The position numbers and the translations under genes are program-made. 64,000 bases of DNA from Catalimonadaceae bacterium JC749 (GTDB lineage: Bacteria > Bacteroidota > Bacteroidia > Cytophagales > Cyclobacteriaceae), in assembly GCA_021730635.1 (NCBI GenBank), contig JAJNNC010000015.1, positions 1 through 64,000 of the forward strand, read 5' to 3'. Below are positions 1 through 64,000 of the stretch, in pieces (position 1 is the first letter of the stretch; every line of letters starts with the position of its first letter). The notes below the pieces were generated by a model. It ran no database searches and was not told the origin of the DNA. It saw only the letters and a program-made list of their open reading frames with translations.

Positions 1-550
1 AGGTAATTGAGCTTTTCGCAAAACTAACAATTTTTAAGAATGTGGCTAGAATATTAATGATTGTTATGGCCAAAAGATTATAAAAATCCACAGAATAAAT
101 TGAATCACCGGCAGGATGCTGTCGGCCGGTTGAAGGAAAACATCACTGCCTCCTGATTTGTACCCCTTCTTGCACCCTATTTTCTATAGGGGTTAGATAA
201 TTGAAGTTGGAGGTTGAACCTTTACTCACTCCTCTCCAACATCTCCTATCATTTGCTACGGGAAAGGGTTAGCAGGAAAGGGGATTCCCCGGCGTTTTGA
301 GGGCGAACCAGGGAGAATATACTATTTTGGTAGATAGGTCAGGTATATTAACTTTTTCTTAAACCTGAAATAATAAGTGCTGTTTAAACCCATAACAGGT
401 CAATAGCAACTGTCTGATAGGAGGATCAACCCTTACAAAGATACCTCTCTGGCCTTGAGGTTTGCCAGAAGCGGTAGGGCTTCTATGCCTGATGGATGAT
501 TCCAAAGGAAGGTCCGCAACTTTACGATGAGGAAAAAAATTGCCAGAAAT
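1..550. other. Intergenic stretch with no supported gene
   Basis: I see no convincing coding region. Two weak inverted repeats occur: CCCTAT/ATAGGG around 175-191 and GTTGGAG/CTCCAAC around 206-240. Neither is followed by a clear T-run. A short open frame at 433-690 on the minus strand is an out-of-frame shadow of the 3' end of the adjacent permease gene. Confidence 0.6.
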
Positions 551-2935
551 TCACTCATACCGTAAACTTTCCACCGGGTTTCTTCTGGCAGCTTTGACAA
601 TATGTCCGCTGAGTGACAGCAGTGCAATAAACAGAACCAGAAAACCCGGCAGGGCAAACATCCACCAATGCAGTTGGATATGGTAAGCAAAGCTTTGCAA
701 CCATTCTCTCATGAAATAATTGGCAATGGGGATGGCTACCAGAAAGGCAATGACAATAAGACGGATATAATCTTTGGATAAAATCACCAGCAACTGACCC
801 AAAGAAGCGCCTAACGCTTTTCGGATTCCTATTTCCTTGGTTCTGCGTTTGATGAAAAAAGAGGCCACCGCGAATAATCCTGCACAGGCGATATAGATTG
901 CCAGAAATGTGAGGGCTGCAAAAACCCGCTTGAAATTTTGTTCTGCCTGGTACAGGGCCTGCAGGTTCTCATCCAGAAAGCTATATTCAAAAGGCTGATC
1001 GGGAGCTACTGATGCCCACGCCCGATTGAGTTGTTGGAGGGTAGCAGAGAAATCAGTACTGTTAATTTTGACAACGAAGTTGTTGATATTACGATCATTC
1101 AGAAAAAAAGCAAAGGGTTTGATCTCGCTATGGAGACTGGCAAAATGGAAATCTTTGATCACGCCAATGACCTTATAATAAGGTATGGTATCACTGTCGG
1201 GCCGGTCTGTAATCAAAGCGCCCACCGGGTCGCTCTGAATACCTAAATCTTTTACGGCAGTCTCATTCAGAATGACAGCTTCAACGGTATCTGAGGGAAA
1301 GGCAGGAGAGAAATTTCTACCCGCGACCCATTGCATATCCATCACTTCCAGATAGGAATCGTCAATGATTGAAAAGTTAATCAAGGATTCCTGGGTATTC
1401 CCCTTGGCAGCCATGCTGCTTGTCCAGTTCAAACCACCCAAAGAAGTATTGGCGCTACCCAGTTTTTCCACTGAAGGAACCTGTCGTAAGGCTTGCTTCA
1501 TGGCTTCCTTATTGTTTACATAACCCGCATTTTCAATAATGATAATTTGTTGGGGATCAAAACCCAGGTCTTTGAGTTTCAGAAATCGGACCTGTTCAGA
1601 GACGATAATAGCACCCGCAATCAGGGCGACCGATATCGTGAATTGAAGCACCACCAAACCTTTGCGTAACCATTGATTGTGGTTGTCGGGTCGGAAGATT
1701 CCTTTCAGGACCTTGACAGGTTGAAAAGCCGACAAATACCAAGCAGGGTAAAAGCCGGCCATCAGGCCAATGACGCCAGCCCCCAGGACTACCAACAGGA
1801 TTTTTACCCAGGGTTGCTGGCTGAAGGGTTGAAGTTCCAATGCAAAGAGAGCATTGAGATAAGGAATAGAAAGTTCTGCCAATCCTATAGACAAAATAAT
1901 GGCAAGCAGGTTGAGGGCGATGGATTCCAGGATAAACTGCCCGATCAACCCTTTTCGCTGCGCACCGGAGGCTTTCCGGATACCCACTTCTTTGGAGCGT
2001 TGAAAAGCCTGTAGGATGGATAGATTGATATAGTTGCAAGAGGCCATCAGCATGATAAAGATACTGATGATGATAAAAATATTGACGAAGGCAATATGGC
2101 CATTAGGCTCTAATTCCCATTTGAGCTGGGAATGTAAGTGAATATCCTGTAAGGCTTGTATGTAATAACGATTTTTGCTTTCCGGGTTATGCTTTTGGTA
2201 AAGTGCAATGATTTTATCTTCCACAGTGGCAAAATTCGTCTGGGGTTTGACTTTAATATACGTATACCAGTTGTACCAATCCCAGTCCTGGTCTATATCA
2301 GTGATCATGGGCCGCAGAAAATCAAAATGAAAATGACTCTGAGAGGGTATCACTTCAATCACGCCGGTAATCTGGCAAAGGGTTGATTGAGTACCAGCCA
2401 TCACTTCCAGGGTTTGGCCCAGAATATCCTCACCTTTTTTCCAGGATTCTCCAAAATATTTGCGGGCCATGGCGGCCGTGATCACCAGGGACTCCGGTGC
2501 CTGAAGCGCCGTTTCAGGATTTCCTGCCAGAAAGCGAAAAGTGAAGATGTCAAAAATACTGGCATCCGCTCTGTATACCCCTTCTTCATAAAAGCTTTGC
2601 TCACCTTTCTTGAACAGGTATTGATTACCCCAGCTTGGAAATAGCCTGACCACAGCCTCTACTTCGGGAATCTCACGGGCAATGGCCGGTGCTAAAGCAG
2701 GAGGGGTAGTCGCATCCGGTAGATAGGTGCCCCCGTCATTGGCAAAGTCTTTCACCACCCGGTAGATCCGTTCCGCATCCGGGTGGTAGCGGTCATAACT
2801 GAATTCCTGGCTGACATGCAGGTAAATCAACAGGCAGGAGGTATACCCTAAGATCAGGCCGGAAAAGATAATCAGGAAGTACAATTTGTTTTTTTGCAGG
2901 TACCTGAGTGTGATGTTAAGATAGTTTCTAATCAT
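551..2935 (-). CDS. ABC transporter permease, FtsX/MacB type, without an adjacent ATPase
   Basis: This 794-residue protein has the layout of Bacteroidota FtsX-like permeases. An N-terminal membrane segment (about residues 18-40) is followed by a large periplasmic MacB_PCD-like domain opening with EFSYDRYHPDAERIYRV. A first FtsX domain spans about residues 285-410 and contains SKEVGIRKASGA. A second periplasmic domain follows, then a C-terminal FtsX domain with RTKEIGIRKALGAS and four predicted helices. The paired EVGIRK/EIGIRK motifs are typical of the family and probably lie near the ATPase contact. No ATP-binding gene is next to it, so the ATPase would have to be encoded elsewhere. Substrate unknown. 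It is divergent from the SusC gene. The start is the ATG at 2935. Confidence 0.9.
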   Translation of the reverse strand: MIRNYLNITLRYLQKNKLYFLIIFSGLILGYTSCLLIYLHVSQEFSYDRYHPDAERIYRVVKDFANDGGTYLPDATTPPALAPAIAREIPEVEAVVRLFPSWGNQYLFKKGEQSFYEEGVYRADASIFDIFTFRFLAGNPETALQAPESLVITAAMARKYFGESWKKGEDILGQTLEVMAGTQSTLCQITGVIEVIPSQSHFHFDFLRPMITDIDQDWDWYNWYTYIKVKPQTNFATVEDKIIALYQKHNPESKNRYYIQALQDIHLHSQLKWELEPNGHIAFVNIFIIISIFIMLMASCNYINLSILQAFQRSKEVGIRKASGAQRKGLIGQFILESIALNLLAIILSIGLAELSIPYLNALFALELQPFSQQPWVKILLVVLGAGVIGLMAGFYPAWYLSAFQPVKVLKGIFRPDNHNQWLRKGLVVLQFTISVALIAGAIIVSEQVRFLKLKDLGFDPQQIIIIENAGYVNNKEAMKQALRQVPSVEKLGSANTSLGGLNWTSSMAAKGNTQESLINFSIIDDSYLEVMDMQWVAGRNFSPAFPSDTVEAVILNETAVKDLGIQSDPVGALITDRPDSDTIPYYKVIGVIKDFHFASLHSEIKPFAFFLNDRNINNFVVKINSTDFSATLQQLNRAWASVAPDQPFEYSFLDENLQALYQAEQNFKRVFAALTFLAIYIACAGLFAVASFFIKRRTKEIGIRKALGASLGQLLVILSKDYIRLIVIAFLVAIPIANYFMREWLQSFAYHIQLHWWMFALPGFLVLFIALLSLSGHIVKAARRNPVESLRYE

Positions 2936-3235
2936 CCCCTTACATAGTTTATCCTATAAAAGATACACTCTCACTGTCAGAGATTCCAACTTTTTGCAGT
3001 GAACGGTACCTTTTATGCAGGGAATGACAGATAAACTGCTGAGAAAACCACTGGATAGTTTTTACCCTGTTACCTGTATGTTTTTTCAAGGGTTTTCGTT
3101 ACCTTTCTTCTACTGCCTGCTAAAGAATATTTAAGTTGAAAAAACACCTGTCTCCATGGGATGTTAACTCTTTAATCATGTCATCACTTTAAATATTTTT
3201 TCTAATTTTTTTTCACGTACATAATCATCAACCCA
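2936..3235. other. 300-bp divergent intergenic region
   Basis: This A+T-rich spacer lies between the minus-strand permease and the plus-strand SusC gene and must hold both promoters. I found no full TTTG-N19-21-TAnnTTTG match on either strand and no strong hairpin. Confidence 0.5.
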
Positions 3236-6226
3236 ATGCCTATGGAAATCTCTACGCTTTCAAAGCAGACAGTCATGCTACTATCTGTCTGCTTCCTGGC
3301 AACGAGTGTTTTTGCACAGGAAAAGACTATTACCGGAACGGTTACCGCTGCCCAAGAGGGGCCATTACCGGGTGTTAACGTTTTGGTGAAAGGTACCACA
3401 ACCGGTACCGTCACAGACATGGAGGGAGCCTATCGGATCACAGTCCCGGATGACGCCGATGTGCTTGTCTTCTCTTCCATTGGTTATACCAGCCAGGAAG
3501 TAACCATCGGAAATCAAACGACCATTGATGTGGTATTACAGGAAGATGTCCAGGCGCTGACTGAAGTAGTTGTGGTGGGCTACGGCACCCAGGAAAGAAA
3601 AGAAATTACCAGTTCTGTGGCCAGCGTGACGCCTGAAAATTTTAACAAGGGAAATATTACGGATGTCGCCCAGCTTGTGCAGGGTAAAGTGGCGGGTTTG
3701 TCGGTATCCAGGGCCGGTGGCGATCCTAATGGTGGGTATGCCATCCGTTTAAGGGGCCTTTCTTCTCTAGGTGCCAATACCGAACCGCTTGTCGTCATCG
3801 ATGGGCAGATTGGTGCCGACCTGAACAGTGTGGACCCTAATGACATCCAGAGTATTGATATTTTGAAAGATGGTTCTGCGGCAGCCATTTATGGGACCAG
3901 GGGGTCAGCGGGTGTCATTCTGATCACGACCAAGACAGGGACCCAGGGGGAAACACAGATCGATTACAGTGGCTATGTGTCGTCCGAAGCACCGGCTCGC
4001 CTGGTCGATGTGATGAGTGCCAGTGAATTTCGTGACTTGGGCATTGGCAATGACCGGGGAGCCAGCACCGACTGGTATGACGAAATTACCCGGACTTCTC
4101 TCTCTCATACGCACAACCTATCCCTCTCAGGAGCTGCAGGTTCGGGAACCAGTTATCGCGCATCATTAAATTACAGGGATATACAAGGGGTCGCCATAGA
4201 GACAGGGTTCGATAGATTGAATGCCAGGCTCACCCTTCAGCAAAGGGCCTTTGATGATAAACTATCTATCAACCTGAATGTGGCTTCTACCTGGAGCCAG
4301 CAAGACCTGGGTTGGAACGATGCCTTTAAATATGCGGCCATCTACAATCCTACTGCACCGGTACGGACTACGGATCCATTGTTTAATCTGGCAGGGGGTG
4401 GTTATTTTGAAGAAAACTTTGTGGATTATGCCAATCCGGTGGCTGTACTCAGACAGAACGCTAATGAGCAGCTGGAAAAGCAGACCAACATTATGGCATC
4501 TGCAGAATATGAGTTTATTCCAGGATTACGTTTGCTGGCCAGATACGGACAGCAAGCTGGCAATATCTACCATACCATCTACCTTCCGAAAAACGCCTTC
4601 TATTTACCCACCTTAGAAGTAACGGGCCGGGCTTTCAGCGGCTTTGCCCGTAGTGGGTATGCGGTGAAAGAAGATGATGAGTCTTTTGACCAGCTGTTTG
4701 AATCCATCCTGACCTATGAAACCAACATCAGCAACATAGATCTTTCTGCCTTGGCAGGCTATTCTTATCAGAGTTTTAACAATGAGGGAGTAGAAATGGC
4801 AGGCGGTGGTTTCCTGACAGACAAAACCAGTGAGAATCTGGCTTCCGCCAGAGATTTTGCCAATGGCATGGGGCGTGTGGAGAGTTATAAGGATGGCAGT
4901 CGGCTGGTAGGTTTTTTCGGAAGAGTCAACCTGAATTATGAAAATACCTATTTTCTTTCTGCCAGCTTGCGGCGAGAAGGCTCTACCATGTTTGGGGAAA
5001 ATAATAAATGGGGGGATTTTCCAGCCCTCAGTGTCGGTGTGGATCTTTCTCAAATTACCGATTTTCCCTGGGTGGATAACCTCAAACTCAGAGCCAGTTA
5101 TGGTGTCACAGGGGCACTGCCGCCTGATCCTTATTTGTCGCTTCAAACACTGGAGGCCGGTACTTCTTTATTTTATGCAGGCAATGATGGTTATGTCTCC
5201 TCCTTCGGACCGGAGAGAAATCCGAATCCTAACCTGAGGTGGGAGCGGAAAAAAGAATTTGACATCGGATTGGATTTTGTCTTGGTAGATAGCCGGCTAA
5301 CCGGAACCATTGATTATTATAACCGGAGTACCAGTGACCTGATCTTTGAGGCACAGGTGCCTGTTCCTCCCAATCTGGTGCCTACCACCTGGTTAAACAT
5401 CGGAACACTGGACAGTGAAGGCTTCGAATTTGCCCTGACCTACGATGCCTACCGGAGTACAGATTTTAACTGGTCTACAGCCCTGAATTTTACCACTTAT
5501 ACCATTAAACTGGCGGAGTTAGACTCTGATGAAGGGAGTGCTTCCATTCCTCCTGCCAACCTGGGCACGCCAGGGCAGGAAGCTACCCAGATTGCCCGGG
5601 CCGAACCGGGAAAAGAAATCGGTATTCTCTGGGGATTAACCTTCGAGCGTATCGATGAGGATGGCAAGTTTGTGTTTTCTGATCTGAATGGAGATGGGGC
5701 TATCAACACCGATGACCAGAGTCAGGTAGGGCAGGGGCTTCCCGATTTTGAATTCGGCTGGAACAACACCTTCACCTATAAAAACTTTGACCTGAACTTC
5801 TTTATCAGAGGGGCCATTGGTCACGACCTGGTCAACAGCTATCGGGCATTCTATGAAAACCCAGGCGTGGCTACTAGTTATAATGTGGTCAATACCAAAT
5901 ACTTCAATCCAAATCTGGATGATGCTCAGATTTTCAGCAGCCTGTTTGTGGAAGACGCCACTTTTGTGGAAATGGACAACGCTACGCTGGGTTATACTTT
6001 ACCTTTATCAGAGAATAGTGCTTTCAGAAACCTGAGATTGTACCTGGCCGGACAAAACCTGTTCATGATCACAGATTATACAGGTCCTGATCCGGAAGTG
6101 CGGTTTCAGGATCGGTCGCTTCAGGATGGTCGCTATACCAATGTGGTCTTAACGCCGGGTATCGACCGACGCGAAACCTGGGTATGGGCCAGAACTTTCA
6201 CTTTTGGGGTCAATGTCGGATTTTAA
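3236..6226 (+). CDS. SusC/RagA-type TonB-dependent outer-membrane receptor
   Basis: This 996-residue protein begins with a signal peptide ending near FAQEKTITG. A carboxypeptidase-regulatory-like beta-sandwich follows (about residues 30-110; GPLPGVNVLVKGTTTGT). Next come the TonB-box region (EVVVVGYGTQERKEITSSV) and a plug domain with the SusC hallmarks IDGQIG, DPNDIQSIDILKDGSAAAIYG and TRGSAGVILITTK. A long beta-barrel ends in TFGVNVGF. It imports a ligand captured by the SusD lipoprotein encoded 34 bases downstream, powered by TonB-ExbBD. The glycoside hydrolase four genes down suggests a glycan ligand, but nothing in the sequence fixes it. The length is normal. An alternative start is the ATG at 3242. 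Confidence 0.95.
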   Translation: MPMEISTLSKQTVMLLSVCFLATSVFAQEKTITGTVTAAQEGPLPGVNVLVKGTTTGTVTDMEGAYRITVPDDADVLVFSSIGYTSQEVTIGNQTTIDVVLQEDVQALTEVVVVGYGTQERKEITSSVASVTPENFNKGNITDVAQLVQGKVAGLSVSRAGGDPNGGYAIRLRGLSSLGANTEPLVVIDGQIGADLNSVDPNDIQSIDILKDGSAAAIYGTRGSAGVILITTKTGTQGETQIDYSGYVSSEAPARLVDVMSASEFRDLGIGNDRGASTDWYDEITRTSLSHTHNLSLSGAAGSGTSYRASLNYRDIQGVAIETGFDRLNARLTLQQRAFDDKLSINLNVASTWSQQDLGWNDAFKYAAIYNPTAPVRTTDPLFNLAGGGYFEENFVDYANPVAVLRQNANEQLEKQTNIMASAEYEFIPGLRLLARYGQQAGNIYHTIYLPKNAFYLPTLEVTGRAFSGFARSGYAVKEDDESFDQLFESILTYETNISNIDLSALAGYSYQSFNNEGVEMAGGGFLTDKTSENLASARDFANGMGRVESYKDGSRLVGFFGRVNLNYENTYFLSASLRREGSTMFGENNKWGDFPALSVGVDLSQITDFPWVDNLKLRASYGVTGALPPDPYLSLQTLEAGTSLFYAGNDGYVSSFGPERNPNPNLRWERKKEFDIGLDFVLVDSRLTGTIDYYNRSTSDLIFEAQVPVPPNLVPTTWLNIGTLDSEGFEFALTYDAYRSTDFNWSTALNFTTYTIKLAELDSDEGSASIPPANLGTPGQEATQIARAEPGKEIGILWGLTFERIDEDGKFVFSDLNGDGAINTDDQSQVGQGLPDFEFGWNNTFTYKNFDLNFFIRGAIGHDLVNSYRAFYENPGVATSYNVVNTKYFNPNLDDAQIFSSLFVEDATFVEMDNATLGYTLPLSENSAFRNLRLYLAGQNLFMITDYTGPDPEVRFQDRSLQDGRYTNVVLTPGIDRRETWVWARTFTFGVNVGF

Positions 6227-6260
6227 ACGAATGAAGAAAATGACTATTAACATAATAAGT

Positions 6261-7877
6261 ATGAAATCGATAGTTAAGAAAATAATTTTTCTGAGTATGC
6301 TACCGGCTTTGGTCCTGCTATCCTGCACAGACCTGGATGAAACCGAATTGTTGTATGACGAAGTGACGACCGATGATTTTTACCAGACTGAAGAAGAGCT
6401 GACTTCAGCCATAGGAGATGCCTATACCTTGCTTTTTACGTTCTATCAGAATAACAACATGATGCCGTTGAACGAGGTTACCTCCGATGAGGTAGTAGTA
6501 CCCACCCGGGGGGCTGACTGGGGTGATGGAGGCCACTGGGTCAGGTTACATCAACATACCTGGACACCGCAGGATAGCCGGATCACCCAAGGGTGGGAAT
6601 ACTTCTTCAACGGGGTCAATACCTGCAACAGGCTCCTGGCTATTCTCGAACCGATCGGTACCCCGGAAGCAGATGCCATCATCGCTGAGTTGAGAAGCCT
6701 GCGGGCTATCTACTATTACTGGCTCATGGATTTGTATGGCAATGTGCCGATCAGCACGGACTTCTCCGCTACAGAGCCTCCGGCTAATAATTCCCGGCAG
6801 GAAGTCTATAATTTTGTGGAGGCAGAGCTGACAGAAAATGCACCTCTTTTACCCAAGACTGGCCCTGCGGAAGAAGATACCTATGGCCGGGTGAATTATT
6901 ATACCGCACAGGCAGCTCTGGTAAAATTATACCTGAATGCAGAGGTGTACACTGGTACCCCGCAATGGCAAAAAGCCCTGGATGCCTGTGAAGAAATCAT
7001 CAATTCCGGATTGTATAATCTGACGCCCGCCTACCGGGATAATTTCACGCGTGATAATAAAGGATCTTCCGAATTCATCTGGGCCATTCCTTTCGACGAA
7101 GTGTTTGCACAGGGCTTCCATTTGCCCATGATCACTCTGCATCCTGAGAGCCAGAAAACTTATAGCATGACTTCTCAACCCTGGAATGGGTTTACAACCA
7201 TCCAGGAATTTTATGAGTCATACATTGACCCCGCCCAGAATCCGGGACCCCAGGGAGAGGTGGTAGGGACTTCACCTGACGGATCGATGACGACCGGCAC
7301 ATTGGATGAGCGTCTGAGTAATTTTATTGTAGGACCTCAGTTTACAGCTGATGGGGATCGACTGCAGGATGGTGGGGCTGATCCGGGTGATCCGGATGGA
7401 CCGCCTATCACCTTTACACCTTATATGAATGAATTACAGCCGTCTGCCTGGCGACAATCCGGTGCCCGTATCGGCAAGTGGGAATTTTACAATGGCATGG
7501 GTCAGTTTTTAAGCAATGATTTTGCTATTTTCCGGTATGCCGACATTCTGCTTTCCAAAGCAGAGGCCAGGGCTAATCTGTTTGGATATGGAGATGCAGA
7601 AGCCCTGATGTTGGTCAATCAGATACGGGAAAGGGCAGGGGTAGAACCTTTTACAGCGCTTACCCCGGCGTTGCTGTTGGCTGAAAGAGGCAGGGAACTG
7701 TTTGCTGAAGTACACCGGAGGGTGGATCAGATCCGCTTTGGCACCTTCAATGGTGCCTGGCGCTTCAAGGACCCTGATCCTTCAACCCATGTCAACATTT
7801 TTCCCATACCGGAAACGCAGATCAATGCGAATCCGAATCTGGTGCAAAATCCGGGTTACCCAGGTAGTGGGAATTAA
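6261..7877 (+). CDS. SusD/RagB-type surface glycan-binding lipoprotein
   Basis: SusD-family partner of the preceding SusC protein. The signal peptide ends in a lipobox (LVLLSC), followed by DLDETELLYDEVTTDDFYQTE, the usual SusD opening. The middle carries TPR-like helices (LRSLRAIYYYWLMDLYGNVP is very characteristic). The C terminus has FRYADILLSKAEARA, LVNQIRERAG, LLAERGRELFAE and the terminal FPIPETQINANPNLVQNPGY, all standard RagB/SusD features. I chose the ATG at 6261, which gives a compact 21-residue signal peptide. An in-frame ATG at 6231 would add ten residues, and a longer frame from 6204 would overlap the SusC gene. The family sits on the cell surface over the SusC barrel as a lid. 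Ligand unknown. Confidence 0.93.
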   Translation: MKSIVKKIIFLSMLPALVLLSCTDLDETELLYDEVTTDDFYQTEEELTSAIGDAYTLLFTFYQNNNMMPLNEVTSDEVVVPTRGADWGDGGHWVRLHQHTWTPQDSRITQGWEYFFNGVNTCNRLLAILEPIGTPEADAIIAELRSLRAIYYYWLMDLYGNVPISTDFSATEPPANNSRQEVYNFVEAELTENAPLLPKTGPAEEDTYGRVNYYTAQAALVKLYLNAEVYTGTPQWQKALDACEEIINSGLYNLTPAYRDNFTRDNKGSSEFIWAIPFDEVFAQGFHLPMITLHPESQKTYSMTSQPWNGFTTIQEFYESYIDPAQNPGPQGEVVGTSPDGSMTTGTLDERLSNFIVGPQFTADGDRLQDGGADPGDPDGPPITFTPYMNELQPSAWRQSGARIGKWEFYNGMGQFLSNDFAIFRYADILLSKAEARANLFGYGDAEALMLVNQIRERAGVEPFTALTPALLLAERGRELFAEVHRRVDQIRFGTFNGAWRFKDPDPSTHVNIFPIPETQINANPNLVQNPGYPGSGN

Positions 7878-7923
7878 CAGATAATTTGAAAACTAACATA
7901 GCCTTAAAGGCAGGATAAAGGAT

Positions 7924-7947
7924 AGGGAGGCTGCTTTTAGTCTCCCT
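7924..7947 (+). terminator. Stem-loop after the SusD gene
   Basis: Nine-base-pair stem (7924-7932 with 7939-7947, one G-T wobble) and a six-base loop GCTTTT, between the SusD stop and the next start. The T-run after it is weak, so it could be a terminator, an attenuator or a transcript-stabilising 3' hairpin. Confidence 0.5.
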
Positions 7948-7967
7948 GTCTGCTATTGTGTTTTGAT

Positions 7968-8567
7968 ATGGAAAAAGTTTCTCGTCAACCTACATTGTAC
8001 TGGCTGCTGATGCTGCTATGGGCAGTGGGCTGTCAACAACCCTCTGAATATCAAAAGCTGGTCAACCGGGAGTTAGCCCAAGGAGAACGTGTAGACAGTC
8101 TGTTTATGGGATTAGCATTGGGGATGACCCGGAAAGAGTTTTTTGCGCATTGCTGGGAACTCAATAGGCAGGGCAAATGGACGGATGGTCCGGGCAACAC
8201 CTCCGTCGAGTATGAGATGAAGGAATTGAAACATCCGGCTTACATGCATTTTTACCCGGATTTTCATGAGGATAAAATTTACAAAATGCCCGTGAAGATC
8301 AAATACAAAGCCTGGGCGCCCTGGAACAAACACCTCTTTTCCGACAGTCTGCAACAGGATGTGCTGGCCCTTTTTAAACGGTGGTATGGAGATGATTTTA
8401 TTGCGTTGGATCATCCGGAAAAAGGGAGCTTGTATATCAAAGTGGATGGCAACAGAAGAATCATGATTGCCCAATATGATGAGGTACAGGTCATGGTACT
8501 ATTTTCTGATCTGACTGTAGACAAATCCCTGACAGATAAACAATTATCCAATCACTGGCTTTTTTGA
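7968..8567 (+). CDS. Small lipoprotein of unknown function
   Basis: 199-residue predicted lipoprotein. From the ATG at 7968 the N terminus is basic, then hydrophobic, ending in the lipobox AVGC, followed by QQPSEYQKLVNRELAQGER. I do not recognise a family. The body is mixed alpha/beta with LGMTRKEFFAHCWELNRQGKW near residues 50-70 and a Y/F/K-rich middle, with no catalytic motif that I can identify. It lies between the SusCD pair and the glycosidase gene, separated from SusD by a stem-loop, so it may be an accessory surface or periplasmic protein of that locus, but this is only context. A start four codons earlier (7956) is possible but has no better signal. Confidence 0.7.
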   Translation: MEKVSRQPTLYWLLMLLWAVGCQQPSEYQKLVNRELAQGERVDSLFMGLALGMTRKEFFAHCWELNRQGKWTDGPGNTSVEYEMKELKHPAYMHFYPDFHEDKIYKMPVKIKYKAWAPWNKHLFSDSLQQDVLALFKRWYGDDFIALDHPEKGSLYIKVDGNRRIMIAQYDEVQVMVLFSDLTVDKSLTDKQLSNHWLF

Positions 8568-8709
8568 GCCAATTAGCGATGAATGGATTTCTTCATGAAT
8601 AGCTGACCTTGAGTAAAAGGACATAGTCTCACAAGTCTTTCATAATTTTCCGGGGTCATAAGTATAAAAAGGAATGAATCATGTATATTCCGTTTACTAT
8701 GAATAACCT

Positions 8710-10146
8710 ATGACGAAAAGATACACTCACCTGCCATTACCTGCGTTGTGTTTCCTGTTTTTAGCATTCCTGACAATGCATTTTTCTTCACCTGTATCAG
8801 CCCAGCATCAGCCTCTCCGTCTGCATCCGGAGAATCCGCATTACTTTCTCTTCAGAGATCAAGCCGCCCTTCTCATCACCTCCGCTGAACATTATGGGGC
8901 CGTCCTAAATCTGGATTTTGATTATCTACCCTATCTGGACGAATTACAGTCTCATCATTTAAACCTGACCAGGATATTCACCGGGGCCTACGTAGAGCCT
9001 CCGGGTGCTTTTAATATTGCACAAAATACTTTGGCACCCGAGCCTGGCCGATTTATCTGCCCCTGGGCTCGTAGCTCTACCCCTGGCTATGCCAAGGGAG
9101 GAAATAAGTTTGATCTGAACCGTTGGGATGATGCCTACTTTGAGCGGCTAAAGGATTTTATTGGGGAAGCTGGGAAACGGGGTATTGTAGTGGAAGTGAC
9201 CCTGTTCTGTCCCTTTTACGAAGATATGCAGTGGGAATTGAGTCCCATGAATAGTAACAATAATGTCAATAACCTAGGGAATGTAGCTCGCACTGAGGTT
9301 TATACCCTCGACAAACATGGAGGCCTTCTGTCTGTACAGGAAGCGTTGGTACAAAAAATAGTGGAAGAGTTGAAGGCATTTGATAATCTCTACTATGAAA
9401 TCTGTAATGAACCTTATTTTGGAGGGGTGACTTTAGAATGGCAGCACCATATTGCGGAACTCATAGTGCAGGCAGAAGAAAAACTGACAAGGCCTCATCT
9501 GATTTCCCGTAATGTAGCCAATGGTACGGCAAAAGTTGAAAACCCTCATCCGGCGGTGTCCATTTTTAATTTTCATTATGCTACCCCTCCCTATGCGGTG
9601 GCTCATAATTACGAGCTCAACAAAGTCATCGGTGATAATGAAACTGGCTTTAAAGGCAATGCCGATGCTACCTACCGACGAGAAGCCTGGGAATTCATAT
9701 TAGCCGGAGGGGGTTTGTTCAACCATTTAGATTATTCCTTTACCGCTGAACATGAAAACGGTACCTTCCAATATCCTGATACACAACCTGGCGGGGGCAG
9801 CCTGGCGTTCCGACAACAAATGCAGGTACTGCAGGCGTTTATGAAGGAATTTGATTTTATTAAAATGCATCCTGACACCACCGTAGTGCAGAACATCTCA
9901 GGAGACGGCAAAACTATTCGAGCATTGGTAGAATCCGGCAAGCAGTACGCCTTGTATGTTCACCAAACGACACCGGTCAACCTGGCACTGGAAATGCCAG
10001 CGGGAAATTACCAGGCAGCCTGGATCAATCCTGTCAACGGAAAGGTGGAAAAGGAAGAAAAGTTACAGCATGCCGGTGGTGTATTGACATTTTCTTCTCC
10101 TTCCATTGCAGTGGATATGGCTCTTCGGATCAGACGGACGCCGTAA
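8710..10146 (+). CDS. Secreted glycoside hydrolase of the (beta/alpha)8 GH-A clan
   Basis: 478-residue secreted enzyme with a signal peptide ending near SPVSAQHQP. The core looks like a GH-A clan TIM barrel. LYYEICNEPYFG has the asparagine-glutamate pair typical of the acid/base at the end of strand 4 (Glu near 234). GDNETGF near residue 311 is a good candidate nucleophile on strand 7. The C terminus (about 400-478; VNLALEMPAGNYQAAWINP) resembles a small beta-sandwich common after such barrels. I cannot assign a numbered CAZy family or substrate. The enzyme follows a SusC/SusD pair and a lipoprotein on the same strand, which supports a role in polysaccharide breakdown. It has no lipobox, so it may be periplasmic or released. 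Confidence 0.8.
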   Translation: MTKRYTHLPLPALCFLFLAFLTMHFSSPVSAQHQPLRLHPENPHYFLFRDQAALLITSAEHYGAVLNLDFDYLPYLDELQSHHLNLTRIFTGAYVEPPGAFNIAQNTLAPEPGRFICPWARSSTPGYAKGGNKFDLNRWDDAYFERLKDFIGEAGKRGIVVEVTLFCPFYEDMQWELSPMNSNNNVNNLGNVARTEVYTLDKHGGLLSVQEALVQKIVEELKAFDNLYYEICNEPYFGGVTLEWQHHIAELIVQAEEKLTRPHLISRNVANGTAKVENPHPAVSIFNFHYATPPYAVAHNYELNKVIGDNETGFKGNADATYRREAWEFILAGGGLFNHLDYSFTAEHENGTFQYPDTQPGGGSLAFRQQMQVLQAFMKEFDFIKMHPDTTVVQNISGDGKTIRALVESGKQYALYVHQTTPVNLALEMPAGNYQAAWINPVNGKVEKEEKLQHAGGVLTFSSPSIAVDMALRIRRTP

Positions 10147-10308
10147 CCCCTATGGTTGACTTCTATCAAAAAGCTATAGTGAAGCTCACCATTCCTTTTC
10201 TTTCCGATGTCTTTGGTTTTCCATTCCCAGCTGATACTCCTATCTTTTGAACGAGAAAGAGAAAAGCCCTTGTAGATTTTTGATGCAGACAAGTTTTACC
10301 TCACGTGC

Positions 10309-10361
10309 TGACGATATAACATGAATGAGATGTATTTTGTATTTTTGCTGTTATAGCGTCA
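10309..10361. promoter_or_regulatory. 12-bp inverted repeat around a -7-like element before the helicase gene
   Basis: TGACGATATAAC (10309-10320) and GTTATAGCGTCA (10350-10361) are complementary at 11 of 12 positions, 29 bases apart. The spacer holds TATTTTTG at 10340-10347, matching the Bacteroidota -7 consensus TAnnTTTG. No TTTG sits at the expected -33 distance. It could be a repressor operator over the promoter or a large hairpin. Confidence 0.4.
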
Positions 10362-10386
10362 ACCTTTAAATTGTTTTTTTTGCCTT

Positions 10387-12891
10387 ATGCAACCTATGCT
10401 CCCCTCAGACACATCGGCTCACGATAAATTATCAGGAATTGTCAAACGTGTTACTTTTCACAGTGCGGAGTCGGGGTGGTCTGTCTTAAAGGTGACACCC
10501 TTCGGCAAAGACAATGAGGAGATTGCTGTGACCATCCATCAGTCCAAAGTATTTGCCGGAGCCACCATGGATTTTTTTGGAGAGTGGGTCAACCATCCTA
10601 CCTACGGTCGTCAGTTTAAGGCTTTGCGGGTGGAAGAACGTAAACCGGCTACGGCCAATGCCCTGGAAAAGTACCTGGGTTCAGGTTTGATCAAAGGGGT
10701 AGGACCCGTCACAGCGAAAAGAATCGTGAAACATTTTGGAAAGGATACCCTGACTGTTTTTGAAGAACAGATTGACCGTTTGACAGAGGTACCGGGTATT
10801 GCCGAATTAAAGCTGGCTTCTATCCAGAGGGCCTGGACAGAACACCAGGAAATCCGGAATGTGATGATGTTCCTACAGTCCCATGGCATCAGTACTTTGT
10901 TTGCTGTGAAAATTTATAAGACTTACGGACAGGAAGCCGTCTCCATGGTATCTGAAAACCCTTACCGACTGGCCCAGGATATCTATGGGATCGGCTTCTT
11001 CAGTGCTGATAAAGTGGCTTTAAGCCTGGGTTTGGCCGCTGATTCTTCGGCCCGATTGCAGGCGGCGATCAGTCATGTGTTGCAAAGTGCGCGGGAAGAA
11101 GGGCACTGTTATCTGACCAAAGCGCAGATTGTGGAGCAAACCCAGGAGTTGCTTTCCCTGCAAAACGAAGAAAGGATTGTAGACGTCCTGCAAACCATGG
11201 AGAATGCCGATGAGCTAAAAACCCGTTATCTGCTGGATGCGGAAGAACAGGTGCAGACCTGTTACTATGCGCATTCCCTTTTCTATGATGAAAATTATAT
11301 TGCCCGTAAGTCCAAACAGATGGCGCAGGAAGTCAAAAAATTGCCTTCTGAGAAAATAAAAGTGTGGATAGAAAAATATTGCCAGAAAGAGGGGCTTGAT
11401 CTTAGCGACGAACAGCAGGAGAGTATCCGTCAGATTGTGACCCAACGATTGAGTATTCTGACGGGGGGCCCCGGTTGTGGGAAGACCACTACCACCAAAG
11501 TGCTGGTGGCCCTGATTCTGGCGATGAAAAAAGATGTCTTGCTGGCTGCCCCTACCGGAAGAGCCGCACAGAGGATGAGTGAGGTCATCGGGCTGGAAGC
11601 GAAAACTATCCACCGTTTGCTGGAATGGGATGTGTCTCAGGGAGGTTTCAAGGTCAAAGAAACAAACCCATTAGAATGTGATTTTGTGATCGTGGACGAA
11701 TCTTCCATGCTGGATGTACACCTGGCAGCCTCCCTGTTCAGGGCAGTGCCCGATCAAGCCCAATTGTTACTGATTGGTGATGCGGATCAGTTGCCTTCCG
11801 TTGGGGCGGGCAACGTTTTCAAAGACATGATTTCTTCCGGGGTGGTCACCTGTGCCCGTTTGACCAAGGTGTTCCGACAAGCCCAGCAATCCAAGATCAT
11901 ACGGTATGCCCACCAAATCAACCAGGGCGAAGTACCCCGGATAGATTCTCCTTTTCATATTCCCACCTTGTGGAAGGAAAAGGAAGATTGTCTGTTTATA
12001 GATTCAGAAGAAGCAACCAAGGAGCAGCTTCGCTTTATAGCCCGTATGAAAAGTCTTTACTCGGCATCGCAGGGTGCTGCTGAAAGCTTACTCCAGGAAC
12101 CCGCCGAGGCTTTGGCAGTTTATCAGGAAAGTCATGAACTGGTCATTCCCTCCAAGTTTGCCCATGTTGATCTGGATAAGTTGCTGACTGCTCAGAAACA
12201 AAGTGAGGAGTTGATCGAAGTATTACGGAAAGTGCATCCCTGGTCTTCCTTACATTGGGGTTATTCAGCGGTAGATATGGTAGAAAAGCTATACCAAAAC
12301 ATCATCCCCAAATACTTCGGGAAAAAGGCAGAGATACAGATTTTAAGCCCCATGACCAAAGGGAGCCTGGGTACCCACCATCTCAATGAGGTCATACAGC
12401 AGGCCGTTAATCCTCCTGCCAGTGGCAAAGCCCAGTTACAAATGAGCGGAAGACTATTCAGGATAGGAGACCGTATCATTCAACGCAGAAACAACTACGA
12501 TTTGAATGTATTTAACGGTGATATTGGTACAATTACCAGTCTGGATAATGAAAACCTGTCATGCCAGGTAGTCTTTAGTACCAGTAGAGAAAGCAAGGAA
12601 GTCACGTATGAAAAGGAAAATTTACAGGAGATAGAACTGGCTTATGCCATCACCATTCACAAGTCGCAGGGAAGTGAGTTTGAAGTGGTCATTATCCCGT
12701 TGGTGAGCCAGCATTTCTCTATGCTGTTCAGAAACCTGATCTATACAGGACTGACCCGGGCCAAAAAGCTCGCCGTGTTTGTAGGTAGCCGGAAAGCCAT
12801 GCGGATGGCCGTAGAGAAACAGAACACGGCCTTACGGCAGACCGCCTTACCCTGGCTGATGCAGTTTGGTGACCCTTCGTTCAAGGTGTAA
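10387..12891 (+). CDS. recD2: RecD2-like ATP-dependent 5'-3' DNA helicase
   Basis: 834-residue SF1B helicase. The N-terminal region has the RecD2 opening (LSGIVKRVTFHSAESGWSVLKV), then a helix-hairpin region (YLGSGLIKGVGPVTAKRIVKHFG and EVPGIAELKL). Walker A is GGPGCGKT at residues 360-367, Walker B is VIVDESSML near 434-442, and DADQLPSVGAGN follows. The C-terminal UvrD-like motif YAITIHKSQGSEFEVV is near residues 750-766. No RecB or RecC gene is nearby, consistent with a stand-alone RecD2. The family unwinds DNA in replication and repair and is cytoplasmic. The protein is about 100 residues longer than typical RecD2, with extra sequence at about residues 525-640 between helicase motifs. The first ATG is at 10387; a second Met follows at codon 4. 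Confidence 0.9.
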   Translation: MQPMLPSDTSAHDKLSGIVKRVTFHSAESGWSVLKVTPFGKDNEEIAVTIHQSKVFAGATMDFFGEWVNHPTYGRQFKALRVEERKPATANALEKYLGSGLIKGVGPVTAKRIVKHFGKDTLTVFEEQIDRLTEVPGIAELKLASIQRAWTEHQEIRNVMMFLQSHGISTLFAVKIYKTYGQEAVSMVSENPYRLAQDIYGIGFFSADKVALSLGLAADSSARLQAAISHVLQSAREEGHCYLTKAQIVEQTQELLSLQNEERIVDVLQTMENADELKTRYLLDAEEQVQTCYYAHSLFYDENYIARKSKQMAQEVKKLPSEKIKVWIEKYCQKEGLDLSDEQQESIRQIVTQRLSILTGGPGCGKTTTTKVLVALILAMKKDVLLAAPTGRAAQRMSEVIGLEAKTIHRLLEWDVSQGGFKVKETNPLECDFVIVDESSMLDVHLAASLFRAVPDQAQLLLIGDADQLPSVGAGNVFKDMISSGVVTCARLTKVFRQAQQSKIIRYAHQINQGEVPRIDSPFHIPTLWKEKEDCLFIDSEEATKEQLRFIARMKSLYSASQGAAESLLQEPAEALAVYQESHELVIPSKFAHVDLDKLLTAQKQSEELIEVLRKVHPWSSLHWGYSAVDMVEKLYQNIIPKYFGKKAEIQILSPMTKGSLGTHHLNEVIQQAVNPPASGKAQLQMSGRLFRIGDRIIQRRNNYDLNVFNGDIGTITSLDNENLSCQVVFSTSRESKEVTYEKENLQEIELAYAITIHKSQGSEFEVVIIPLVSQHFSMLFRNLIYTGLTRAKKLAVFVGSRKAMRMAVEKQNTALRQTALPWLMQFGDPSFKV

Positions 12892-12896
12892 AGAGT

Positions 12897-12939
12897 GCTG
12901 GAAATCATCCTGGTTTCGTTTTTTCAATCTATTTCCAGC
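12897..12939. terminator. 9-bp inverted repeat after the helicase gene
   Basis: GCTGGAAAT (12897-12905) and ATTTCCAGC (12931-12939) are perfectly complementary with a 25-base loop, five bases after the helicase stop. The long loop and lack of a following T-run make intrinsic termination uncertain. Confidence 0.35.
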
Positions 12940-12952
12940 TAAGTGTCTCTAT

Positions 12953-12984
12953 TTTGTAGGGAACGGTAAAAGTGATTACTTTTG
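12953..12984 (+). promoter_or_regulatory. Bacteroidota-type promoter for the toxin-antitoxin module
   Basis: A -33 TTTG (12953-12956) and a -7 TACTTTTG (12977-12984) are separated by exactly 20 bases, an exact fit to TTTG-N19-21-TAnnTTTG. Transcription would begin about 20 bases before the antitoxin ATG at 13008. Confidence 0.7.
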
Positions 12985-13007
12985 TTTTACATAAACTTAG
13001 CTAACGA

Positions 13008-13235
13008 ATGAATATACCTCATTTGACGAAAGAAGAAGTTACTTTGGCTTTCAAAAAACTTTCACCAGAAGAGCAAAAGGAAGTTTTTCATGAGCTATCA
13101 GCTTATTTACAAGATGAAGACATGACCAATGAACTTTATACCGCAGCTACTGAATCATTCGCTGATCTTTGGGATAATGAAGAGAATGATCATTGGGATG
13201 CGTTTTTAAAGGCACATACTAAAGCCAAAGAATAA
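13008..13235 (+). CDS. Probable antitoxin of a MazF/PemK-type module
   Basis: 75-residue acidic protein. The N-terminal half (IPHLTKEEVTLAFKKLSPEEQKEVF) is helical. The C-terminal half contains ATESFADLWDNEENDHWDAF, a pattern like the intrinsically disordered toxin-wrapping tails of small antitoxins. I do not recognise a classical AbrB or RHH DNA-binding fold in it. It is called an antitoxin mainly because a MazF/PemK-like frame follows six bases after its stop, in the same reading frame. Its own start is the ATG at 13008, about 24 bases after a good promoter match. The expected role is to bind and block the toxin, and perhaps to autoregulate the operon. Confidence 0.7.
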   Translation: MNIPHLTKEEVTLAFKKLSPEEQKEVFHELSAYLQDEDMTNELYTAATESFADLWDNEENDHWDAFLKAHTKAKE

Positions 13236-13241
13236 AAAAAT

Positions 13242-13574
13242 ATATATCAGCAAGGAGATATTATTTCTGTATGGTATCCTTTCTCAGATAATTTTAGAAA
13301 AGGTAAAATACGGCCTGCCATTGTTATTTCCAATGATTTGTCAAATACGAACGACCAAGATTTATTAATTGCACCTATCACTACGATACGTAATGATCCT
13401 TTTTCATTACCTGTAGATAATGCTGATCTGACGATTCCATTACCAAAAAATTGTGAGATTAGATGCAATAAAATAACTACCATAAGGAATACATTGATAC
13501 ATGGTAAGGTGTCTTTTCTTCACATACATAAGCATGCTGAATTGATTGAAAAGGTCTGTTCTTGTATTCAATAG
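13242..13574 (+). CDS. MazF/PemK-like endoribonuclease toxin, non-ATG start or inactivated
   Basis: The frame reads on after the antitoxin stop (TAA 13233-13235) as YQQGDIISVWYPFSD followed by KGKIRPAIVIS. This is the standard MazF/PemK N-terminal strand pair, with Gly-Asp at residues 5-6 and the RP motif near 24-25. The rest (LLIAPITTIR, IRCNKITTIRN) also fits this SH3-like barrel family, whose members cut mRNA in the cytoplasm. No ATG, GTG or TTG lies before the conserved region. The first TTG is at 13338 and would remove it. I place the start at ATA 13242, where an ATG would be expected (MYQQGDI). Either an AUA/AUU codon is used, or the start codon was lost and the toxin is silent. An AAGGAG at 13252-13257 precedes an in-frame ATT at 13263, but that start would remove Gly-Asp. 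Confidence 0.7.
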   Translation: MYQQGDIISVWYPFSDNFRKGKIRPAIVISNDLSNTNDQDLLIAPITTIRNDPFSLPVDNADLTIPLPKNCEIRCNKITTIRNTLIHGKVSFLHIHKHAELIEKVCSCIQ

Positions 13575-13653
13575 GTTTCTATTTTGCTGGGAAAGGGCAA
13601 AAGGTGTTTTAGGTCAGGACGTCTTTTGGCGGTGAATCTTTCTATAAAAAAGT

Positions 13654-14067
13654 TTACAAAGGCGCAGCTCCGTAGAGATGGGTAAACTCAATGCAGTGTA
13701 TCGCCACTGATTGATACTGCTCCAAGGAGGTGCCGGCCGGTATCTTGTACTCTTGCTGTCCGGACAAGGCTTTCAATGGGGCAATGACCAGTCCGTTTCC
13801 CTCTGCCATGACATTTTCATTTTCAGCGGCTGCGGTCTCTACCGGGGTCAATATAAGGTGCAGGTCTGGCCCTTCATCTGTCTGGAAATTGTCAGAGAGT
13901 ATCAAAACCTGCTGGTCTCCTCTTTGAACAATCTGGTAGGAGCCAGAGGTTTGTTGTCCTCCCTTATTGACAAATTCGCCTGTGGCTATCAGTTGAGAAG
14001 TAGTTTGACAGGCTGATAATAATACTAATCCTATCATGATTCTGTGTAAACAATCTAGGGATTTCAT
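13654..14067 (-). CDS. Lipoprotein with a DM13 domain
   Basis: 137-residue lipoprotein. The signal peptide ends in the lipobox LLSAC and is followed by a single DM13 domain. Visible family features are GEFVNKGGQQTSGSYQI, LILSDNFQTDEGPDLHLIL, LSGQQEYKIP and YQSVAIHCIEFTHLYGAA. The Cys in IHC matches the conserved DM13 cysteine. DM13 domains are proposed to act in electron transfer or redox at the cell envelope, but the biochemical role is largely unproven. The gene stands alone, divergent from the PadR gene and convergent with the toxin gene. The start is the ATG at 14067; a second Met at codon 11 would shorten the signal peptide. Confidence 0.85.
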   Translation of the reverse strand: MKSLDCLHRIMIGLVLLSACQTTSQLIATGEFVNKGGQQTSGSYQIVQRGDQQVLILSDNFQTDEGPDLHLILTPVETAAAENENVMAEGNGLVIAPLKALSGQQEYKIPAGTSLEQYQSVAIHCIEFTHLYGAAPL

Positions 14068-14327
14068 AGGCGTTTTGCTTTTTTGATGGTGACCGCTATT
14101 TACAAATTATTGGCTTGTACAACTGTCAGCTACCTTACCATTCTCTCATAATCTAGAACGGATGAGTGAAGAGAGAGTTGAAGGGTGTTTTATCCCATAA
14201 CAGCTGACACAACCTGTTTGCCGGTTTTTGAGGCAGGAAAAAAATGGGCTGATACCATCCGGTGTGACACTGCCTCACTGGCTAGACAATGGAAACTGTG
14301 AATGGGAAAAAAATAGTTAAAAATTTA

Positions 14328-14388
14328 TTATACAAATATTAATGAAATGAAGAAAAGTGTATATTTGTTATACAAGTATTAATGAAAT
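14328..14388. promoter_or_regulatory. Tandem 21-bp repeats at the PadR promoter (probable operators)
   Basis: Two direct copies of a 21-base element, 14328-14348 and 14368-14388, match at 20 of 21 positions with a 40-base period, close to four helical turns. Between them TATATTTG (14360-14367) fits the -7 consensus TAnnTTTG. The second copy ends four bases before the regulator ATG, a good position for autorepression. Confidence 0.55.
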
Positions 14389-14392
14389 ACAG

Positions 14393-14719
14393 ATGATAGA
14401 AAACCTGGGACATTTGGAGGAAAGTGTGTTGCTTTTAGTGATGATAGTCGAAGAGGCTTATGGTGTTTCGATAGGGGAGGCTTATGAGAAGAAAACCGGC
14501 CAATCGATTTCCATTCCTGCCATCCATACCGTGTTGAAAAGACTGGAAAAAAAAGGGATGGTCCGGTCCCGCATGGGCGCTGCCACCGCTGAGCGGGGAG
14601 GGAGACGCAAAAGGATTTTTGAAGCTACTCCTTACGGCTTCAAGGTGATTGCAGAAATCCGGGAAAACAGGCTGCAACTGTGGTCGTTAATTCCAAAGTT
14701 AGACATACAGCATGGATAA
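14393..14719 (+). CDS. PadR-family transcriptional regulator
   Basis: 108-residue winged-helix protein. LEESVLLLVMIVEEAYGVSIGEAYEKKTGQ begins the domain, and IPAIHTVLKRLEKKGMVRSRMG is the recognition-helix and wing region. RKRIFEATPYGFKVIAEIRE forms the second half of the wing and the dimer helix; the motif RRKRIFEATPYG is typical of PadR. Its 3' end overlaps the start of the permease gene by eight bases, so the two are co-translated. Such PadR and prefix-domain permease pairs recur in Cytophagales, where the regulator probably represses the permease. Tandem repeats just upstream are likely its own operators. The ATG at 14393 gives the natural PadR N terminus; the upstream extension to 14357 reads through the operator. 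Inducer unknown. Confidence 0.9.
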   Translation: MIENLGHLEESVLLLVMIVEEAYGVSIGEAYEKKTGQSISIPAIHTVLKRLEKKGMVRSRMGAATAERGGRRKRIFEATPYGFKVIAEIRENRLQLWSLIPKLDIQHG

Positions 14720-17441
14720 GCATGCACTAAACGAACCTGAGGTAAGGCCACCCCGGTGGGCCGACAGGTTTTTAGCCTGGTATTGTGCCCCCGAACTGTT
14801 GGATGAAATACAGGGCGATTTGCATGAAGCTTTCCACAGAAGGCGAAAGAAATACAACCTCAGGAAGGCCCAACGGATGTTTGTCGCAGAAGTACTTTTA
14901 TTTTGCAAACCTTCCTCCTTTCCAAAATTTGACTACCCATACCATCTGATCAATATGCCCGGTATGATTAGTAATTACCTCAAAATTGCGGGGAGAAACA
15001 CCCTGAAAAATAAGGTGTTTTCCCTCATCAATATTTTTGGTTTGGCCATTGGACTGGCAGCCTGTTTTCTTATCCTGCAGTATGTCCATTTTGAGCTAAG
15101 TTATGATCAATTTCATGAGCAGGCAGATCGAATTTACAGAGTGATACGGGAAGGAGGGCGTACCAAAGGGGCTACCAACCACCCGGGGGTAGGACCTGCC
15201 TTAAAGGCCGACTTTCCGGAGGTGCAGGAATATGCCAGGGCGGTGCACCAATCTATTTTTATAGGAAATCTGACAACCTGGTCGTATATCGACGAGGCTG
15301 GGGAGGTCACCGTATTTAATGAAGAAAGGGTCTATAATGTGGATCCATCTTTTCTGACCATGTTTTCCTTTCCCTTTGTGTATGGAAATCCGGAACATGC
15401 CTTTCCCAATACCAGTGCTGTGGTGATTTCAGAATCCATATCAAAAAAATTTTTCGGATCAGACAATCCAATGGGAAAGACTTTGCTCTTGAATGGCCAA
15501 CGCCCTTTTACCGTCACCGGTGTCTTTCAGGATGTACCAGAGAACTCACACATACAGTTCGATATCCTGGTTTCCTACTTTTTCACAGAAGGCTGGGGAG
15601 GAGAATGGAATCATAATTGGGACTGGAGGTGGCCCGAATATTTTACCTATGTCCTGTTAAACCCTCAAGCTAAGGCAGAGGCCCTGGAGGCCAAATTTTC
15701 GGATTTTGCTCAGCAGTATCTGGGTGAGCAGATGAAAGAACTGAATGAAGAGGAAAGGTTTTTTTTACAGCCAGTGGCTGATATCCATCTGAAATCTCCC
15801 CAGCTTACCAAAGAGCAGGAAGTACATGGCAATGCACAGACCGTCTACTTTCTGCTCCTTATTGCCATGATGATTCTGCTTATTGCCTGGATCAATTATA
15901 TCAATCTGTCTACCTCCAAATCCATTGAACGTGCCCAGGAAGTTGGTTTACGAAAGGTAGCCGGTGCTTCCCGGACACAGCTGATCACTCAATTTTTGTT
16001 TGAATCGGCTATTGTGAATTTTCTGGCCATGGGGGTGTCGCTGATCCTGGTGATGGTTACCTTACCCTTTTTCAACCAGCTTACCGGAAAAAATATCGGT
16101 ACCACGATGCTGGACCTGGTGTTGGTGAAAGAGTATTGGTTTTGGCTGATCCTGGCCGGTGTTTTTGTATTTGGTTCCTGTTGTGCGGGTTTGTACCCTG
16201 CCTTTGTCCTTTCCTCTTTTCGTATCACCACCGTGTTAAAAGGTAAATTCATCAGATCACGATCCGGTACTACGATGCGAAAAATACTGGTAGGGTTCCA
16301 GTTTGTAATTTCCATCGCGCTGATAGCCGGTACTATCATGGTTTTCAGGCAGGTGACCTATATGCGAAACCAGGATATGGGTTATGTCAAAGACCAGCTT
16401 CTGATTGTCAAATCACCCCGCATAGTAGATTCCACCCTTCAGCAAAGACTGGAGACTTTTAAAACGGAACTGAGCAGAAATCCTGACATTCATCGCATGG
16501 CGCCCTCCAGTGATATACCAGGAAAGTTGATCTCTCAACTGAATTTTATCAGAAACCGTGGAGAAGGGACGGATGAAAATTCCATTGCCTATCATGTGTA
16601 TATCGACCGTGATTTTATTGAGACCTATGGGTTGACGATGGTTGCCGGGAGAAATTTCAGGGAGGAAGAACGCCTGCCTCCTCCGGATCAAAGGACAGAC
16701 CCCGTCCCTGTCATGGTGAATGAAAAAGCAGCTGCCTCCCTGGGTTATCATGAAGGAGAAGAAGCGCTTCATCAACTGATCATCTTTGGGTTGGGCCCCG
16801 GAGAGTGGGTGGGAGAAATCATAGGTGTTGTATCCAATCATCATCAGCAATCGTTGAAGGCGGATTATGATCCTCTCCTTTTCTTTCCCATTCCTGGTCT
16901 GTTAGGGCAATACTTCACCATCAATCTAAGTATGCAACGTCCATCTGAAACCATTTCTTTCATTGAACAACAATACGAAGCTGCTTTTCCGGATAATCCC
17001 TTCGAGTATTTTTTTCTTGACGACTACTTCAATCGACAGTATGCCGCTGACCAGCAATTTGGCAGCGTGTTTGGTTTATTTTCCGGTCTTGCCCTCATCG
17101 TAGCCTGCCTGGGTTTGTTTGGATTGTCCACTTTCATGATTTCCCAACGCATCAAAGAAATTGCGATCCGAAAGGTGTTAGGAGCCAATCTAACCAGTAT
17201 GGTCCTTTTATTCTCCGGTGACTTTCTCAAGCTCATACTGATCGCGAATCTATGTGCCCTACCGCTGGTCTACCTGGCAGTCAACCAATGGCTGAACAAC
17301 TTCGCCTTTCATGTGAACATCGGGTGGCTGATGTTTGTGCTGCCTGCTGTAACGCTACTACTCATCTCATTGACTACTGTAAGTATCCAAACCATCAAAA
17401 CAGGTTTGAAGAATCCCATCAAGTCGTTGAGAGCAGAGTAA
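14712..17441 (+). CDS. FtsX-type ABC permease with an N-terminal permease prefix domain
   Basis: 909-residue protein. Residues 1-75 (PPRWADRFLAWYCAPELLDEIQGDLHEAF) are a permease prefix domain of the kind fused to FtsX-like permeases in Bacteroidota. Then come one membrane helix (about 100-120), a MacB_PCD periplasmic domain, a first FtsX domain (about 375-530; QEVGLRKVAGAS), a second periplasmic domain, and a final FtsX domain (about 775-909; IKEIAIRKVLGANL). No ATPase gene is adjacent. It overlaps the PadR gene by eight bases and is probably under its control. The 551-2935 permease is a paralogue without the prefix. Substrate unknown. It is a plasma-membrane protein; the prefix may be cytosolic and could interact with regulators or an ATPase. 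Confidence 0.9.
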   Translation: MDKHALNEPEVRPPRWADRFLAWYCAPELLDEIQGDLHEAFHRRRKKYNLRKAQRMFVAEVLLFCKPSSFPKFDYPYHLINMPGMISNYLKIAGRNTLKNKVFSLINIFGLAIGLAACFLILQYVHFELSYDQFHEQADRIYRVIREGGRTKGATNHPGVGPALKADFPEVQEYARAVHQSIFIGNLTTWSYIDEAGEVTVFNEERVYNVDPSFLTMFSFPFVYGNPEHAFPNTSAVVISESISKKFFGSDNPMGKTLLLNGQRPFTVTGVFQDVPENSHIQFDILVSYFFTEGWGGEWNHNWDWRWPEYFTYVLLNPQAKAEALEAKFSDFAQQYLGEQMKELNEEERFFLQPVADIHLKSPQLTKEQEVHGNAQTVYFLLLIAMMILLIAWINYINLSTSKSIERAQEVGLRKVAGASRTQLITQFLFESAIVNFLAMGVSLILVMVTLPFFNQLTGKNIGTTMLDLVLVKEYWFWLILAGVFVFGSCCAGLYPAFVLSSFRITTVLKGKFIRSRSGTTMRKILVGFQFVISIALIAGTIMVFRQVTYMRNQDMGYVKDQLLIVKSPRIVDSTLQQRLETFKTELSRNPDIHRMAPSSDIPGKLISQLNFIRNRGEGTDENSIAYHVYIDRDFIETYGLTMVAGRNFREEERLPPPDQRTDPVPVMVNEKAAASLGYHEGEEALHQLIIFGLGPGEWVGEIIGVVSNHHQQSLKADYDPLLFFPIPGLLGQYFTINLSMQRPSETISFIEQQYEAAFPDNPFEYFFLDDYFNRQYAADQQFGSVFGLFSGLALIVACLGLFGLSTFMISQRIKEIAIRKVLGANLTSMVLLFSGDFLKLILIANLCALPLVYLAVNQWLNNFAFHVNIGWLMFVLPAVTLLLISLTTVSIQTIKTGLKNPIKSLRAE

Positions 17442-17502
17442 GGGAGTGTCTTATGAAGTGATCTTTGAATACAGCACTCATTCACAGCAAGGGAAACCGG
17501 AT

Positions 17503-17520
17503 GCCCCAAAACCCTGGGGC
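17503..17520. terminator. GC-rich hairpin between convergent genes
   Basis: GCCCCA (17503-17508) and TGGGGC (17515-17520) form a perfect six-pair stem with a six-base loop, between the convergent permease and HExxH genes. It may end transcription from both sides, but a T-run is absent. Confidence 0.4.
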
Positions 17521-17530
17521 AGTCCAGTAT

Positions 17531-18082
17531 TTAGTTCTTATGCCTTTCTACCGGCCACTGTAAGGGTGCCGGGGAGGTGGCTGCCAGGGGTGTTTCTGGT
17601 ACTGGCTTGTAGAGCCTGGCCAGCCAGTGATCCCTTTTGTACGCCTCCCGCTCCCAGGGCTCATGTTTGGTGTTGTTCTGCCATTGGTAGCGCTTCCGAC
17701 CCTGCCAAATCACTTCCTGCTTGATAACCTGCAATTCTCCCTTCGCATATTGCTTGACATGTATCATTTCATGCGCCAGAATCAGGTTCTGTTGTTTTTT
17801 TCTTTGGTGGGCATCTATGTGCACTATGAGCACCTGGTAGCCATTTGGTTCTTTATTTTCTCCACAAAGCGTGAATCCTTCTAAATTTTCAGGCATTCGG
17901 GAGGTATAGAGAACAGAAAGAAATATTTTCTCCCTGACGTCCAGATGTTTCAGATACAGAAATACCTGATTTTTGATGGCCAGAGAGTCTTTCGTTCCCC
18001 TGATATGAACAATGGGTTGAGAAAAGGCAAAGCTTGTCCAGAGCATACCCACCACAAGGGTAAGCCAATTAAGTTGTTTCAT
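17531..18082 (-). CDS. Secreted zincin-like protein with an HExxH motif
   Basis: 183-residue protein with a signal peptide (MKQLNWLTLVVGMLWTSFAFS). LAHEMIHVKQYAKGEL at about residues 102-117 is a metalloprotease-type HExxH helix, followed by a WEREAY segment near 144-149. In small zincins such a glutamate-containing EREAY often supplies the third zinc ligand. I do not recognise a named peptidase family. The region before the motif contains NGYQVLIVHIDAHQRKKQ. It is probably periplasmic and could be a peptidase or a zinc-binding structural relative. The neighbouring sigma factor is transcribed in the same direction, 148 bases upstream, with a stem-loop between, so they may be separate units. 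Confidence 0.7.
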   Translation of the reverse strand: MKQLNWLTLVVGMLWTSFAFSQPIVHIRGTKDSLAIKNQVFLYLKHLDVREKIFLSVLYTSRMPENLEGFTLCGENKEPNGYQVLIVHIDAHQRKKQQNLILAHEMIHVKQYAKGELQVIKQEVIWQGRKRYQWQNNTKHEPWEREAYKRDHWLARLYKPVPETPLAATSPAPLQWPVERHKN

Positions 18083-18173
18083 TGTAAATTAAAATCTAGT
18101 GAACTGAACACTACTATAGGTTCAGTCAATTTTCAGGTCAGTAATGTAACCAGACCACTACATAAAGGCTGAA

Positions 18174-18191
18174 AGGAGTACTCACACTCCT
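18174..18191 (-). terminator. Stem-loop after the sigma factor gene
   Basis: AGGAGT (18174-18179) and ACTCCT (18186-18191) form a six-pair stem with a six-base loop. On the minus strand the stem is followed by TTTCAGCCTTT, so it may terminate the sigma factor transcript. Confidence 0.45.
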
Positions 18192-18230
18192 GTGACTATA
18201 TTCCTGCCTGATTGGTACGAAAACAGTTTA

Positions 18231-18824
18231 TTACTCTTGGTAGGCAGGTTGGAATGTATGTCGGTGTTGGTACAACTCGTGGAGTTTCTTCATCCCTTTG
18301 CACTTCATGTTGCGGGCGACCTGCTCACTTTTATAGCCCATCACCTTGAAGATCTGCTTCATGGGCATTTCTTCGTAATAGTATAGCATCAATACTTTTC
18401 GATAGTTATCCTGCAACAGTTCCATCAATTCCAGCATTTGAACCTCCCGCTCATGTGGAAAGTGTTGGTGTGGATGGTAGGTTGTTTTTTCCAGTTTCTC
18501 GAAAAATTCCTTACCGCTAAGCTGAGCCCGGTTTCTGCGCTTCAGCTCATTGCACCAAAGATTGCGCATGATCGCATACAGCAAAGTCTTGATGCTACTG
18601 TGGCCCCTGAACTTTCCTTGCCGGACCAGCTCGATGAATACGACCAATGTTTCATGAAAATAGTCTTCCGCATCCTGGTGTGTCCCACTGTTGCGCCTGA
18701 TATATTTGTCCAGATTGGCAAAATGGGTATGGTACAGAAAACGGACGGCTCTTTCTATGGATTGGCCTTCTTGCAACGATGCGATTACCTGTGCGTCTGT
18801 TAACGACTGATTAATTGTCTTCAT
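18231..18824 (-). CDS. RNA polymerase sigma factor, ECF (sigma-70) family
   Basis: 197-residue sigma factor with regions 2 and 4 only. Region 2 includes NLDKYIRRNSGTHQDAEDYFHETLVVF (about residues 37-63) and the promoter-melting segment IKTLLYAIMRNLWCNELKRR. Region 4 (about 130-190) carries DNYRKVLMLYYYEEMPMKQI and GYKSEQVARNMKCKGMKKL, a helix-turn-helix for the -35-like element. No anti-sigma gene is adjacent; the next minus-strand gene encodes a secreted HExxH protein. In this phylum such factors often answer envelope signals, but the target regulon cannot be inferred here. The ATG at 18824 is the natural start. Confidence 0.92.
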   Translation of the reverse strand: MKTINQSLTDAQVIASLQEGQSIERAVRFLYHTHFANLDKYIRRNSGTHQDAEDYFHETLVVFIELVRQGKFRGHSSIKTLLYAIMRNLWCNELKRRNRAQLSGKEFFEKLEKTTYHPHQHFPHEREVQMLELMELLQDNYRKVLMLYYYEEMPMKQIFKVMGYKSEQVARNMKCKGMKKLHELYQHRHTFQPAYQE

Positions 18825-18966
18825 TTGGATTAATTATTATTATTTTTCAGAATTAATGATTGGGATTGGCTCAATGCCTGTGGACAACCCAGGGTGCCTA
18901 TGAACCCTACTTTGTCCAGACAGGCATAGCTTCCAATAGGTTTATGGCGTAGTAAATACCGGATGT

Positions 18967-19155
18967 TTAATGACAGTAGGCTCTTAGGTGTCTGTCAAAT
19001 AATTTGCGGAATTTACCCCGACTCAGAGGCGCAAAAGGAAACGTATTCCACTGACTAACACTCCGTTCATTCAAAGGTTGCGCTTCTGATTTGTCAGGGA
19101 TCCGTACAAATTCCCGGTCCACCAACAAAGTATCCAGATAATTTTCAGTAATCAT
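18967..19155 (-). CDS. Small protein downstream of the methyltransferase gene
   Basis: 62-residue frame from the ATG at 19155, or 71 residues from a TTG at 19182 that would overlap the preceding stop (TTGA). The sequence (VDREFVRIPDKSEAQPLNER, then FAPLSRGKFRKLFDRHLRAY) matches nothing I know. It has no signal peptide or membrane segment and a basic C terminus. The tight link to the methyltransferase gene suggests co-transcription, but it may not be a real protein. Confidence 0.4.
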   Translation of the reverse strand: MITENYLDTLLVDREFVRIPDKSEAQPLNERSVSQWNTFPFAPLSRGKFRKLFDRHLRAYCH

Positions 19156-19178
19156 GGTTTTGTTTATCAATGTTTGTG

Positions 19179-19973
19179 TCAAGATTTTTTATTTTGTGAT
19201 AGATCAGGTATGATCTTTGGCACTTTCTTCTGGTAAGCCCTGTACTCATCGCCAAAAGTTTTGACCAGGTCTTTTTCTTCAAAGTGAATCCCAATGAGTA
19301 TATAGAGGGTCATGCTGAAGGCAAACAATCCATGACCGATTGTCAGCAGAGGTGTTGCCCATAAGCCAATCATAATACCCACCATCATAGGGTGCCGAAC
19401 CAGTTTGTATAGCCAGGGTGTTTTAAAGGTCGGAGTTACGGGCCGATAAGTTTTGAATTGCTGGAAACCCTGTTTTAAGCCAAAGAGCTCGAAGTGATCA
19501 ATTAAAAAGGTGGACAGGAACAAAAGCCCCCAGCCCATAGCAAATAATCCATACATGATCCCTTTCCCAATTGGATTTTTAATAGACCAAACTATCTCAG
19601 TCATTGGCTGCCATTGCCACATTACAAAAGCAACTACTAGGGAAGACATCAGTACGAAAGTACTTCGCTCCATACTCTGAGGTAGATATTGCGTAATCCA
19701 AGCTTTGAAGGTAGGGCGTGCCATCACACTATGCTGAACACCAAATAAGGCAATCAGACCGATATTGATGCACAAGGCGCTCATAAGGGATGAGCTTGTT
19801 CCGGTATCCACTCCTTTAGGGACCAACAGATTTCCCATAAAGCCAATCAGGTAGAGAATGACGCCAAAGAAAAATAAGTAGCAAAGGACTCCATACATGA
19901 AAATGAATACTTTACTAATTAAAGAGGGTTTCTCCACCACTGCCGTAGATAAAGAATGCATACTTTGTTTCAT
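19179..19973 (-). CDS. mddA: Probable methanethiol S-methyltransferase, NnrU/ICMT-like membrane enzyme
   Basis: 264-residue membrane protein with five or six predicted helices. Family-typical segments are FGVQHSVMARPTFKAW (about residues 78-93), ERSTFVLMSSLVVAF, FLIDHFELFGLKQ, VRHPMMVGIMIGLWATP (about 190-206) and the C-terminal HFEEKDLVKTFGDEYRAYQKKVP. The RHP and EExxL-GxxYxxY pattern is the S-adenosylmethionine site of isoprenylcysteine-methyltransferase-like enzymes. The conserved GVQHSxMARP and DHFxLFGL motifs point to the MddA branch, which methylates methanethiol to dimethyl sulfide. The specific substrate is inferred from these motifs, not shown; a generic NnrU-like role is the alternative. 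Start at the ATG 19973, with another Met five codons in. Confidence 0.75.
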   Translation of the reverse strand: MKQSMHSLSTAVVEKPSLISKVFIFMYGVLCYLFFFGVILYLIGFMGNLLVPKGVDTGTSSSLMSALCINIGLIALFGVQHSVMARPTFKAWITQYLPQSMERSTFVLMSSLVVAFVMWQWQPMTEIVWSIKNPIGKGIMYGLFAMGWGLLFLSTFLIDHFELFGLKQGFQQFKTYRPVTPTFKTPWLYKLVRHPMMVGIMIGLWATPLLTIGHGLFAFSMTLYILIGIHFEEKDLVKTFGDEYRAYQKKVPKIIPDLSQNKKS

Positions 19974-20156
19974 TTTTCATAAAGTTTTAAGCGTGTTTGA
20001 AAGAATGAATTCGTAATTTTGTGATTCATTGACAATACAAAGATGGCAGGTTTCACAAAGGAAAGATTTCATTGACGGATCAAAGAATTGATCATTTGTC
20101 AGGCATTCTGATGCAGAATCGAGCCAGGGCGAGGGTAAAATCGCGCTTTTTTAAGA

Positions 20157-20187
20157 GGTGTTACATATATTTTACCTGGTGTTACAT
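20157..20187 (+). promoter_or_regulatory. Direct repeats upstream of the hybrid regulator gene
   Basis: GGTGTTACAT occurs twice, at 20157-20166 and 20178-20187, with a 21-base period, two helical turns on one DNA face. AraC-type proteins commonly bind such direct repeats, so this may be an autoregulatory site. A perfect inverted repeat GATCAA-N4-TTGATC lies at 20078-20093 and ATTCTG-N3-CAGAAT at 20105-20119. Confidence 0.45.
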
Positions 20188-20265
20188 GGTTAACATTTTG
20201 ATGAGCAAGGTTATTTATTCCATGGTGTTGCCGAATTGGCACAATCATCTAATCCGTACTTTGTC

Positions 20266-23200
20266 ATGAACCGCCACAGTGCTTTTCTGCTCCTGGGTTT
20301 TCTTTTGACATGTGCCAACGTCTTTCAAATGTTTGCCCAGGTAAAGGAGCCGGAATTCACCGGGGAAATCAGACATGGTTTGCCCATGACCCGCAATTTT
20401 TCACCTAAAGAATATGGCGCACATCATCAGAACTGGGCCATTGTCCAGGGGCCGGATGGCAGCATGTTTTTCGGTAACGGAAACGGCGTTTTGATTTATG
20501 ATAATGAGCATTGGACCCTGCTTCCTCTGCCTAATTATGATCATGTGCGCTCCCTGTCTCTTGCTCCGGATAGCACCCTCTATGTGGGTGGAAACGGTGA
20601 ATTAGGCTATCTGCAAAAAAACGCCTTCGGCCAGTATGAATACCATTCCCTGAAAGGGCAACTTCCTGAGGAAGAAAAAGATTTTACTAGGGTCTGGACT
20701 ACTATCGCCCTGAGCGACCAGGTATTCTTTCAGACCTATGAGCGACTGTTTATTTGGGATGGTACAAAGTTCAGCGTTCACAAATATGAACAACGGTTGC
20801 ATCGCATTTTCTGGGTGAATGATCAATTGTATGGCTCCCTGGATTCTGTGGGCTTGGTGCGATGGCAACAGGATGCTTTTGAAGAAATACCTTTTGGCCA
20901 TAGGTTTGCTCATTATACAATCAATGTGCTATTACCTTTCGAAGAGGATATACTGTTGGCGGGTAGCCGGGAAGGTGAATTATTTTTATATCATTCGGAG
21001 GGGGTACAACCCTTTATCACGGAGGCAGACAAATATCTCAAGCAAAGTGGCATTTACAAGGGTTGTTACCTCAGTGAAGATGAAATAGCTCTGGCTTATT
21101 ACGGACTGATCGTTATCAACAAAAAAGGCAAGTTAATCCATCAGTTTGATGCCGATAATAATTTGCAAAGTAACAATATCAAGAATGTTTTCTCCGATCA
21201 GCACGGTGATTTGTGGTTGGGCCTGCAGGTAGGTATATCCAAAATCAGTTTTGGTTCTTCTGTCAATCTGATCAATGCACAACAGGGCATCAAAGGTACA
21301 GTACATGCTATTAGCCAATACAACGATCAGTTAATGGCTGTGACCTCAGACGGGTTGTACATAGAGGATGACACCAATTCTTTGCAACACTCCTTCAGGC
21401 ACGTGGGGCTTCAAAGCGGAGATCAGGTACTATCCATCCATACCCAGCAGGAGCCGATTTTATTGGGGACAAATCTGGGGTTATACAGTTGGAAAAACGG
21501 CACCATAGAATCCTTGAATCATTATGGAAGCTGCTACTATATTACGTCCTCCAGATTTTCTGATAAGGTCTGGGCCATTTCGGACAATGGTATGGTACGC
21601 TTATCGTATCAGCAGGGAAAATGGGTTGAAGCAGACAAATTGTTGGGATTGACCGGAGCGATCAGGAGTCTTGCGGAACTGAAACCCAATGAAATCTGGC
21701 TGGGTAGCAGAGCCAATGGGGTGTATCGGGTGAGGCTTCCCATGCTGGGTGATTCCTTGCTGGATTTTTCAAGGCATCAGGTCAGCCAGTTTGGAATGGC
21801 CCAGGGGCTTCCGCCAGGCGATATAGTACCATATATCATTGGCGATAGCCTTTACATCTGGCACCAAAGAACCCGTACGGTCTATGGGTGGGAAGAGAAG
21901 CGTGAAACCTTCTTACCAAAAACCCATTTTGGTGCTCTCTTTGGCATCTCGCAAAAAAAAGTAATCCCCTGGACGTCTGAAAATCCATCCGGCGAAGTGT
22001 GGTTAAAGTTACAGGACTATCAGACCGGTATTGTTCAGGCTGCCAAAACTTCCCGAGATTCTCAGGGATCTTTTCAGGTGGAGACGTATCCTATCTCTGT
22101 AGATCTTTCCGCTTTTGAAGATTATATCTACCCCTTGGAAAATGAGGTCTGGTACGGCGGGCAGGATGGTATCCTTTATCACAACTTACAGAAACGGGAG
22201 AAAGAAAAAATATTACCGCCAGCACGGATCACGGCGGTACAATACAATCAACAGCCCCTGAGTAGTGTACAACCTCAACTGACCGTGGATTTTCAAAAAA
22301 ATGCGGTATTGCGCTTTGATTTTAGTGCGCCATATTACCCGGTCAACGGCAAAGTGAAATACCAGTATCGGTTGAGTGGTTTTGATGAGAAATGGTCAGC
22401 CTGGCAGAATGAACCTTATAAAGACTATACCAATGTATGGGAAGGCAATTATCAGTTTATGGTGAAAGCACTGCATCCGATGGGCGTGATCTCTACCGTC
22501 ACTACGCTTCCAATCCGGATTTCACCGCCCTGGTACCGTGACAACTGGATGTATCTGCTTTATTTTGTGCTGTTAAGCAGTCTGGTATTCGCCTATGTTC
22601 GGTTCCGGTCCATACAGCTCCGTAAAAAAAACAGACAGTTGGAAGCTGTGGTAGAAGAGAGAACCAAAGAAGTAAGAGCTCAAACCGAACAATTGAAGCA
22701 GCAGGCAGCCCAATTGAAGGAAATTGATGAATTTAAGTCTCGTTTTTTTGCCAATATCTCGCATGAGTTTCGCACCCCACTCACCTTAATTACTGGACCG
22801 GTACAAACGCTCCTCTTTCAGGCTAGTGAGCCCAAGGTCAGACAACAACTGCATTTGATAGAACGCAATACGAAGCATCTGTTAAAATTGGTCAATCAGT
22901 TGCTGGATCTGTCTAAAATAGAAGCCCATCAGCTCCGCCTGAAAGTTTCTTTAGGCAATGTGGTGGAAACCATCCGTGTGATTACCATGGAATTCGAATC
23001 GGCCATTATCACTAAAGGGTTACAATTACGTTTTCAGGCGGAGCATGACCCCTTGTGGCTTTATTATGAGCCCGATAAAATGGAGAAAATAATCGGTAAT
23101 CTGGTGGCGAACGCCCTGAAGTTTACCAGTCAGGGAGAGATAGCGGTGACCGTAAAAAAAATTGTGCATCAGGAAAAAGACTATGTGGAGATCACTGTAG

Positions 23201-24315
23201 CGGATACAGGCATAGGCATTGCCCCTGAACAGTTATCGCATGTCTTTGACCGTTTCTTTCAGGCCGACACCTCAACAGTCCGACAATATGAAGGAACCGG
23301 GATTGGTCTTTCCCTGGCCAAGGAATTAGTATTGTTGCATGGAGGAGAAATTTCTGTAGAAAGTGAGCTGTCACGCGGGTCTGTTTTCCAGGTAAGGCTG
23401 CCGATGGGCAAAGAGCATTTTCAGGAAGAAGATATTGTATTGATGGCTCCTGTGGAGTCAGTGTCTACGGTAGAAGGAGAGGCCCAGGAACGCATTGATT
23501 ATCAACTCCTGGCTGAAGGATCTGAGACAGAAGAGAAACCTATTGTGTTGATTGTAGAAGATAATGCCGATGTTCGCTATTACCTGCAAACCCAGTTGCA
23601 GGAAAAGTATAAAGTAGAAGAAGCCGACAATGGCAAATCAGGGGTTGAAAAGGCAATAGACGTCATACCGGACCTCATCCTCAGTGATGTGATGATGCCT
23701 CTGATGGATGGGTATCAGCTTTGTGAACAACTCAAACAAGACGAACGGACCAATCATATTCCCATCATCTTGCTGACGGCCAGAAGTACGATGGAGAATA
23801 AGTTGCAGGGGTTGAAAACCGGAGCCGATGATTATCTGGTCAAACCTTTTACCCCGGCAGAGTTGCTTCTCAAAGTACAGAATCTGATCATGACAAGGCA
23901 GGTTATGCGTGAAAAATTCAGCCAGGCTTTTATCATCAGGCCCTCGGAGGTCATGGTTCCATCTCAGCAGCAGGGATTTTTAGAGCGACTGAAACACATC
24001 ATTGAACAACACATGGAAGAGGAAACCTTCGGGGTGGAAGAACTTTGCCGCGAGATAGGCATGAGCCGCACACAGCTCAACAGAAAGTTAAAAGCCCTCA
24101 TGAAGCAGTCGCCCAGCGAACTGATCAAATCTTTTCGTCTGCAGAGAGCCGCAGAGTTGATCCGAAAAGACGCAGGGAACATGGCGGAGATCGCCTACCA
24201 GGTAGGCTTTAACAGCCAGTCTTATTTTACCCGCGCCTTTCAGGAAGTCTTTCATTGTACTCCTTTGGAATACAAACGTAAAATAGCCGGTGGAGAAGAA
24301 CTGAATCTACCTTAA
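20266..24315 (+). CDS. Hybrid two-component system regulator (HTCS): sensor kinase, receiver and AraC output
   Basis: About 1349 residues. After a signal peptide ending near QMFAQ there is a periplasmic sensor made of beta-propeller repeats (for example GDLWLGLQVGISK and EIWLGSRANGVYRV) and a Y_Y_Y domain (YQYRLSGFDEKWSAW). One membrane helix follows (about residues 760-780), then a coiled coil. HisKA has FFANISHEFRTPLTL with the phosphorylated His near 833. HATPase_c has NALKFTSQGE, ADTGIGI and GTGIGLSLA. A receiver domain has LIVEDNAD and SDVMMP (Asp near 1143). The C-terminal AraC helix-turn-helix includes GVEELCREIGMSRTQLNRKL and IAYQVGFNSQSYFTRAFQ. This is a single-protein membrane-to-DNA switch that typically controls polysaccharide loci, but no SusCD genes are adjacent. 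The ATG at 20266 gives a proper signal peptide; the frame is open ten codons further upstream. Confidence 0.95.
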   Translation: MNRHSAFLLLGFLLTCANVFQMFAQVKEPEFTGEIRHGLPMTRNFSPKEYGAHHQNWAIVQGPDGSMFFGNGNGVLIYDNEHWTLLPLPNYDHVRSLSLAPDSTLYVGGNGELGYLQKNAFGQYEYHSLKGQLPEEEKDFTRVWTTIALSDQVFFQTYERLFIWDGTKFSVHKYEQRLHRIFWVNDQLYGSLDSVGLVRWQQDAFEEIPFGHRFAHYTINVLLPFEEDILLAGSREGELFLYHSEGVQPFITEADKYLKQSGIYKGCYLSEDEIALAYYGLIVINKKGKLIHQFDADNNLQSNNIKNVFSDQHGDLWLGLQVGISKISFGSSVNLINAQQGIKGTVHAISQYNDQLMAVTSDGLYIEDDTNSLQHSFRHVGLQSGDQVLSIHTQQEPILLGTNLGLYSWKNGTIESLNHYGSCYYITSSRFSDKVWAISDNGMVRLSYQQGKWVEADKLLGLTGAIRSLAELKPNEIWLGSRANGVYRVRLPMLGDSLLDFSRHQVSQFGMAQGLPPGDIVPYIIGDSLYIWHQRTRTVYGWEEKRETFLPKTHFGALFGISQKKVIPWTSENPSGEVWLKLQDYQTGIVQAAKTSRDSQGSFQVETYPISVDLSAFEDYIYPLENEVWYGGQDGILYHNLQKREKEKILPPARITAVQYNQQPLSSVQPQLTVDFQKNAVLRFDFSAPYYPVNGKVKYQYRLSGFDEKWSAWQNEPYKDYTNVWEGNYQFMVKALHPMGVISTVTTLPIRISPPWYRDNWMYLLYFVLLSSLVFAYVRFRSIQLRKKNRQLEAVVEERTKEVRAQTEQLKQQAAQLKEIDEFKSRFFANISHEFRTPLTLITGPVQTLLFQASEPKVRQQLHLIERNTKHLLKLVNQLLDLSKIEAHQLRLKVSLGNVVETIRVITMEFESAIITKGLQLRFQAEHDPLWLYYEPDKMEKIIGNLVANALKFTSQGEIAVTVKKIVHQEKDYVEITVADTGIGIAPEQLSHVFDRFFQADTSTVRQYEGTGIGLSLAKELVLLHGGEISVESELSRGSVFQVRLPMGKEHFQEEDIVLMAPVESVSTVEGEAQERIDYQLLAEGSETEEKPIVLIVEDNADVRYYLQTQLQEKYKVEEADNGKSGVEKAIDVIPDLILSDVMMPLMDGYQLCEQLKQDERTNHIPIILLTARSTMENKLQGLKTGADDYLVKPFTPAELLLKVQNLIMTRQVMREKFSQAFIIRPSEVMVPSQQQGFLERLKHIIEQHMEEETFGVEELCREIGMSRTQLNRKLKALMKQSPSELIKSFRLQRAAELIRKDAGNMAEIAYQVGFNSQSYFTRAFQEVFHCTPLEYKRKIAGGEELNLP

Positions 24316-24351
24316 ATGCAAATCCTTAGATTTTTCTATTTGGGCGACCCT

Positions 24352-25041
24352 TCAAGCGTTTTCTCCCAATACTTCCTTGAAGAGGTTTCCCAGTTCTTCC
24401 ATATGATCGACTGTCGTAAATGCGCCAGCTTCTTTTACTACCTTATCATGCCCTTCTGGAATATGACTGGCTGCCAAAAATCCTATCACCTTCATTCCCG
24501 CTCGATGGGCAGCGGTCACCCCACTCTGGCTATCTTCCACGACCAGGCAGCGGGCTGGGTCAACGCCTAACTGGCTGGCGGCATAGAGGTAAACATCCGG
24601 CGCTGGTTTGGGTTTTTTTACCATTTCGGCGGCAAACACCCTGTCGCCGAAATATTCGGAAAGACCGGCCACTTTCAGCGATGATAGCACCCTGACCAGA
24701 CGGCTGTTCGATACCACGGCTTTGGTTACCGGGATGGAGCCGATAGTTTTTTTTACACCCTTGATAGGTTGTAATTCGTGGTCAAGGGCATGTTCTATTT
24801 CTAGCCGCAATCTGGACAAAAAATCATCCGGTACTTTGAGGTTATAATCCTGTTTGATGATAGAAAGTATGTCCTCTTCTACTTTACCGGCGAATCTGTG
24901 ACTATAGGTTTTAATATCCATATGAAACCCATAAGGTTTCAGGAGGCGCAGCGATACCTGAGAGGCAATGATTTCACTATCTACCAGTACGCCATCACAA
25001 TCAAAGATGACACATTCAATGGGTTGATTCAGATTTTTCAA
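24352..25041 (-). CDS. HAD-superfamily phosphatase, beta-phosphoglucomutase-like
   Basis: 229-residue cytoplasmic hydrolase. Motif I is FDCDGVLVDSE with the nucleophile Asp14 and general acid Asp16. Motif II is AVVSNSR near residues 112-118. Motif III is the Lys in KKPKPAPDVY, and motif IV is CLVVEDSQSGVTAA. The helical cap lies between motifs I and II, as in the beta-PGM or GS1 subgroup. Probable substrates are sugar phosphates, though this cannot be fixed. The only start ahead of motif I is a TTG at 25041; an in-frame stop lies just upstream, so TTG initiation is needed for an intact first strand. It is convergent with the HTCS gene, 36 bases apart. Confidence 0.88.
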   Translation of the reverse strand: MKNLNQPIECVIFDCDGVLVDSEIIASQVSLRLLKPYGFHMDIKTYSHRFAGKVEEDILSIIKQDYNLKVPDDFLSRLRLEIEHALDHELQPIKGVKKTIGSIPVTKAVVSNSRLVRVLSSLKVAGLSEYFGDRVFAAEMVKKPKPAPDVYLYAASQLGVDPARCLVVEDSQSGVTAAHRAGMKVIGFLAASHIPEGHDKVVKEAGAFTTVDHMEELGNLFKEVLGENA

Positions 25042-25431
25042 AACTCAATTTTTCTTTAGTCGTGTACATTTCAAACCCTCACTGCCGGTTTCGGTTCTTA
25101 AAAAAAAAGTGGATGACCGGCAGGGCTTGCAAAAATAAGGGTTTGAATCAAATATTTTACGATCAATTAGATTTTGGTTAAGAGCATGTTTACATTTTGT
25201 TTTTGGCAGTTCGCTGCTGCGATAGTGAAAAAGTTCTGTTTTTGGTTCTGGCGACACTTGGTTTTTGTACAATAGCTGGAGCTATTTTCGAAAAAATAGG
25301 GGAAGCCAGGTCTTGTAACCGGGCTTTTGCAGCCCAAAGGATAAAGTTTAAACATACTCTAACAGGAAAAGAAGAACGCAAGTCAATGACCTGCATTCTC
25401 TTTAATTATAGAGCAAAGCTTGTCCTGTATT
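25042..25431. repeat. 390-bp intergenic region rich in short palindromes; possible dispersed repeat
   Basis: No gene is supported. AATAGCT-N2-AGCTATT (25271-25286) is a perfect inverted repeat. It is followed at once by the near-palindrome around TTTTCGAAAA (25284-25300), then GGGCT-N5-AGCCC (25321-25335). Open frames on both strands here are low-complexity shadows. Dense hairpins without coding sense suggest a repeated intergenic element. Confidence 0.35.
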
Positions 25432-25908
25432 TTATGCTTTCATCAGTTCTCTGGACAGATACCCACTATAATCAGGATATTGCCGGTTGTAGGGTTGATT
25501 TATCAAGCTGGAAGAAATGATAAAATCAGCCGAAGTTCTGTTGCAGGCGATAGGAATATTCCATAACACCGCGATACGCAACAAGGCTTTTACATCCGGA
25601 TCATGCGGGTGCTGCTCCAAAGGGTCCCAGAAAAAAATCAGGAAATCGACAACGCCTTCCGCAATTTTAGATCCTATTTGCTGGTCGCCTCCCAAAGGGC
25701 CACTCAGCAGCTTAACCACCGGGATGGACAAGGCTTGTTCCAATAGTTTTCCGGTGGTGCCGGTCGCAAAGATCTGATGGGGTTGTAGAATAGCTTTATT
25801 GTATTCTGCCCATTCTATGAGATCTTTTTTCTTATTATCGTGAGCCACCAAGGCAATATTTTTCCTTACCTGTAGTGGCTGATACGTATGCATATCTTCT
25901 TTTGTCAT
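25432..25908 (-). CDS. mgsA: Methylglyoxal synthase
   Basis: 158-residue enzyme that turns dihydroxyacetone phosphate into methylglyoxal and phosphate, bypassing lower glycolysis. The alignment to the well-known enterobacterial enzyme is clear: IALVAHDNKK, ATGTTGKLLE (phosphate-binding loop, about residues 48-57), LLSGPLGGDQQIG with the catalytic Asp near residue 75, FLIFFWDPLEQHPHDPDVKALLR and ACNRTSADFIISS. All active-site segments are present and the length matches the family. Cytoplasmic, probably hexameric, and usually inhibited by phosphate. A Met at codon 6 (25893) could also be the start. The next gene upstream lies 118 bases away on the same strand. Confidence 0.97.
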   Translation of the reverse strand: MTKEDMHTYQPLQVRKNIALVAHDNKKKDLIEWAEYNKAILQPHQIFATGTTGKLLEQALSIPVVKLLSGPLGGDQQIGSKIAEGVVDFLIFFWDPLEQHPHDPDVKALLRIAVLWNIPIACNRTSADFIISSSLINQPYNRQYPDYSGYLSRELMKA

Positions 25909-26026
25909 ACTGCTTGCTTGTTTGCTAAAATGATTGTTAAACGGTCTTTTATCCTAAAGCCTGATTTCGCTGGATTGCCTGCTGTGAATTGGCCAGGTAT
26001 CTGACTAACTTTGGCTCAAAGGCTTT

Positions 26027-27583
26027 TTACCCAAAAAGGGATTTGGTAAAATTGATCTTAATTTTCAACTGGAAATTTTCTATAATCCTGCAGATGGCTT
26101 TAAGGGTGGCCTGTTCAATGATGGTGAGCGATTTAGGATCCAGATAGTTGTCCGGATCAGTACCTTCGGATATAATCTGACGGGCCTGTTTTTTCAGGCG
26201 AATGTCCATCAGAAAGCAATAGGCCTGCCTTAATTCCTGGTATTCTTTCTCTGAAAAAACACCTTTGTTTTTAAGGGCTTCCATCCGTTCTACTGTGTGG
26301 GTTAGAAAGATGCGTTGCTGTAGGGCATAAACCCTCACGAGGTCCACAATAGGAGTCATGGTTTTTTTAAGGTTAAACACCTGTTGTGAACCCTTGGAAA
26401 AGGTCCGGAAATTGTTGAAAAACGTTAAAGGTGGTTCATATTGCAAGGCATTGTTGGCCATATAGTACAGGAACCTGTCTAAAGGCGCCTGAAGCAACTG
26501 ATCCTGAAAGTGTTTGAGTTCTTCTATCAGGAAAGTATCCCCATAAATAAAACGGCCATCAAAGAAAGCAGCAAAATGCATGACCGTTTCCGGACTGATC
26601 GTCTGTAACCATCTCTCGTAGTTACGCTTCCAGTGTGACAGTGAGTGTGTCCACTCAGGATTTTTAGCCATAAAACCCCCGGTACAATAGTCAAAACCAA
26701 CCTCATGCAGTCTGTCTGAGACTAGGGTAGCCAGTCTGGGAAAATAAACCCTGACGTCTTCACGCTGTTCAGGGGCTGTATCCTCATAAATAATAGCATT
26801 GTCCTGATCGGTTTTCAGGGTCTGCTCTCTACGTCCTTCGCTGCCCAATGCCATAAAGGTAAAACGTGCAGGAGGCGTACCCAATTCTTCTATGACACCT
26901 TCTATAATTTTTTGTGTGATGGTATCGGACACAGTAGTAATTGCCTGGTTCACAAATTCTGCGGGTACCCCTGTGCTGAATAAATGCATCACCACTTCCG
27001 GTACCTGTTCCCACAGTTGTTTCAGCTGCTCTACGTGGGTAGCCTGCCTCACCGCACTCATGAAAGCAAAAGTGGAATGGGACTGCTCGCTGAGCAACTG
27101 AGGTTGGCTCAGAACGCCCAGATACTTCCCTTGTTCTTTCACCAGTAAGTACTGGGTGCCGGTTTGAAACATCAGCAGCATAGCCTCCATGACGAACGTC
27201 TGGCTGTCAACGGTGACTAAAGCCGTTTCCATCACCTGGCACACCGGTTGATGGACATCTGCCTTTTGGGCTACCACAGAATCTCTGAGGATGCTATCGG
27301 TAACATAACCCACCATATGTTGCTGATCGTTTTGCACAAACAGACAACTGATGTTCTGTTGTGACATGATCCCTGCCGCCTCATAAATGGGCGTCTGAAG
27401 ATCACATGCCCGTATATGCTGGGAGATAAGCTGTCCCACTCTCCTTTGATACAAATCCGGAGAGGTGCTGGTCCAAACTTTACTTTGTGGTAATCCTATG
27501 TTTTCCAGTAGCTTAACTGCTGGATCTTCAGGTAAGGCCTCGGCTACCGCCAGGGTCCTATCCCATTGTCTGTTAAGATTCAT
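26027..27583 (-). CDS. CBS-domain protein with DUF294 nucleotidyltransferase-like domain
   Basis: About 518 residues. Two CBS motifs at about 60-180 (TPIYEAAGIMSQQNISCLFV and TVDSQTFVMEAMLLMFQTG) should bind an adenosine nucleotide. A DUF294 nucleotidyltransferase-like domain follows (about 210-350) with FMALGSEGRREQTLKTDQD; the GSEGRxEQ and DQD motifs are the metal-binding core. The C-terminal DUF294_C domain contains QLRFFNNF-like helices and LKKTMTPIVDLVRVYAL. Members resemble the GlnD uridylyltransferase fold, but their substrate is unknown. The usual cyclic-nucleotide-binding domain is absent. The ATG at 27583 is preferred; an upstream TTG at 27598 would add five residues. Cytoplasmic signalling role inferred. 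Confidence 0.85.
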   Translation of the reverse strand: MNLNRQWDRTLAVAEALPEDPAVKLLENIGLPQSKVWTSTSPDLYQRRVGQLISQHIRACDLQTPIYEAAGIMSQQNISCLFVQNDQQHMVGYVTDSILRDSVVAQKADVHQPVCQVMETALVTVDSQTFVMEAMLLMFQTGTQYLLVKEQGKYLGVLSQPQLLSEQSHSTFAFMSAVRQATHVEQLKQLWEQVPEVVMHLFSTGVPAEFVNQAITTVSDTITQKIIEGVIEELGTPPARFTFMALGSEGRREQTLKTDQDNAIIYEDTAPEQREDVRVYFPRLATLVSDRLHEVGFDYCTGGFMAKNPEWTHSLSHWKRNYERWLQTISPETVMHFAAFFDGRFIYGDTFLIEELKHFQDQLLQAPLDRFLYYMANNALQYEPPLTFFNNFRTFSKGSQQVFNLKKTMTPIVDLVRVYALQQRIFLTHTVERMEALKNKGVFSEKEYQELRQAYCFLMDIRLKKQARQIISEGTDPDNYLDPKSLTIIEQATLKAICRIIENFQLKIKINFTKSLFG

Positions 27584-27615
27584 GGTCTTGACAATCAAAT
27601 CTTGAAAGTAAGGAG

Positions 27616-27684
27616 GCTATGATCCCAAGCTGTTGTTAAGCCTTCATGGTTAAGCTTAATAGTTAACCCTGATAGGATCATAGC
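27616..27684. promoter_or_regulatory. Inverted repeat in the leader of the DUF294 gene
   Basis: GCTATGATCC (27616-27625) and GGATCATAGC (27675-27684) are perfect complements 49 bases apart. The spacer holds AAGC/GCTT-type partial repeats. On the DUF294 transcript this would form a stem-loop 30-100 bases before the start codon. Confidence 0.35.
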
Positions 27685-27740
27685 TTTCCTGAAAAATGTC
27701 TGAAACCAATGATATTCTTCCTCAAGTCCGTCTACAGGGA

Positions 27741-28349
27741 CTACCAATGATAAAAGGCCGCATAAGTGCGCCTTCCCCAGGAAGAAATAATTTTTTCCAG
27801 ATTAAACGATTTCGTCTTGTTCTGCTTCGGTAGCAGATCATGACTTACCTGTTTTACACCCTCCACTGTATAGAGTACCTCCGGAGCAATGTGTTCCAAT
27901 GCAGTGAGGAAGGTACCAAGTTTACTGCGCTTACATACCGTAAACAGCACTTTGGTATTCCCAGAATGGTCATTGGCTTCCACCAATGAGTAACGATACT
28001 GATGCTCAGCCAGATAATCAAGCAGATGATGGGGGATGTGTTTGCTGATAATCCTGACCAGGACACTGCCATAGGCCATTTTTTCTTCAAGCCACATCCC
28101 TACGTAGGTACCGGTGGCAAATCCTCCGGCATACATGAAGAATGCTGGTAAATTGCTGGCATCTTTTACAATGCGCGACAGGGCTACGATGGTAATGAAT
28201 GCTTCAATAAAACCTAAGATGGCAGCCATCCTGCGGGCATTATTGACAACAAACATCAGCTTCACTGTGGCGACTGTCACGTCTGCGACCCTGGCCAGAA
28301 AAATCAGGGCCGGGAGCAGTATATAGCTAATAAAATCAAATGTGATCAT
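27741..28349 (-). CDS. UPF0316 family membrane protein with DUF2179 domain
   Basis: 202-residue protein. Three predicted helices at the N terminus (FISYILLPALIFLARVADV, MAAILGFIEAFITIVAL and FFMYAGGFATGTYVGMWLE) match the DUF5698/UPF0316 membrane part. The C-terminal cytoplasmic part (HIPHHLLDYLAEHQYRYS, TKVLFTVCKRSK and DLLPKQ) matches DUF2179. The segment ARVADVTVATVKLMFVV is very characteristic. The biochemical function of the family is not known to me; DUF2179 may bind a ligand or second messenger. It is co-directional with the DUF294 gene and about 140 bases downstream of it, so they may share a transcript. The start is the ATG at 28349. Confidence 0.88.
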   Translation of the reverse strand: MITFDFISYILLPALIFLARVADVTVATVKLMFVVNNARRMAAILGFIEAFITIVALSRIVKDASNLPAFFMYAGGFATGTYVGMWLEEKMAYGSVLVRIISKHIPHHLLDYLAEHQYRYSLVEANDHSGNTKVLFTVCKRSKLGTFLTALEHIAPEVLYTVEGVKQVSHDLLPKQNKTKSFNLEKIISSWGRRTYAAFYHW

Positions 28350-28640
28350 ACTAAAATCTTTTTGTGTTCATGCGTTTGGGGCAGCATGGAGCTCATGGAG
28401 TAAGGTCATACGGATTGCAAGGAGATACTATTTGTGTTATACAAGGATATCTCAATGGCAAACACACATATGCCATGCTTTGTGAAAATGATTGGGAAAG
28501 TCCTAACGGTAACCCTATAGGAATGAAAGTTGTGTTGTCTAAACTGACCTGGTGAAAAGGGTTTCAGTCAGTGCAAAAGTAAGGGGTTTGTGCGGACTCT
28601 CCCTGATTTTTTTTAAAACAAAAAGTTATCTGTTAGAATA

Positions 28641-29246
28641 TTATGGGATCTGAATACTTTTGGCATACACATATTCTAAGCCCAGCAAGGTCAAGGAATA
28701 TTGTCCGGCCTTAAGCTTGGACATGTCAATGCCCTTGGCGAAGCTCTCTTGTGCATACACTGTTTCTTCATAAAGCACTTCCCCTTTCTCATCATACAAT
28801 TTAAGTGAAACGGGTGAATCAATGCTATTCAGAAAAGTAACTTTAAGCAAATCATCTACCTGCTGTATTGCAGGTTTGAAATACAGTGAGGTAGTTTGTC
28901 TTGCTTCCAGTACGAAGGATTCGGTGATGATGCCATTATCCGTTCTGAGTTCCACGATATATTCTCCATCGGGTAGCCCAGAGAAATCAAATCGCTTTGC
29001 GTATACGAGTCCCTGGTTAACAACCTCTCTGTGTAGGGTGTACCCCTGGGAATCTTTAATCCTTAAAATGGCTGATTTCTTTTCCGGTAAGTTGGAGATT
29101 CGGATAAAAGCTTTTTTATCCTGTGCTTTCAACTGTCTGACACAGATCTGTGCCCCGGTGCGATCAGCATCGTTAGCCAGCAAAGGGCTAAAGGTTGACA
29201 AGCCTACCATCAGTAACAGTAGGGCTGTTCTTCTTAAAGTTTTCAT
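28641..29246 (-). CDS. Secreted protein with two beta-sandwich-like repeats
   Basis: 201-residue protein with a signal peptide (MKTLRRTALLLLMVGLSTFS to about residue 24). Two similar halves follow. One ends YAKRFDFSGLPDGEYIVELR; the other ends FAKGIDMSKLKAGQYSLTLL and IQIP. The L-x-x-G-x-Y-x-L/V pattern is that of the short C-terminal beta-sandwiches found on many secreted Bacteroidota proteins, such as T9SS-type sorting domains. Here the whole protein is built from two such units without an enzyme domain. It could be a small envelope or adhesive protein; I cannot assign a function. A -7-like element precedes it at 29292-29299. Confidence 0.75.
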   Translation of the reverse strand: MKTLRRTALLLLMVGLSTFSPLLANDADRTGAQICVRQLKAQDKKAFIRISNLPEKKSAILRIKDSQGYTLHREVVNQGLVYAKRFDFSGLPDGEYIVELRTDNGIITESFVLEARQTTSLYFKPAIQQVDDLLKVTFLNSIDSPVSLKLYDEKGEVLYEETVYAQESFAKGIDMSKLKAGQYSLTLLGLEYVYAKSIQIP

Positions 29247-29770
29247 AACTCTTCTTTTTTGTGGTGATTAATATAAATTTCGCTGACACTGCAAATTTAC
29301 GAATAAAAATCATATGTGTTACAAATAATTCAAAATTAGCTTCTAGTTAATGAAAAATTAACATAGAAAGAGATGGTAAATTTAAAATATAATAATTGAG
29401 TATTAAAAGATAGTAAAGGGAGGGTATCTTTCAGCGTCGTTTCAACAAATTTTCAAAAAATGGTGGGAGTTATTGCGAAAAGTGAAATGTTGTTCCGTGT
29501 AAGATATTTTTTGAGATTTTTACGAAAATTTTTGCTCATTTTTTAAAAAAGCTGGGTTTGAGTGCCTTCGGACCTGCGCTTTTCTGACTTACTTACTGTT
29601 TTTCCAGTTTTCTTTTCTACCAAATACTACAAGAAAGCCCCATGAAATCAGGAGAACAAGCCAACCTGGATCGAGGAAACGAACGACCTGTAGAGGCTCT
29701 TCAAGTGCCTGAAATGCCGAGGTAGCGTACCATTTAGAGATTTATGGATTTATTGACACTTGTATTCCTT
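29247..29770. other. 524-bp intergenic stretch
   Basis: No solid gene. It carries the promoter-like element of the minus-strand gene and several A/T-rich runs. From about 29540 the composition rises in G+C, and a 27-codon frame (29642-29725) is open there but has no supporting signal. A small RNA cannot be excluded. Confidence 0.4.
29292..29325 (-). promoter_or_regulatory. Promoter-like element for the two-repeat secreted protein gene
   Basis: On the minus strand TAAATTTG (29292-29299) matches TAnnTTTG, and TTTG (29322-29325) lies 22 bases further upstream, slightly longer than the usual 19-21. It lies 46 bases before the ATG. Confidence 0.4.
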
Positions 29771-30439
29771 TTATCTTTCATAGAGTGACAACTCCTGATA
29801 AAGCGAAAGATTCACTTCATGGTGCAAAGTGTTGTAGTATTCCAGCACTTTTAACTGGTCATATAGGTTGTTCTTGAGCTGTAATTCATGGGCGGCGATA
29901 AATTCATTAATTTGATCTTTTGCATCCTGACAATGTTTGAGCCACTGCTTTTCAAAATCTTTCCATTTGAGTAGTCTGTCGCCCACATATACATAGTAGT
30001 CATACTGCGTGACTTCTACATAGGTACTGGTTCTTTTAAACGCTCCTTTTCCGGCATGCGCATCAAATTTTGGATATACCTGTTTGACGATATTCCGGCC
30101 ATTCCGGAAAATGCTGATCTTTCCGGTAAGCACCACTTCAAAAAACTTCTTTTGTCCGAGTTCTCCCCGGCTGAAATCCGTAATGGAAGTGAAAGTCTTA
30201 TTCGTACCCGTCGCTTCGTCAAAATACTGAAATACTTTTACCTGATAGGGTGAGTAGGTCAGCACTTTCCCCTCTGTTTTGCATTCAATCAGATCAAGTT
30301 TCTGAGTAAACCTGATTTTACCTTCCAGTACTTCATTCGTTTTAAGAAATACCCTACCGGTAAACCAATCTTTAGTGTCCAGGGCGAAAGCCGTCATTGC
30401 CATTAGGCAATAAGTTAAAAAAATAAAAATAGTCTTCAT
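29771..30439 (-). CDS. Secreted protein of unknown function
   Basis: 222-residue protein with a clear signal peptide (IFIFLTYCLMAMTAFA, cleavage near residue 20). The mature part opens with DWFTGRVFLKTNEVLEGKIRF, a beta-rich segment, then KVLTYSPYQVKVFQYFDE and the aromatic stretch VEVTQYDYYVYVGD. The C terminus is helical with LKHCQDAKDQINEF. I do not recognise a family; the first half resembles proteins that set a transcribed value from a string or key, but no catalytic motif is visible. It is the last gene before a 728-base intergenic region. CAAATTTA at 30467-30474 is a -7-like element on the minus strand with no matching -33. Confidence 0.7.
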   Translation of the reverse strand: MKTIFIFLTYCLMAMTAFALDTKDWFTGRVFLKTNEVLEGKIRFTQKLDLIECKTEGKVLTYSPYQVKVFQYFDEATGTNKTFTSITDFSRGELGQKKFFEVVLTGKISIFRNGRNIVKQVYPKFDAHAGKGAFKRTSTYVEVTQYDYYVYVGDRLLKWKDFEKQWLKHCQDAKDQINEFIAAHELQLKNNLYDQLKVLEYYNTLHHEVNLSLYQELSLYER

Positions 30440-30799
30440 GCTTTAGTTAATTGGGTCAATGCATAGCAAATTTACTGTTAAATATAGAATTATCATTATT
30501 CAGTTAAATTTTAAGGCTATTTTTACAATTTATATAAAATGTGAGGACAAATCATGACATAGTGTTAAATAACTAGGCTACCTGTTAAGGAATTTATCTG
30601 AATTGGACAGTTTACTTCATAAGTTTTTAGTTTACTAGGGTACTCCGGCGTGTATTTATATCAGTTTGAGAGAAAAAATGTGGTAACGTCAGGGGTTGAG
30701 GTCAGGAATTGACGGATGTTCTTGCAGCTTTCAGGCGGTATAGAAAATATAAGAAGAGCAGCGTTGTCCTATTAAAGAATATAAACAATCCATCCAAAC

Positions 30800-30838
30800 A
30801 TAGAATATTATTTTATGTATATTCTATACTATAGAATA
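30800..30838. promoter_or_regulatory. Perfect palindrome cluster
   Basis: TATTCTATA (30820-30828), one base, then TATAGAATA (30830-30838) is a perfect 19-base palindrome. A further ATAGAATA at 30800-30807 pairs with the TATTCTAT at 30820-30827. Three alternating copies of one octamer suggest a multi-site operator. Confidence 0.45.
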
Positions 30839-31085
30839 CTATAATATGATATTATTATTTTTTAAAATTTTATTTTGCATAATTTAGTTTGTCTTTTAAC
30901 TTAGCGTCAGATTCAGAGACAGGTCAATGCACAATAGCCCAAAAATGTTTTTTCAAGGGTAGTAACACTTGCATATTACCTCAAAGAGAAAAGTATGTTT
31001 TTTCTTTGAGTGAAATGCCTGGGAAATGTTAGAGCATTCACTGTAACCATCAACATTCATTTTTGCTTCTACAAACCAACGTTGC

Positions 31086-31128
31086 CACCCCTAGCATAGC
31101 CGATGGACTCCCATCAGGGTGACCTAGG
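31086..31128 (+). promoter_or_regulatory. Candidate structured leader before the amidohydrolase gene
   Basis: Three pairings can be seen. CACCC (31086-31090) with GGGTG (31117-31121) encloses GATGG/CCATC (31102-31106 with 31111-31115). CCTAG (31090-31094) pairs with CTAGG (31124-31128) across the first stem. The result is a pseudoknot or two exclusive folds, 39 bases before the ATG at 31168. Confidence 0.4.
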
Positions 31129-31167
31129 TATGTACTCTATGTTAACTAAATTTTTAATCATTGAATT

Positions 31168-32850
31168 ATGAAGACCAATCATCCTCAGAGGATACCCTAT
31201 TTCCTGTACTATTTATATTGCCGTTTGCTGACCCCCACTTTCCAGTGTCTTGTCATAATATTCCTGATAGGATTTATTATCAATGCTTCTGGCAGTGTTA
31301 TCAGGAGTTATAACGATTTTGATCCTCCTGCCAGGCAGTATTCCTCCAAACAAATCAAAGCATTGAAGGAAGAAGTGAGCACTTATGTGGATAGCCATAA
31401 AAAGTTGGCTCAGGTGATGAACGACAAAATTTTCAGCTTTGCTGAACTGGGTTTCCAGGAATTTGAAACTTCCCGGTATATCACAGGAATCTTGAAAGAG
31501 AATGGATTTAAGGTGGAAGAAGGCGTATCCGGAATTCCTTCTGCCTGGATCGCTACCTGGGGCAGTGGGGAACCGGTGATCGCCATTGGCAGTGATATCG
31601 ACTGCATTCCCAAAGCTTCCCAGAAACCGGGCGTAGCCTACCATGATCCTATCATAGAAGGTGCTCCTGGTCATGGGGAGGGACATAACTCCGGCCAGGC
31701 TGTAAATGTGTTAGCCGTGCTGGCCGTCAAAGAAATGATGGAAAAAGAAAACCTGCCCGGCACCCTGATGCTCTGGCCGGGCGTGGCGGAGGAGCAGCTG
31801 GCGACTAAGGCCTTTTTTGTTCGTGACGGTTATTTTAAAGACGTAGACGCCTGCATCTTCACCCACGTCAGCAGCAACCTGGGTACTTCTTACGGGCATG
31901 CCTGGGGAAATGGTATGGTATCCGTAGAATTTTCCTTTGAAGGGGTGGCAGCCCACGGTGCCGGAGCACCCTGGCGAGGGAAAAGCGCGTTGGATGCGGT
32001 GGAACTGATGAACATTGGCTGGAACTTCAAAAGAGAGCACTTATACCCTACGCAGCGCTCTCATTATATTATCAGCGACGGAGGGGACCAGCCCAACGTA
32101 GTGCCTTCCAAAGCCTCTGTTTGGTATTACCTGCGTGAAACCAGCTATCCGGCCATTAAAAATATGTACGACATCGCCATCAATATAGCAGAGGGTGCCG
32201 CTAAAATGACCGATACCAAAATGACGTACAAATATATGGGCAGTGCCTGGCCGGGTCACTTCAATAAACCCATGGCAGAGACAGCCTATGAAAACATGAA
32301 GTTGGTAGGACTGCCAACCTGGAGTGAAGAAGATATGACCTTAGCCAAGGCTGTACAAAAAGAAGTGGGCTCAGAAGAGGAAGGGTTAGAAACAGAACTG
32401 AACGAATTAAAACCACCCAGAGAGTTTACGATGGGAGGAGGATCGGATGATATTGCAGACATATCCTGGGCAGTACCTACCATTGTGATTGGTTATCCTT
32501 CTAACATTCCTGGCCTGCAGGGGCACCACTGGTCCAACGCGATCAGTATGGCAACGCCTATTGCCCACAAGGGTGTGGTGGCAGGAGCCAAGGTAGAAGC
32601 CATGACACTGGTGGATATGCTTACCAATCCTGACATTATCCAATCTTCCTGGGACTATTTCACCAACGAACAAACCAAAGGAACACAATACACTCCTTTT
32701 CTGAACCAGGAAGACAAACCTGCTATTCATCTGAATCAGGAGATTATGGAAGAATACAGGGAGGAGATGAAAGAATACTATTATGATGAAACAAAATTTG
32801 ATACCTACCTGGAGCAGTTAGGCATTGAATACCCTACGCTCAAAAAATAA
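31168..32850 (+). CDS. AbgB-like amidohydrolase, peptidase family M20, copy 1
   Basis: 560-residue M20 enzyme related to the AbgB subunit of p-aminobenzoyl-glutamate hydrolase and other amidohydrolases. Metal-site segments are visible: GAPGHGEGHNSGQA (about residues 168-181), the Glu pair in GVAEEQLATKAFF, and FTHVSSN. AAHGAGAPWRGKSALDAVELM is the lid/dimerisation domain, and QGHHWSNAISMATPIAHKG gives a C-terminal His. The N terminus has a membrane helix at about residues 22-45 and no clear cleavage site, so the enzyme may be anchored in the inner membrane facing the periplasm. The next gene is a paralogue. The true substrate could be an aminoacyl or acyl amide; the cytoplasmic pABA-glutamate route is doubtful for an exported protein. 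Confidence 0.9.
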   Translation: MKTNHPQRIPYFLYYLYCRLLTPTFQCLVIIFLIGFIINASGSVIRSYNDFDPPARQYSSKQIKALKEEVSTYVDSHKKLAQVMNDKIFSFAELGFQEFETSRYITGILKENGFKVEEGVSGIPSAWIATWGSGEPVIAIGSDIDCIPKASQKPGVAYHDPIIEGAPGHGEGHNSGQAVNVLAVLAVKEMMEKENLPGTLMLWPGVAEEQLATKAFFVRDGYFKDVDACIFTHVSSNLGTSYGHAWGNGMVSVEFSFEGVAAHGAGAPWRGKSALDAVELMNIGWNFKREHLYPTQRSHYIISDGGDQPNVVPSKASVWYYLRETSYPAIKNMYDIAINIAEGAAKMTDTKMTYKYMGSAWPGHFNKPMAETAYENMKLVGLPTWSEEDMTLAKAVQKEVGSEEEGLETELNELKPPREFTMGGGSDDIADISWAVPTIVIGYPSNIPGLQGHHWSNAISMATPIAHKGVVAGAKVEAMTLVDMLTNPDIIQSSWDYFTNEQTKGTQYTPFLNQEDKPAIHLNQEIMEEYREEMKEYYYDETKFDTYLEQLGIEYPTLKK

Positions 32851-32874
32851 TTATAAACAGTAAACCTTCCTATC

Positions 32875-34551
32875 ATGAATATTTTTAAAAAATTTCAGGC
32901 TGTCCTTGTACTCGGTTTTTTGTCTGTCATGGTTCCCTACACAGCCAGTGCAACGTCTGCCCCTTGGGCCGATAGTGTGCAGGTGACCTTCAAGAAAAAG
33001 CAGATTGAAGCTTATAAAAAGGAAGTCCTCCAAAAGCTGGAAGAAAACAAAAAGTCGATACAGGTGATGGTGGATATGATTTTTAGTTTTGGAGAATTAG
33101 GTTTTCAGGAATTTGAAACCTCCCAATATATCACGGGCATTCTCAAAGAAAATGGATTCACTGTTGAGGAAAATATGTCGGGAATACCCACTGCCTGGAT
33201 GGCTAGCTGGGGAAATGGTAAACCGGTAATAGCCTTAGGCAGTGATATCGACTGCATTCCTAAAGCTTCCCAGAAACCGGGCGTAGCCTACCATGATCCT
33301 ATCATAGAAGGAGCCCCTGGTCATGGGGAGGGACATAACTCCGGCCAGGCTGTGATCGTGGCAGCCGCTCTGGCAGTCAAAGAGATTATGGAAAGAGATA
33401 ACCTGCCCGGCACCCTGATGCTCTGGCCGGGCGTAGCGGAAGAGCAGCTGGCGACCAAAGCCTTTTTTGTTCGTGACGGTTATTTTAAAGACGTAGACGC
33501 CTGCATCTTTACCCATGTCGGCAACAACCTGAATGTTTCCTACGGACAAACAACCAGCAATGCCCTCGTGTCCCTTGAGTTTTCTTTTGATGGTGTGGCG
33601 GCGCATGGTGCCGGTTCACCCTGGCGAGGGAAGAGTGCGTTGGATGCGGTGGAACTCATGAATATTGGCTGGAATTATAAAAGGGAGCATTTGTATCCGA
33701 CCCAACGGTCACACTATGTGATCAGCGACGGAGGCGACCAGCCCAACGTAGTGCCTTCCAAAGCTTCTGTCTGGTATTATTTCAGAGAATGGGATGTCAA
33801 AAGACTCAGAGAGATGGTGGATGCAGGCATTAAAATAGCAGAGGGTGCAGCCATGATGACCGATACCAAGATGAGTTATAAGTACCTGGGCAGTGCCTAT
33901 TCCAGGCATTTTAACAAACCTATTGCTGAAACCATGTACGAGAATATCCAACGGGTAGGGTTGCCCGAATGGTCAGAAGCGGATCAGAACCTGGCCAAAG
34001 CTACCCAAAAGAACGTAGGATCAGAACCCGAAGGGCTCAGTACGGAACTGGACTCCATTTCCCTGCCAGCTAAGTTTTCTTTGGGGGGTGGGTCCGATGA
34101 TATTGCGGATATTAGCTGGGCAGTACCGACGGTGACCTTACGCTTTCCTTCCAACATGCCTGGCCTGCAAGGTCATCACTGGTCCAGTGCCATTACTATG
34201 GCGACCCCTATTGCTCACAAAGGAGCGACGGCCGGGGCAAAAGTAGTGGCCACTACCCTGGTGGATATGCTTACCAAACCTGAGGTGATTGAAAGTGCCT
34301 GGGATTATTTTAAGAATGTACAAACTAAAAATGAAAAATATGAGCCTTTCCTGAATCCGGATGACCAGCCGGCTATTCATCTGAACAAAGAAATTATGGA
34401 AGAATACAGAGAGGAGATGAAAAAGTTTTATTACGATCCGGAAAAATATGATACCTATCTGGAACAGTTAGGCATTGAGTATCCGACTCTGGAGAAAAAA
34501 GAGAATGTGAGCAACGAAAAAATGGACTCCTCCTCTCAATCCAATGAATAG
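32875..34551 (+). CDS. AbgB-like amidohydrolase, peptidase family M20, copy 2
   Basis: 558-residue paralogue of the preceding gene, 24 bases downstream. The N terminus is a normal signal peptide (FQAVLVLGFLSVMVPYTASA) instead of a bare membrane helix. The motifs are the same: GAPGHGEGHNSGQA, GVAEEQLATKAFF, FTHVGNN, AAHGAGSPWRGKSALDAVELM and QGHHWSSAITMATPIAHKG. The C-terminal tail is longer and ends KKENVSNEKMDSSSQ. Two long DNA segments are nearly identical to copy 1 while flanking ones differ, suggesting gene conversion. A heteromeric hydrolase of the two copies or two enzymes with different substrates are both possible. It is probably periplasmic and co-transcribed with the ABC genes that follow. 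Confidence 0.9.
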   Translation: MNIFKKFQAVLVLGFLSVMVPYTASATSAPWADSVQVTFKKKQIEAYKKEVLQKLEENKKSIQVMVDMIFSFGELGFQEFETSQYITGILKENGFTVEENMSGIPTAWMASWGNGKPVIALGSDIDCIPKASQKPGVAYHDPIIEGAPGHGEGHNSGQAVIVAAALAVKEIMERDNLPGTLMLWPGVAEEQLATKAFFVRDGYFKDVDACIFTHVGNNLNVSYGQTTSNALVSLEFSFDGVAAHGAGSPWRGKSALDAVELMNIGWNYKREHLYPTQRSHYVISDGGDQPNVVPSKASVWYYFREWDVKRLREMVDAGIKIAEGAAMMTDTKMSYKYLGSAYSRHFNKPIAETMYENIQRVGLPEWSEADQNLAKATQKNVGSEPEGLSTELDSISLPAKFSLGGGSDDIADISWAVPTVTLRFPSNMPGLQGHHWSSAITMATPIAHKGATAGAKVVATTLVDMLTKPEVIESAWDYFKNVQTKNEKYEPFLNPDDQPAIHLNKEIMEEYREEMKKFYYDPEKYDTYLEQLGIEYPTLEKKENVSNEKMDSSSQSNE

Positions 34552-34571
34552 CAGGGAAAGGACAAAATACA

Positions 34572-35207
34572 ATGGTTGATATTCAAAATATTAAGTTTGG
34601 TTATCTTGATCGTGTAGTGGTCAATATCTCTTCCTGGTCCCTGGGCCAGGGAGAGCATTGCCTGTTTCTGGGCAATTCGGGAAGTGGCAAAACAACCTTG
34701 CTACATCTTTTGGCAGGATTACTCAAACCGGATCAGGGACACATTAGTATCGGAAGTACAGACATTACCCGTTTGTCTTCTACCAAACTGGATCGCTTTC
34801 GGGGCCGACAGATCGGTTTGATTTTCCAAAGTGCTCACCTCATTGATGTGCTCTCTGTGAAGGATAATCTTTTGCTGACCCAATATCTGGCAGGCCTTCC
34901 TAAAGATGTCAAACGAGTGGAGGAAGTGTTGGAAGAACTGAATCTGGGGCATCAGATCAATGCTAAAATCTATGCCCTGAGTCAGGGGGAAATGCAAAGA
35001 GTGACCATTGCCAGAGCCTTGTTAAACAAGCCACAAATCTTGCTGGCAGATGAACCAACTTCCAGTCTTGATGATGAAAACTGTGAGAGAGTGATTTCTC
35101 AGATCGTCAGACAGGCAGAAAAAAACAGGGCAACGCTGATCATTTCTACACACGATCAAAGGATTAAAAGCCGATTTGATAACCACTTATTGCTGGAGAA
35201 CCCATGA
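34572..35207 (+). CDS. ABC transporter ATP-binding protein, LolD/MacB type
   Basis: 211-residue ATPase. Walker A is GNSGSGKTTLLHLL (about residues 33-46), the Q-loop is IGLIFQSAHLI, the signature is LSQGEMQRVTIARAL (a variant of LSGGQ), Walker B is ILLADEPTSSLD and the H-loop is ISTHDQ. The short length and the partner gene place it with the FtsX-permease group (MacB, LolD, FtsE). It starts 20 bases after the hydrolase stop, and its own stop overlaps the permease start as ATGA, so the two are translationally coupled. It is cytoplasmic, on the inner membrane. These transporters work as mechanotransmission pumps, not as classical importers. Cargo unknown. Confidence 0.93.
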   Translation: MVDIQNIKFGYLDRVVVNISSWSLGQGEHCLFLGNSGSGKTTLLHLLAGLLKPDQGHISIGSTDITRLSSTKLDRFRGRQIGLIFQSAHLIDVLSVKDNLLLTQYLAGLPKDVKRVEEVLEELNLGHQINAKIYALSQGEMQRVTIARALLNKPQILLADEPTSSLDDENCERVISQIVRQAEKNRATLIISTHDQRIKSRFDNHLLLENP

Positions 35208-36562
35208 ACCTGATCGCATTGAGTTGGCATTATATCAAATCCAGACCCTATAACACGGCGCTGAATGTCCTATTATTGGGTTTGGGCATCGGTATCATTG
35301 TCATTCTTCTGATACTGAGCCGTCAGGTGGAGGAAAAGCTGGTCAGCAATGCCAAGAAAATCAATCTGGTGGTAGGGGCCAAGGGAAGCCCTATGCAACT
35401 AATATTGTCCAGCATCTTTCATATAGACTATCCCACAGGCAATATTCCGCTGGAGGAGGCCAATATGATCGCGAAAAATAGATATGTGGCCAATGCGATT
35501 CCCCTGGCTTTAGGCGACAGCTACAAAACCTTTCGGATTGTGGGAACCAACCACGATTATCCTGATTTATATGAGGCTACCCTTCAGGAAGGGCGTTTAT
35601 GGTCTGCCTTGTTTGAAGTTACATTGGGTGCCCGTGTAGCACAAAGCCTGGGCCTGCACAAAGGAGATCAGTTTTATGGGCAGCACGGGATGGCTGCCGG
35701 TGGGCATGCCCATGAGGAGGTAGCTTATACGGTGGTAGGGATCTTGGCTGAAACCCATACCGTGTTGGATAACCTCATCCTCACGAAGGTGGAAAGTATC
35801 TGGGTCATGCATGATCATGCGCTCCTGGAAAAAATGGAAAATGCTGCCTCCCAAAGTGATCACTCAGAAGAGCATCATCATCTTCCGGCAAGTCACTCCG
35901 GGGAAACTAATCATCAGATACAAGAAGAAGAAAAAGCATTGACTGATAGTTTTCCTATAACCTCACCGTTAGACAACTCTCCACTGTCCGAAAGCTCTGA
36001 TTTATTACAGGATAAAGAAATTACTTCTTTGCTGATCACCTATCGTTCTCCCATGGCCGCTATTCATTTGCCCAGAATGGTCAACAGTAAAAGTTCATTG
36101 CAGGCGGCTTCGCCCGCATTTGAAACTGCCCGTCTGTTTGCCATGTTGGGCATGGGTGTTCAAATGATTCAGGGCCTGGCAGGTGTCATCATCCTGATTG
36201 CAGGCATCAGTATTTTCATAGCCCTGTATAATGAGCTGAAGCAAAGGAAGTACGACCTGGCCATTATGCGGTCTTTGGGAGCTTCCCGGCGGAAAGTGTT
36301 TGTCCATGTAGTCCTTGAAGGCTTGCTGATCACCCTGCTGGGCACGCTGGCCGGACTGTTGCTGGGTCATGGCGCTCTGGAATTATTAAGTAACCTGTTT
36401 TCTCAGTCTGAAGGCAGTGGTATGGATCTCAGCGGGTGGATCTTTGTGAAAGAGGAATGGATGATTATCGGGATGAGTATTTTGTTAGGCGTTCTGGCAG
36501 CCTTCATACCCGCCTGGCGTGCCTATCAGACAGATATCTCTACGGTATTAGCAAAACGATAA
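35204..36562 (+). CDS. ABC transporter permease, FtsX type, with a His-rich periplasmic segment
   Basis: 452-residue permease with one FtsX module: an N-terminal helix (TALNVLLLGLGIGIIVILLIL), a periplasmic MacB_PCD-like domain, and three C-terminal helices (GLAGVIILIAGISIFIALYN, LLITLLGTLAGLLLGHGALE and WMIIGMSILLGVLAAFIPAW). KYDLAIMRSLGASRRKV is the ATPase-coupling segment. The periplasmic part has two histidine-rich stretches: HGMAAGGHAHEE (about residues 165-176) and the cluster HSEEHHHLPASHSGETNH (about 219-238). Such loops usually bind Zn, Ni or Cu. Together with the following cysteine-rich secreted protein this suggests a metal-linked function, which remains inference. It is coupled to the ATPase gene by a four-base overlap. 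Confidence 0.9.
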   Translation: MNLIALSWHYIKSRPYNTALNVLLLGLGIGIIVILLILSRQVEEKLVSNAKKINLVVGAKGSPMQLILSSIFHIDYPTGNIPLEEANMIAKNRYVANAIPLALGDSYKTFRIVGTNHDYPDLYEATLQEGRLWSALFEVTLGARVAQSLGLHKGDQFYGQHGMAAGGHAHEEVAYTVVGILAETHTVLDNLILTKVESIWVMHDHALLEKMENAASQSDHSEEHHHLPASHSGETNHQIQEEEKALTDSFPITSPLDNSPLSESSDLLQDKEITSLLITYRSPMAAIHLPRMVNSKSSLQAASPAFETARLFAMLGMGVQMIQGLAGVIILIAGISIFIALYNELKQRKYDLAIMRSLGASRRKVFVHVVLEGLLITLLGTLAGLLLGHGALELLSNLFSQSEGSGMDLSGWIFVKEEWMIIGMSILLGVLAAFIPAWRAYQTDISTVLAKR

Positions 36563-36583
36563 AAATAATAAAAAGAAAACACT

Positions 36584-37048
36584 ATGAAGTACCTAACATG
36601 TCTGATCACTGCTTGGTGGATTGCGCTGGGGGTGCAGGCACAAGTAGAAAAAAAATTTTCAGGAGACCATCAATGGGCCACCTTAGCCAAAGTGTCCTAT
36701 AAGATAGTGAATGACCAATACGGAGAAATGAGTGTACCTGAGTTCAGCCAGGAAATTCAGCAGATGGATGGCGAAACCATAGAATTGACAGGCTATATCG
36801 TGCCGCTGGATGGATTGGAGGGAGCCTTTCGACCTACTCATTTTTTGCTCTCATCGCTTCCCTTGAGTGCCTGTTTTTTTTGTGGCACCGGTGGGCCGGA
36901 ATCTGTGGTGGAAGTGCAGCTTGAAGAACCCGTGGAGTATACTACCGAACCTATCACCATCAAGGGGATCTTAAAACTCAATGCCTATGACCCTTACCAG
37001 ATGATGTATATTTTGGAATCCTCAGAATTTGTAGGAATTGTAAACTAA
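36584..37048 (+). CDS. Secreted DUF3299-like protein with a CFFCG motif
   Basis: 154-residue protein with a signal peptide ending around VQAQVEKKFS. The core has IELTGYIVPLDGLEGAF, then HFLLSSLPLSACFFCGTGGPESVVEV, and a C-terminal beta part (ITIKGILKLN). The GYxVPL...FLLS...C pattern resembles DUF3299, an OB-like domain. Here the segment that is usually ACIHVPPPP is replaced by ACFFCGTGGPES, so a CxxC pair is present. The pair could bind metal or form a disulfide. It is the last gene of the ABC unit, 21 bases after the permease stop, and is probably the periplasmic partner. The DUF assignment is by pattern only. Confidence 0.65.
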   Translation: MKYLTCLITAWWIALGVQAQVEKKFSGDHQWATLAKVSYKIVNDQYGEMSVPEFSQEIQQMDGETIELTGYIVPLDGLEGAFRPTHFLLSSLPLSACFFCGTGGPESVVEVQLEEPVEYTTEPITIKGILKLNAYDPYQMMYILESSEFVGIVN

Positions 37049-37442
37049 AAAGTGTTTCCCTGGAGTCATGTAAAAATCTCTGCCAAAAGCGTTCATGATT
37101 TTCAAATATTTGAAATAATATTCTGTTTTTTATATATAAATCAGATTTTAATTTCACATTAATATAAAATTTTGCAATAAAATTTTTGATATTTAATAAA
37201 TTTCATAATATGTTTGCCTTAGTTCTTGCATATGTATGATTTTGAACTGGTTTTAATATTTATTGACCAATCTCTGAACAAAAACGCCCTGCTAAAAGGG
37301 TATTGATCACTAAAACACATAACAATTTGATCTGACCTGTTTTCTGTTTTCCTGCTATTGTCATTGGACTACTACTGAATCCATATCCTTACTGCCTCAT
37401 CGCAGTAGGTGATTATTTCTATCACTTTTAAACCAATTTTAG
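37049..37442. other. 394-bp intergenic region upstream of the second SusC gene
   Basis: No gene. It is very A+T-rich to about 37260 and holds a full promoter match at 37185-37216. It leaves a leader of more than 200 bases before the SusC ATG. I saw no clear terminator after the preceding gene. Confidence 0.6.
37185..37216 (+). promoter_or_regulatory. Bacteroidota-type promoter of the second SusC operon
   Basis: A -33 TTTG (37185-37188) and a -7 TATGTTTG (37209-37216) are separated by exactly 20 bases. Transcription should start near 37222, giving an untranslated leader of about 220 bases. Confidence 0.7.
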
Positions 37443-40400
37443 ATGATGAAAAGATCTCTACTATGTGTAGTATTGACTTTCTTTTCTTTTACCTTATATG
37501 CTCAGGAAAAGGTAATCGACGGGACTGTCACATCAGAAACGAACGAAGCGATCCCTGGTGTCAATATTACCCTCAAAGGTACCATGCTGGGAACCATCAC
37601 CGATATAGATGGCCATTACAGTCTTGCTGTCCCAGAAGAAGGGGATCCTGTCCTGGTATTTTCATTCATAGGCATGGTTTCCCAGGAAGTGTCGGTGGGT
37701 GATCAACAGCAAATAGATGTTTCCCTGGCTTCAGAAACCAAGCAGCTGGAGGAACTGGTGGTCACCGCCATAGGTATTGAGCGGGAAAAGAAGGCTTTGA
37801 GCTATTCTGTAACCGATGTGGAAAGCAATGCCATTACCGAAAAAGCTGAGCCTGATCCTATCAAAGCCCTGACTGGTAAAGTTCCAGGGGTGAATATACA
37901 GGCAGGAGGGGGGGCTGTGGGTGCCAATACCAATATTACCATCAGGGGTAATACCTCTCTGACGCAGAACACACAGCCGCTGTTTGTGGTCGATGGGGTT
38001 CCTTTCGACAACTCCACCTTCTCTACAGACGGTACCTCCGGCAACATGTTTACCAACCGGGCCTTTGACATTGATCCTAATAATATTGCTTCCATGACGG
38101 TGCTGAAAGGTGCAGCGGCAGCGGCCTTGTATGGTTCACGGGCAGCCAATGGTGTCATTGTCATCACCACCAAATCGGGCAATGGAGGTTCTGCCAAGGG
38201 ACTGGAAGTGAATTTCCGTTCTTCTTACTCTTTTGAAGAAGTGGCGCAACTTCCGGATTACCAGAATACCTGGGGCTCCGGTCAGCATCAGTCGCTGGTT
38301 GTCGCTTTTAACGGTAGCATTGGTCCTCTTTTCGATGAGTATGATTCAGTCCAGCATGTGTACGATGCCTCTCACCTACGGGGGACTGCCATCTATGATC
38401 AATACGCCGGGACCAAAATGGCTTACCGGGCCTATCCTAACAGTACAAGGGATTTTTTTCAGAGAGGTTCCCTCTTTGAAAATGCCATACAGATTAGTGC
38501 AGGTAATGAAAAAGCCTCATTGTCAGCCGGTGCTTCTTATACGGACAACGTAGGAATTATCCCTAATAGTGCTATCACAAGAACCAACATCAACATAGGC
38601 GGGAGAGCCAACCTTGAAAATGGAATCTTCATCAATGGAAGTATCAACTATGTGCAGACAGGTCAGAAAACACCCCAGGTGGGACCCAGCCTGGGCGGCG
38701 GTTCTTCCGTGATCGAGCGGCTCCTGTTTGTCCCTATCATGTATGACTTAACGAATCTACCTTTTGAAGATCCGGTCACAGGGGCGAACGTCTATAACAG
38801 GGCCGACGTGGATAACCCTTACTGGGTTGCCAAGTATGCGCCTTATACCAGTGATGTAGACCGGGTGTATGGCAAAATGATGGCAGGCTATGATATCACC
38901 GACTGGCTGACCGTGACCTACCAGATAGGGTATAATGCCTACACAGACCGAAGGAAAAGTGTGATCCAGAAAGGCTCCTACAATACGCCTTTAGGTAGGA
39001 TCACAACGGATGATATCTATAGAGAAGAACTGGACGGTAACTTGCTGTTAACCCTCAACAGAGACCTGACCACTGATATTAATCTGAGAATGATTCTGGG
39101 ACATAACGTCAACCAAAGGCTCACGGAGAGAAAAGTGAACGAAGGCAATGATATCATCGTTTTCGGCAACAATAATTTCACCAATACGGCCTCTCAGCGG
39201 GTGATCAGGGATGAGCTGTTCCGCCAACGGTTTCAGGGGGTGTTCGGCGACCTTTCCCTGTCCTATAAAGACATCTATTTCCTGAATATGGTAGCCCGTA
39301 ACGACTGGTCTTCCACCTTGCCTTCGCAAAACAGGAGCTATTTTTACCCTGGCGTGAGTGGCTCTGTGATTTTCTCCGAGGCGCTGAATATCAGTTCCAA
39401 CTTTTTTAATTTCGGGAAACTGAGGGCTGGGATCACCAGGGTAGGCAATGAAGCAGAACCGTATAAGACGTCTACACCGTTCATCACCAACAGTGAATTC
39501 AACAATACGGACTTCCCCTTCATACAAAATGGAGTGACCTACAATAGCCTGACCCTGGCGGATAATGCCGGGAGCCCGGACCTGAAACCGGAGTTTATCA
39601 AAGAAATTGAGCTAGGTACCGAGCTTCGTTTTCTCAGTAACAGACTGGGCATAGATTTCACTTTCTATGACAAGAAAACCACCAATAGTATTGCCTCTAT
39701 TGTTTTACCACCCTCATCAGGGTTCAGTACCCAACTGACCAATATTGGAACACTCAGAAACCGGGGGGTTGAACTAGGGGTTGACTTCACCCCCCTGGAA
39801 CTTAGCAGTGGTTTACGCTGGAACATCTTTACTTCCTTTTATCGCAACAGAAACAAGGTCCTGGATATGGGAGGAGTAGAACAGGTGGTAGTGGGTGGCA
39901 CAAGCAGCGGGGTGCTGGTCGTGCATCAGGTGGGCCAACCGGTGGGTCAGTTGTATGGACTGAAAATGATGCGCGACGATGAAGGGAACCTGGTCATTGG
40001 CAATAACCAGTTGGGCAGACCCTTGTCAGGAGGCTTAGGGGTTATCGGAGATCCAAATCCCGATTATATTTTAGGGGTGACCAACACCATCGAATTCAAA
40101 GGTTTCAGACTTAACTTCCTGATTGACTACAAGAAAGGAGGAGATATGTGGTCGCAGACCGCCTCTGAACTCATGGGGCGTGGGGTCGTAGATATTGGCG
40201 ACAGAGAGGCCGGAAGGGTTATTCCCGGGGTGTTGGCTAACGCGGAAGGAACCGGACCGCTGATCGTGGATGGTCAGAAAGTGAGAAACAATATTGTCAT
40301 AGGGAATTATGACTGGTGGTTCACCGATAGTTTTGGCGTCACCGGTTATACCGATGTGCATACCTTTGATGCTTCGGTGGTGCGCCTCAGAGAGGTCACG

Positions 40401-40625
40401 CTCGGCTATCAGTTTCCCCAGGTGCTGCTGGACAAAACCCCTTTTGGCAATGCCTCCATCACCTTCTCAGGAAGAAACCTGTGGTACAATGCCCCTAACT
40501 TCCCGGAAGTACTCAATTTTGATCCTGAAACCGCCGTATCCAGCGGGAGTAATTCCCAGGGACTGGATTATATCGGTGTGCCTTCTACCAAAAGATATGG
40601 TGTGAACCTGAATATTACTTTCTAA
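37443..40625 (+). CDS. SusC/RagA-type TonB-dependent receptor, second copy
   Basis: 1060-residue protein with a signal peptide (LLCVVLTFFSFTLYAQ), a carboxypeptidase-regulatory-like domain (GTVTSETNEAIPGVNITLKG), and the TonB/plug region: ELVVTAIGIEREKKALSYSV, DGVPFDNS, DIDPNNIASMTVLKGAAAAA and GSRAANGVIVITTK. The barrel ends RYGVNLNITF. The AIGIEREKKALSYSV version places it in a different SusC subgroup from the receptor at 3236. A SusD of the SusD-like_2 kind follows after 20 bases. The operon goes on to a metalloprotease, so the ligand may be peptides rather than glycans; that is inference from context. ATG at 37443 or 37446. Confidence 0.95.
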   Translation: MMKRSLLCVVLTFFSFTLYAQEKVIDGTVTSETNEAIPGVNITLKGTMLGTITDIDGHYSLAVPEEGDPVLVFSFIGMVSQEVSVGDQQQIDVSLASETKQLEELVVTAIGIEREKKALSYSVTDVESNAITEKAEPDPIKALTGKVPGVNIQAGGGAVGANTNITIRGNTSLTQNTQPLFVVDGVPFDNSTFSTDGTSGNMFTNRAFDIDPNNIASMTVLKGAAAAALYGSRAANGVIVITTKSGNGGSAKGLEVNFRSSYSFEEVAQLPDYQNTWGSGQHQSLVVAFNGSIGPLFDEYDSVQHVYDASHLRGTAIYDQYAGTKMAYRAYPNSTRDFFQRGSLFENAIQISAGNEKASLSAGASYTDNVGIIPNSAITRTNINIGGRANLENGIFINGSINYVQTGQKTPQVGPSLGGGSSVIERLLFVPIMYDLTNLPFEDPVTGANVYNRADVDNPYWVAKYAPYTSDVDRVYGKMMAGYDITDWLTVTYQIGYNAYTDRRKSVIQKGSYNTPLGRITTDDIYREELDGNLLLTLNRDLTTDINLRMILGHNVNQRLTERKVNEGNDIIVFGNNNFTNTASQRVIRDELFRQRFQGVFGDLSLSYKDIYFLNMVARNDWSSTLPSQNRSYFYPGVSGSVIFSEALNISSNFFNFGKLRAGITRVGNEAEPYKTSTPFITNSEFNNTDFPFIQNGVTYNSLTLADNAGSPDLKPEFIKEIELGTELRFLSNRLGIDFTFYDKKTTNSIASIVLPPSSGFSTQLTNIGTLRNRGVELGVDFTPLELSSGLRWNIFTSFYRNRNKVLDMGGVEQVVVGGTSSGVLVVHQVGQPVGQLYGLKMMRDDEGNLVIGNNQLGRPLSGGLGVIGDPNPDYILGVTNTIEFKGFRLNFLIDYKKGGDMWSQTASELMGRGVVDIGDREAGRVIPGVLANAEGTGPLIVDGQKVRNNIVIGNYDWWFTDSFGVTGYTDVHTFDASVVRLREVTLGYQFPQVLLDKTPFGNASITFSGRNLWYNAPNFPEVLNFDPETAVSSGSNSQGLDYIGVPSTKRYGVNLNITF

Positions 40626-40645
40626 TTCCCAATCAACGAACATCT

Positions 40646-42277
40646 ATGAAAATATTGATAAAACATCGAATAAGATTTGCCGCTGCCTTACTGACATTCT
40701 TTCTGGTCAGTGGGTGTTCAGAGACATTTCTGGATATCAATACCGATCCGAACAACCCTTCAGAGGCTACCCTTGATCTGGTGATGCCTGCCATACAGGT
40801 GGGCTATGTCTCCGCCTTTTTGAGAGATGTAGAAAGAGCCTCCGCGGCAATTGTAGACCAGGTGCATAGTGGCGATTATGGAAGATGGAGACTCACAGAA
40901 TCAGATTTTAACAATGCCTGGAAAGGTTTATATACAGAATCCCTGGCAGATATAGAAGTCGTCATTGCCCAGGCAGAGGAATCAGAGCAGTTAGCCTATG
41001 CGGGGATGGCAAAAATTCAAAAAGCCTATATTTATAGCCTGTTGGTAGACCTATGGGGCGATGTGCCCTTTCAGGAAGCTATGGATGCCCTCAATCCGGT
41101 ATACGATCCGGGGGCAGACATATATCCTCAGTTATTTACCTTGATCGATGAAGGAATGGCCGACCTGGAAGCGGGTGGTGTCATTCAGGCAGGGGCCGAT
41201 ATGATCTATGGGGGTGACAAGGCTAAGTGGAACAAAATGGCTAACTCGCTGAAGCTGAAAATGCTGTTGCAAACCCGAAAGGTAGACCCGACAGCCTCTG
41301 CAGTGGGTATCAGTGCCATCCTCAACAGCGGCCTGTACATCACAGCCAATGAGGAAGATTTTCAGTTTCAGTTTGGTTCCGGCATTGCCCCACAAAATGC
41401 ACATCCCTACTGGGTACAGGATTACAATACCTCTTCCCGGGCGGGTCTTCAGTCCAATTCTTTTTTTGTAAAACTACGCGGCGGGAGTCCCAGACGTCCT
41501 GGGGATTATACTAACATCAGTGCCAATGTGCGCTATGGGGTAGAAGATCCGAGGCTCCGTTATTATTTCTACCGGCAGGTAGGGGGTCTGCCGGAAGGAC
41601 ATGCCAGCATTCCCTGTGACCTCAATCAGATCGGTTGTTTTTTCCAGTATACCGGGGAGGGCTACCTGGGAAGGGACAGAGGCGATAACAGTGTGGGTCC
41701 TGCTGACGGAGCAGAATATACGGCCTATGGAGTGTATCCCGTTGGTGGATTGTTTGATGCCGATCAATTCAAGCAGGCTACTGTCAACGATGGAACCGGT
41801 TCCGGTATCTTTCCCATGATCACCAATTTCATGATGAAATTTGCTCTGGCTGAGGCTACGCTCACCTTAGAGGTTCCTGGTGATGCCAGAGCCTATCTGG
41901 AAGAAGGGATGAGAGCTTCTATCCTGAAGGTAATGAATGTAGGAGATCTGTTAGCCGCTCCTCCTACAGAGTTCAAACCTGCCGACGAAGCGATAAACCT
42001 GTACATCAATACGGTATTGGCAAAATATGATGCAGCCGATGCGGCCGGCAAGCTGGAAGTGGTCATGGATCAGGCCTATGTGGCCCTGTTTGGGAATGGG
42101 ATAGAAGCCTACAATAATTACCGCAGAACAGGGTATCCTAAGCTGATGCCTGTGGTGGATAACAATGAAGCGGGCCCTTTCCCCAGAAGATTGGTCTATG
42201 TGGTAGACGAAATAGGAGCCAACGCCAATGTGCCGAAAGACTATAGTGTGAGTAATCCTGTTTTTTGGGACAAATAA
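40646..42277 (+). CDS. SusD-like lipoprotein (SusD_2 group)
   Basis: 543-residue surface lipoprotein with signal peptide and lipobox (LVSGC), then SETFLDINTDPNNPSEATLD, the standard SusD-like_2 opening. Other family features are YAGMAKIQKAYIYSLLVDLWGDVPFQEA, ANSLKLKMLLQTR, and the C-terminal YNNYRRTGYPKLMPV and the closing NVPKDYSVSNPVFWDK. These differ from the RagB-like SusD at 6261 and fit the group that pairs with this type of SusC. It caps the SusC channel and selects the ligand. It lies 20 bases after the SusC stop and is followed by another lipoprotein, a typical surface complex. Confidence 0.93.
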   Translation: MKILIKHRIRFAAALLTFFLVSGCSETFLDINTDPNNPSEATLDLVMPAIQVGYVSAFLRDVERASAAIVDQVHSGDYGRWRLTESDFNNAWKGLYTESLADIEVVIAQAEESEQLAYAGMAKIQKAYIYSLLVDLWGDVPFQEAMDALNPVYDPGADIYPQLFTLIDEGMADLEAGGVIQAGADMIYGGDKAKWNKMANSLKLKMLLQTRKVDPTASAVGISAILNSGLYITANEEDFQFQFGSGIAPQNAHPYWVQDYNTSSRAGLQSNSFFVKLRGGSPRRPGDYTNISANVRYGVEDPRLRYYFYRQVGGLPEGHASIPCDLNQIGCFFQYTGEGYLGRDRGDNSVGPADGAEYTAYGVYPVGGLFDADQFKQATVNDGTGSGIFPMITNFMMKFALAEATLTLEVPGDARAYLEEGMRASILKVMNVGDLLAAPPTEFKPADEAINLYINTVLAKYDAADAAGKLEVVMDQAYVALFGNGIEAYNNYRRTGYPKLMPVVDNNEAGPFPRRLVYVVDEIGANANVPKDYSVSNPVFWDK

Positions 42278-42318
42278 CTGATTGATCATTGAAAAGAATT
42301 ATTGAAAATATGAGCACC

Positions 42319-43314
42319 ATGAAGAAAATATTTATCGTCATAGGCCTTTCTGTCCTCTTCGGGTCCTGCCAGGATGAATCCCTTTTTCCCATTCCAGATC
42401 CGGAATGGGCACCAGTAGCCGAAGTGCAATGGACCGACCAGAACAGAACCTTTTTCAATTATGCTGACCTCACCAATGCCGTCTTTGAATTTACACTTAT
42501 AGGCGAGGATTTTGGCTACGAGGAAGCCGAAGTATCCTCTATAGAGGTATCTGTGGCTTACAATGGCACGGGCAAACAGGTATTGGGAGAATATACGGAC
42601 CTGCCTGCTACAGTAACATTGCCAGCCCCGGAAGCGGCAGAAAAGTTTGGCCTGGCACTCGATGATTTGCAGCTCGGCGATGTCTTTACGTTTAGTTTTA
42701 TCGTGAAGACAGTTGATGGGGATGTCTATAGCGTGTATAATAACAACATTTGTAATCTGATCCGCATAGCAGGGGTTTGTACCCTGGATGCTTATGTGTT
42801 GAACCCTACTGTCGCACTTACTTCGGTTGATGCTTCTGAAAATGCTTACCAGGTGGAGGATATCGGTGTTTCGGGTGATGACAGCTATGTTTTTACACTG
42901 GATAAAAGGGATTTTACCGCTTTCTCCCCCGGTAGCGTAGGGGTTCAACTGGCATTGGTGGATGGCACGGAAGTGCACGATTGGAAAACATTGACAAACG
43001 TGACAAGCTTTCCGTCAGCTGTGACCATCACAGCCAGTGAAGCGGTTGCCTTGTTTGAAAAAACCACTGCCGATCTGACTGCAGGAGTTCATTTTGAGGT
43101 GCGATTTGTGTTCGAAGGACCGGCGGGTGCCTTTCATAACTATGGCTCTAAGGCTTGCGGTACGAATTTCCCCAGCAACGTTGTATTTCCTCAGCATACC
43201 AACGCTACCGGGGTCATACCCGACCTGAGCTGGGATAATCCGTATGGGGCCACAACGGCACCTGCCACTACTTCCACTTCAGGTACCTGTGCTTTAACCA
43301 TTGCTGTGATGTAA
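42319..43314 (+). CDS. Surface lipoprotein with two tandem homologous domains
   Basis: 331-residue lipoprotein. From the ATG at 42319 the signal peptide MKKIFIVIGLSVLFGSC ends in a lipobox. The frame is open from 42289 and an ATG at 42310 is also possible. The body has two similar halves of about 120 residues: TDLPATVTLPAPEAAEKFGL-type and TNVTSFPSAVTITASEAVALF-type segments each precede an L-x-x-G-x-x-F-x-F/V-x-F strand. The C-terminal end is Ser/Thr/Ala-rich. I recognise no named family; by position it is a SusE/SusF-like accessory ligand-binding protein on the cell surface. Cysteines at VCTLDAY and KACGTNF may form disulfides. Confidence 0.75.
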   Translation: MKKIFIVIGLSVLFGSCQDESLFPIPDPEWAPVAEVQWTDQNRTFFNYADLTNAVFEFTLIGEDFGYEEAEVSSIEVSVAYNGTGKQVLGEYTDLPATVTLPAPEAAEKFGLALDDLQLGDVFTFSFIVKTVDGDVYSVYNNNICNLIRIAGVCTLDAYVLNPTVALTSVDASENAYQVEDIGVSGDDSYVFTLDKRDFTAFSPGSVGVQLALVDGTEVHDWKTLTNVTSFPSAVTITASEAVALFEKTTADLTAGVHFEVRFVFEGPAGAFHNYGSKACGTNFPSNVVFPQHTNATGVIPDLSWDNPYGATTAPATTSTSGTCALTIAVM

Positions 43315-43373
43315 AAGATTGATCAGGGGACAGATCCTGACTATCTTTACCTCCTTCACCAATTCAGTCGATA

Positions 43374-45848
43374 ATGAACAGAACAAAAGTATTTACGCTG
43401 CTTGCTATGCTGTGTTTCTACAGCATCAGCCAAACCTGTTACGCTTTAGATACCATCAAAGAAAAAACCCAGGGTATGAAGAAATACCCTGGTTATTTCC
43501 CCTTTTACTGGGATGAAAAGGAAGGAAAAATATGGCTGGAGATTGCTTCCTTTGAGGAAGAGTTTCTCTATTATAACGCGATCTCAGCAGGTATGGGATC
43601 TAACGACATTGGACTCGATAGGGGGCGCATCGGTCCCGAACATGTAGTGAAGTTTGTCAGAATCGGTCCCAAAATTTTACTGATGCAGCCCAATCAAGAC
43701 TACCGGGCCCTCTCTGACAATCCACAGGAGGTAAAGGCCGTAGCAGAGGCTTTTGCCCAATCCACATTGTGGGGTTTTCAGGCAGAAGCGGAAGAAGAAG
43801 GCAAAGTACTGATAGACCTCACTGACTTTCTCTTACAGGATGCTTTCGAAGCGAGTAGCTGGATCAAGCGGGCTGAGCAGGGAAATTTCAGGGTCGATAA
43901 AAGCCGCTCTGCCATTTACCTTCCTATGACCAAAAACTTTCCCAAAAACACAGAATTCGAAACGATACTGACTCTGGTTACGGATGAGATGCCAGGAGCC
44001 TATGCCCGTAGTGTGACCCCCAGCCCTAAGGCTGTGACGCTCCGGCAACATTTTTCTTTTGTGGAGTTGCCCGATGATGCCTATGAACCAAGAGCCTTCG
44101 ATCCCAGATCGGGTTTAGGATATATCAGCTACTACGACTATGCCACCCCGGTCGGTGACCCTATAGAGAAAAAATATATCATAAGACACCGGCTCAGGAA
44201 AAAAAATCCGGAAGCGGCAGTAAGTGAAGCGGAAGAACCCATCATTTACTATCTGGATCCGGGCACGCCTGAACCGATACGGTCAGCACTCATGGAAGGA
44301 ACTGCCTGGTGGAACCAGGCTTTTGAAGCTGCGGGCTACCAAAATGCCTTTCAGGTAAAAATGCTTTCCGAAGATGCCGACCCCATGGACATCCGCTACA
44401 ATTACATTCAGTGGGTGCACCGGTCTACTCGTGGCTGGTCATATGGGGGAGGTGTAACTGATCCCCGGACCGGAGAGATTATCAAGGGAAAGGTAACGCT
44501 CGGTTCTTTGAGGATCCGACAGGATTTTCTCATCGCTCAGGGGCTGGTGGCAGATTACCAGGAGGGTAAACCTGTTCAAAAAGAAATGCTGGAGATGGCA
44601 CTGGCCAGAATACGGCAGCTGGCTGCTCATGAAGTAGGCCACACCCTGGGGTTACCCCATAATTATGCCTCCAACTACAATGACAGGGCTTCCGTGATGG
44701 ATTATCCCCATCCGGTGGTAGAAATCAAAAATGGGGCGCTGGATCTGTCGAATGCCTACGACACCGGCATAGGCGAGTGGGATAAAATTGCAATCTCTTA
44801 TGCGTATCAACATTTTCCGGAAGGAAAGGAGGAGCAGGAGGGGTTGGATAACATCATTGCCGATTATATTGCCAAGGATATCCATTATCTGACCGATCAG
44901 GATGGACGTCCCCAAGGCAGCGCCCACCCTTATGTACATCTGTGGGATAATGGTAAAAGTCCTGTGGATGAACTTAAGCATGTACTGGAAGTCAGAAAGA
45001 TAGCACTGAAGAATTTTTCTGACAATAAAATTCCGATGGGGCAGCCCTATGCAACCCTGGAAGAAGTACTGGTGCCCATCTATCTTTTTCACAGATACCA
45101 GACCGAAGCAGCCTGTAAAGTCATTGGAGGGCTATATTATAATTATGCTCTGAAAGGGGATGAGCAGGTAGTCACCCAACTGGTACCATCGGAGGAGCAG
45201 ATGGCCGCGCTGGAGGCAGTCCTTCAGACACTGGCACCAGCGAACCTGTCCATTCCCGAAGAGATCCTGGCACTGATTCCGCCCAGACCGTATGGGTATG
45301 ATAAAAATGAAAGAGAAACCTTTGATGGAAAGACAGGGCTCACCTTTGATCCTCTGGCTGCCGCAGAGGCTGCTGCTGACATGACCTTGACCTTTCTCCT
45401 GCAGCATGAAAGAGCCGCCCGTTTGATTCAGTACCATGCCAGAGACAACAGCCTGCCCGGGTATGAGGAAGTGCTGGAAGAAGTGGTGGCAAACACCTGG
45501 AAGCAAAAGGCGCCGGAAGGGCTGGCAGGAGAAGTTTACCGGGTAGTCGGAGGGCAGGTGCTGGCGCATATGATGAAACTCATCAACAACGAAGAAGCTT
45601 CCGGACAGGTAAGAGCCCTGACAGCGCTGAAACTCGGTGAACTGAAAAGCTGGATGTCAGAACAGCTATCCAAGGAAGGTAACGCCCCCCAAAGAGCGCA
45701 TTTGAGTTTTGCTCTTTCCATCATTGATAAATTCGATAAATCTTATGAAACACCGCTACCGAATGATCCTTCCGCTATTCCGGATGGTGCGCCTATTGGC
45801 AGCATGTCGGAGAGGAACATTTATAGCCAATATTCCTGCGATTATTGA
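43374..45848 (+). CDS. Large secreted zinc metalloprotease (DUF5117/DUF4953 type)
   Basis: 824-residue protein with a signal peptide ending near CYALDTIKE. The N-terminal DUF5117-like part has GYFPFYWDEKEGKIWLEI and NAISAGMGSNDIGLDRG. The central catalytic domain has ARIRQLAAHEVGHTLGLPHN (His near 419, then the HExxHxxGxxH zinc pattern), followed by SVMDYPHP, a methionine turn as in metzincins. The C-terminal helical region contains HERAARLIQYHARD. The family is common in Bacteroidota; substrates are mostly unstudied. It ends the SusC-SusD-lipoprotein unit on the same strand, 59 bases after the lipoprotein, so it likely digests peptides taken up by the same complex. No lipobox, so periplasmic or secreted. 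Confidence 0.9.
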   Translation: MNRTKVFTLLAMLCFYSISQTCYALDTIKEKTQGMKKYPGYFPFYWDEKEGKIWLEIASFEEEFLYYNAISAGMGSNDIGLDRGRIGPEHVVKFVRIGPKILLMQPNQDYRALSDNPQEVKAVAEAFAQSTLWGFQAEAEEEGKVLIDLTDFLLQDAFEASSWIKRAEQGNFRVDKSRSAIYLPMTKNFPKNTEFETILTLVTDEMPGAYARSVTPSPKAVTLRQHFSFVELPDDAYEPRAFDPRSGLGYISYYDYATPVGDPIEKKYIIRHRLRKKNPEAAVSEAEEPIIYYLDPGTPEPIRSALMEGTAWWNQAFEAAGYQNAFQVKMLSEDADPMDIRYNYIQWVHRSTRGWSYGGGVTDPRTGEIIKGKVTLGSLRIRQDFLIAQGLVADYQEGKPVQKEMLEMALARIRQLAAHEVGHTLGLPHNYASNYNDRASVMDYPHPVVEIKNGALDLSNAYDTGIGEWDKIAISYAYQHFPEGKEEQEGLDNIIADYIAKDIHYLTDQDGRPQGSAHPYVHLWDNGKSPVDELKHVLEVRKIALKNFSDNKIPMGQPYATLEEVLVPIYLFHRYQTEAACKVIGGLYYNYALKGDEQVVTQLVPSEEQMAALEAVLQTLAPANLSIPEEILALIPPRPYGYDKNERETFDGKTGLTFDPLAAAEAAADMTLTFLLQHERAARLIQYHARDNSLPGYEEVLEEVVANTWKQKAPEGLAGEVYRVVGGQVLAHMMKLINNEEASGQVRALTALKLGELKSWMSEQLSKEGNAPQRAHLSFALSIIDKFDKSYETPLPNDPSAIPDGAPIGSMSERNIYSQYSCDY

Positions 45849-45968
45849 TTAATAGATGATAAAGTATTTATCGTCCAGCTAAAATGAGTATGCGCCCAGC
45901 TGCCAAACTTGATTAAATTTAATATTATCGATTTGGTTTTTCAAAATGCTCAGTTTGCATATTCATTT

Positions 45969-46202
45969 TTAGCGCCAGTTGTGCGTTTGTTTTTTTATAC
46001 GGTTAATAATTTTAAACCCCAAATACTCTTTCAGTTTAGGGAGTTAATTTCTGTCATATTCATTTCAATAACTTATCATTCTACTTTCCGTTTGTTGCCA
46101 ATATTTTTCATTTTCTTTAATGAATTTAAGGTAGTTGTCAATTGTTTGGTCGCTTATAGGTTTGTCTACCTCAAACAATATTTCGATAACGTATTGGCTC
46201 AA
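45969..46202 (-). pseudogene. Decayed gene remnant with two internal stops
   Basis: Reading the minus strand from 46202 gives one uninterrupted frame of protein-like sequence: SQYVIEILFEVDKPISDQTI, then DNYLKFIKENEKYWQQ, SRMISY-stop-NEYDRN-stop-LPKLKEYLGFKIINRI. The internal stops are at 46065-46067 (TGA) and 46044-46046 (TAA), and the frame ends at 45969. No start codon remains at the 5' end. The helix-rich text with YWNEYDR-like spacing looks like a small uncharacterised protein family, but I cannot name it. It directly abuts the AraC gene's 3' end. Confidence 0.55.
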
Positions 46203-46223
46203 TAATGATCAAGACCGTTACAG

Positions 46224-47213
46224 CTAAACCACCGCAGCTTTATTGTACTTATTCTTGTATTCAAGAGGCGTTATACCCGTAATTTTTCTAAAAACCTCCC
46301 TAAAAGACTTGGTATTTGAATAACCCAACTCGTACATAACCTCTTTGACCGTTTTACGAGTGGTTTCAAATGCTTTTTTGGCGAATTCAACTTTTACTCT
46401 TTGTACATATTCAAGAGGCGTGTTGCCTGTTGCCTTTATAAATCTTCTATCAAAATTTCTTCTTCCAATGGCATATCTCAAGGAAAGTTCCTGAACAGAT
46501 AATTTATCATGCAAATTACCTTCGATAAATACCTGTGCTTGTTTGATCATTTCGTCGTCGTGCGTTTTCTGGCCGGCAAATATGGCAAAGATACTTTGGT
46601 TTTGCCTGTCAATTTCCACCTGGAAACTTTTGGAACAATAAATGGCCGTTGGCCTGCTGTAATATTTTTCAACGAGGTAAATAAGCAGGTTGAGAAAAGA
46701 ATACGCACCTCCATTTGTGTAAATTCCATTTTCATCAGTAATTAATCGTTCCGTTTTTAAATTTACCTGAGGGTATAATGTTTTGAAATTATTTACAGCC
46801 TGCCAATGTATTGAGCAGTTCTTGCCATCAAGCAAACCAGTGGAAGCAAGTAGATAAGCACCGGTACACATACTGGCTACCTCGGCCCCTTGTTTGTATT
46901 GTTTTTTTATCCACTCAATTAATTTCCTGTTTCCTGTCATGGTTTTTTCATACTCAAGTGCTACCGATGGAATAATGATCAGGTCTGTTTTTGCTATTTC
47001 TGAAATATTCCGGTGGGGTTTAAGTGTTAGCATTCCGCTGCTGAAATCGCTTTTTTTCGAAATCCCTGCAAGCTCTATTCTGAATACTTCTTCTTGTTTG
47101 TGTTCTTTATTGTATGCATTAGCTTCAACAAACATTTCATAAGTACCAATAATACATGCCACAGTGGTTAAGGTAGTTTGTTCTTCAGGAAGAAGCATAG
47201 TAAGATGTTTCAT
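46224..47213 (-). CDS. GlxA-family regulator: DJ-1/PfpI-like domain plus AraC DNA-binding domain
   Basis: 329-residue regulator. The N-terminal DJ-1/PfpI-like domain has the nucleophile-elbow-like MCTGAYLLASTGLLDGK, with a cysteine where the DJ-1 family has its conserved Cys, though GlxA proteins are thought not to be enzymes. The C-terminal AraC part has two helix-turn-helices: LSVQELSLRYAIGRRNFDRR and VKEVMYELGYSNTKSFREVF. The ATG at 47213 gives the proper domain start; the longer frame to 47327 adds 38 residues of unlikely text. It is divergent from the reductase gene with 182 bases between, so the reductase is a natural target. Composition is more A+T-rich than the surrounding genes. Confidence 0.9.
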   Translation of the reverse strand: MKHLTMLLPEEQTTLTTVACIIGTYEMFVEANAYNKEHKQEEVFRIELAGISKKSDFSSGMLTLKPHRNISEIAKTDLIIIPSVALEYEKTMTGNRKLIEWIKKQYKQGAEVASMCTGAYLLASTGLLDGKNCSIHWQAVNNFKTLYPQVNLKTERLITDENGIYTNGGAYSFLNLLIYLVEKYYSRPTAIYCSKSFQVEIDRQNQSIFAIFAGQKTHDDEMIKQAQVFIEGNLHDKLSVQELSLRYAIGRRNFDRRFIKATGNTPLEYVQRVKVEFAKKAFETTRKTVKEVMYELGYSNTKSFREVFRKITGITPLEYKNKYNKAAVV

Positions 47214-47395
47214 GGCCAATTTTTTTGTATGGAAAAAAAATAATTCACCCTGTCCAAAATAGTATATCAATATGTCTGATTTGCCTCCATGTTTAAAATT
47301 ATCTGGATAGTATCTTTGGCTTGTCATTATATAACTTAGTTACCACAAGTTTTTATGATAGTACTGGCAAACATTTTAAAACGAAAAAAAAAGGA

Positions 47396-47986
47396 ATGTC
47401 TAGATTAATTTCTGCAATGAAGATGTCGTTGGATGGAAAAATTTCCGGTCCTGACGGTAGTGATGCGGATTGGGTTAATGGCTGGTCCGATGACTATGGC
47501 CTGACAGAGCAGATCGATGCGTGCGTGATTGGCGGCTTGTATCCTGACTACGAGCAATACTGGACCAGGATACAACAGGAACCCGAAAAGATTCTTCACG
47601 AAACGAACAAAAAGCCAACGCCAGGCGAGGTTAAATGGGCCCGCTTTGCTGAACATACACCGCATTATGTTTTATCGAGCACCGTCAGTTCGGCTCTCTG
47701 GCCGTTGACGCGTTTTCTCCGAAGAACTGAAGATGTTGCAGATCTGAAGAAGCAGGGCGGCAAGGACATTTACCTCATTGGAGGCGCCCGCACTGTTGCC
47801 AGCTTAATTGATGCGGGATTGGTCGATGAGCTTCGTCTTATTGTTTACCCACTCATCGCTGGTGATGGAAGGGCACTCTTTGAAACAACCAAGCATCGTC
47901 AGCTGCTTAATCTGCGAGAAACACGTCAGCTTTCAGATGGGCGCGTTATGTTGATTTATGATATAAAGGCCACTACCAATTCTTAG
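47396..47986 (+). CDS. RibD C-terminal/dihydrofolate-reductase-family protein
   Basis: 196-residue reductase of the DHFR superfamily. Visible features are SRLISAMKMSLDGKISGPDG at the start (substrate and NADPH loop), DACVIGGLYPDYE, and KDIYLIGGARTVASLIDAGLVDELRLIVYPLIAGDG, the RibD_C hallmark. The end is SDGRVMLIYDI. Such stand-alone proteins may reduce pterins or other small carbonyl or imine compounds; the substrate is unknown. The ATG at 47396 follows AAGGA, a rare good Shine-Dalgarno here, and gives the correct N terminus; the longer frame from 47321 reads into the promoter. It is divergent from the AraC gene and upstream of a decayed SRPBCC gene, and clearly more G+C-rich than its neighbours. 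Confidence 0.88.
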   Translation: MSRLISAMKMSLDGKISGPDGSDADWVNGWSDDYGLTEQIDACVIGGLYPDYEQYWTRIQQEPEKILHETNKKPTPGEVKWARFAEHTPHYVLSSTVSSALWPLTRFLRRTEDVADLKKQGGKDIYLIGGARTVASLIDAGLVDELRLIVYPLIAGDGRALFETTKHRQLLNLRETRQLSDGRVMLIYDIKATTNS

Positions 47987-48053
47987 GGTCTTATGACTTA
48001 CTGTGCAGTCCTCCTTTACACCCATTAGTCATTTCAAAAAAAACTATGAAGGG

Positions 48054-48374
48054 ATTTATCACAGGGTGCAGATACTGGCACCTGTAGAAAAAGTATAGGA
48101 AGCTTTGACTACTCGAGAGGCTTTAGCCGGATGGTGGGCGCCGGATACCATTACAACCCCTTCCACATGGTCAGGGGGCATTGAAAAATGTAAGGAATTA
48201 GTATAATAGTCTGGCCCCTTCGATGTCGAGAGCCTTAATGTAAAGGTTGCTTTCTCTCCGGACCCGAGTGGAGTCCTTGTCGAGATCAGTGAAGGCCTGG
48301 ACCATTACTAGGCTTCTCAATGGTATTTAAAGGCTGGCTATAAGAATTTCACCTTTTTGTTTGAACGAAGTTAA
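48054..48374 (+). pseudogene. Decayed SRPBCC (AHSA1-like) gene with four internal stops
   Basis: One reading frame (48054 to TAA 48372-48374) shows IYHRVQILAPVEKV-stop-EALTTREALAGWWAP, the recognisable N-terminal half of an AHSA1/SRPBCC domain. Further on come FDVESLNVKVAFSPDPSG and ISEGLDHY. Stops interrupt it at 48096-48098, 48204-48206, 48207-48209 and 48309-48311. The ATG at 48046 is in another frame. Point mutations, not one frameshift, have broken it. SRPBCC proteins bind hydrophobic ligands; this one is inactive. It lies just after the RibD-like gene and was probably part of the same accessory cluster. Confidence 0.75.
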
Positions 48375-48424
48375 AGGGGCAAATTTCGCTCTGATCAAAT
48401 GCATCCATGGCAAAAAAGCCTCTA

Positions 48425-49711
48425 TTAAAGGATAAGACTCAGCAGTGACAGTCCCATGATGATATACATGGTCAGGCTTATTTTGTGAAACTGTAACAGC
48501 ATCATTTTGAGGATACCCCAGGAAAGAAAGCCGCAGGCCATACCGGTAGAAATGGAAAAACTTAAAGGCATCAAAATAATGGTAAAAATAGCCGGGATCG
48601 CTTCTTCATATTGTTCAAAATTTATCTCCTTGATCTGACTCACCATCAGAATACCCACGATGATCAAAGCGGGGGCTGTTGCATAGGCCGGTACAATGCT
48701 GATGAGGGGGATAAAGATCAGAGATACCAGAAATAGCAGACCGGTGACTACCGCGGTGAGTCCTGTTTTTCCTCCTTCTGCAATACCCGTGGCCGATTCA
48801 ATGTAGGCCGTCGTTGGCGAAGTGCCTATCAGGCTGCTAAGGATTGTAGCGATGGCATCTATGCTTAACATGCGGCTGATATGCCGGATCTTGCCATCCT
48901 TTTGTATGAGCCCTGCTTCCCGTGAACAGGCCATAAGGGTACCCAGCGTATCAAACATATCGATGTAGAGCAGGGCGAAAATAGATCCCAGCAGATTCCA
49001 GCGGAGTGCCCCCCAGATATCCAGCTTCAGCGCTACAGGCTCAATATTGATGTGGGCGGTAAAGATTCCCTGAGGTGCAGCAATCATGCCGAAGGCAGAA
49101 GCCAGCAAGGTTCCGAAAATGATCCCAATCAAAATGGCCCCCTTTACTTTTTTGATGAGTAAAAGGATGGTGACGAACAATACGCCCACACCAATCAAGA
49201 CAGGGGGCTCAAAAGCACCTAACATGACCAGCGTATTGGGATGGTCTACGATCACTCCCATATTCTGTAGACCGATAAACAGTAAAAACAGGCCGATACC
49301 CACCGAGATGGCCGAGATGATGGATCGTGGGATGGCATGAATGATTTTTTCTCTGGCCCCGACCAGGCTTAACAACAAAAAAGTAAGCCCTGCCCAAAAG
49401 ACAATCCCCAAAGCAGCCTGCCAGCTAACCCCATAGGTGATGACAATGGTATAGGTAAAAAAAGCATTCATACCCAGTCCGGGTGCCAGGGCGATCGGTA
49501 CATTGGCCGCTAAGCCCATCAGCATAGTAGACAAGGCAGAGATCAGACAGGTCACGGCAATCAGGGCCTCTTTGGGCATGCCAGCCCCTTCCAGGATAGA
49601 AGGGTTGACGAAGATAATATAGGCCATGGTCAGATAGGTTGTCAAACCGGCCACCAACTCTGTTCTGACAGACGAATGTCGATCTTTCAGCCGGAATAAT
49701 TTTTCAATCAT
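48425..49711 (-). CDS. NCS2-family purine permease, AzgA-like
   Basis: 428-residue inner-membrane transporter with about twelve to fourteen predicted helices. The N-terminal signature ELVAGLTTYLTMAYIIFVNP and NVPIALAPGLGMNAFFTYTI is characteristic of the AzgA/PbuG/GhxP group, which imports adenine, hypoxanthine or guanine with protons. Other family segments are SREAGLIQKDGKI, SLIGTSPTTAYIESATGIAEGGKTGL and NFEQYEEAIPA. The length is normal. It is the last gene of a minus-strand cluster containing adenosine deaminase, a NUP protein and a TonB receptor, which supports a purine-base substrate, probably hypoxanthine or adenine. The gap of 101 bases to the receptor gene holds GC-rich stem-loops but no purine riboswitch signature. 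Start ATG 49711. Confidence 0.92.
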   Translation of the reverse strand: MIEKLFRLKDRHSSVRTELVAGLTTYLTMAYIIFVNPSILEGAGMPKEALIAVTCLISALSTMLMGLAANVPIALAPGLGMNAFFTYTIVITYGVSWQAALGIVFWAGLTFLLLSLVGAREKIIHAIPRSIISAISVGIGLFLLFIGLQNMGVIVDHPNTLVMLGAFEPPVLIGVGVLFVTILLLIKKVKGAILIGIIFGTLLASAFGMIAAPQGIFTAHINIEPVALKLDIWGALRWNLLGSIFALLYIDMFDTLGTLMACSREAGLIQKDGKIRHISRMLSIDAIATILSSLIGTSPTTAYIESATGIAEGGKTGLTAVVTGLLFLVSLIFIPLISIVPAYATAPALIIVGILMVSQIKEINFEQYEEAIPAIFTIILMPLSFSISTGMACGFLSWGILKMMLLQFHKISLTMYIIMGLSLLSLIL

Positions 49712-49812
49712 ACCTAAAGTGGGTAAGTTGTGTCAACGCCCCCTGAAAATAAGGGCATTTCTTATAAAATACTATGCCATCAGGCAGGAGCCTGTGCGTT
49801 TCTCCCCCCAAT

Positions 49813-52800
49813 TTAAAACGTATATCTAAGCTCAAGCTGTCCTTGCCACAATGCACTGTTGATGCCGGATTCCAGAATATCCCAGGGGTCCTGATCACTG
49901 GGAGCCGAAAATGAAAAAGCAGGTGTGGTGCCATTTTCCAGCATACCCTGATAGGTCAGCAGACGATAGTTGGGATTGTTGAGCGTCCCTACAAAGTATC
50001 GGCGTCCCCAATCCCGGTTGAGCAGGTTGGCCACATTAAAAATGTTAAAACCAACTGTCAGGGTGTGACGCGTATCATTACCGGTGGTAATAAAAAAATC
50101 CTGGCTGGCTTTCAGGTCAAAAATACCTGAAAAAGGAAGTCTGTCGGCAAAGCGCTCGGCATAAGCCCCCCGGTGATTACGCAGGTAATCATTGCCTTCA
50201 ATAAAGGCATCCAGTGCCTGCCACATAGCCTGATGTTCGTTCTCCGATAAACGGACAACCTGGCCCTCTACAACTTCTCCGAAGACAATCTCATCGGAGG
50301 AAGCCGGTATATAGATCAGATTGCGGGCGGCACTGATCCCGGGGCTGAACACTTCGTTGTTTAGGGTGCCATTGTCATTGTAGACATAGGAAAAAGGAAT
50401 GCCCGATTGTCCGGTAAATACCAAAGAAAGACGGGTGGCCATAAAACCCAGGTACTCCTTGCTGAAATCAAGGCTGGCCACTACCCGGTGTCCCGCATCA
50501 TACAGGGATGTAGCAATGGTTGCATTGTTTCTACCATTGACCTGCTCCCGGTACACCCAGTTTTCATTGTTGATGAAACCCTCGCCATCGTACAGGGACT
50601 GGGCAGTGGTATAGGAGTAAGCCACTGTTCCACCGAAACCGTTTCTTGCCGGACGTGCAAGGGTCAGTGTGGTATTCCAGGTGTAGCCTTCACTGGTGTT
50701 GGATACAAAGGTGATATTGTTGTAGGTAGGATCGATTTTTCCCGCAGTATTAAAAAGCGGACGATTGTCCGGAGTGCCTGTCAGCTGCACCGTGGCAGGT
50801 TTGATATTTACATTCTGAATACGAATGTTGTTGATATTTTTGGTATAGGTCATCTCCGCAGAGGCGATCAACCCATAGGGCAACTGAACGTCTGCACCCA
50901 GGCTTGTTCTGAATACCTGTGGATATTTAAAATCTTCGGCATAGATATCTACATCGCCCGACGGTTTGGTAAGGTTGGTAGCCAGACTATCCCGCCATTG
51001 GGCAGGGTTCGCATAAAAAGGCTGGACACCCAGCGACAAACTGCTGGTCAGTCCGTTTCGGATATACATCCCTCCGGGCCATACCCAGGGAATACGGCTG
51101 GTGAAAATACCCAGTCCACCCCTGATCTGTACATTTTGCCGACCCGTCACATCCCAGTTAAACCCTACGCGTGGACTCCAGTGGATCAGGGTTTTAGGTA
51201 AGATGCCCGCCTGTGCCCCTTGCAGCTCATAGCCAAAACTCTCTATGAGTGGAATGGTCGTATTGTTAAAGCTGGTATTGATCTGGGGCGCATCATCCAG
51301 ATTCATGGGCAGATCAATCCTGAGTCCGGGCGATACTTTCAGCCGATCATTGAGGGCGATCTCATCCTGTATATAGAAGCCCAGCTGCAAGGCACGGAAA
51401 GTAGGGGCTAAATTATCGGCCTCATCACCCAATCGAACAGGATCGTTCAGGTTGGTAGGGAGTTCATGACCGAACAGGTAAAAGGCAGGGGCTCCGTTTA
51501 AAAACTGATCCAGACCGTCAGCGCCACTGTATTGGTATTGTGGGGTAGAGAAAATGGTAAAGAGGTTCAGTATTTTAAAAAACTCATTGTGTGTGCCCAG
51601 GGTGAGGGTATGAGCGCTCTGATAAAAAGTCAGGTTGTTGGTCAGAGTAAATACATCTTGGTTCACTATATTGGAATAGGAGAAATTATCCGTTCCGAAA
51701 ATGATGGTGGCATCTCCATCGCCCACCTGCACCTGTGGAAAAGGTTGTCCGATAATATCCCGGTCGTCCCGAACGGTGGTCAATCCCAGCGTCAGGTGAT
51801 TGGAAAAGTTGGAAGATACAATACTTCGCAGTTCCAGGGCGGTAGAGTTTGTCGTACTGGGAAAATAAACGCCTGAGTTACCAAAGTAAAGTGTATTGTT
51901 GTTGGGCCGGTTTCTGTTATAACTCACAGCTTTTACATAACTATGGCGTGCCGAAAGCTTGTGCTGCTGATTGATATTCCAGTCGATCTTTCCCAGAATT
52001 TTGGTGCCGTCCAGCTCACTGGCTTCATTCTGATATCCGCCCGGATCGTAGCCATACTGCTCGTTGAGCACTTCAATCAGCTGATTGATCTTGGTTTGAT
52101 CTGCATTTCCAACATAGTTGTTAAAGGAAAAGGGCAGGGGAGTCTGATCTTTCTGTAATTCTATATTGGTAAAGAAAAACAGTTTGTCTTTGACCAGGGG
52201 ACCACCTAGGCGGAAGCCATAGACATCGGAGGTAAAAGGCGCCAGCCGCTCGTCATCAGAGGGTTTATAACCAGCCAGTTTTTCGTTTCTATGCAGGAAA
52301 TAGGCAGATCCTTCAAAATAATTTTTGCCACTACGCGTCACAGCATTGATGCCAGCCCCCGCAAATCCTCCTTTGGTCACATCATAGGGTGAGGTGACCA
52401 CCTGTATCTGTTCCAGCGCATCAATGCTGATCGGTGAGATGCCGGTCTGTCCACCGTTGGTGCCGGAATAAGCCAGTCCGAAAACGTCATTATTAACGGC
52501 CCCATCAATATAAATAGCATTGAAGCGGTTGTTCATTCCCGCAAAGGAAATACCGGTGCCGTCGCCTCTTTGCACCAGGTTAGCCTGTGGCGTGAGCCGC
52601 ATATAATCGCTCAGGGAACGTCCGATGGTGGGCAGGTTTTCCAGTTGTTTTCGGTCAATAGTCGTGGAGGGGCCGGTCCGGTTTTCATCAAACACTTCCA
52701 GGGCTGTCACAGTGATCTCTGTCAGTTGCTGGGCTTCCTCCTGCAGGGCAATGTTGAGGGCATATCGCTGTCCGATTTGCAGGTAAATATCTTTCTGCTG

Positions 52801-53073
52801 ATGGGTCTGAAAGCCGACAAAAGAAAGAGTCACCGTATAAGGACCACCTACCTGTAGGTTGGGCAGGCGGAAATTTCCCTGATCATCGGTCACACTGCCG
52901 TAGGTGGTGCCGGTAGGTTGATGCACGGCCACTACCTGCGTACCGGTCAGCGCCCCTCCCAGGTCTTCCATCACCTTACCAACAATGGAAGCGGTAGTAA
53001 CACCCTGTCCCCAGGAAGAAACAGAGGAGGCAAGGAAAAAAACAACAATGATACCTTGTTGAAATCTACTCAT
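49813..53073 (-). CDS. Oar-like TonB-dependent receptor
   Basis: 1086-residue outer-membrane receptor, not a SusC. A signal peptide ending near SSWGQG is followed by a carboxypeptidase-regulatory-like domain (ASIVGKVMEDLGGALTGTQV to GFQTHQQKDIYLQ). The plug has ENRTGPSTTIDRKQLENLPT, AGMNNRFNAIYIDGAVNND and IQVVTSPYDVTKGGFAGAG. The barrel ends in QGQLELRYTF with a terminal aromatic. This form is like Oar of Myxococcus and the OmpA-related TonB receptors that take up peptides or small molecules without a SusD. No SusD gene is adjacent. It lies between the NUP and purine-permease genes, so nucleosides or bases are a plausible ligand by context only. A -7-like element is on its 5' side at 53115-53122. 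Confidence 0.92.
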   Translation of the reverse strand: MSRFQQGIIVVFFLASSVSSWGQGVTTASIVGKVMEDLGGALTGTQVVAVHQPTGTTYGSVTDDQGNFRLPNLQVGGPYTVTLSFVGFQTHQQKDIYLQIGQRYALNIALQEEAQQLTEITVTALEVFDENRTGPSTTIDRKQLENLPTIGRSLSDYMRLTPQANLVQRGDGTGISFAGMNNRFNAIYIDGAVNNDVFGLAYSGTNGGQTGISPISIDALEQIQVVTSPYDVTKGGFAGAGINAVTRSGKNYFEGSAYFLHRNEKLAGYKPSDDERLAPFTSDVYGFRLGGPLVKDKLFFFTNIELQKDQTPLPFSFNNYVGNADQTKINQLIEVLNEQYGYDPGGYQNEASELDGTKILGKIDWNINQQHKLSARHSYVKAVSYNRNRPNNNTLYFGNSGVYFPSTTNSTALELRSIVSSNFSNHLTLGLTTVRDDRDIIGQPFPQVQVGDGDATIIFGTDNFSYSNIVNQDVFTLTNNLTFYQSAHTLTLGTHNEFFKILNLFTIFSTPQYQYSGADGLDQFLNGAPAFYLFGHELPTNLNDPVRLGDEADNLAPTFRALQLGFYIQDEIALNDRLKVSPGLRIDLPMNLDDAPQINTSFNNTTIPLIESFGYELQGAQAGILPKTLIHWSPRVGFNWDVTGRQNVQIRGGLGIFTSRIPWVWPGGMYIRNGLTSSLSLGVQPFYANPAQWRDSLATNLTKPSGDVDIYAEDFKYPQVFRTSLGADVQLPYGLIASAEMTYTKNINNIRIQNVNIKPATVQLTGTPDNRPLFNTAGKIDPTYNNITFVSNTSEGYTWNTTLTLARPARNGFGGTVAYSYTTAQSLYDGEGFINNENWVYREQVNGRNNATIATSLYDAGHRVVASLDFSKEYLGFMATRLSLVFTGQSGIPFSYVYNDNGTLNNEVFSPGISAARNLIYIPASSDEIVFGEVVEGQVVRLSENEHQAMWQALDAFIEGNDYLRNHRGAYAERFADRLPFSGIFDLKASQDFFITTGNDTRHTLTVGFNIFNVANLLNRDWGRRYFVGTLNNPNYRLLTYQGMLENGTTPAFSFSAPSDQDPWDILESGINSALWQGQLELRYTF

Positions 53074-53114
53074 AAAGATTAGGGTTTAGTGGATGTGTAG
53101 CCTGTAAAGTTGAG

Positions 53115-53122
53115 CAAAAATA
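53115..53122 (-). promoter_or_regulatory. -7-like element before the TonB receptor gene
   Basis: Minus-strand TATTTTTG fits TAnnTTTG, 42 bases before the receptor ATG. No exact TTTG is present 19-21 bases upstream, so the receptor and permease may have their own promoter or may be read from the upstream genes. Confidence 0.35.
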
Positions 53123-53216
53123 TATTTTACTTAATTAATAATGAATAAAATTTTAATAAAGTTTTTTCGCTGAAAATGAGTATAAAATTTTATGTTTTGA
53201 TTATTTTTCAGTGAAT

Positions 53217-54320
53217 TCATATTCCTTTTCCTGGGAGCTGCATTTCATAGCGGTCCCAATGTTGCACCAGACTATCCACCACCACTTTGCCGATACGATA
53301 GGCAGCTTCCAGAGAGGGGAGGTATGCCGTGTATCCTTCCTCTTCCCCATGATCTTCACGGGTCAGACTCTGTACTGCCGAGATGGTGGGGTATTGCATC
53401 GTATAATTGCTGGCTGTCCGCAGGACCATCAGGCGGTTGATGTCTACCTTGCCAGCCTGATGTAGAAATTCCAGGGCTTGCCCTGTTCCGGTATCTTCCA
53501 TGGCAGAGGTGACAAAGTTTCCCTGGCCCCCTGACCAGTATGATACCCATTCATTGGCCCACTGATTGTAGTATTGTCCGTGCCAGTAGGTCATGGCAGC
53601 CAGGTGGTCTCCTTTCATCACTCGGGGCGGTTGTTGGGCTTCCGGGAATCCACTATATTTTGTGCGCATAGCCCTGATCTTCTCATTGTCTTCCAAAGCC
53701 ACTTCCTTGGTCAGATCATAAGCCCAGGCTACAAGCGCAGGATTCAGATGCATGGCATTGTTATAATCGTTTTCCAGCACAGGCATTTCATACGGCTTCG
53801 TTTTACTGAGGGGGATGTACCCGGTAGACCAGTCTTTAGGGATTTCTCTGGGGTCAATTTCATGGGCCAGGTCCCCATCGATCAACCATTCTGCCCATAC
53901 CGCAGAGCCTACACTGCCATCTTCCGGATCAATACCTGCAATCCCGGCGACCAACCAGTAGGCCTGGGTCAGATCAAAGCGGGGATCCATCCCCAAGGCC
54001 ATGATGGAAGCAGCCGACCGGGCGGTACCCATGCCTGTACAAATCCCTAAAACCTGTTTGTCGGGATCATAGCGCAGGTTTCTGTAGCCATGGGGAAAGG
54101 CTATCGTATCGGGAAAAGGAAATCGTTCTACCCAGTATTGAAATTCACCGGGGGAATCTTCCGTATCCTCTCCATTCTCAAACATGGTGACCACCACCAC
54201 CCGAACGGGTAAAGGAGTGGTTGTTTCATGGTTATTTTGTGATGCTGCCATTTCTGAGCTGCTGGACTGGCAACCCAGGATGAATAAGGCAAGACAGCAA
54301 ATAGGGAATAGTTTTCTCAT
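53217..54320 (-). CDS. NUP (purine nucleoside permease) family lipoprotein
   Basis: 367-residue protein. The signal peptide MRKLFPICCLALFILGC ends in a lipobox, so it is an envelope lipoprotein. The rest fits the NUP family (PF06516): VRVVVVTMFENGEDT opening, RYDPDKQVLGICTGMGTARSAASIMALG, YWLVAGIAGIDPEDGSVGSAVWAEW, SAMEDTGTGQALEFL and VLRTASNYTMQYPT. Although called permease, the sequence has no membrane helix besides the signal and resembles the nucleoside phosphorylase fold (GICTGMGT like the phosphate-binding GTGMG loops). It may therefore bind or split purine nucleosides in the periplasm or on the surface. The ATG at 54320 is preferred; the longer frame to 54452 would overlap the deaminase gene. 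Confidence 0.85.
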   Translation of the reverse strand: MRKLFPICCLALFILGCQSSSSEMAASQNNHETTTPLPVRVVVVTMFENGEDTEDSPGEFQYWVERFPFPDTIAFPHGYRNLRYDPDKQVLGICTGMGTARSAASIMALGMDPRFDLTQAYWLVAGIAGIDPEDGSVGSAVWAEWLIDGDLAHEIDPREIPKDWSTGYIPLSKTKPYEMPVLENDYNNAMHLNPALVAWAYDLTKEVALEDNEKIRAMRTKYSGFPEAQQPPRVMKGDHLAAMTYWHGQYYNQWANEWVSYWSGGQGNFVTSAMEDTGTGQALEFLHQAGKVDINRLMVLRTASNYTMQYPTISAVQSLTREDHGEEEGYTAYLPSLEAAYRIGKVVVDSLVQHWDRYEMQLPGKGI

Positions 54321-54363
54321 GCAAAGGGATAGGTTTTGTTTGTAAAGATTGTCCATGGGGTCG

Positions 54364-55950
54364 TTACTTTTTGAATGAATACACTTGGTTGAACTCCCGG
54401 ATAAAGTGTGTCCATTTCTCCTGCCACACGCCCAATGCTTTTTCTTTTTCATCCTCGTTTAAAAGACTATACTGAATGGAATTTATAGCCAGTTTTTTTA
54501 ACGACCTCAGGTCCAGCTCCCAGGCCAGGAAAATGCTCCAGTAATCCGGTGTGACACCCACATAATCAAAGATGGCCGGATCATCGGGACTGATAGAAAT
54601 CTGTATCCCCCGGTTGATCCAATGGTGAGCCGGATGCATTCTTAAATCCTGTATATAGCCTAATATCTGATTACTCAGGGGATTGACTTCAATACAGATG
54701 TTCTGGGTGCGCACTATTTCTTCCACCACCGGAAAAAAAGACAGGTTAAAACCATGCCCGATCCGGGTGGAGTGTAACAGTATGGCATCATACAGATTGG
54801 TCACATGTTGCCAGTCACTTTCCCCATCATGCAGGCAAAGGGGCATATCAATGCCGTAAATTTTTGTAAGTGAATCACGCATCAGCCAGGCATCCAGGTA
54901 ATAACGGGTAGGGTTTCCCGTATCTTCTTTGGCCACCAGGTCATATCCTTTCACCAAGTCCGGATACTTTTGTCGCACTTCATAAGCTTTTTTCAAATCC
55001 GCTTTCATCATGGCCAGCGGTTGAAAACGCAGATTGGTATAAATTAACTGAAGGGTAAAATTGGGTTCACTGCCGTTCCTTACCCTTTGTGCCGCCTGCT
55101 GAAGATAGTGGATGATAGAATCGTAGGGATAAGAACCGGCAGTATGCTCCAGATCATATAAGGTGCCTCCCAAAAAGGTTCGGAGCTCCACATGCTGTAC
55201 CCCATCAGCAACCAGAGAGTCGAAAATAGCGGTATACAGGTCTTCATAGACGGGTTGGTAGGAAGTAAAACCCTCAATGCGCTGAAAACAATTCTCAAAT
55301 TCTTTCCAGATATCTACTGAATCTTTGGTTACATCCTCCTCAAAAGTGAGCAGGTCATACAGCTGAGCCTCAAAAGATTCGATAGAATCGTGTAACACCT
55401 GTATAGGATAAAATCCATCGGGCACTTCCTCTTTGCTGAAAAAATGAATCTGCCCTTTTACATACTGTTCGTTGGGAGTTTGCCAGTAGACATAACAGTG
55501 AGGTTGCTGCAAGGCCCGTTGGATCATCCACCCGAAATGACCTCCCACAGCACCATGCAGATGATGGATACCCCCTTTCGGCATCTTCTTCAGGATGGCA
55601 AACAGTGGCGTAGTATACATGTGCGCTTTTGAGGAATAAAAGGATCGGGCAGGAGGGAAGAAATGAATGGAATCATAATGTGCCAGCATGTCCCTTCTCA
55701 AACGGATCAGTGTTTGGTTAGCAGTTTCTTCCGCCGCCGACAACTCCACAGAAGCATCAAAAGAAAGCAGACTATCGGCCGTAAGCAATTGCTGGTAATA
55801 TTGTTGATATTGCTGTGCATCCTGATAGGCATGCGGTAATTCGGGTGCGTCAACAGTAGGAGATAAAGATGGACTCTGTTGGACGTTGCAGGCTTGCAAC
55901 AAGGATACAGTAACCATCATGATCATGAAACGAAGACCAGGAGCATCCAT
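54364..55950 (-). CDS. Lipoprotein adenosine deaminase, ADGF/ADA2-like
   Basis: 528-residue deaminase. The signal with lipobox (VSLLQAC) makes it an exported lipoprotein, in contrast to cytoplasmic ADA. Zinc and catalytic segments are visible: KGGIHHLHGAVGG (first His pair, about residues 127-139), MPLCLHDGESDW (His and Asp/Glu), STRIGHGFNL, ICIEVNPLSNQIL and ISISPDDPAIF (zinc Asp pair). The long N-terminal region before the barrel and the HLHGAVGGHFGW motif resemble ADA2/ADGF rather than classical Add. It should turn adenosine or deoxyadenosine to inosine outside the cytoplasm. The frame is open from a GTG at 55974; the ATG at 55950 gives the better signal. The NUP gene lies 43 bases downstream. 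Confidence 0.9.
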   Translation of the reverse strand: MDAPGLRFMIMMVTVSLLQACNVQQSPSLSPTVDAPELPHAYQDAQQYQQYYQQLLTADSLLSFDASVELSAAEETANQTLIRLRRDMLAHYDSIHFFPPARSFYSSKAHMYTTPLFAILKKMPKGGIHHLHGAVGGHFGWMIQRALQQPHCYVYWQTPNEQYVKGQIHFFSKEEVPDGFYPIQVLHDSIESFEAQLYDLLTFEEDVTKDSVDIWKEFENCFQRIEGFTSYQPVYEDLYTAIFDSLVADGVQHVELRTFLGGTLYDLEHTAGSYPYDSIIHYLQQAAQRVRNGSEPNFTLQLIYTNLRFQPLAMMKADLKKAYEVRQKYPDLVKGYDLVAKEDTGNPTRYYLDAWLMRDSLTKIYGIDMPLCLHDGESDWQHVTNLYDAILLHSTRIGHGFNLSFFPVVEEIVRTQNICIEVNPLSNQILGYIQDLRMHPAHHWINRGIQISISPDDPAIFDYVGVTPDYWSIFLAWELDLRSLKKLAINSIQYSLLNEDEKEKALGVWQEKWTHFIREFNQVYSFKK

Positions 55951-56253
55951 GAAAAGCCTACCCTTTACTCTCACAATCGATGAATATTATTTTTTAGAGG
56001 TTGCAGTGTGACTCAAACAAAAGAATCGCGCCCAAATGTGGTTTAAATATAAAATAATTTGGTATATATCCAGTGTATATTACATGATATTTTGATAACA
56101 AATAATTTTTCCAAATAATATAGCAGGAGTATAGTATTTTTTGGATAGAAAGTATAAAGTTAACCCTGAGTAGCCAATGGCCCGGTTCAGAGCCAGTAAG
56201 CATCAGCTCACCCAGGGTTTACTGAAGAGAAATGCCAGGGATTTTTCTTCCTG

Positions 56254-57051
56254 TTAAAGGATCGATCGGACGACGCCACCATCTACATGGATGGCAGCGC
56301 CGTTGGTTGCTGATGAAAGGGGACTGGCTATAAACGCTGCCAGGTTGGCTACTTCTTCCACAGAAGCTTTCCGCTGTAATAGGGAGGTTGGGCGTACCGT
56401 TTTGAAATATTCCTGCTCGAGCTGGGCGGGCGTCATATTTTTCTGCCGGGCTAGTTGCTCAATGAAATCGCTGACCCCTTCTGATTGCGTAGGGCCTGGC
56501 AAAAGTGTATTGACCGTCACCTGGGTCCCTTTGGTCAACTCAGCCAGCCCTCGGCTGATGGCCAGTTGTGCTGTTTTGGTAAAGCCATAATGTATCATTT
56601 CTTCAGGGGTTTGAATGGCCGAGTCACTGGAGATAAACAGAATTCGTCCCCAGTTTTTCTTTATCATAGCGGGCAGCAGCTGGCGGGATAACCGGATGCC
56701 ACTGAGTACGTTCACTTCAAAAAAATGATACCACTCATCATCCTTTATTTCTTCAAAAGGTTTAGGCGCAAAGATGCCCACATTATTGACCAGTATATCT
56801 ATCTCCGGTAACTGAGCGATCAGGCGATCAACTTCTTCTACCTTGGCAAAATCAGCCTGAATGCCTGTGACGATTGTTTCATTGCCTGAAGCTGCCTTTA
56901 ATTGTTCAATGGCTAGATTTAGTTTTCCAGTTGTTCTCCCATTGAGAATGACGTGGGCACCCTCTTCTGAAAGTTTTCTGGCAATGGCAAAGCCAATTCC
57001 TTGGGTAGAGCCGCTGATCAGGGCGGTTTTACCCTTTAATTGTAAGTCCAT
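56254..57051 (-). CDS. Short-chain dehydrogenase/reductase (SDR) family oxidoreductase
   Basis: 265-residue cytoplasmic oxidoreductase. The NAD(P) site is ALISGSTQGIGFAIA (residues about 10-24), with DILVNNVG as the adenine-ring segment. Catalytic residues are Ser in ILFISSDSA and Tyr-Lys in HYGFTK. The end GAAIHVDGGVVRS is the normal SDR C terminus. Arg in NGRTTGK just after strand 2 suggests NADP(H) preference. It is the last gene of the RND efflux unit, 90 bases after the channel gene on the same strand; a role in detoxifying the exported compound is possible. The ATG at 57051 gives a normal SDR start; the open frame goes 16 codons further. Confidence 0.88.
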   Translation of the reverse strand: MDLQLKGKTALISGSTQGIGFAIARKLSEEGAHVILNGRTTGKLNLAIEQLKAASGNETIVTGIQADFAKVEEVDRLIAQLPEIDILVNNVGIFAPKPFEEIKDDEWYHFFEVNVLSGIRLSRQLLPAMIKKNWGRILFISSDSAIQTPEEMIHYGFTKTAQLAISRGLAELTKGTQVTVNTLLPGPTQSEGVSDFIEQLARQKNMTPAQLEQEYFKTVRPTSLLQRKASVEEVANLAAFIASPLSSATNGAAIHVDGGVVRSIL

Positions 57052-57141
57052 ATAGTTTCTGTGTTTTGAGGTGAAATTGTAACAACCCCTGCTCCTCATT
57101 CATGAAAACAGGGGTGTTTGATAGTTCCTGAGATAGCATTC

Positions 57142-58617
57142 TCAGAATTCGAGGGTGCCTACATCTCCACCCAAGGCTACCATCAGATCAATTGTACTCA
57201 GCAGTTGCTGTCCTAGCAGTTGAATGGATAATCTTTCAGCTTCCAGCACTATCCGCTGGGCATCCACCACTTCCAGGTAGGTGACCAGCCCCTTCAGATA
57301 GCGTTGCTGAGAAAGGGCAGCGGCTCGCTGCGCGGCTGTTAAAAATTCCTGTTGCGACAAAAGCTGTTCATGCAAACGTAACAGATTGGACATTTCTCTC
57401 TCCACTTCCTGATGCGCATTCAGCTCCTGTTGCTTCAATTGGTTGTTGACCCTCTCCAACTGGGCACGACCCAGTGCAACCTGTGCATTTCTTCTACCTC
57501 CTTCAAACAAAGGCACAGAAAGGGTGGCGCCTACCAGCCAGTTCCGGCTATCCCCTTCAAAGATTTGTTCCGACTGTCCGGCTAATAGGCCAGCGGACCC
57601 GTCAAGAAATAACCGGGGGTATCGCTCTTTCTGTATACTTTTCAATTGCTTTTCGAAGGCTCCTACCGAAGAAGTAGCCGCCTGAAGATCCGGTCTGCTG
57701 ATGGACAGGCCTACCTGGTTTCTTGGTCTGATCAAGGGTGCCAGGTATTGAATGCCTGCCGGTTCAACAGCAAATTCGCTGGCAGATTGTCCTGTCAACA
57801 GCGCGAGTGCCAGTTCAATTTCTGTTCTTTGTAACTGGTTATTTTTTAACTGTACGGCTACTGATGACAACTCTGTTTGGGCCCTTTGCAGGTCAATTTC
57901 GTTCGTCAGGCCCGCCTGATACCGGGTTCTGACAATTTCCAGATTTTCCTGCCGGGTTTGTATGGTGCGTTCCAGAATCTCGCTTTCAGAATCCAGGGTT
58001 AGGAGCCATACAAAATTTCTGGCTACTTCCGCAGCGATGGACAATCCTGACGCTTTCTGCAGCGCTGTAGCAGCCTGCCAGTTAAATTGAGAGGCGGCTA
58101 CATCATTCCTGATCCTGCCAAAAAGGTCTACTTCATAGGAAATATCTAACGGTAACACATAGGTATTATTCCGAATTCTCTGGGCAGGAATGTCAAAAGG
58201 GAGAGGCCGGTTGGCTGAAAACTCCTGGCGTATGAAAGAGGGGTTGAGACTCAGGGAGGGATACAGCAAAGATTTCTCCCACTGTACGCCTGCCCTGGAT
58301 TCTTCCACCCGATTTTCAGCAGCCTTCAGATCGTAGTTTTCTGCCATGGCAAGTTCCACCAACGTATTGAGCTTTTCATACCCAAAAATTTCCCACCAGG
58401 GTTGATCCTCCCTATTATTGGAAACAGGAGAAGCGGTGAGGGTATCATAGCCCAGGCTAATGGAAACAGGCTGGTAGGCTTCCTTCCACTTCCACTGCTC
58501 CTGGCTTGTTTCCCTTCCGATCGTATCTTCCTGGGCCAGTAGCAATGGGGTAGAAGAAACCAGTACCATGAAGACTATCATAAATTGAATGATTCTTTTC
58601 ATCTTACTGATTTGCAT
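57142..58617 (-). CDS. TolC-like outer-membrane channel of an RND efflux system (NodT family)
   Basis: 491-residue outer-membrane factor. The signal peptide (MIVFMVLVSSTPLLLAQ) has no lipobox, unlike OprM. Tandem alpha-helical barrel repeats are clear: LVELAMAENYDLKAAENRVEE in the first half and NQLKQQELNAHQEVEREMSN with the family closing YLKGLVTYLEVVDAQR in the second. LPLDISYEVDLFGRIRNDV is the membrane beta-strand section. It lies 10 bases downstream of the pump gene, so it forms a tripartite pump with the two preceding products. An alternative start is the Met at codon 6. Confidence 0.93.
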   Translation of the reverse strand: MQISKMKRIIQFMIVFMVLVSSTPLLLAQEDTIGRETSQEQWKWKEAYQPVSISLGYDTLTASPVSNNREDQPWWEIFGYEKLNTLVELAMAENYDLKAAENRVEESRAGVQWEKSLLYPSLSLNPSFIRQEFSANRPLPFDIPAQRIRNNTYVLPLDISYEVDLFGRIRNDVAASQFNWQAATALQKASGLSIAAEVARNFVWLLTLDSESEILERTIQTRQENLEIVRTRYQAGLTNEIDLQRAQTELSSVAVQLKNNQLQRTEIELALALLTGQSASEFAVEPAGIQYLAPLIRPRNQVGLSISRPDLQAATSSVGAFEKQLKSIQKERYPRLFLDGSAGLLAGQSEQIFEGDSRNWLVGATLSVPLFEGGRRNAQVALGRAQLERVNNQLKQQELNAHQEVEREMSNLLRLHEQLLSQQEFLTAAQRAAALSQQRYLKGLVTYLEVVDAQRIVLEAERLSIQLLGQQLLSTIDLMVALGGDVGTLEF

Positions 58618-58627
58618 TGTGGTTGAT

Positions 58628-61600
58628 TTAATTATTTTTTTGGCGAAGTCTGATCATGCCTAGTTTTCGACTCAAGACATAAAAGACAGGGGTGAACAAC
58701 AGCCCGAAAAGGGTGACGCCCAGCATCCCGCTGAACACAGCCACCCCTAGGGCCTGACGCATTTCAGCGCCTGCGCCTGAAGCGATTACCAAGGGTATCA
58801 CACCCAGGATAAAGGCAAACGAGGTCATTAAAATGGGTCTTAAACGAAGTTTGGCAGCTTCCGTGGCAGCATCCCAAAGGGCTTTGCCCTGATCCTCCAG
58901 TTGTTTGGCAAACTCTACAATTAGTATGGCGTTCTTGCTGGCCAGCCCGACCAAAACGATCAGTCCAATCTGGGTAAGGATATTGTTGTCCATACCGGCA
59001 AGATCAACACCCACCATGGCTGAGAACAAACACATGGGAACAATCAGGATCACAGCCAAAGGAAGTATCCAGCTTTCGTACTGGGCAGCCAGCAACAAGA
59101 AGACGAACAGTACCGCTAAACCGAAAGCGATGATGGCGGTATTGCCTGTCTGTTTTTGCTGATAAGCCAGTTCTGTCCATTCATAGGTAACACCTTCCGG
59201 CAGGATCTGATCGGCTAAATCCTCCATGGCAGCCAGGGCTTCTCCGGAACTGTTGCCCGGCGTTACATCGCCTACGATTTCTACTGCCGGATACAAATTG
59301 TATCGAGGGACCCTGGCAGGGCCTGCTATATCTTTGAAGGTGCCTAAAGTACCCATGGGCACCATGTCTCCAGCTTTGTTACGTACCCGGATACGCAGGA
59401 TATCATCCGGCGTGAGCCGGTATTGGGCATCGGCCTGTGCGGTCACCCTGAAGGTTCGACCCAGGTAATTGAAATCATTCACAAAAGCCGAACCCAGGTA
59501 AATTTCCATAGCATTGAAGACCTCCGGTACAGGGATACCCAACTTCTCCGCTCTCACACGGTCGATATCAAAATAAAGCTGTGGCGTACCAGTGTTGAAG
59601 AAGGAAAAGACATTGCTGACGGCAGGGTTCTGGTTAGCAGCTCCAGCCAGTTCATAGGCCGCATTTTTGATGGTTTCAAGGCCTGCATCACTTTGATCCT
59701 GTATCATCATTTTGAAGCCACCACCATTGCCGATCCCTTGCACCGGAGGAGGTGGAATGACTACCACAAACGCTTCTTCTATCTCTGACATTTTCTCGCG
59801 CATTGTCTGAAGCATATCGTCATAGCGAAGCCCCATTGCTTTGCGTTCTTCAAAGTCTTTGAGTACTGGGAAAATGGCTGCCGCATTGGAGGCGTTGGTA
59901 AAACTGGCGCCATCAAAACCGGCGAAGGCAACAGCATTTTCCACGCCCTCCATTTTCATCAACCGGTCTATCGCTTTTTGGATCACCGCGTCGGTTCTGG
60001 ATAATGAGGAACCGGGGGGCAGCTGAATGGCTACTATAAAATAGCCCTGATCCTGTGCCGGAATGAAACCGGTGGGTACCCGATTGAATTCCACGATGGT
60101 CAAAGCCATCAGCAGCAGATACACCAGGCCCATGGCCGTGCTATATTGTAAGAGCTTATGTACGACCTTACCATACTTTTCAGATAGCCAGTCCATCCCC
60201 TTGTCAAACTGTTTCATCAGTGCTTTCAGCGGATTTTTTCTATGGCTTCGAAGGCCCTCTGCGGCTTTGGGTTGATGAGGTCTCAGCAGTAAGGCGGCCA
60301 TGGCCGGACTCAGGGTTAAGGATACGAAAACGGAGATCAGGGTAGCCACAGAGATCGTAATGCCAAATTGGCGGTAAAATTCTCCTGAAATGCCCCCCAG
60401 AAAGGTGGTGGGAATAAATACGGCAGTCAGTACCAGCCCTATGGCGAGCAAGGCACCACCAACTTCATTCATGGTTTTGCGGGCTGCTTCCCGGACGCTC
60501 ATGCCCGATGCCAGGTTACGTTCCATATTTTCTACCACCACAATAGCATCGTCCACCACAATACCAATGGCCAGTACCAGTCCGAAGAGCGTCAGATTGT
60601 TGAGAGAAAATCCTAGGGCCTGCATCACCGCAAAAGTACCAATGAGGGAAACAGGGATCGCTAATATCGGAATGATGGTCGCTCTCCAGGTTTGCAAAAA
60701 GACCAGGATCACCAGAACGACCAATACAATGGCTTCAAAGATAGTGCGGACTACTTCATCCACCGACTCCTGTATAAACTCTGTCGGGTTGTAGACGATT
60801 TCGTAGGCAAGTCCGGTAGGAAAATCTTTCGCTAACTCTTTCATGGTAGCCTTGATTTCCTCCGCAGTCTCTAAGGCATTTGAACCGGGACGCTGATATA
60901 TTGGAAGGGCTACCGCTTTTTTATTGCCCAGATACCCTCGGGTAGAATAACTGGCGGTTCCCAGTTCTACTCTTCCGATATCTTTAACCCGAACAATGCG
61001 CCCGTCTTTTCCCGATTTGACAATGATATTTTCAAATTCTTCTATCTCTTGCAGACGGCCTTTGGTCTGTACGCTCAGTTCAAAGGCATTTTGCTGGTCG
61101 GTAGGAGGTTGGTTCAGGTTACCGCTGGCAATCTGTACATTTTGTGCACGCAGGGCCGCAAGAATTTCACCAGCCGATAAGTCCATAGAGGCAATCACAT
61201 CCGGATTAAGCCAGATACGCATAGAGTATTCACTGGAACCAAAGATGGCTGAATTCCCTACCCCTTCTATCCTGGCCAGCCTGTCTTTGATATGTAAGGT
61301 GGCATAGTTGCCAATATAGGTCTGATCATAGGTATCGTCCGGAGAGAACAGGTTGATAACAAACAACATGTCGGGAGAATTTTTCAGGGTCGTAACGCCC
61401 AGACGTCTGACCTGTTCGGGCAACCTGGGTTCTGCAACCCCCACCCGGTTTTGAACCAGTACCTGGGCTTCGTCCAGGTCGGTGCCTAACGCAAAAGTGA
61501 TGGTAAGCGTCATGACTCCATCGGCAGTCGATTGAGAAGACATATAGAGCATGTTTTCCACCCCGTTGATTTCCTGTTCCAGGGGAGTTGCTACGGTCTT

Positions 61601-61780
61601 GGAGATAGTTTCCGCACTGGCACCGGGATAGGCAGCAGTGACCACGATGGTAGGAGGCGCAACCTCAGGATATTGTGAGACTGGCAACGAAAAATAGGCC
61701 AGTCCCCCCACAATAATAATGAGGATTGAGATGACCGAAGCCAATATAGGCCGGTCAATAAATATATGGCTGAATTTCAT
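58628..61780 (-). CDS. RND efflux pump, AcrB/HAE1 type
   Basis: 1050-residue inner-membrane pump with twelve helices and two large periplasmic loops. Signatures are FIDRPILASVISILIIIVGG at the start, YPEVAPPTIVVTAAYPGASA, DDAIVVVENMER (the proton-relay Asp pair in helix 4), GISGEFYRQFGITI, and LRPILMTSFAFILGVIPLVI and GAGAEMRQALGVAVF in the second half. The length is typical of AcrB-like hydrophobe/drug pumps, not the heavy-metal CusA group, which is confirmed by the PxGxSLSRT pattern in loop 2. It lies 9 bases downstream of the adaptor gene. Substrate range unknown. Confidence 0.95.
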   Translation of the reverse strand: MKFSHIFIDRPILASVISILIIIVGGLAYFSLPVSQYPEVAPPTIVVTAAYPGASAETISKTVATPLEQEINGVENMLYMSSQSTADGVMTLTITFALGTDLDEAQVLVQNRVGVAEPRLPEQVRRLGVTTLKNSPDMLFVINLFSPDDTYDQTYIGNYATLHIKDRLARIEGVGNSAIFGSSEYSMRIWLNPDVIASMDLSAGEILAALRAQNVQIASGNLNQPPTDQQNAFELSVQTKGRLQEIEEFENIIVKSGKDGRIVRVKDIGRVELGTASYSTRGYLGNKKAVALPIYQRPGSNALETAEEIKATMKELAKDFPTGLAYEIVYNPTEFIQESVDEVVRTIFEAIVLVVLVILVFLQTWRATIIPILAIPVSLIGTFAVMQALGFSLNNLTLFGLVLAIGIVVDDAIVVVENMERNLASGMSVREAARKTMNEVGGALLAIGLVLTAVFIPTTFLGGISGEFYRQFGITISVATLISVFVSLTLSPAMAALLLRPHQPKAAEGLRSHRKNPLKALMKQFDKGMDWLSEKYGKVVHKLLQYSTAMGLVYLLLMALTIVEFNRVPTGFIPAQDQGYFIVAIQLPPGSSLSRTDAVIQKAIDRLMKMEGVENAVAFAGFDGASFTNASNAAAIFPVLKDFEERKAMGLRYDDMLQTMREKMSEIEEAFVVVIPPPPVQGIGNGGGFKMMIQDQSDAGLETIKNAAYELAGAANQNPAVSNVFSFFNTGTPQLYFDIDRVRAEKLGIPVPEVFNAMEIYLGSAFVNDFNYLGRTFRVTAQADAQYRLTPDDILRIRVRNKAGDMVPMGTLGTFKDIAGPARVPRYNLYPAVEIVGDVTPGNSSGEALAAMEDLADQILPEGVTYEWTELAYQQKQTGNTAIIAFGLAVLFVFLLLAAQYESWILPLAVILIVPMCLFSAMVGVDLAGMDNNILTQIGLIVLVGLASKNAILIVEFAKQLEDQGKALWDAATEAAKLRLRPILMTSFAFILGVIPLVIASGAGAEMRQALGVAVFSGMLGVTLFGLLFTPVFYVLSRKLGMIRLRQKNN

Positions 61781-61789
61781 AAATAATGT

Positions 61790-62989
61790 TTAATGGGTTG
61801 TATTGACCGCCAGGTTTCTCACTTCAGGTTCTACCGTCATACCTGGCTGAATTTTCTGGATATTGCCTATGATCACCTGTTCATCTTTGCTTAGGCCACT
61901 GCGTACGATTCGCAGTTCGTTGGTATGCAAAGGGCCGAGTTGTACGGTTTTGGCTTCTACCTTATTGCTATCGGACAATACAAAAACTATCTTTTGTGAT
62001 TGATCCGTGGCAATCACGGCATCAGGAATCAGGATGGCTTCGTGTGCCTCACTGTTCAGTACCCTGGCATTGCCAAACATCCCGGGCTCTATGGCATAAT
62101 CCGGATTGGGGAGCAGGGCTCTTCCCTGAAAGGTACCGGTACCAGGATCTACCTCGTTGTCGATAAAATCGATAATACCTTCATGGGCATAGGATTCCTC
62201 ATTCAGAAGTTTGACCAACACGGAAAAAGCTGTTTCCTCGGATGATTCATGTCGGGTAGGGTGTAATTTGCTATACTTCAGCAAGGCTGATTCGCTGCCT
62301 TCAAAATAAAAGTAGATAGGATCCAGCGAAACAATAGTCGTCAGCAACGTGGACTGATCACTGCCACCGCTGATCAGATTGCCTTCGGTAACAAAATCTT
62401 TGCTGACCCTCCCTGCAATGGGGGCTTTTACCTGCGTAAATTGAAGGTCAAGCCGGGCACGGTCTACCAGTGCCTGTGCCGCTTCTATTCTGGCTTGTGC
62501 GACATACAGCCCCTGCTGACGCAAATCAAATTCTTCCTGCGAAATGGCTTTGGAGTCTTTCAGCGAGGCTACCCGGTCAAAAGCACTTTGTGCCTGCTGG
62601 TGCTCTGCTTTGGCCTGCTGAAGTTGTGCTTCTGCCTGTGCCAGGGCAATGGTAAAGGGGCGCTGGTCGATCACAAAGAGAACCTCTCCCTGACGGACCA
62701 TGTCTCCATCCTTAAACTTTACTTTTTCAATATATCCGCTCACACGGGCACGAACTTCAACTCTCTCTACGGCACTAAACCTGCCGGTATATTCATCCCA
62801 TTCGGTAATGGATTGATACAGCGGTTTGGAAACCGGTACTTTCAGTAGGGTAGATGGGGGATTAACCTGACCACTGCTGGGTTCGCAACTGATAAGGTAA
62901 AGGCTGAGAAGGACAAAGAACAGGAGACCCGCATAATGCTGGATGCTCCTCGGATGAAATTTATATGATATTATTCGGTCAAGATGCAT
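61790..62989 (-). CDS. RND periplasmic adaptor (membrane fusion protein) lipoprotein
   Basis: 399-residue adaptor. The signal peptide ends in a lipobox (LYLISC). The biotinyl-lipoyl half-motifs are VRARVSGYIEKVKFKDGDMV and FTQVKAPIAGRVSKDFVTEG, flanking a helical hairpin at about residues 105-175 (LAQAEAQLQQAKAEHQQAQS). Beta-barrel and membrane-proximal parts follow (PGMFGNARVLNSE, AVIATDQSQKIVFVLS, VIIGNIQKIQPGMTV). It bridges the AcrB-type pump and TolC-type channel encoded next to it and lies first in the operon. An ArsR gene and two operator-like repeats are upstream. Confidence 0.95.
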   Translation of the reverse strand: MHLDRIISYKFHPRSIQHYAGLLFFVLLSLYLISCEPSSGQVNPPSTLLKVPVSKPLYQSITEWDEYTGRFSAVERVEVRARVSGYIEKVKFKDGDMVRQGEVLFVIDQRPFTIALAQAEAQLQQAKAEHQQAQSAFDRVASLKDSKAISQEEFDLRQQGLYVAQARIEAAQALVDRARLDLQFTQVKAPIAGRVSKDFVTEGNLISGGSDQSTLLTTIVSLDPIYFYFEGSESALLKYSKLHPTRHESSEETAFSVLVKLLNEESYAHEGIIDFIDNEVDPGTGTFQGRALLPNPDYAIEPGMFGNARVLNSEAHEAILIPDAVIATDQSQKIVFVLSDSNKVEAKTVQLGPLHTNELRIVRSGLSKDEQVIIGNIQKIQPGMTVEPEVRNLAVNTTH

Positions 62990-63137
62990 GGTAATAAAGG
63001 GTTTGTTTGAAGAAAATTACTTACCTGATTTTGAATGTACCTTGTGGAGGCTAGGCTTCTGAACATAGCGTCAGAAATCGTTCGGTACTAACAGCAACAG
63101 CTTTTCTTTAGGACAGTAGTCATGATTATTAACATTT

Positions 63138-63170
63138 AAACATTTAAATATATCAATATATTAAGGAAAA
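63138..63170. promoter_or_regulatory. ArsR operator-like element, copy 1
   Basis: 33-base A/T-rich element, identical at 29 of 33 positions to copy 2 at 63289-63321. Its core TATCAATATATT reappears inverted before the arsR gene. It lies upstream of the efflux operon. Confidence 0.5.
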
Positions 63171-63288
63171 AATTGGCGCTTATTTTTCCATAACACGAAA
63201 AGAAAGAAGTGAGGGGCGTACTTTCCGGTGGTGAATTTTTTCCGGTACTATGCTCACTTCTCCGGGACTTGATGTATACTTACTATTA

Positions 63289-63321
63289 AAACATTTAAAT
63301 GTTTCAATATATCAAAGAAAA
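63289..63321. promoter_or_regulatory. ArsR operator-like element, copy 2
   Basis: Second copy of the 33-base element, right after the 3' end of the arsR gene and about 300 bases before the adaptor ATG. Differences from copy 1 lie at positions 13, 15, 25 and 28. Confidence 0.5.
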
Positions 63322-63325
63322 TTTT

Positions 63326-63604
63326 TTAAAAAGATTTCAACTTATTTAAAAAGGTGATATAGGCGTTGAGCACCTCTTCATTGAGGCGGTATCTAACCTT
63401 GCGACCTTCTTTTTCCTGAATGATCAGGTCTACATCTATAAGTTGCTTTACGTGGTGGGAGATAGAGGGTTGGGACAAATGGGTGATATCGAAAATATCA
63501 GTACAGGGTAAACAGTTGGTTTTATTTCTGATTTCCTGCAATATCTGCAAACGGGTGTCGTCGGCAAGGGCTTTAGAAATTTTTCTGGCTTCTTTCAAGT
63601 TCAT
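63326..63604 (-). CDS. ArsR-family transcriptional regulator
   Basis: 92-residue winged-helix repressor. LKEARKISKALADDTRLQIL opens the domain; HLSQPSISHHVKQLIDVDLI is the recognition helix region, and GRKVRYRLNEEVLNAYI is the wing and dimer helix. A CLPC pair at residues 31-34, where several ArsR proteins carry metal or thiol sensor cysteines, suggests metal or oxidant sensing; this is inference. The family normally represses until the inducer binds. It is upstream of the efflux operon on the same strand, and repeated A/T-rich elements near both promoters are probable operators. The ATG at 63604 is preferred over the longer frame from 63619. Confidence 0.93.
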   Translation of the reverse strand: MNLKEARKISKALADDTRLQILQEIRNKTNCLPCTDIFDITHLSQPSISHHVKQLIDVDLIIQEKEGRKVRYRLNEEVLNAYITFLNKLKSF

Positions 63605-63637
63605 AATACAATCCCTCAAGATTAATCGAAATATGTA

Positions 63638-63649
63638 AATATATTGATA
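63638..63649. promoter_or_regulatory. Operator-like core at the arsR promoter, inverted copy
   Basis: AATATATTGATA is the exact reverse complement of the TATCAATATATT core of copy 1. It lies 34-45 bases before the arsR ATG and suits autoregulation. Confidence 0.45.
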
Positions 63650-63878
63650 ATACTTATGAATGAACTGCTTAGTTCCCCTAATGTTAAATTTAACTGTAGG
63701 AACATCTAATTGTTGAGCATCTTTTGGCAGACTTATCCACTGTCACAGGATCGCACTGACTGAGCAGTGCCAGTTCCCCCTGCAAAAAATCAGCAAGATA
63801 GCTTTCAGGTTTACACAAGTTTTTTCAGAAAATCAAAAGAAATGATCAATATTATATATATTTGCCCTACATAAATAC

Positions 63879-64000
63879 ATGTTATCGATGAAGAAAAAAG
63901 TGGATGAACCTGATTTTGAACCCATTGTCACCGTCACCCGGGCAGAATTGGTGGAAGAACAGATCCGTGCCTATCTGAAGAAAAAAAAACTGAAACTGGG
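63879..64000 (+). CDS. Probable GntR-family regulator, N-terminal fragment cut by the window edge
   Basis: Only about 40 codons are visible. The frame MKKKVDEPDFEPIVTVTRAE then LVEEQIRAYLKKKKLKLG resembles the first helix of a GntR winged helix (FadR-type proteins start with LVEQ...L...I..G.L.PGD). The ATG at 63888 (or 63879) is preceded by TATATTTG (63857-63864), a -7-like element. Family assignment rests on this short stretch. Confidence 0.45.
   Translation, partial: MLSMKKKVDEPDFEPIVTVTRAELVEEQIRAYLKKKKLKL

What the first reader, a model, noticed from the sequence alone, without database searches (positions are those of the whole stretch)
48425..55950. Candidate extracytoplasmic purine-nucleoside scavenging locus
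Four co-directional genes encode an ADA2/ADGF-like deaminase lipoprotein, a NUP-family lipoprotein, an Oar-like TonB-dependent receptor without SusD, and an AzgA-like base permease. The set suggests a full route: adenosine to inosine outside the cytoplasm, nucleoside binding or base release, outer-membrane passage, and base import. I know of no described locus with this exact composition in Bacteroidota. The receptor's role is inferred from position.
Basis: partly seen in the sequence, partly recalled or inferred. Interest (0 to 1): 0.8.

Follow-up and report, generated by a model that had tools for sequence, protein, structure and literature searches.

The report
Periplasmic purine nucleoside scavenging locus
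Four neighbouring genes in a Bacteroidota bacterium look like a small assembly line that pulls purine nucleosides through the outer membrane, removes their ammonia, splits off the sugar and takes in the base; one of its enzymes has been filed under the misleading name 'permease'.

Summary
In detail: four minus-strand genes encode an ADGF/ADA2-type deaminase lipoprotein, a NUP lipoprotein, an Oar-like TonB receptor and an AzgA-type base permease. The neighbourhood is conserved. Of 148 family genomes, 13 of 14 with NUP carry a deaminase over 100 bits, 0 of 134 without. The 12 genomes with the best receptor scores are all NUP-positive. Hymenobacter crusticola has the same order. Some Verrucomicrobia and Proteobacteria show parallel sets with other TonB receptors. 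Two changes to the interpretation. NUP is probably no permease or binding protein: a confident model (pLDDT 90.7) matches MTA/SAH nucleosidases and shares their Met-Glu and Arg-x-x-Ser-Asn/Asp motifs; Asn in 80 of 84 suggests inosine/guanosine cleavage. And the lipoprotein N-termini are of periplasmic, not surface, type. Best order: receptor import, periplasmic deamination, periplasmic cleavage, AzgA import. Cargo, hydrolysis versus phosphorolysis, and all activities are untested; NUP stands without these partners in 27 of 36 Verrucomicrobia and 7 of 9 Acidobacteriota loci. A new variant of a known kind: TonB-linked nutrient scavenging.

The parts
54364..55974 (-). ADGF/ADA2-type adenosine (or adenylate) deaminase lipoprotein; start GTG 55974, ATG 55950 or later; lipobox LLQAC
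   Evidence: H138, H140, H382, E385, H407, D464, D465 invariant in 11 sequences (their metal/catalytic roles recalled)
53217..54320 (-). NUP (PF06516) lipoprotein, predicted periplasmic nucleosidase of the purine/uridine phosphorylase superfamily; lipobox LGC
49813..53073 (-). Oar-like TonB-dependent receptor (CarboxypepD_reg + Plug + barrel), no SusD partner
48425..49711 (-). AzgA/AZG-type purine base permease, inner membrane
55951..56253 (-). upstream region, presumed promoter of the deaminase-NUP pair
   Evidence: inference from layout; no site established
53074..53216 (-). AT-rich gap between NUP and receptor, possible second promoter
   Evidence: sequence; inference

Best explanation
A TonB-linked, periplasmic purine-nucleoside salvage line. 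The Oar-like receptor brings nucleosides, or a nucleoside-bearing compound, through the outer membrane. In the periplasm, anchored to the outer membrane, the ADGF-type deaminase turns adenosine (and probably deoxyadenosine) into inosine plus ammonia. NUP, a nucleosidase of the PNP/MTAN superfamily with an Asn base-binding signature, splits inosine and guanosine into hypoxanthine or guanine plus ribose, more likely by hydrolysis than by phosphorolysis. AzgA imports the base across the inner membrane for phosphoribosyl salvage or as nitrogen. Shown by computation: families, conserved residues, fold, co-occurrence, N-terminal type. Inferred: substrates, reaction type, receptor cargo, order.
For: Co-occurrence in 148 family genomes: deaminase over 100 bits in 13 of 14 NUP+ and 0 of 134 NUP- genomes, Fisher p 9e-18, relatedness not corrected. 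Receptor: the 12 best-scoring genomes of 148, own included, are all NUP+, as are the 8 best genera of 84, including a case where it is unlinked (G094). All four genes within one stretch in the window, L042, L057 (same record as L031), L058, L034, L035, L036; the window's order in L042. Parallel sets: TonB receptor + adenine deaminase + distant adenosine deaminase + AzgA + double NUP in Verrucomicrobia L063, L074, L077; TonB receptor + deaminase + NUP in Gammaproteobacteria L113, L118, L119; L113 also has a phosphoribosyltransferase and a Xan_ur permease. Swap: NUP-less G314 has Oar-type receptor, deaminase, DeoD phosphorylase and nucleoside permease TIGR00889 together. Spirosoma NUP lies within 3.2 kb of a nucleoside hydrolase PF01156 in 6 of 7 loci. 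Fold: pLDDT 90.7; the 50 PDB hits listed (of 734) are all of this superfamily, 49 of them MTA/SAH or futalosine nucleosidases, best E 1.5e-11. Motif: E275, R301, S304 in 84 of 84, N305 in 80, D in 4. Periplasmic type: two or more acidic residues at +2..+7 in 27/27 SusD, 1/26 BamD, 2/13 deaminase, 1/21 NUP (proteins without a recognised lipobox dropped).
Against: No activity is measured here. Profile comparison of NUP with MTAN or DeoD-like sets is weak (probability 1.2% and 0.3%), and a PDB profile search found nothing at E up to 10; the nucleosidase claim rests on fold and motif. NUP's invariant E48 is, by eye, one residue out of register with the catalytic Glu of MTAN (its place recalled). 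NUP stands without these partners in 27 of 36 Verrucomicrobia and 7 of 9 Acidobacteriota loci, some on short contigs. Receptor homologs up to 1047 bits occur in NUP-negative genomes, and only five candidates per genome were scored. Three genomes of other families have the deaminase (286-319 bits) without NUP. Candida NUP is reported as a transporter (PMC9431476, passages). The residue after HxH, Asp in ADA2, varies (G/D/P/A/S), so the deaminase substrate is open. The host also has Nuc_H_symport permeases elsewhere (427.6 and 81.2 bits), so nucleosides may enter whole.
Confidence: 0.6

Rival explanations
1. One reading: the deaminase and NUP sit on the outer face, process nucleosides outside, NUP binds substrate or frees base, and the receptor passes products in.
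For: Both are lipoproteins and surface lipoproteins beside TonB receptors are common in Bacteroidota (recalled). 2 of 13 deaminases and 1 of 21 NUPs have two or more acidic residues at +2..+7.
Against: That acidic signal is present in 27 of 27 SusDs of the same genome and missing from 11 of 13 deaminases and 20 of 21 NUPs. Several homologs seem to have plain signal peptides, and the Pelagicoccus deaminase a twin-arginine motif (read by eye).
Confidence: 0.15
2. The same topology but another main substrate: AMP or other adenylates, methylthioadenosine, or adenine nucleosides generally, with NUP acting as an MTA-type nucleosidase.
For: Closest solved relative is an AMP-preferring ADGF (PMC10358891, abstract and part 1 of 2 of Results read). 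Top fold hits are MTA/SAH nucleosidases. The position after HxH differs from ADA2.
Against: Asn at the base-binding motif in 80 of 84 NUPs; in calf and human PNP the N243D change adds adenosine to inosine and guanosine (PMC6274182, passages), which points to 6-oxopurines if the positions correspond. A deaminase beside the nucleosidase also makes best sense for inosine.
Confidence: 0.15
3. The locus detoxifies or silences extracellular adenosine or nucleoside antibiotics rather than feeding on purines.
For: ADGFs change extracellular adenosine levels in animals (PMC10358891, abstract). The locus is sporadic and seems to have spread horizontally.
Against: Base permeases, a phosphoribosyltransferase, DeoD, nucleoside permeases and a transaldolase around the same core point to nutrition.
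Confidence: 0.07
4. Only the deaminase-NUP pair is a unit; the receptor and AzgA are incidental neighbours.
For: In the 25 Bacteroidota loci the receptor is near in 8 and AzgA in 10, the deaminase in 15; AT-rich gap before the receptor.
Against: The receptor ortholog tracks NUP also when unlinked; AzgA of two clades is found next to NUP; other phyla repeat the pattern with other receptors.
Confidence: 0.05

Closest known systems
ADGF / ADA2 secreted adenosine deaminases (TIGR01431, human ADA2, Helix pomatia AMP deaminase)
   Same: Near full-length match with the conserved His, Glu and Asp residues kept
   Different: Bacterial, lipid-anchored, just under the TIGR01431 cut-off; position after HxH not kept; sits in a salvage locus
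MTA/SAH nucleosidase and futalosine hydrolase (purine and uridine phosphorylase superfamily), including a periplasmic MTAN among the fold hits (5b7q)
   Same: Fold and the M-E ... R-x-x-S-N/D motif
   Different: About 100 residues longer, lipoprotein, Asn instead of Asp in most, negligible sequence similarity
Candida albicans NUP, 'purine nucleoside permease', PF06516
   Same: Same family name and, by recall, the same Pfam family; NUP is already placed in the PUP superfamily in print (PMC9815663, one passage)
   Different: Reported as a transporter in yeast (PMC9431476, passages); here a secreted protein with a soluble enzyme fold
Bacteroides thetaiotaomicron ribose utilisation system (rus), with SusCD-like proteins and a nucleoside hydrolase (recalled; search did not list it)
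   Same: TonB-linked use of nucleosides in Bacteroidota
   Different: Rus uses a SusC/SusD pair and harvests ribose; here no SusD, a deaminase, a PNP-fold NUP and a base permease
AzgA/AZG purine permeases (AZG1, AZG2)
   Same: Strong sequence match
   Different: Tied to periplasmic nucleoside cleavage

Membership tests
ADGF/ADA2 deaminases | full-length TIGR01431 match above cut-off | tested here: not met
   306.3 bits against 315 for the window protein, positions 2-477 of 479; 10 of 148 family genomes are above
ADGF/ADA2 deaminases | metal-binding and catalytic residues (roles recalled) | tested here: met
   H138, H140, H382, E385, H407, D464, D465 invariant in 11 sequences; aligned with ADA2
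ADGF/ADA2 deaminases | secreted | tested here: met
   signal peptide and lipobox by pattern only
ADGF/ADA2 deaminases | deamination of adenosine | not testable with these tools
   needs an assay
NUP (PF06516) | Pfam match above gathering score | tested here: met
   380.8 bits against 27
membrane permease | several transmembrane helices | tested here: not met
   the model is an alpha/beta enzyme fold with a helix 5-16 in the signal peptide; no transmembrane predictor was run
purine and uridine phosphorylase superfamily | fold | tested here: met
   the 50 listed PDB matches belong to it, best E 1.5e-11, TM to target 0.56-0.79
purine and uridine phosphorylase superfamily | sequence-profile similarity | tested here: not met
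   hhalign probability 1.2% and 0.3%; no PDB profile hit
purine and uridine phosphorylase superfamily | ribose- and base-binding motif M-E ... R-x-x-S-[ND] | tested here: met
   compared by eye with MTANs; no structural superposition
DeoD-type phosphorylases | G-D-P-x-R phosphate loop (role recalled) | tested here: not met
   invariant in the 7 DeoD-like sequences of A5, absent from NUP
TonB-dependent receptors, Oar-like | CarboxypepD_reg, plug and barrel domains | tested here: met
SusCD nutrient loci | SusD-family surface lipoprotein beside the receptor | tested here: not met
   none among the four genes or the neighbours scanned; nearest PF07980 matches on the contig at 7071-7859 and 70034-70420
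AzgA-type permeases | family match | tested here: met
   PF00860; AZG1 E 1.6e-72
AzgA-type permeases | hypoxanthine, guanine or adenine transport | not testable with these tools
   needs uptake assay

The most novel reading that the evidence does not exclude
NUP proteins are a neglected class of secreted, Asn-type purine nucleosidases misnamed as permeases, and together with an ADGF deaminase, a dedicated SusD-less TonB receptor and a base permease they form a mobile periplasmic nucleoside-to-base line put together repeatedly in several phyla; its receptor would be among the first TonB transporters dedicated to nucleosides.
Probability: 0.45. Interest if true: 0.65.

Novelty: new variant of a known kind. 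Interest (0 to 1): 0.52.

Why it matters
It offers a testable function for a protein family annotated as a permease. It separates two ways of salvaging purine nucleosides, cleaving in the periplasm and importing the base, or importing the nucleoside and cleaving inside, and finds both wirings around the same kind of deaminase and receptor. It also gives a substrate hypothesis for one branch of the large Oar-like receptor family.

Tried and rejected
A first NUP model from 12 sequences was poor (pLDDT 59.4) and was not used; the 84-sequence model replaced it. A PDB sequence search with NUP alone and with the profile found nothing. HHalign of NUP with MTAN and DeoD-like sets was weak. PHROGs gave nothing for NUP. 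The sigma-70 scan was hard to use (22 promoter-like sites against 12.8 expected, terminator-like 9 against 9.0), and a Bacteroidota-type pattern gave no hit in the four intergenic regions. Recurrent neighbour clusters in Opitutae looked by eye like unrelated conserved genes or antisense frames. Paralogs of the receptor near deoC-like and pur-like genes are noted, not counted. Literature: of the ten searches those were aimed at such a gene set and listed no description of it; the library lacks most subscription papers, so this is no proof of absence.

The idea that loss of the Asp after HxH marks an AMP enzyme was dropped, because the AMP-preferring Helix enzyme keeps the Asp.

Full report
WHAT IS THERE. 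Four genes lie head to tail on the minus strand. The deaminase (54364-55974) matches Pfam A_deaminase, AMP_deaminase and A_deaminase_N and TIGR01431, the ADGF model, along nearly its whole length but at 306.3 bits against a cut-off of 315. Its closest solved relatives are the Helix pomatia AMP deaminase and human ADA2. NUP's open frame begins at 54452, but the signal peptide and lipobox indicate a start at 54320. It is followed by an Oar-like TonB receptor and an AzgA-type permease. Gaps are 43, 143 and 101 bp; the 143 bp gap is AT-rich, so one transcript is possible but not shown.

IS IT CONSERVED? NUP is rare: 14 of 148 genomes of the family and only the window's own among 395 sampled across the phylum. 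A deaminase over 100 bits was found in 13 of those 14 and in none of the other 134 (Fisher p 9e-18, not corrected for relatedness). Five NUP-negative genomes have weak matches of 41-66 bits; the fourteenth NUP-positive one, G166, is a fragmented genome with a weak deaminase match and a partial NUP next to a partial AzgA. In the phylum sample three genomes of other families have a strong deaminase (286-319 bits) without NUP. I fetched 14 stretches around 14 of the 23 deaminase matches. In 11 of the 14 NUP follows the deaminase (in L037 the deaminase is cut by the contig end), with a 199- or 134-residue frame between them in L030 and L033; AzgA is in 8 of the 11 and the receptor in 6. The other 3 hold only weak deaminases (29-32 bits).

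ACROSS PHYLA. A scan of genome contigs gave 80 loci (the best of 197). Of 25 Bacteroidota loci, 15 have the deaminase, 10 AzgA and 8 the receptor in the stretch; 6 of 7 Spirosoma loci have a nucleoside hydrolase within 3.2 kb instead (PF01156 confirmed for L050, the others by similarity to it); L047, L056, L065 and L081 have none, two of them on contigs of 4.4 and 5.1 kb. Hymenobacter crusticola (L042) has deaminase, NUP, receptor and permease in the window's order, preceded by a nucleoside H+ symporter. Outside Bacteroidota, Verrucomicrobia L063, L074 and L077 have a TonB receptor or plug protein, adenine deaminase, a distant adenosine deaminase, AzgA and a double NUP; Aestuariicella (L113) and two Microbulbifer (L118, L119) have TonB receptor, deaminase and NUP in line; L113 adds a Pfam-confirmed phosphoribosyltransferase, a second one similar by eye, and a Xan_ur permease; Sphingomonas L116 has two NUPs, an Oar-type receptor (311 bits), a phosphoribosyltransferase and a weak deaminase match. 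Pfam was run on L050, L063, L113, L116 and L118 proteins only; the rest rests on similarity to these. Against this, 27 of 36 Verrucomicrobia and 7 of 9 Acidobacteriota loci show none of the families I looked for, some on short contigs. NUP can work alone or in other settings.

THE RECEPTOR. In a search of the same 148 genomes with the window's receptor (five candidates scored per genome), the 12 highest-scoring genomes, own included, are all NUP-positive, and the 8 highest genera of 84 are the 8 that have NUP. Of the remaining two NUP-positive genomes, G080 has pieces at 46-48% identity, and G131 two pieces at 52-53% on separate contigs plus a full-length homolog at 41%. In G094 the ortholog (1157 bits) is unlinked from the NUP cluster. 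G001, the same genus without NUP, has no match above 36 bits with all candidates scored. Homologs of 900-1047 bits do occur in NUP-negative genomes, so the family as a whole serves more than this system. In the trees (37 NUP, 26 deaminase, 19 AzgA and 18 receptor sequences chosen from those fetched; midpoint rooted, support not shown) the window's NUP and deaminase group with Rhodocytophaga, Pontibacter and Hymenobacter, away from the other family members; its AzgA groups with Hymenobacter and with one family member (L053, same record as G073); its receptor is sister to that of Rhodocytophaga (75% identity). This suggests horizontal spread. The receptors of Hymenobacter and Pontibacter form a separate branch, so receptors seem to have been recruited more than once.

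A NATURAL SWAP. G314, from another family and without NUP, has an Oar-type receptor, a weak Lactamase_B-type protein, the ADGF deaminase, a DeoD-type purine nucleoside phosphorylase (above cut-off), a nucleoside permease (TIGR00889, above cut-off) and a transaldolase in a row. Where NUP is missing, a phosphorylase without the NUP-type lipobox region plus a nucleoside permease stands in the place that NUP plus base permease holds in the window. This is one case, but it says what NUP should do. The window's genome has nucleoside H+ symporters elsewhere too, so the routes need not exclude each other.

WHAT NUP IS. With 84 sequences the model has mean pLDDT 90.7 and pTM 0.88. The 50 PDB matches listed, of 734, belong to the purine and uridine phosphorylase superfamily; 49 are MTA/SAH or futalosine nucleosidases and one is a uridine phosphorylase. 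The motif M274-E275 (E in 84 of 84) followed by R301-x-x-S304-N305 (R and S in 84 of 84; N in 80, D in 4) matches M-E and R-S-x-S-D of the MTANs of related genomes. In calf and human PNP, the N243D mutant cleaves adenosine as well as inosine and guanosine (PMC6274182, passages read); if N305 is the counterpart of Asn243, NUP prefers the product of the deaminase. That NUP belongs to this superfamily is already in print (PMC9815663, one passage read), and a cyanobacterial 'purine nucleoside permease' appears, with 'None' in what seems the membrane-segment column, in a table of a thylakoid-lumen proximity study (PMC7880944, one passage read). The G-D-P-x-R loop of DeoD enzymes is absent, which favours hydrolysis; this is inference. 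Sequence-profile comparison gave no support by itself.

WHERE IT HAPPENS. In Bacteroidota, acidic residues just after the lipid-bearing cysteine mark surface lipoproteins (recalled). I tested this on controls: of 30 SusDs fetched (of 58 matches) from the window's genome, 27 had a recognised lipobox and 27 of 27 had at least two acidic residues at +2..+7; of 29 BamD (periplasmic, recalled) from relatives, 26 had one and 1 of 26 did; of 22 deaminases 13 and 2 of 13; of 33 NUPs 21 and 1 of 21 (proteins without a recognised lipobox, 3, 3, 9 and 12, were dropped). Several homologs seem to have plain signal peptides, and the Pelagicoccus deaminase carries a twin-arginine motif near its start (by eye). 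So both proteins are most likely periplasmic, and the receptor comes first.

MECHANISM. Receptor import, deamination of adenosine to inosine, cleavage of inosine and guanosine to base plus ribose, base uptake by AzgA. Families, residues, fold and co-occurrence are shown by computation; substrates, reaction type, cargo and order are inferred. The position after HxH varies in the bacterial deaminases, so AMP or deoxyadenosine cannot be excluded.

VERDICT. Novelty lies in the combination and in the reading of NUP, not in a new kind of system.

Noticed in passing
L063:8885-10972, L074:8834-10972, L077:8799-10829, L108:3455-5566, L103:1-2016: Two NUP domains fused head to tail in Verrucomicrobia; both halves keep the M-E and R-x-x-S-N motifs.
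   Followed up: partly
L066:673-4051: Three tandem NUP genes; the M-E pattern was not found in the middle copy.
   Followed up: no
L045-L051 (Spirosoma): NUP lies within 3.2 kb of a nucleoside hydrolase-type gene in 6 of 7 loci, and in 4 of them a gene that reads by eye like a DJ-1/AraC-type regulator lies nearby.
   Followed up: partly
L245:2711-9521: A genome of another family without NUP has the ADGF deaminase divergent from a SusC/SusD-like pair.
   Followed up: no
L163:4199-10890: The unlinked receptor ortholog of G094 lies near genes that read like purK and purE (names by eye).
   Followed up: no
L165:6314-11390: A paralog of the receptor in G064 lies near a DeoC-family aldolase.
   Followed up: no
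L099, L101, L107, L111: Four Acidobacteriota NUPs carry Asp instead of Asn at position 305; they may accept adenosine.
   Followed up: no
window 46224-47327 and 47321-47986: An AraC-type regulator with a DJ-1/PfpI domain and a RibD_C-type reductase on the other strand lie just downstream of AzgA; no link shown.
   Followed up: no
window 57142-61780: An outer-membrane efflux channel (TIGR01845, 261 bits) and a 1050-residue protein that reads by eye like an RND pump lie upstream of the locus.
   Followed up: no
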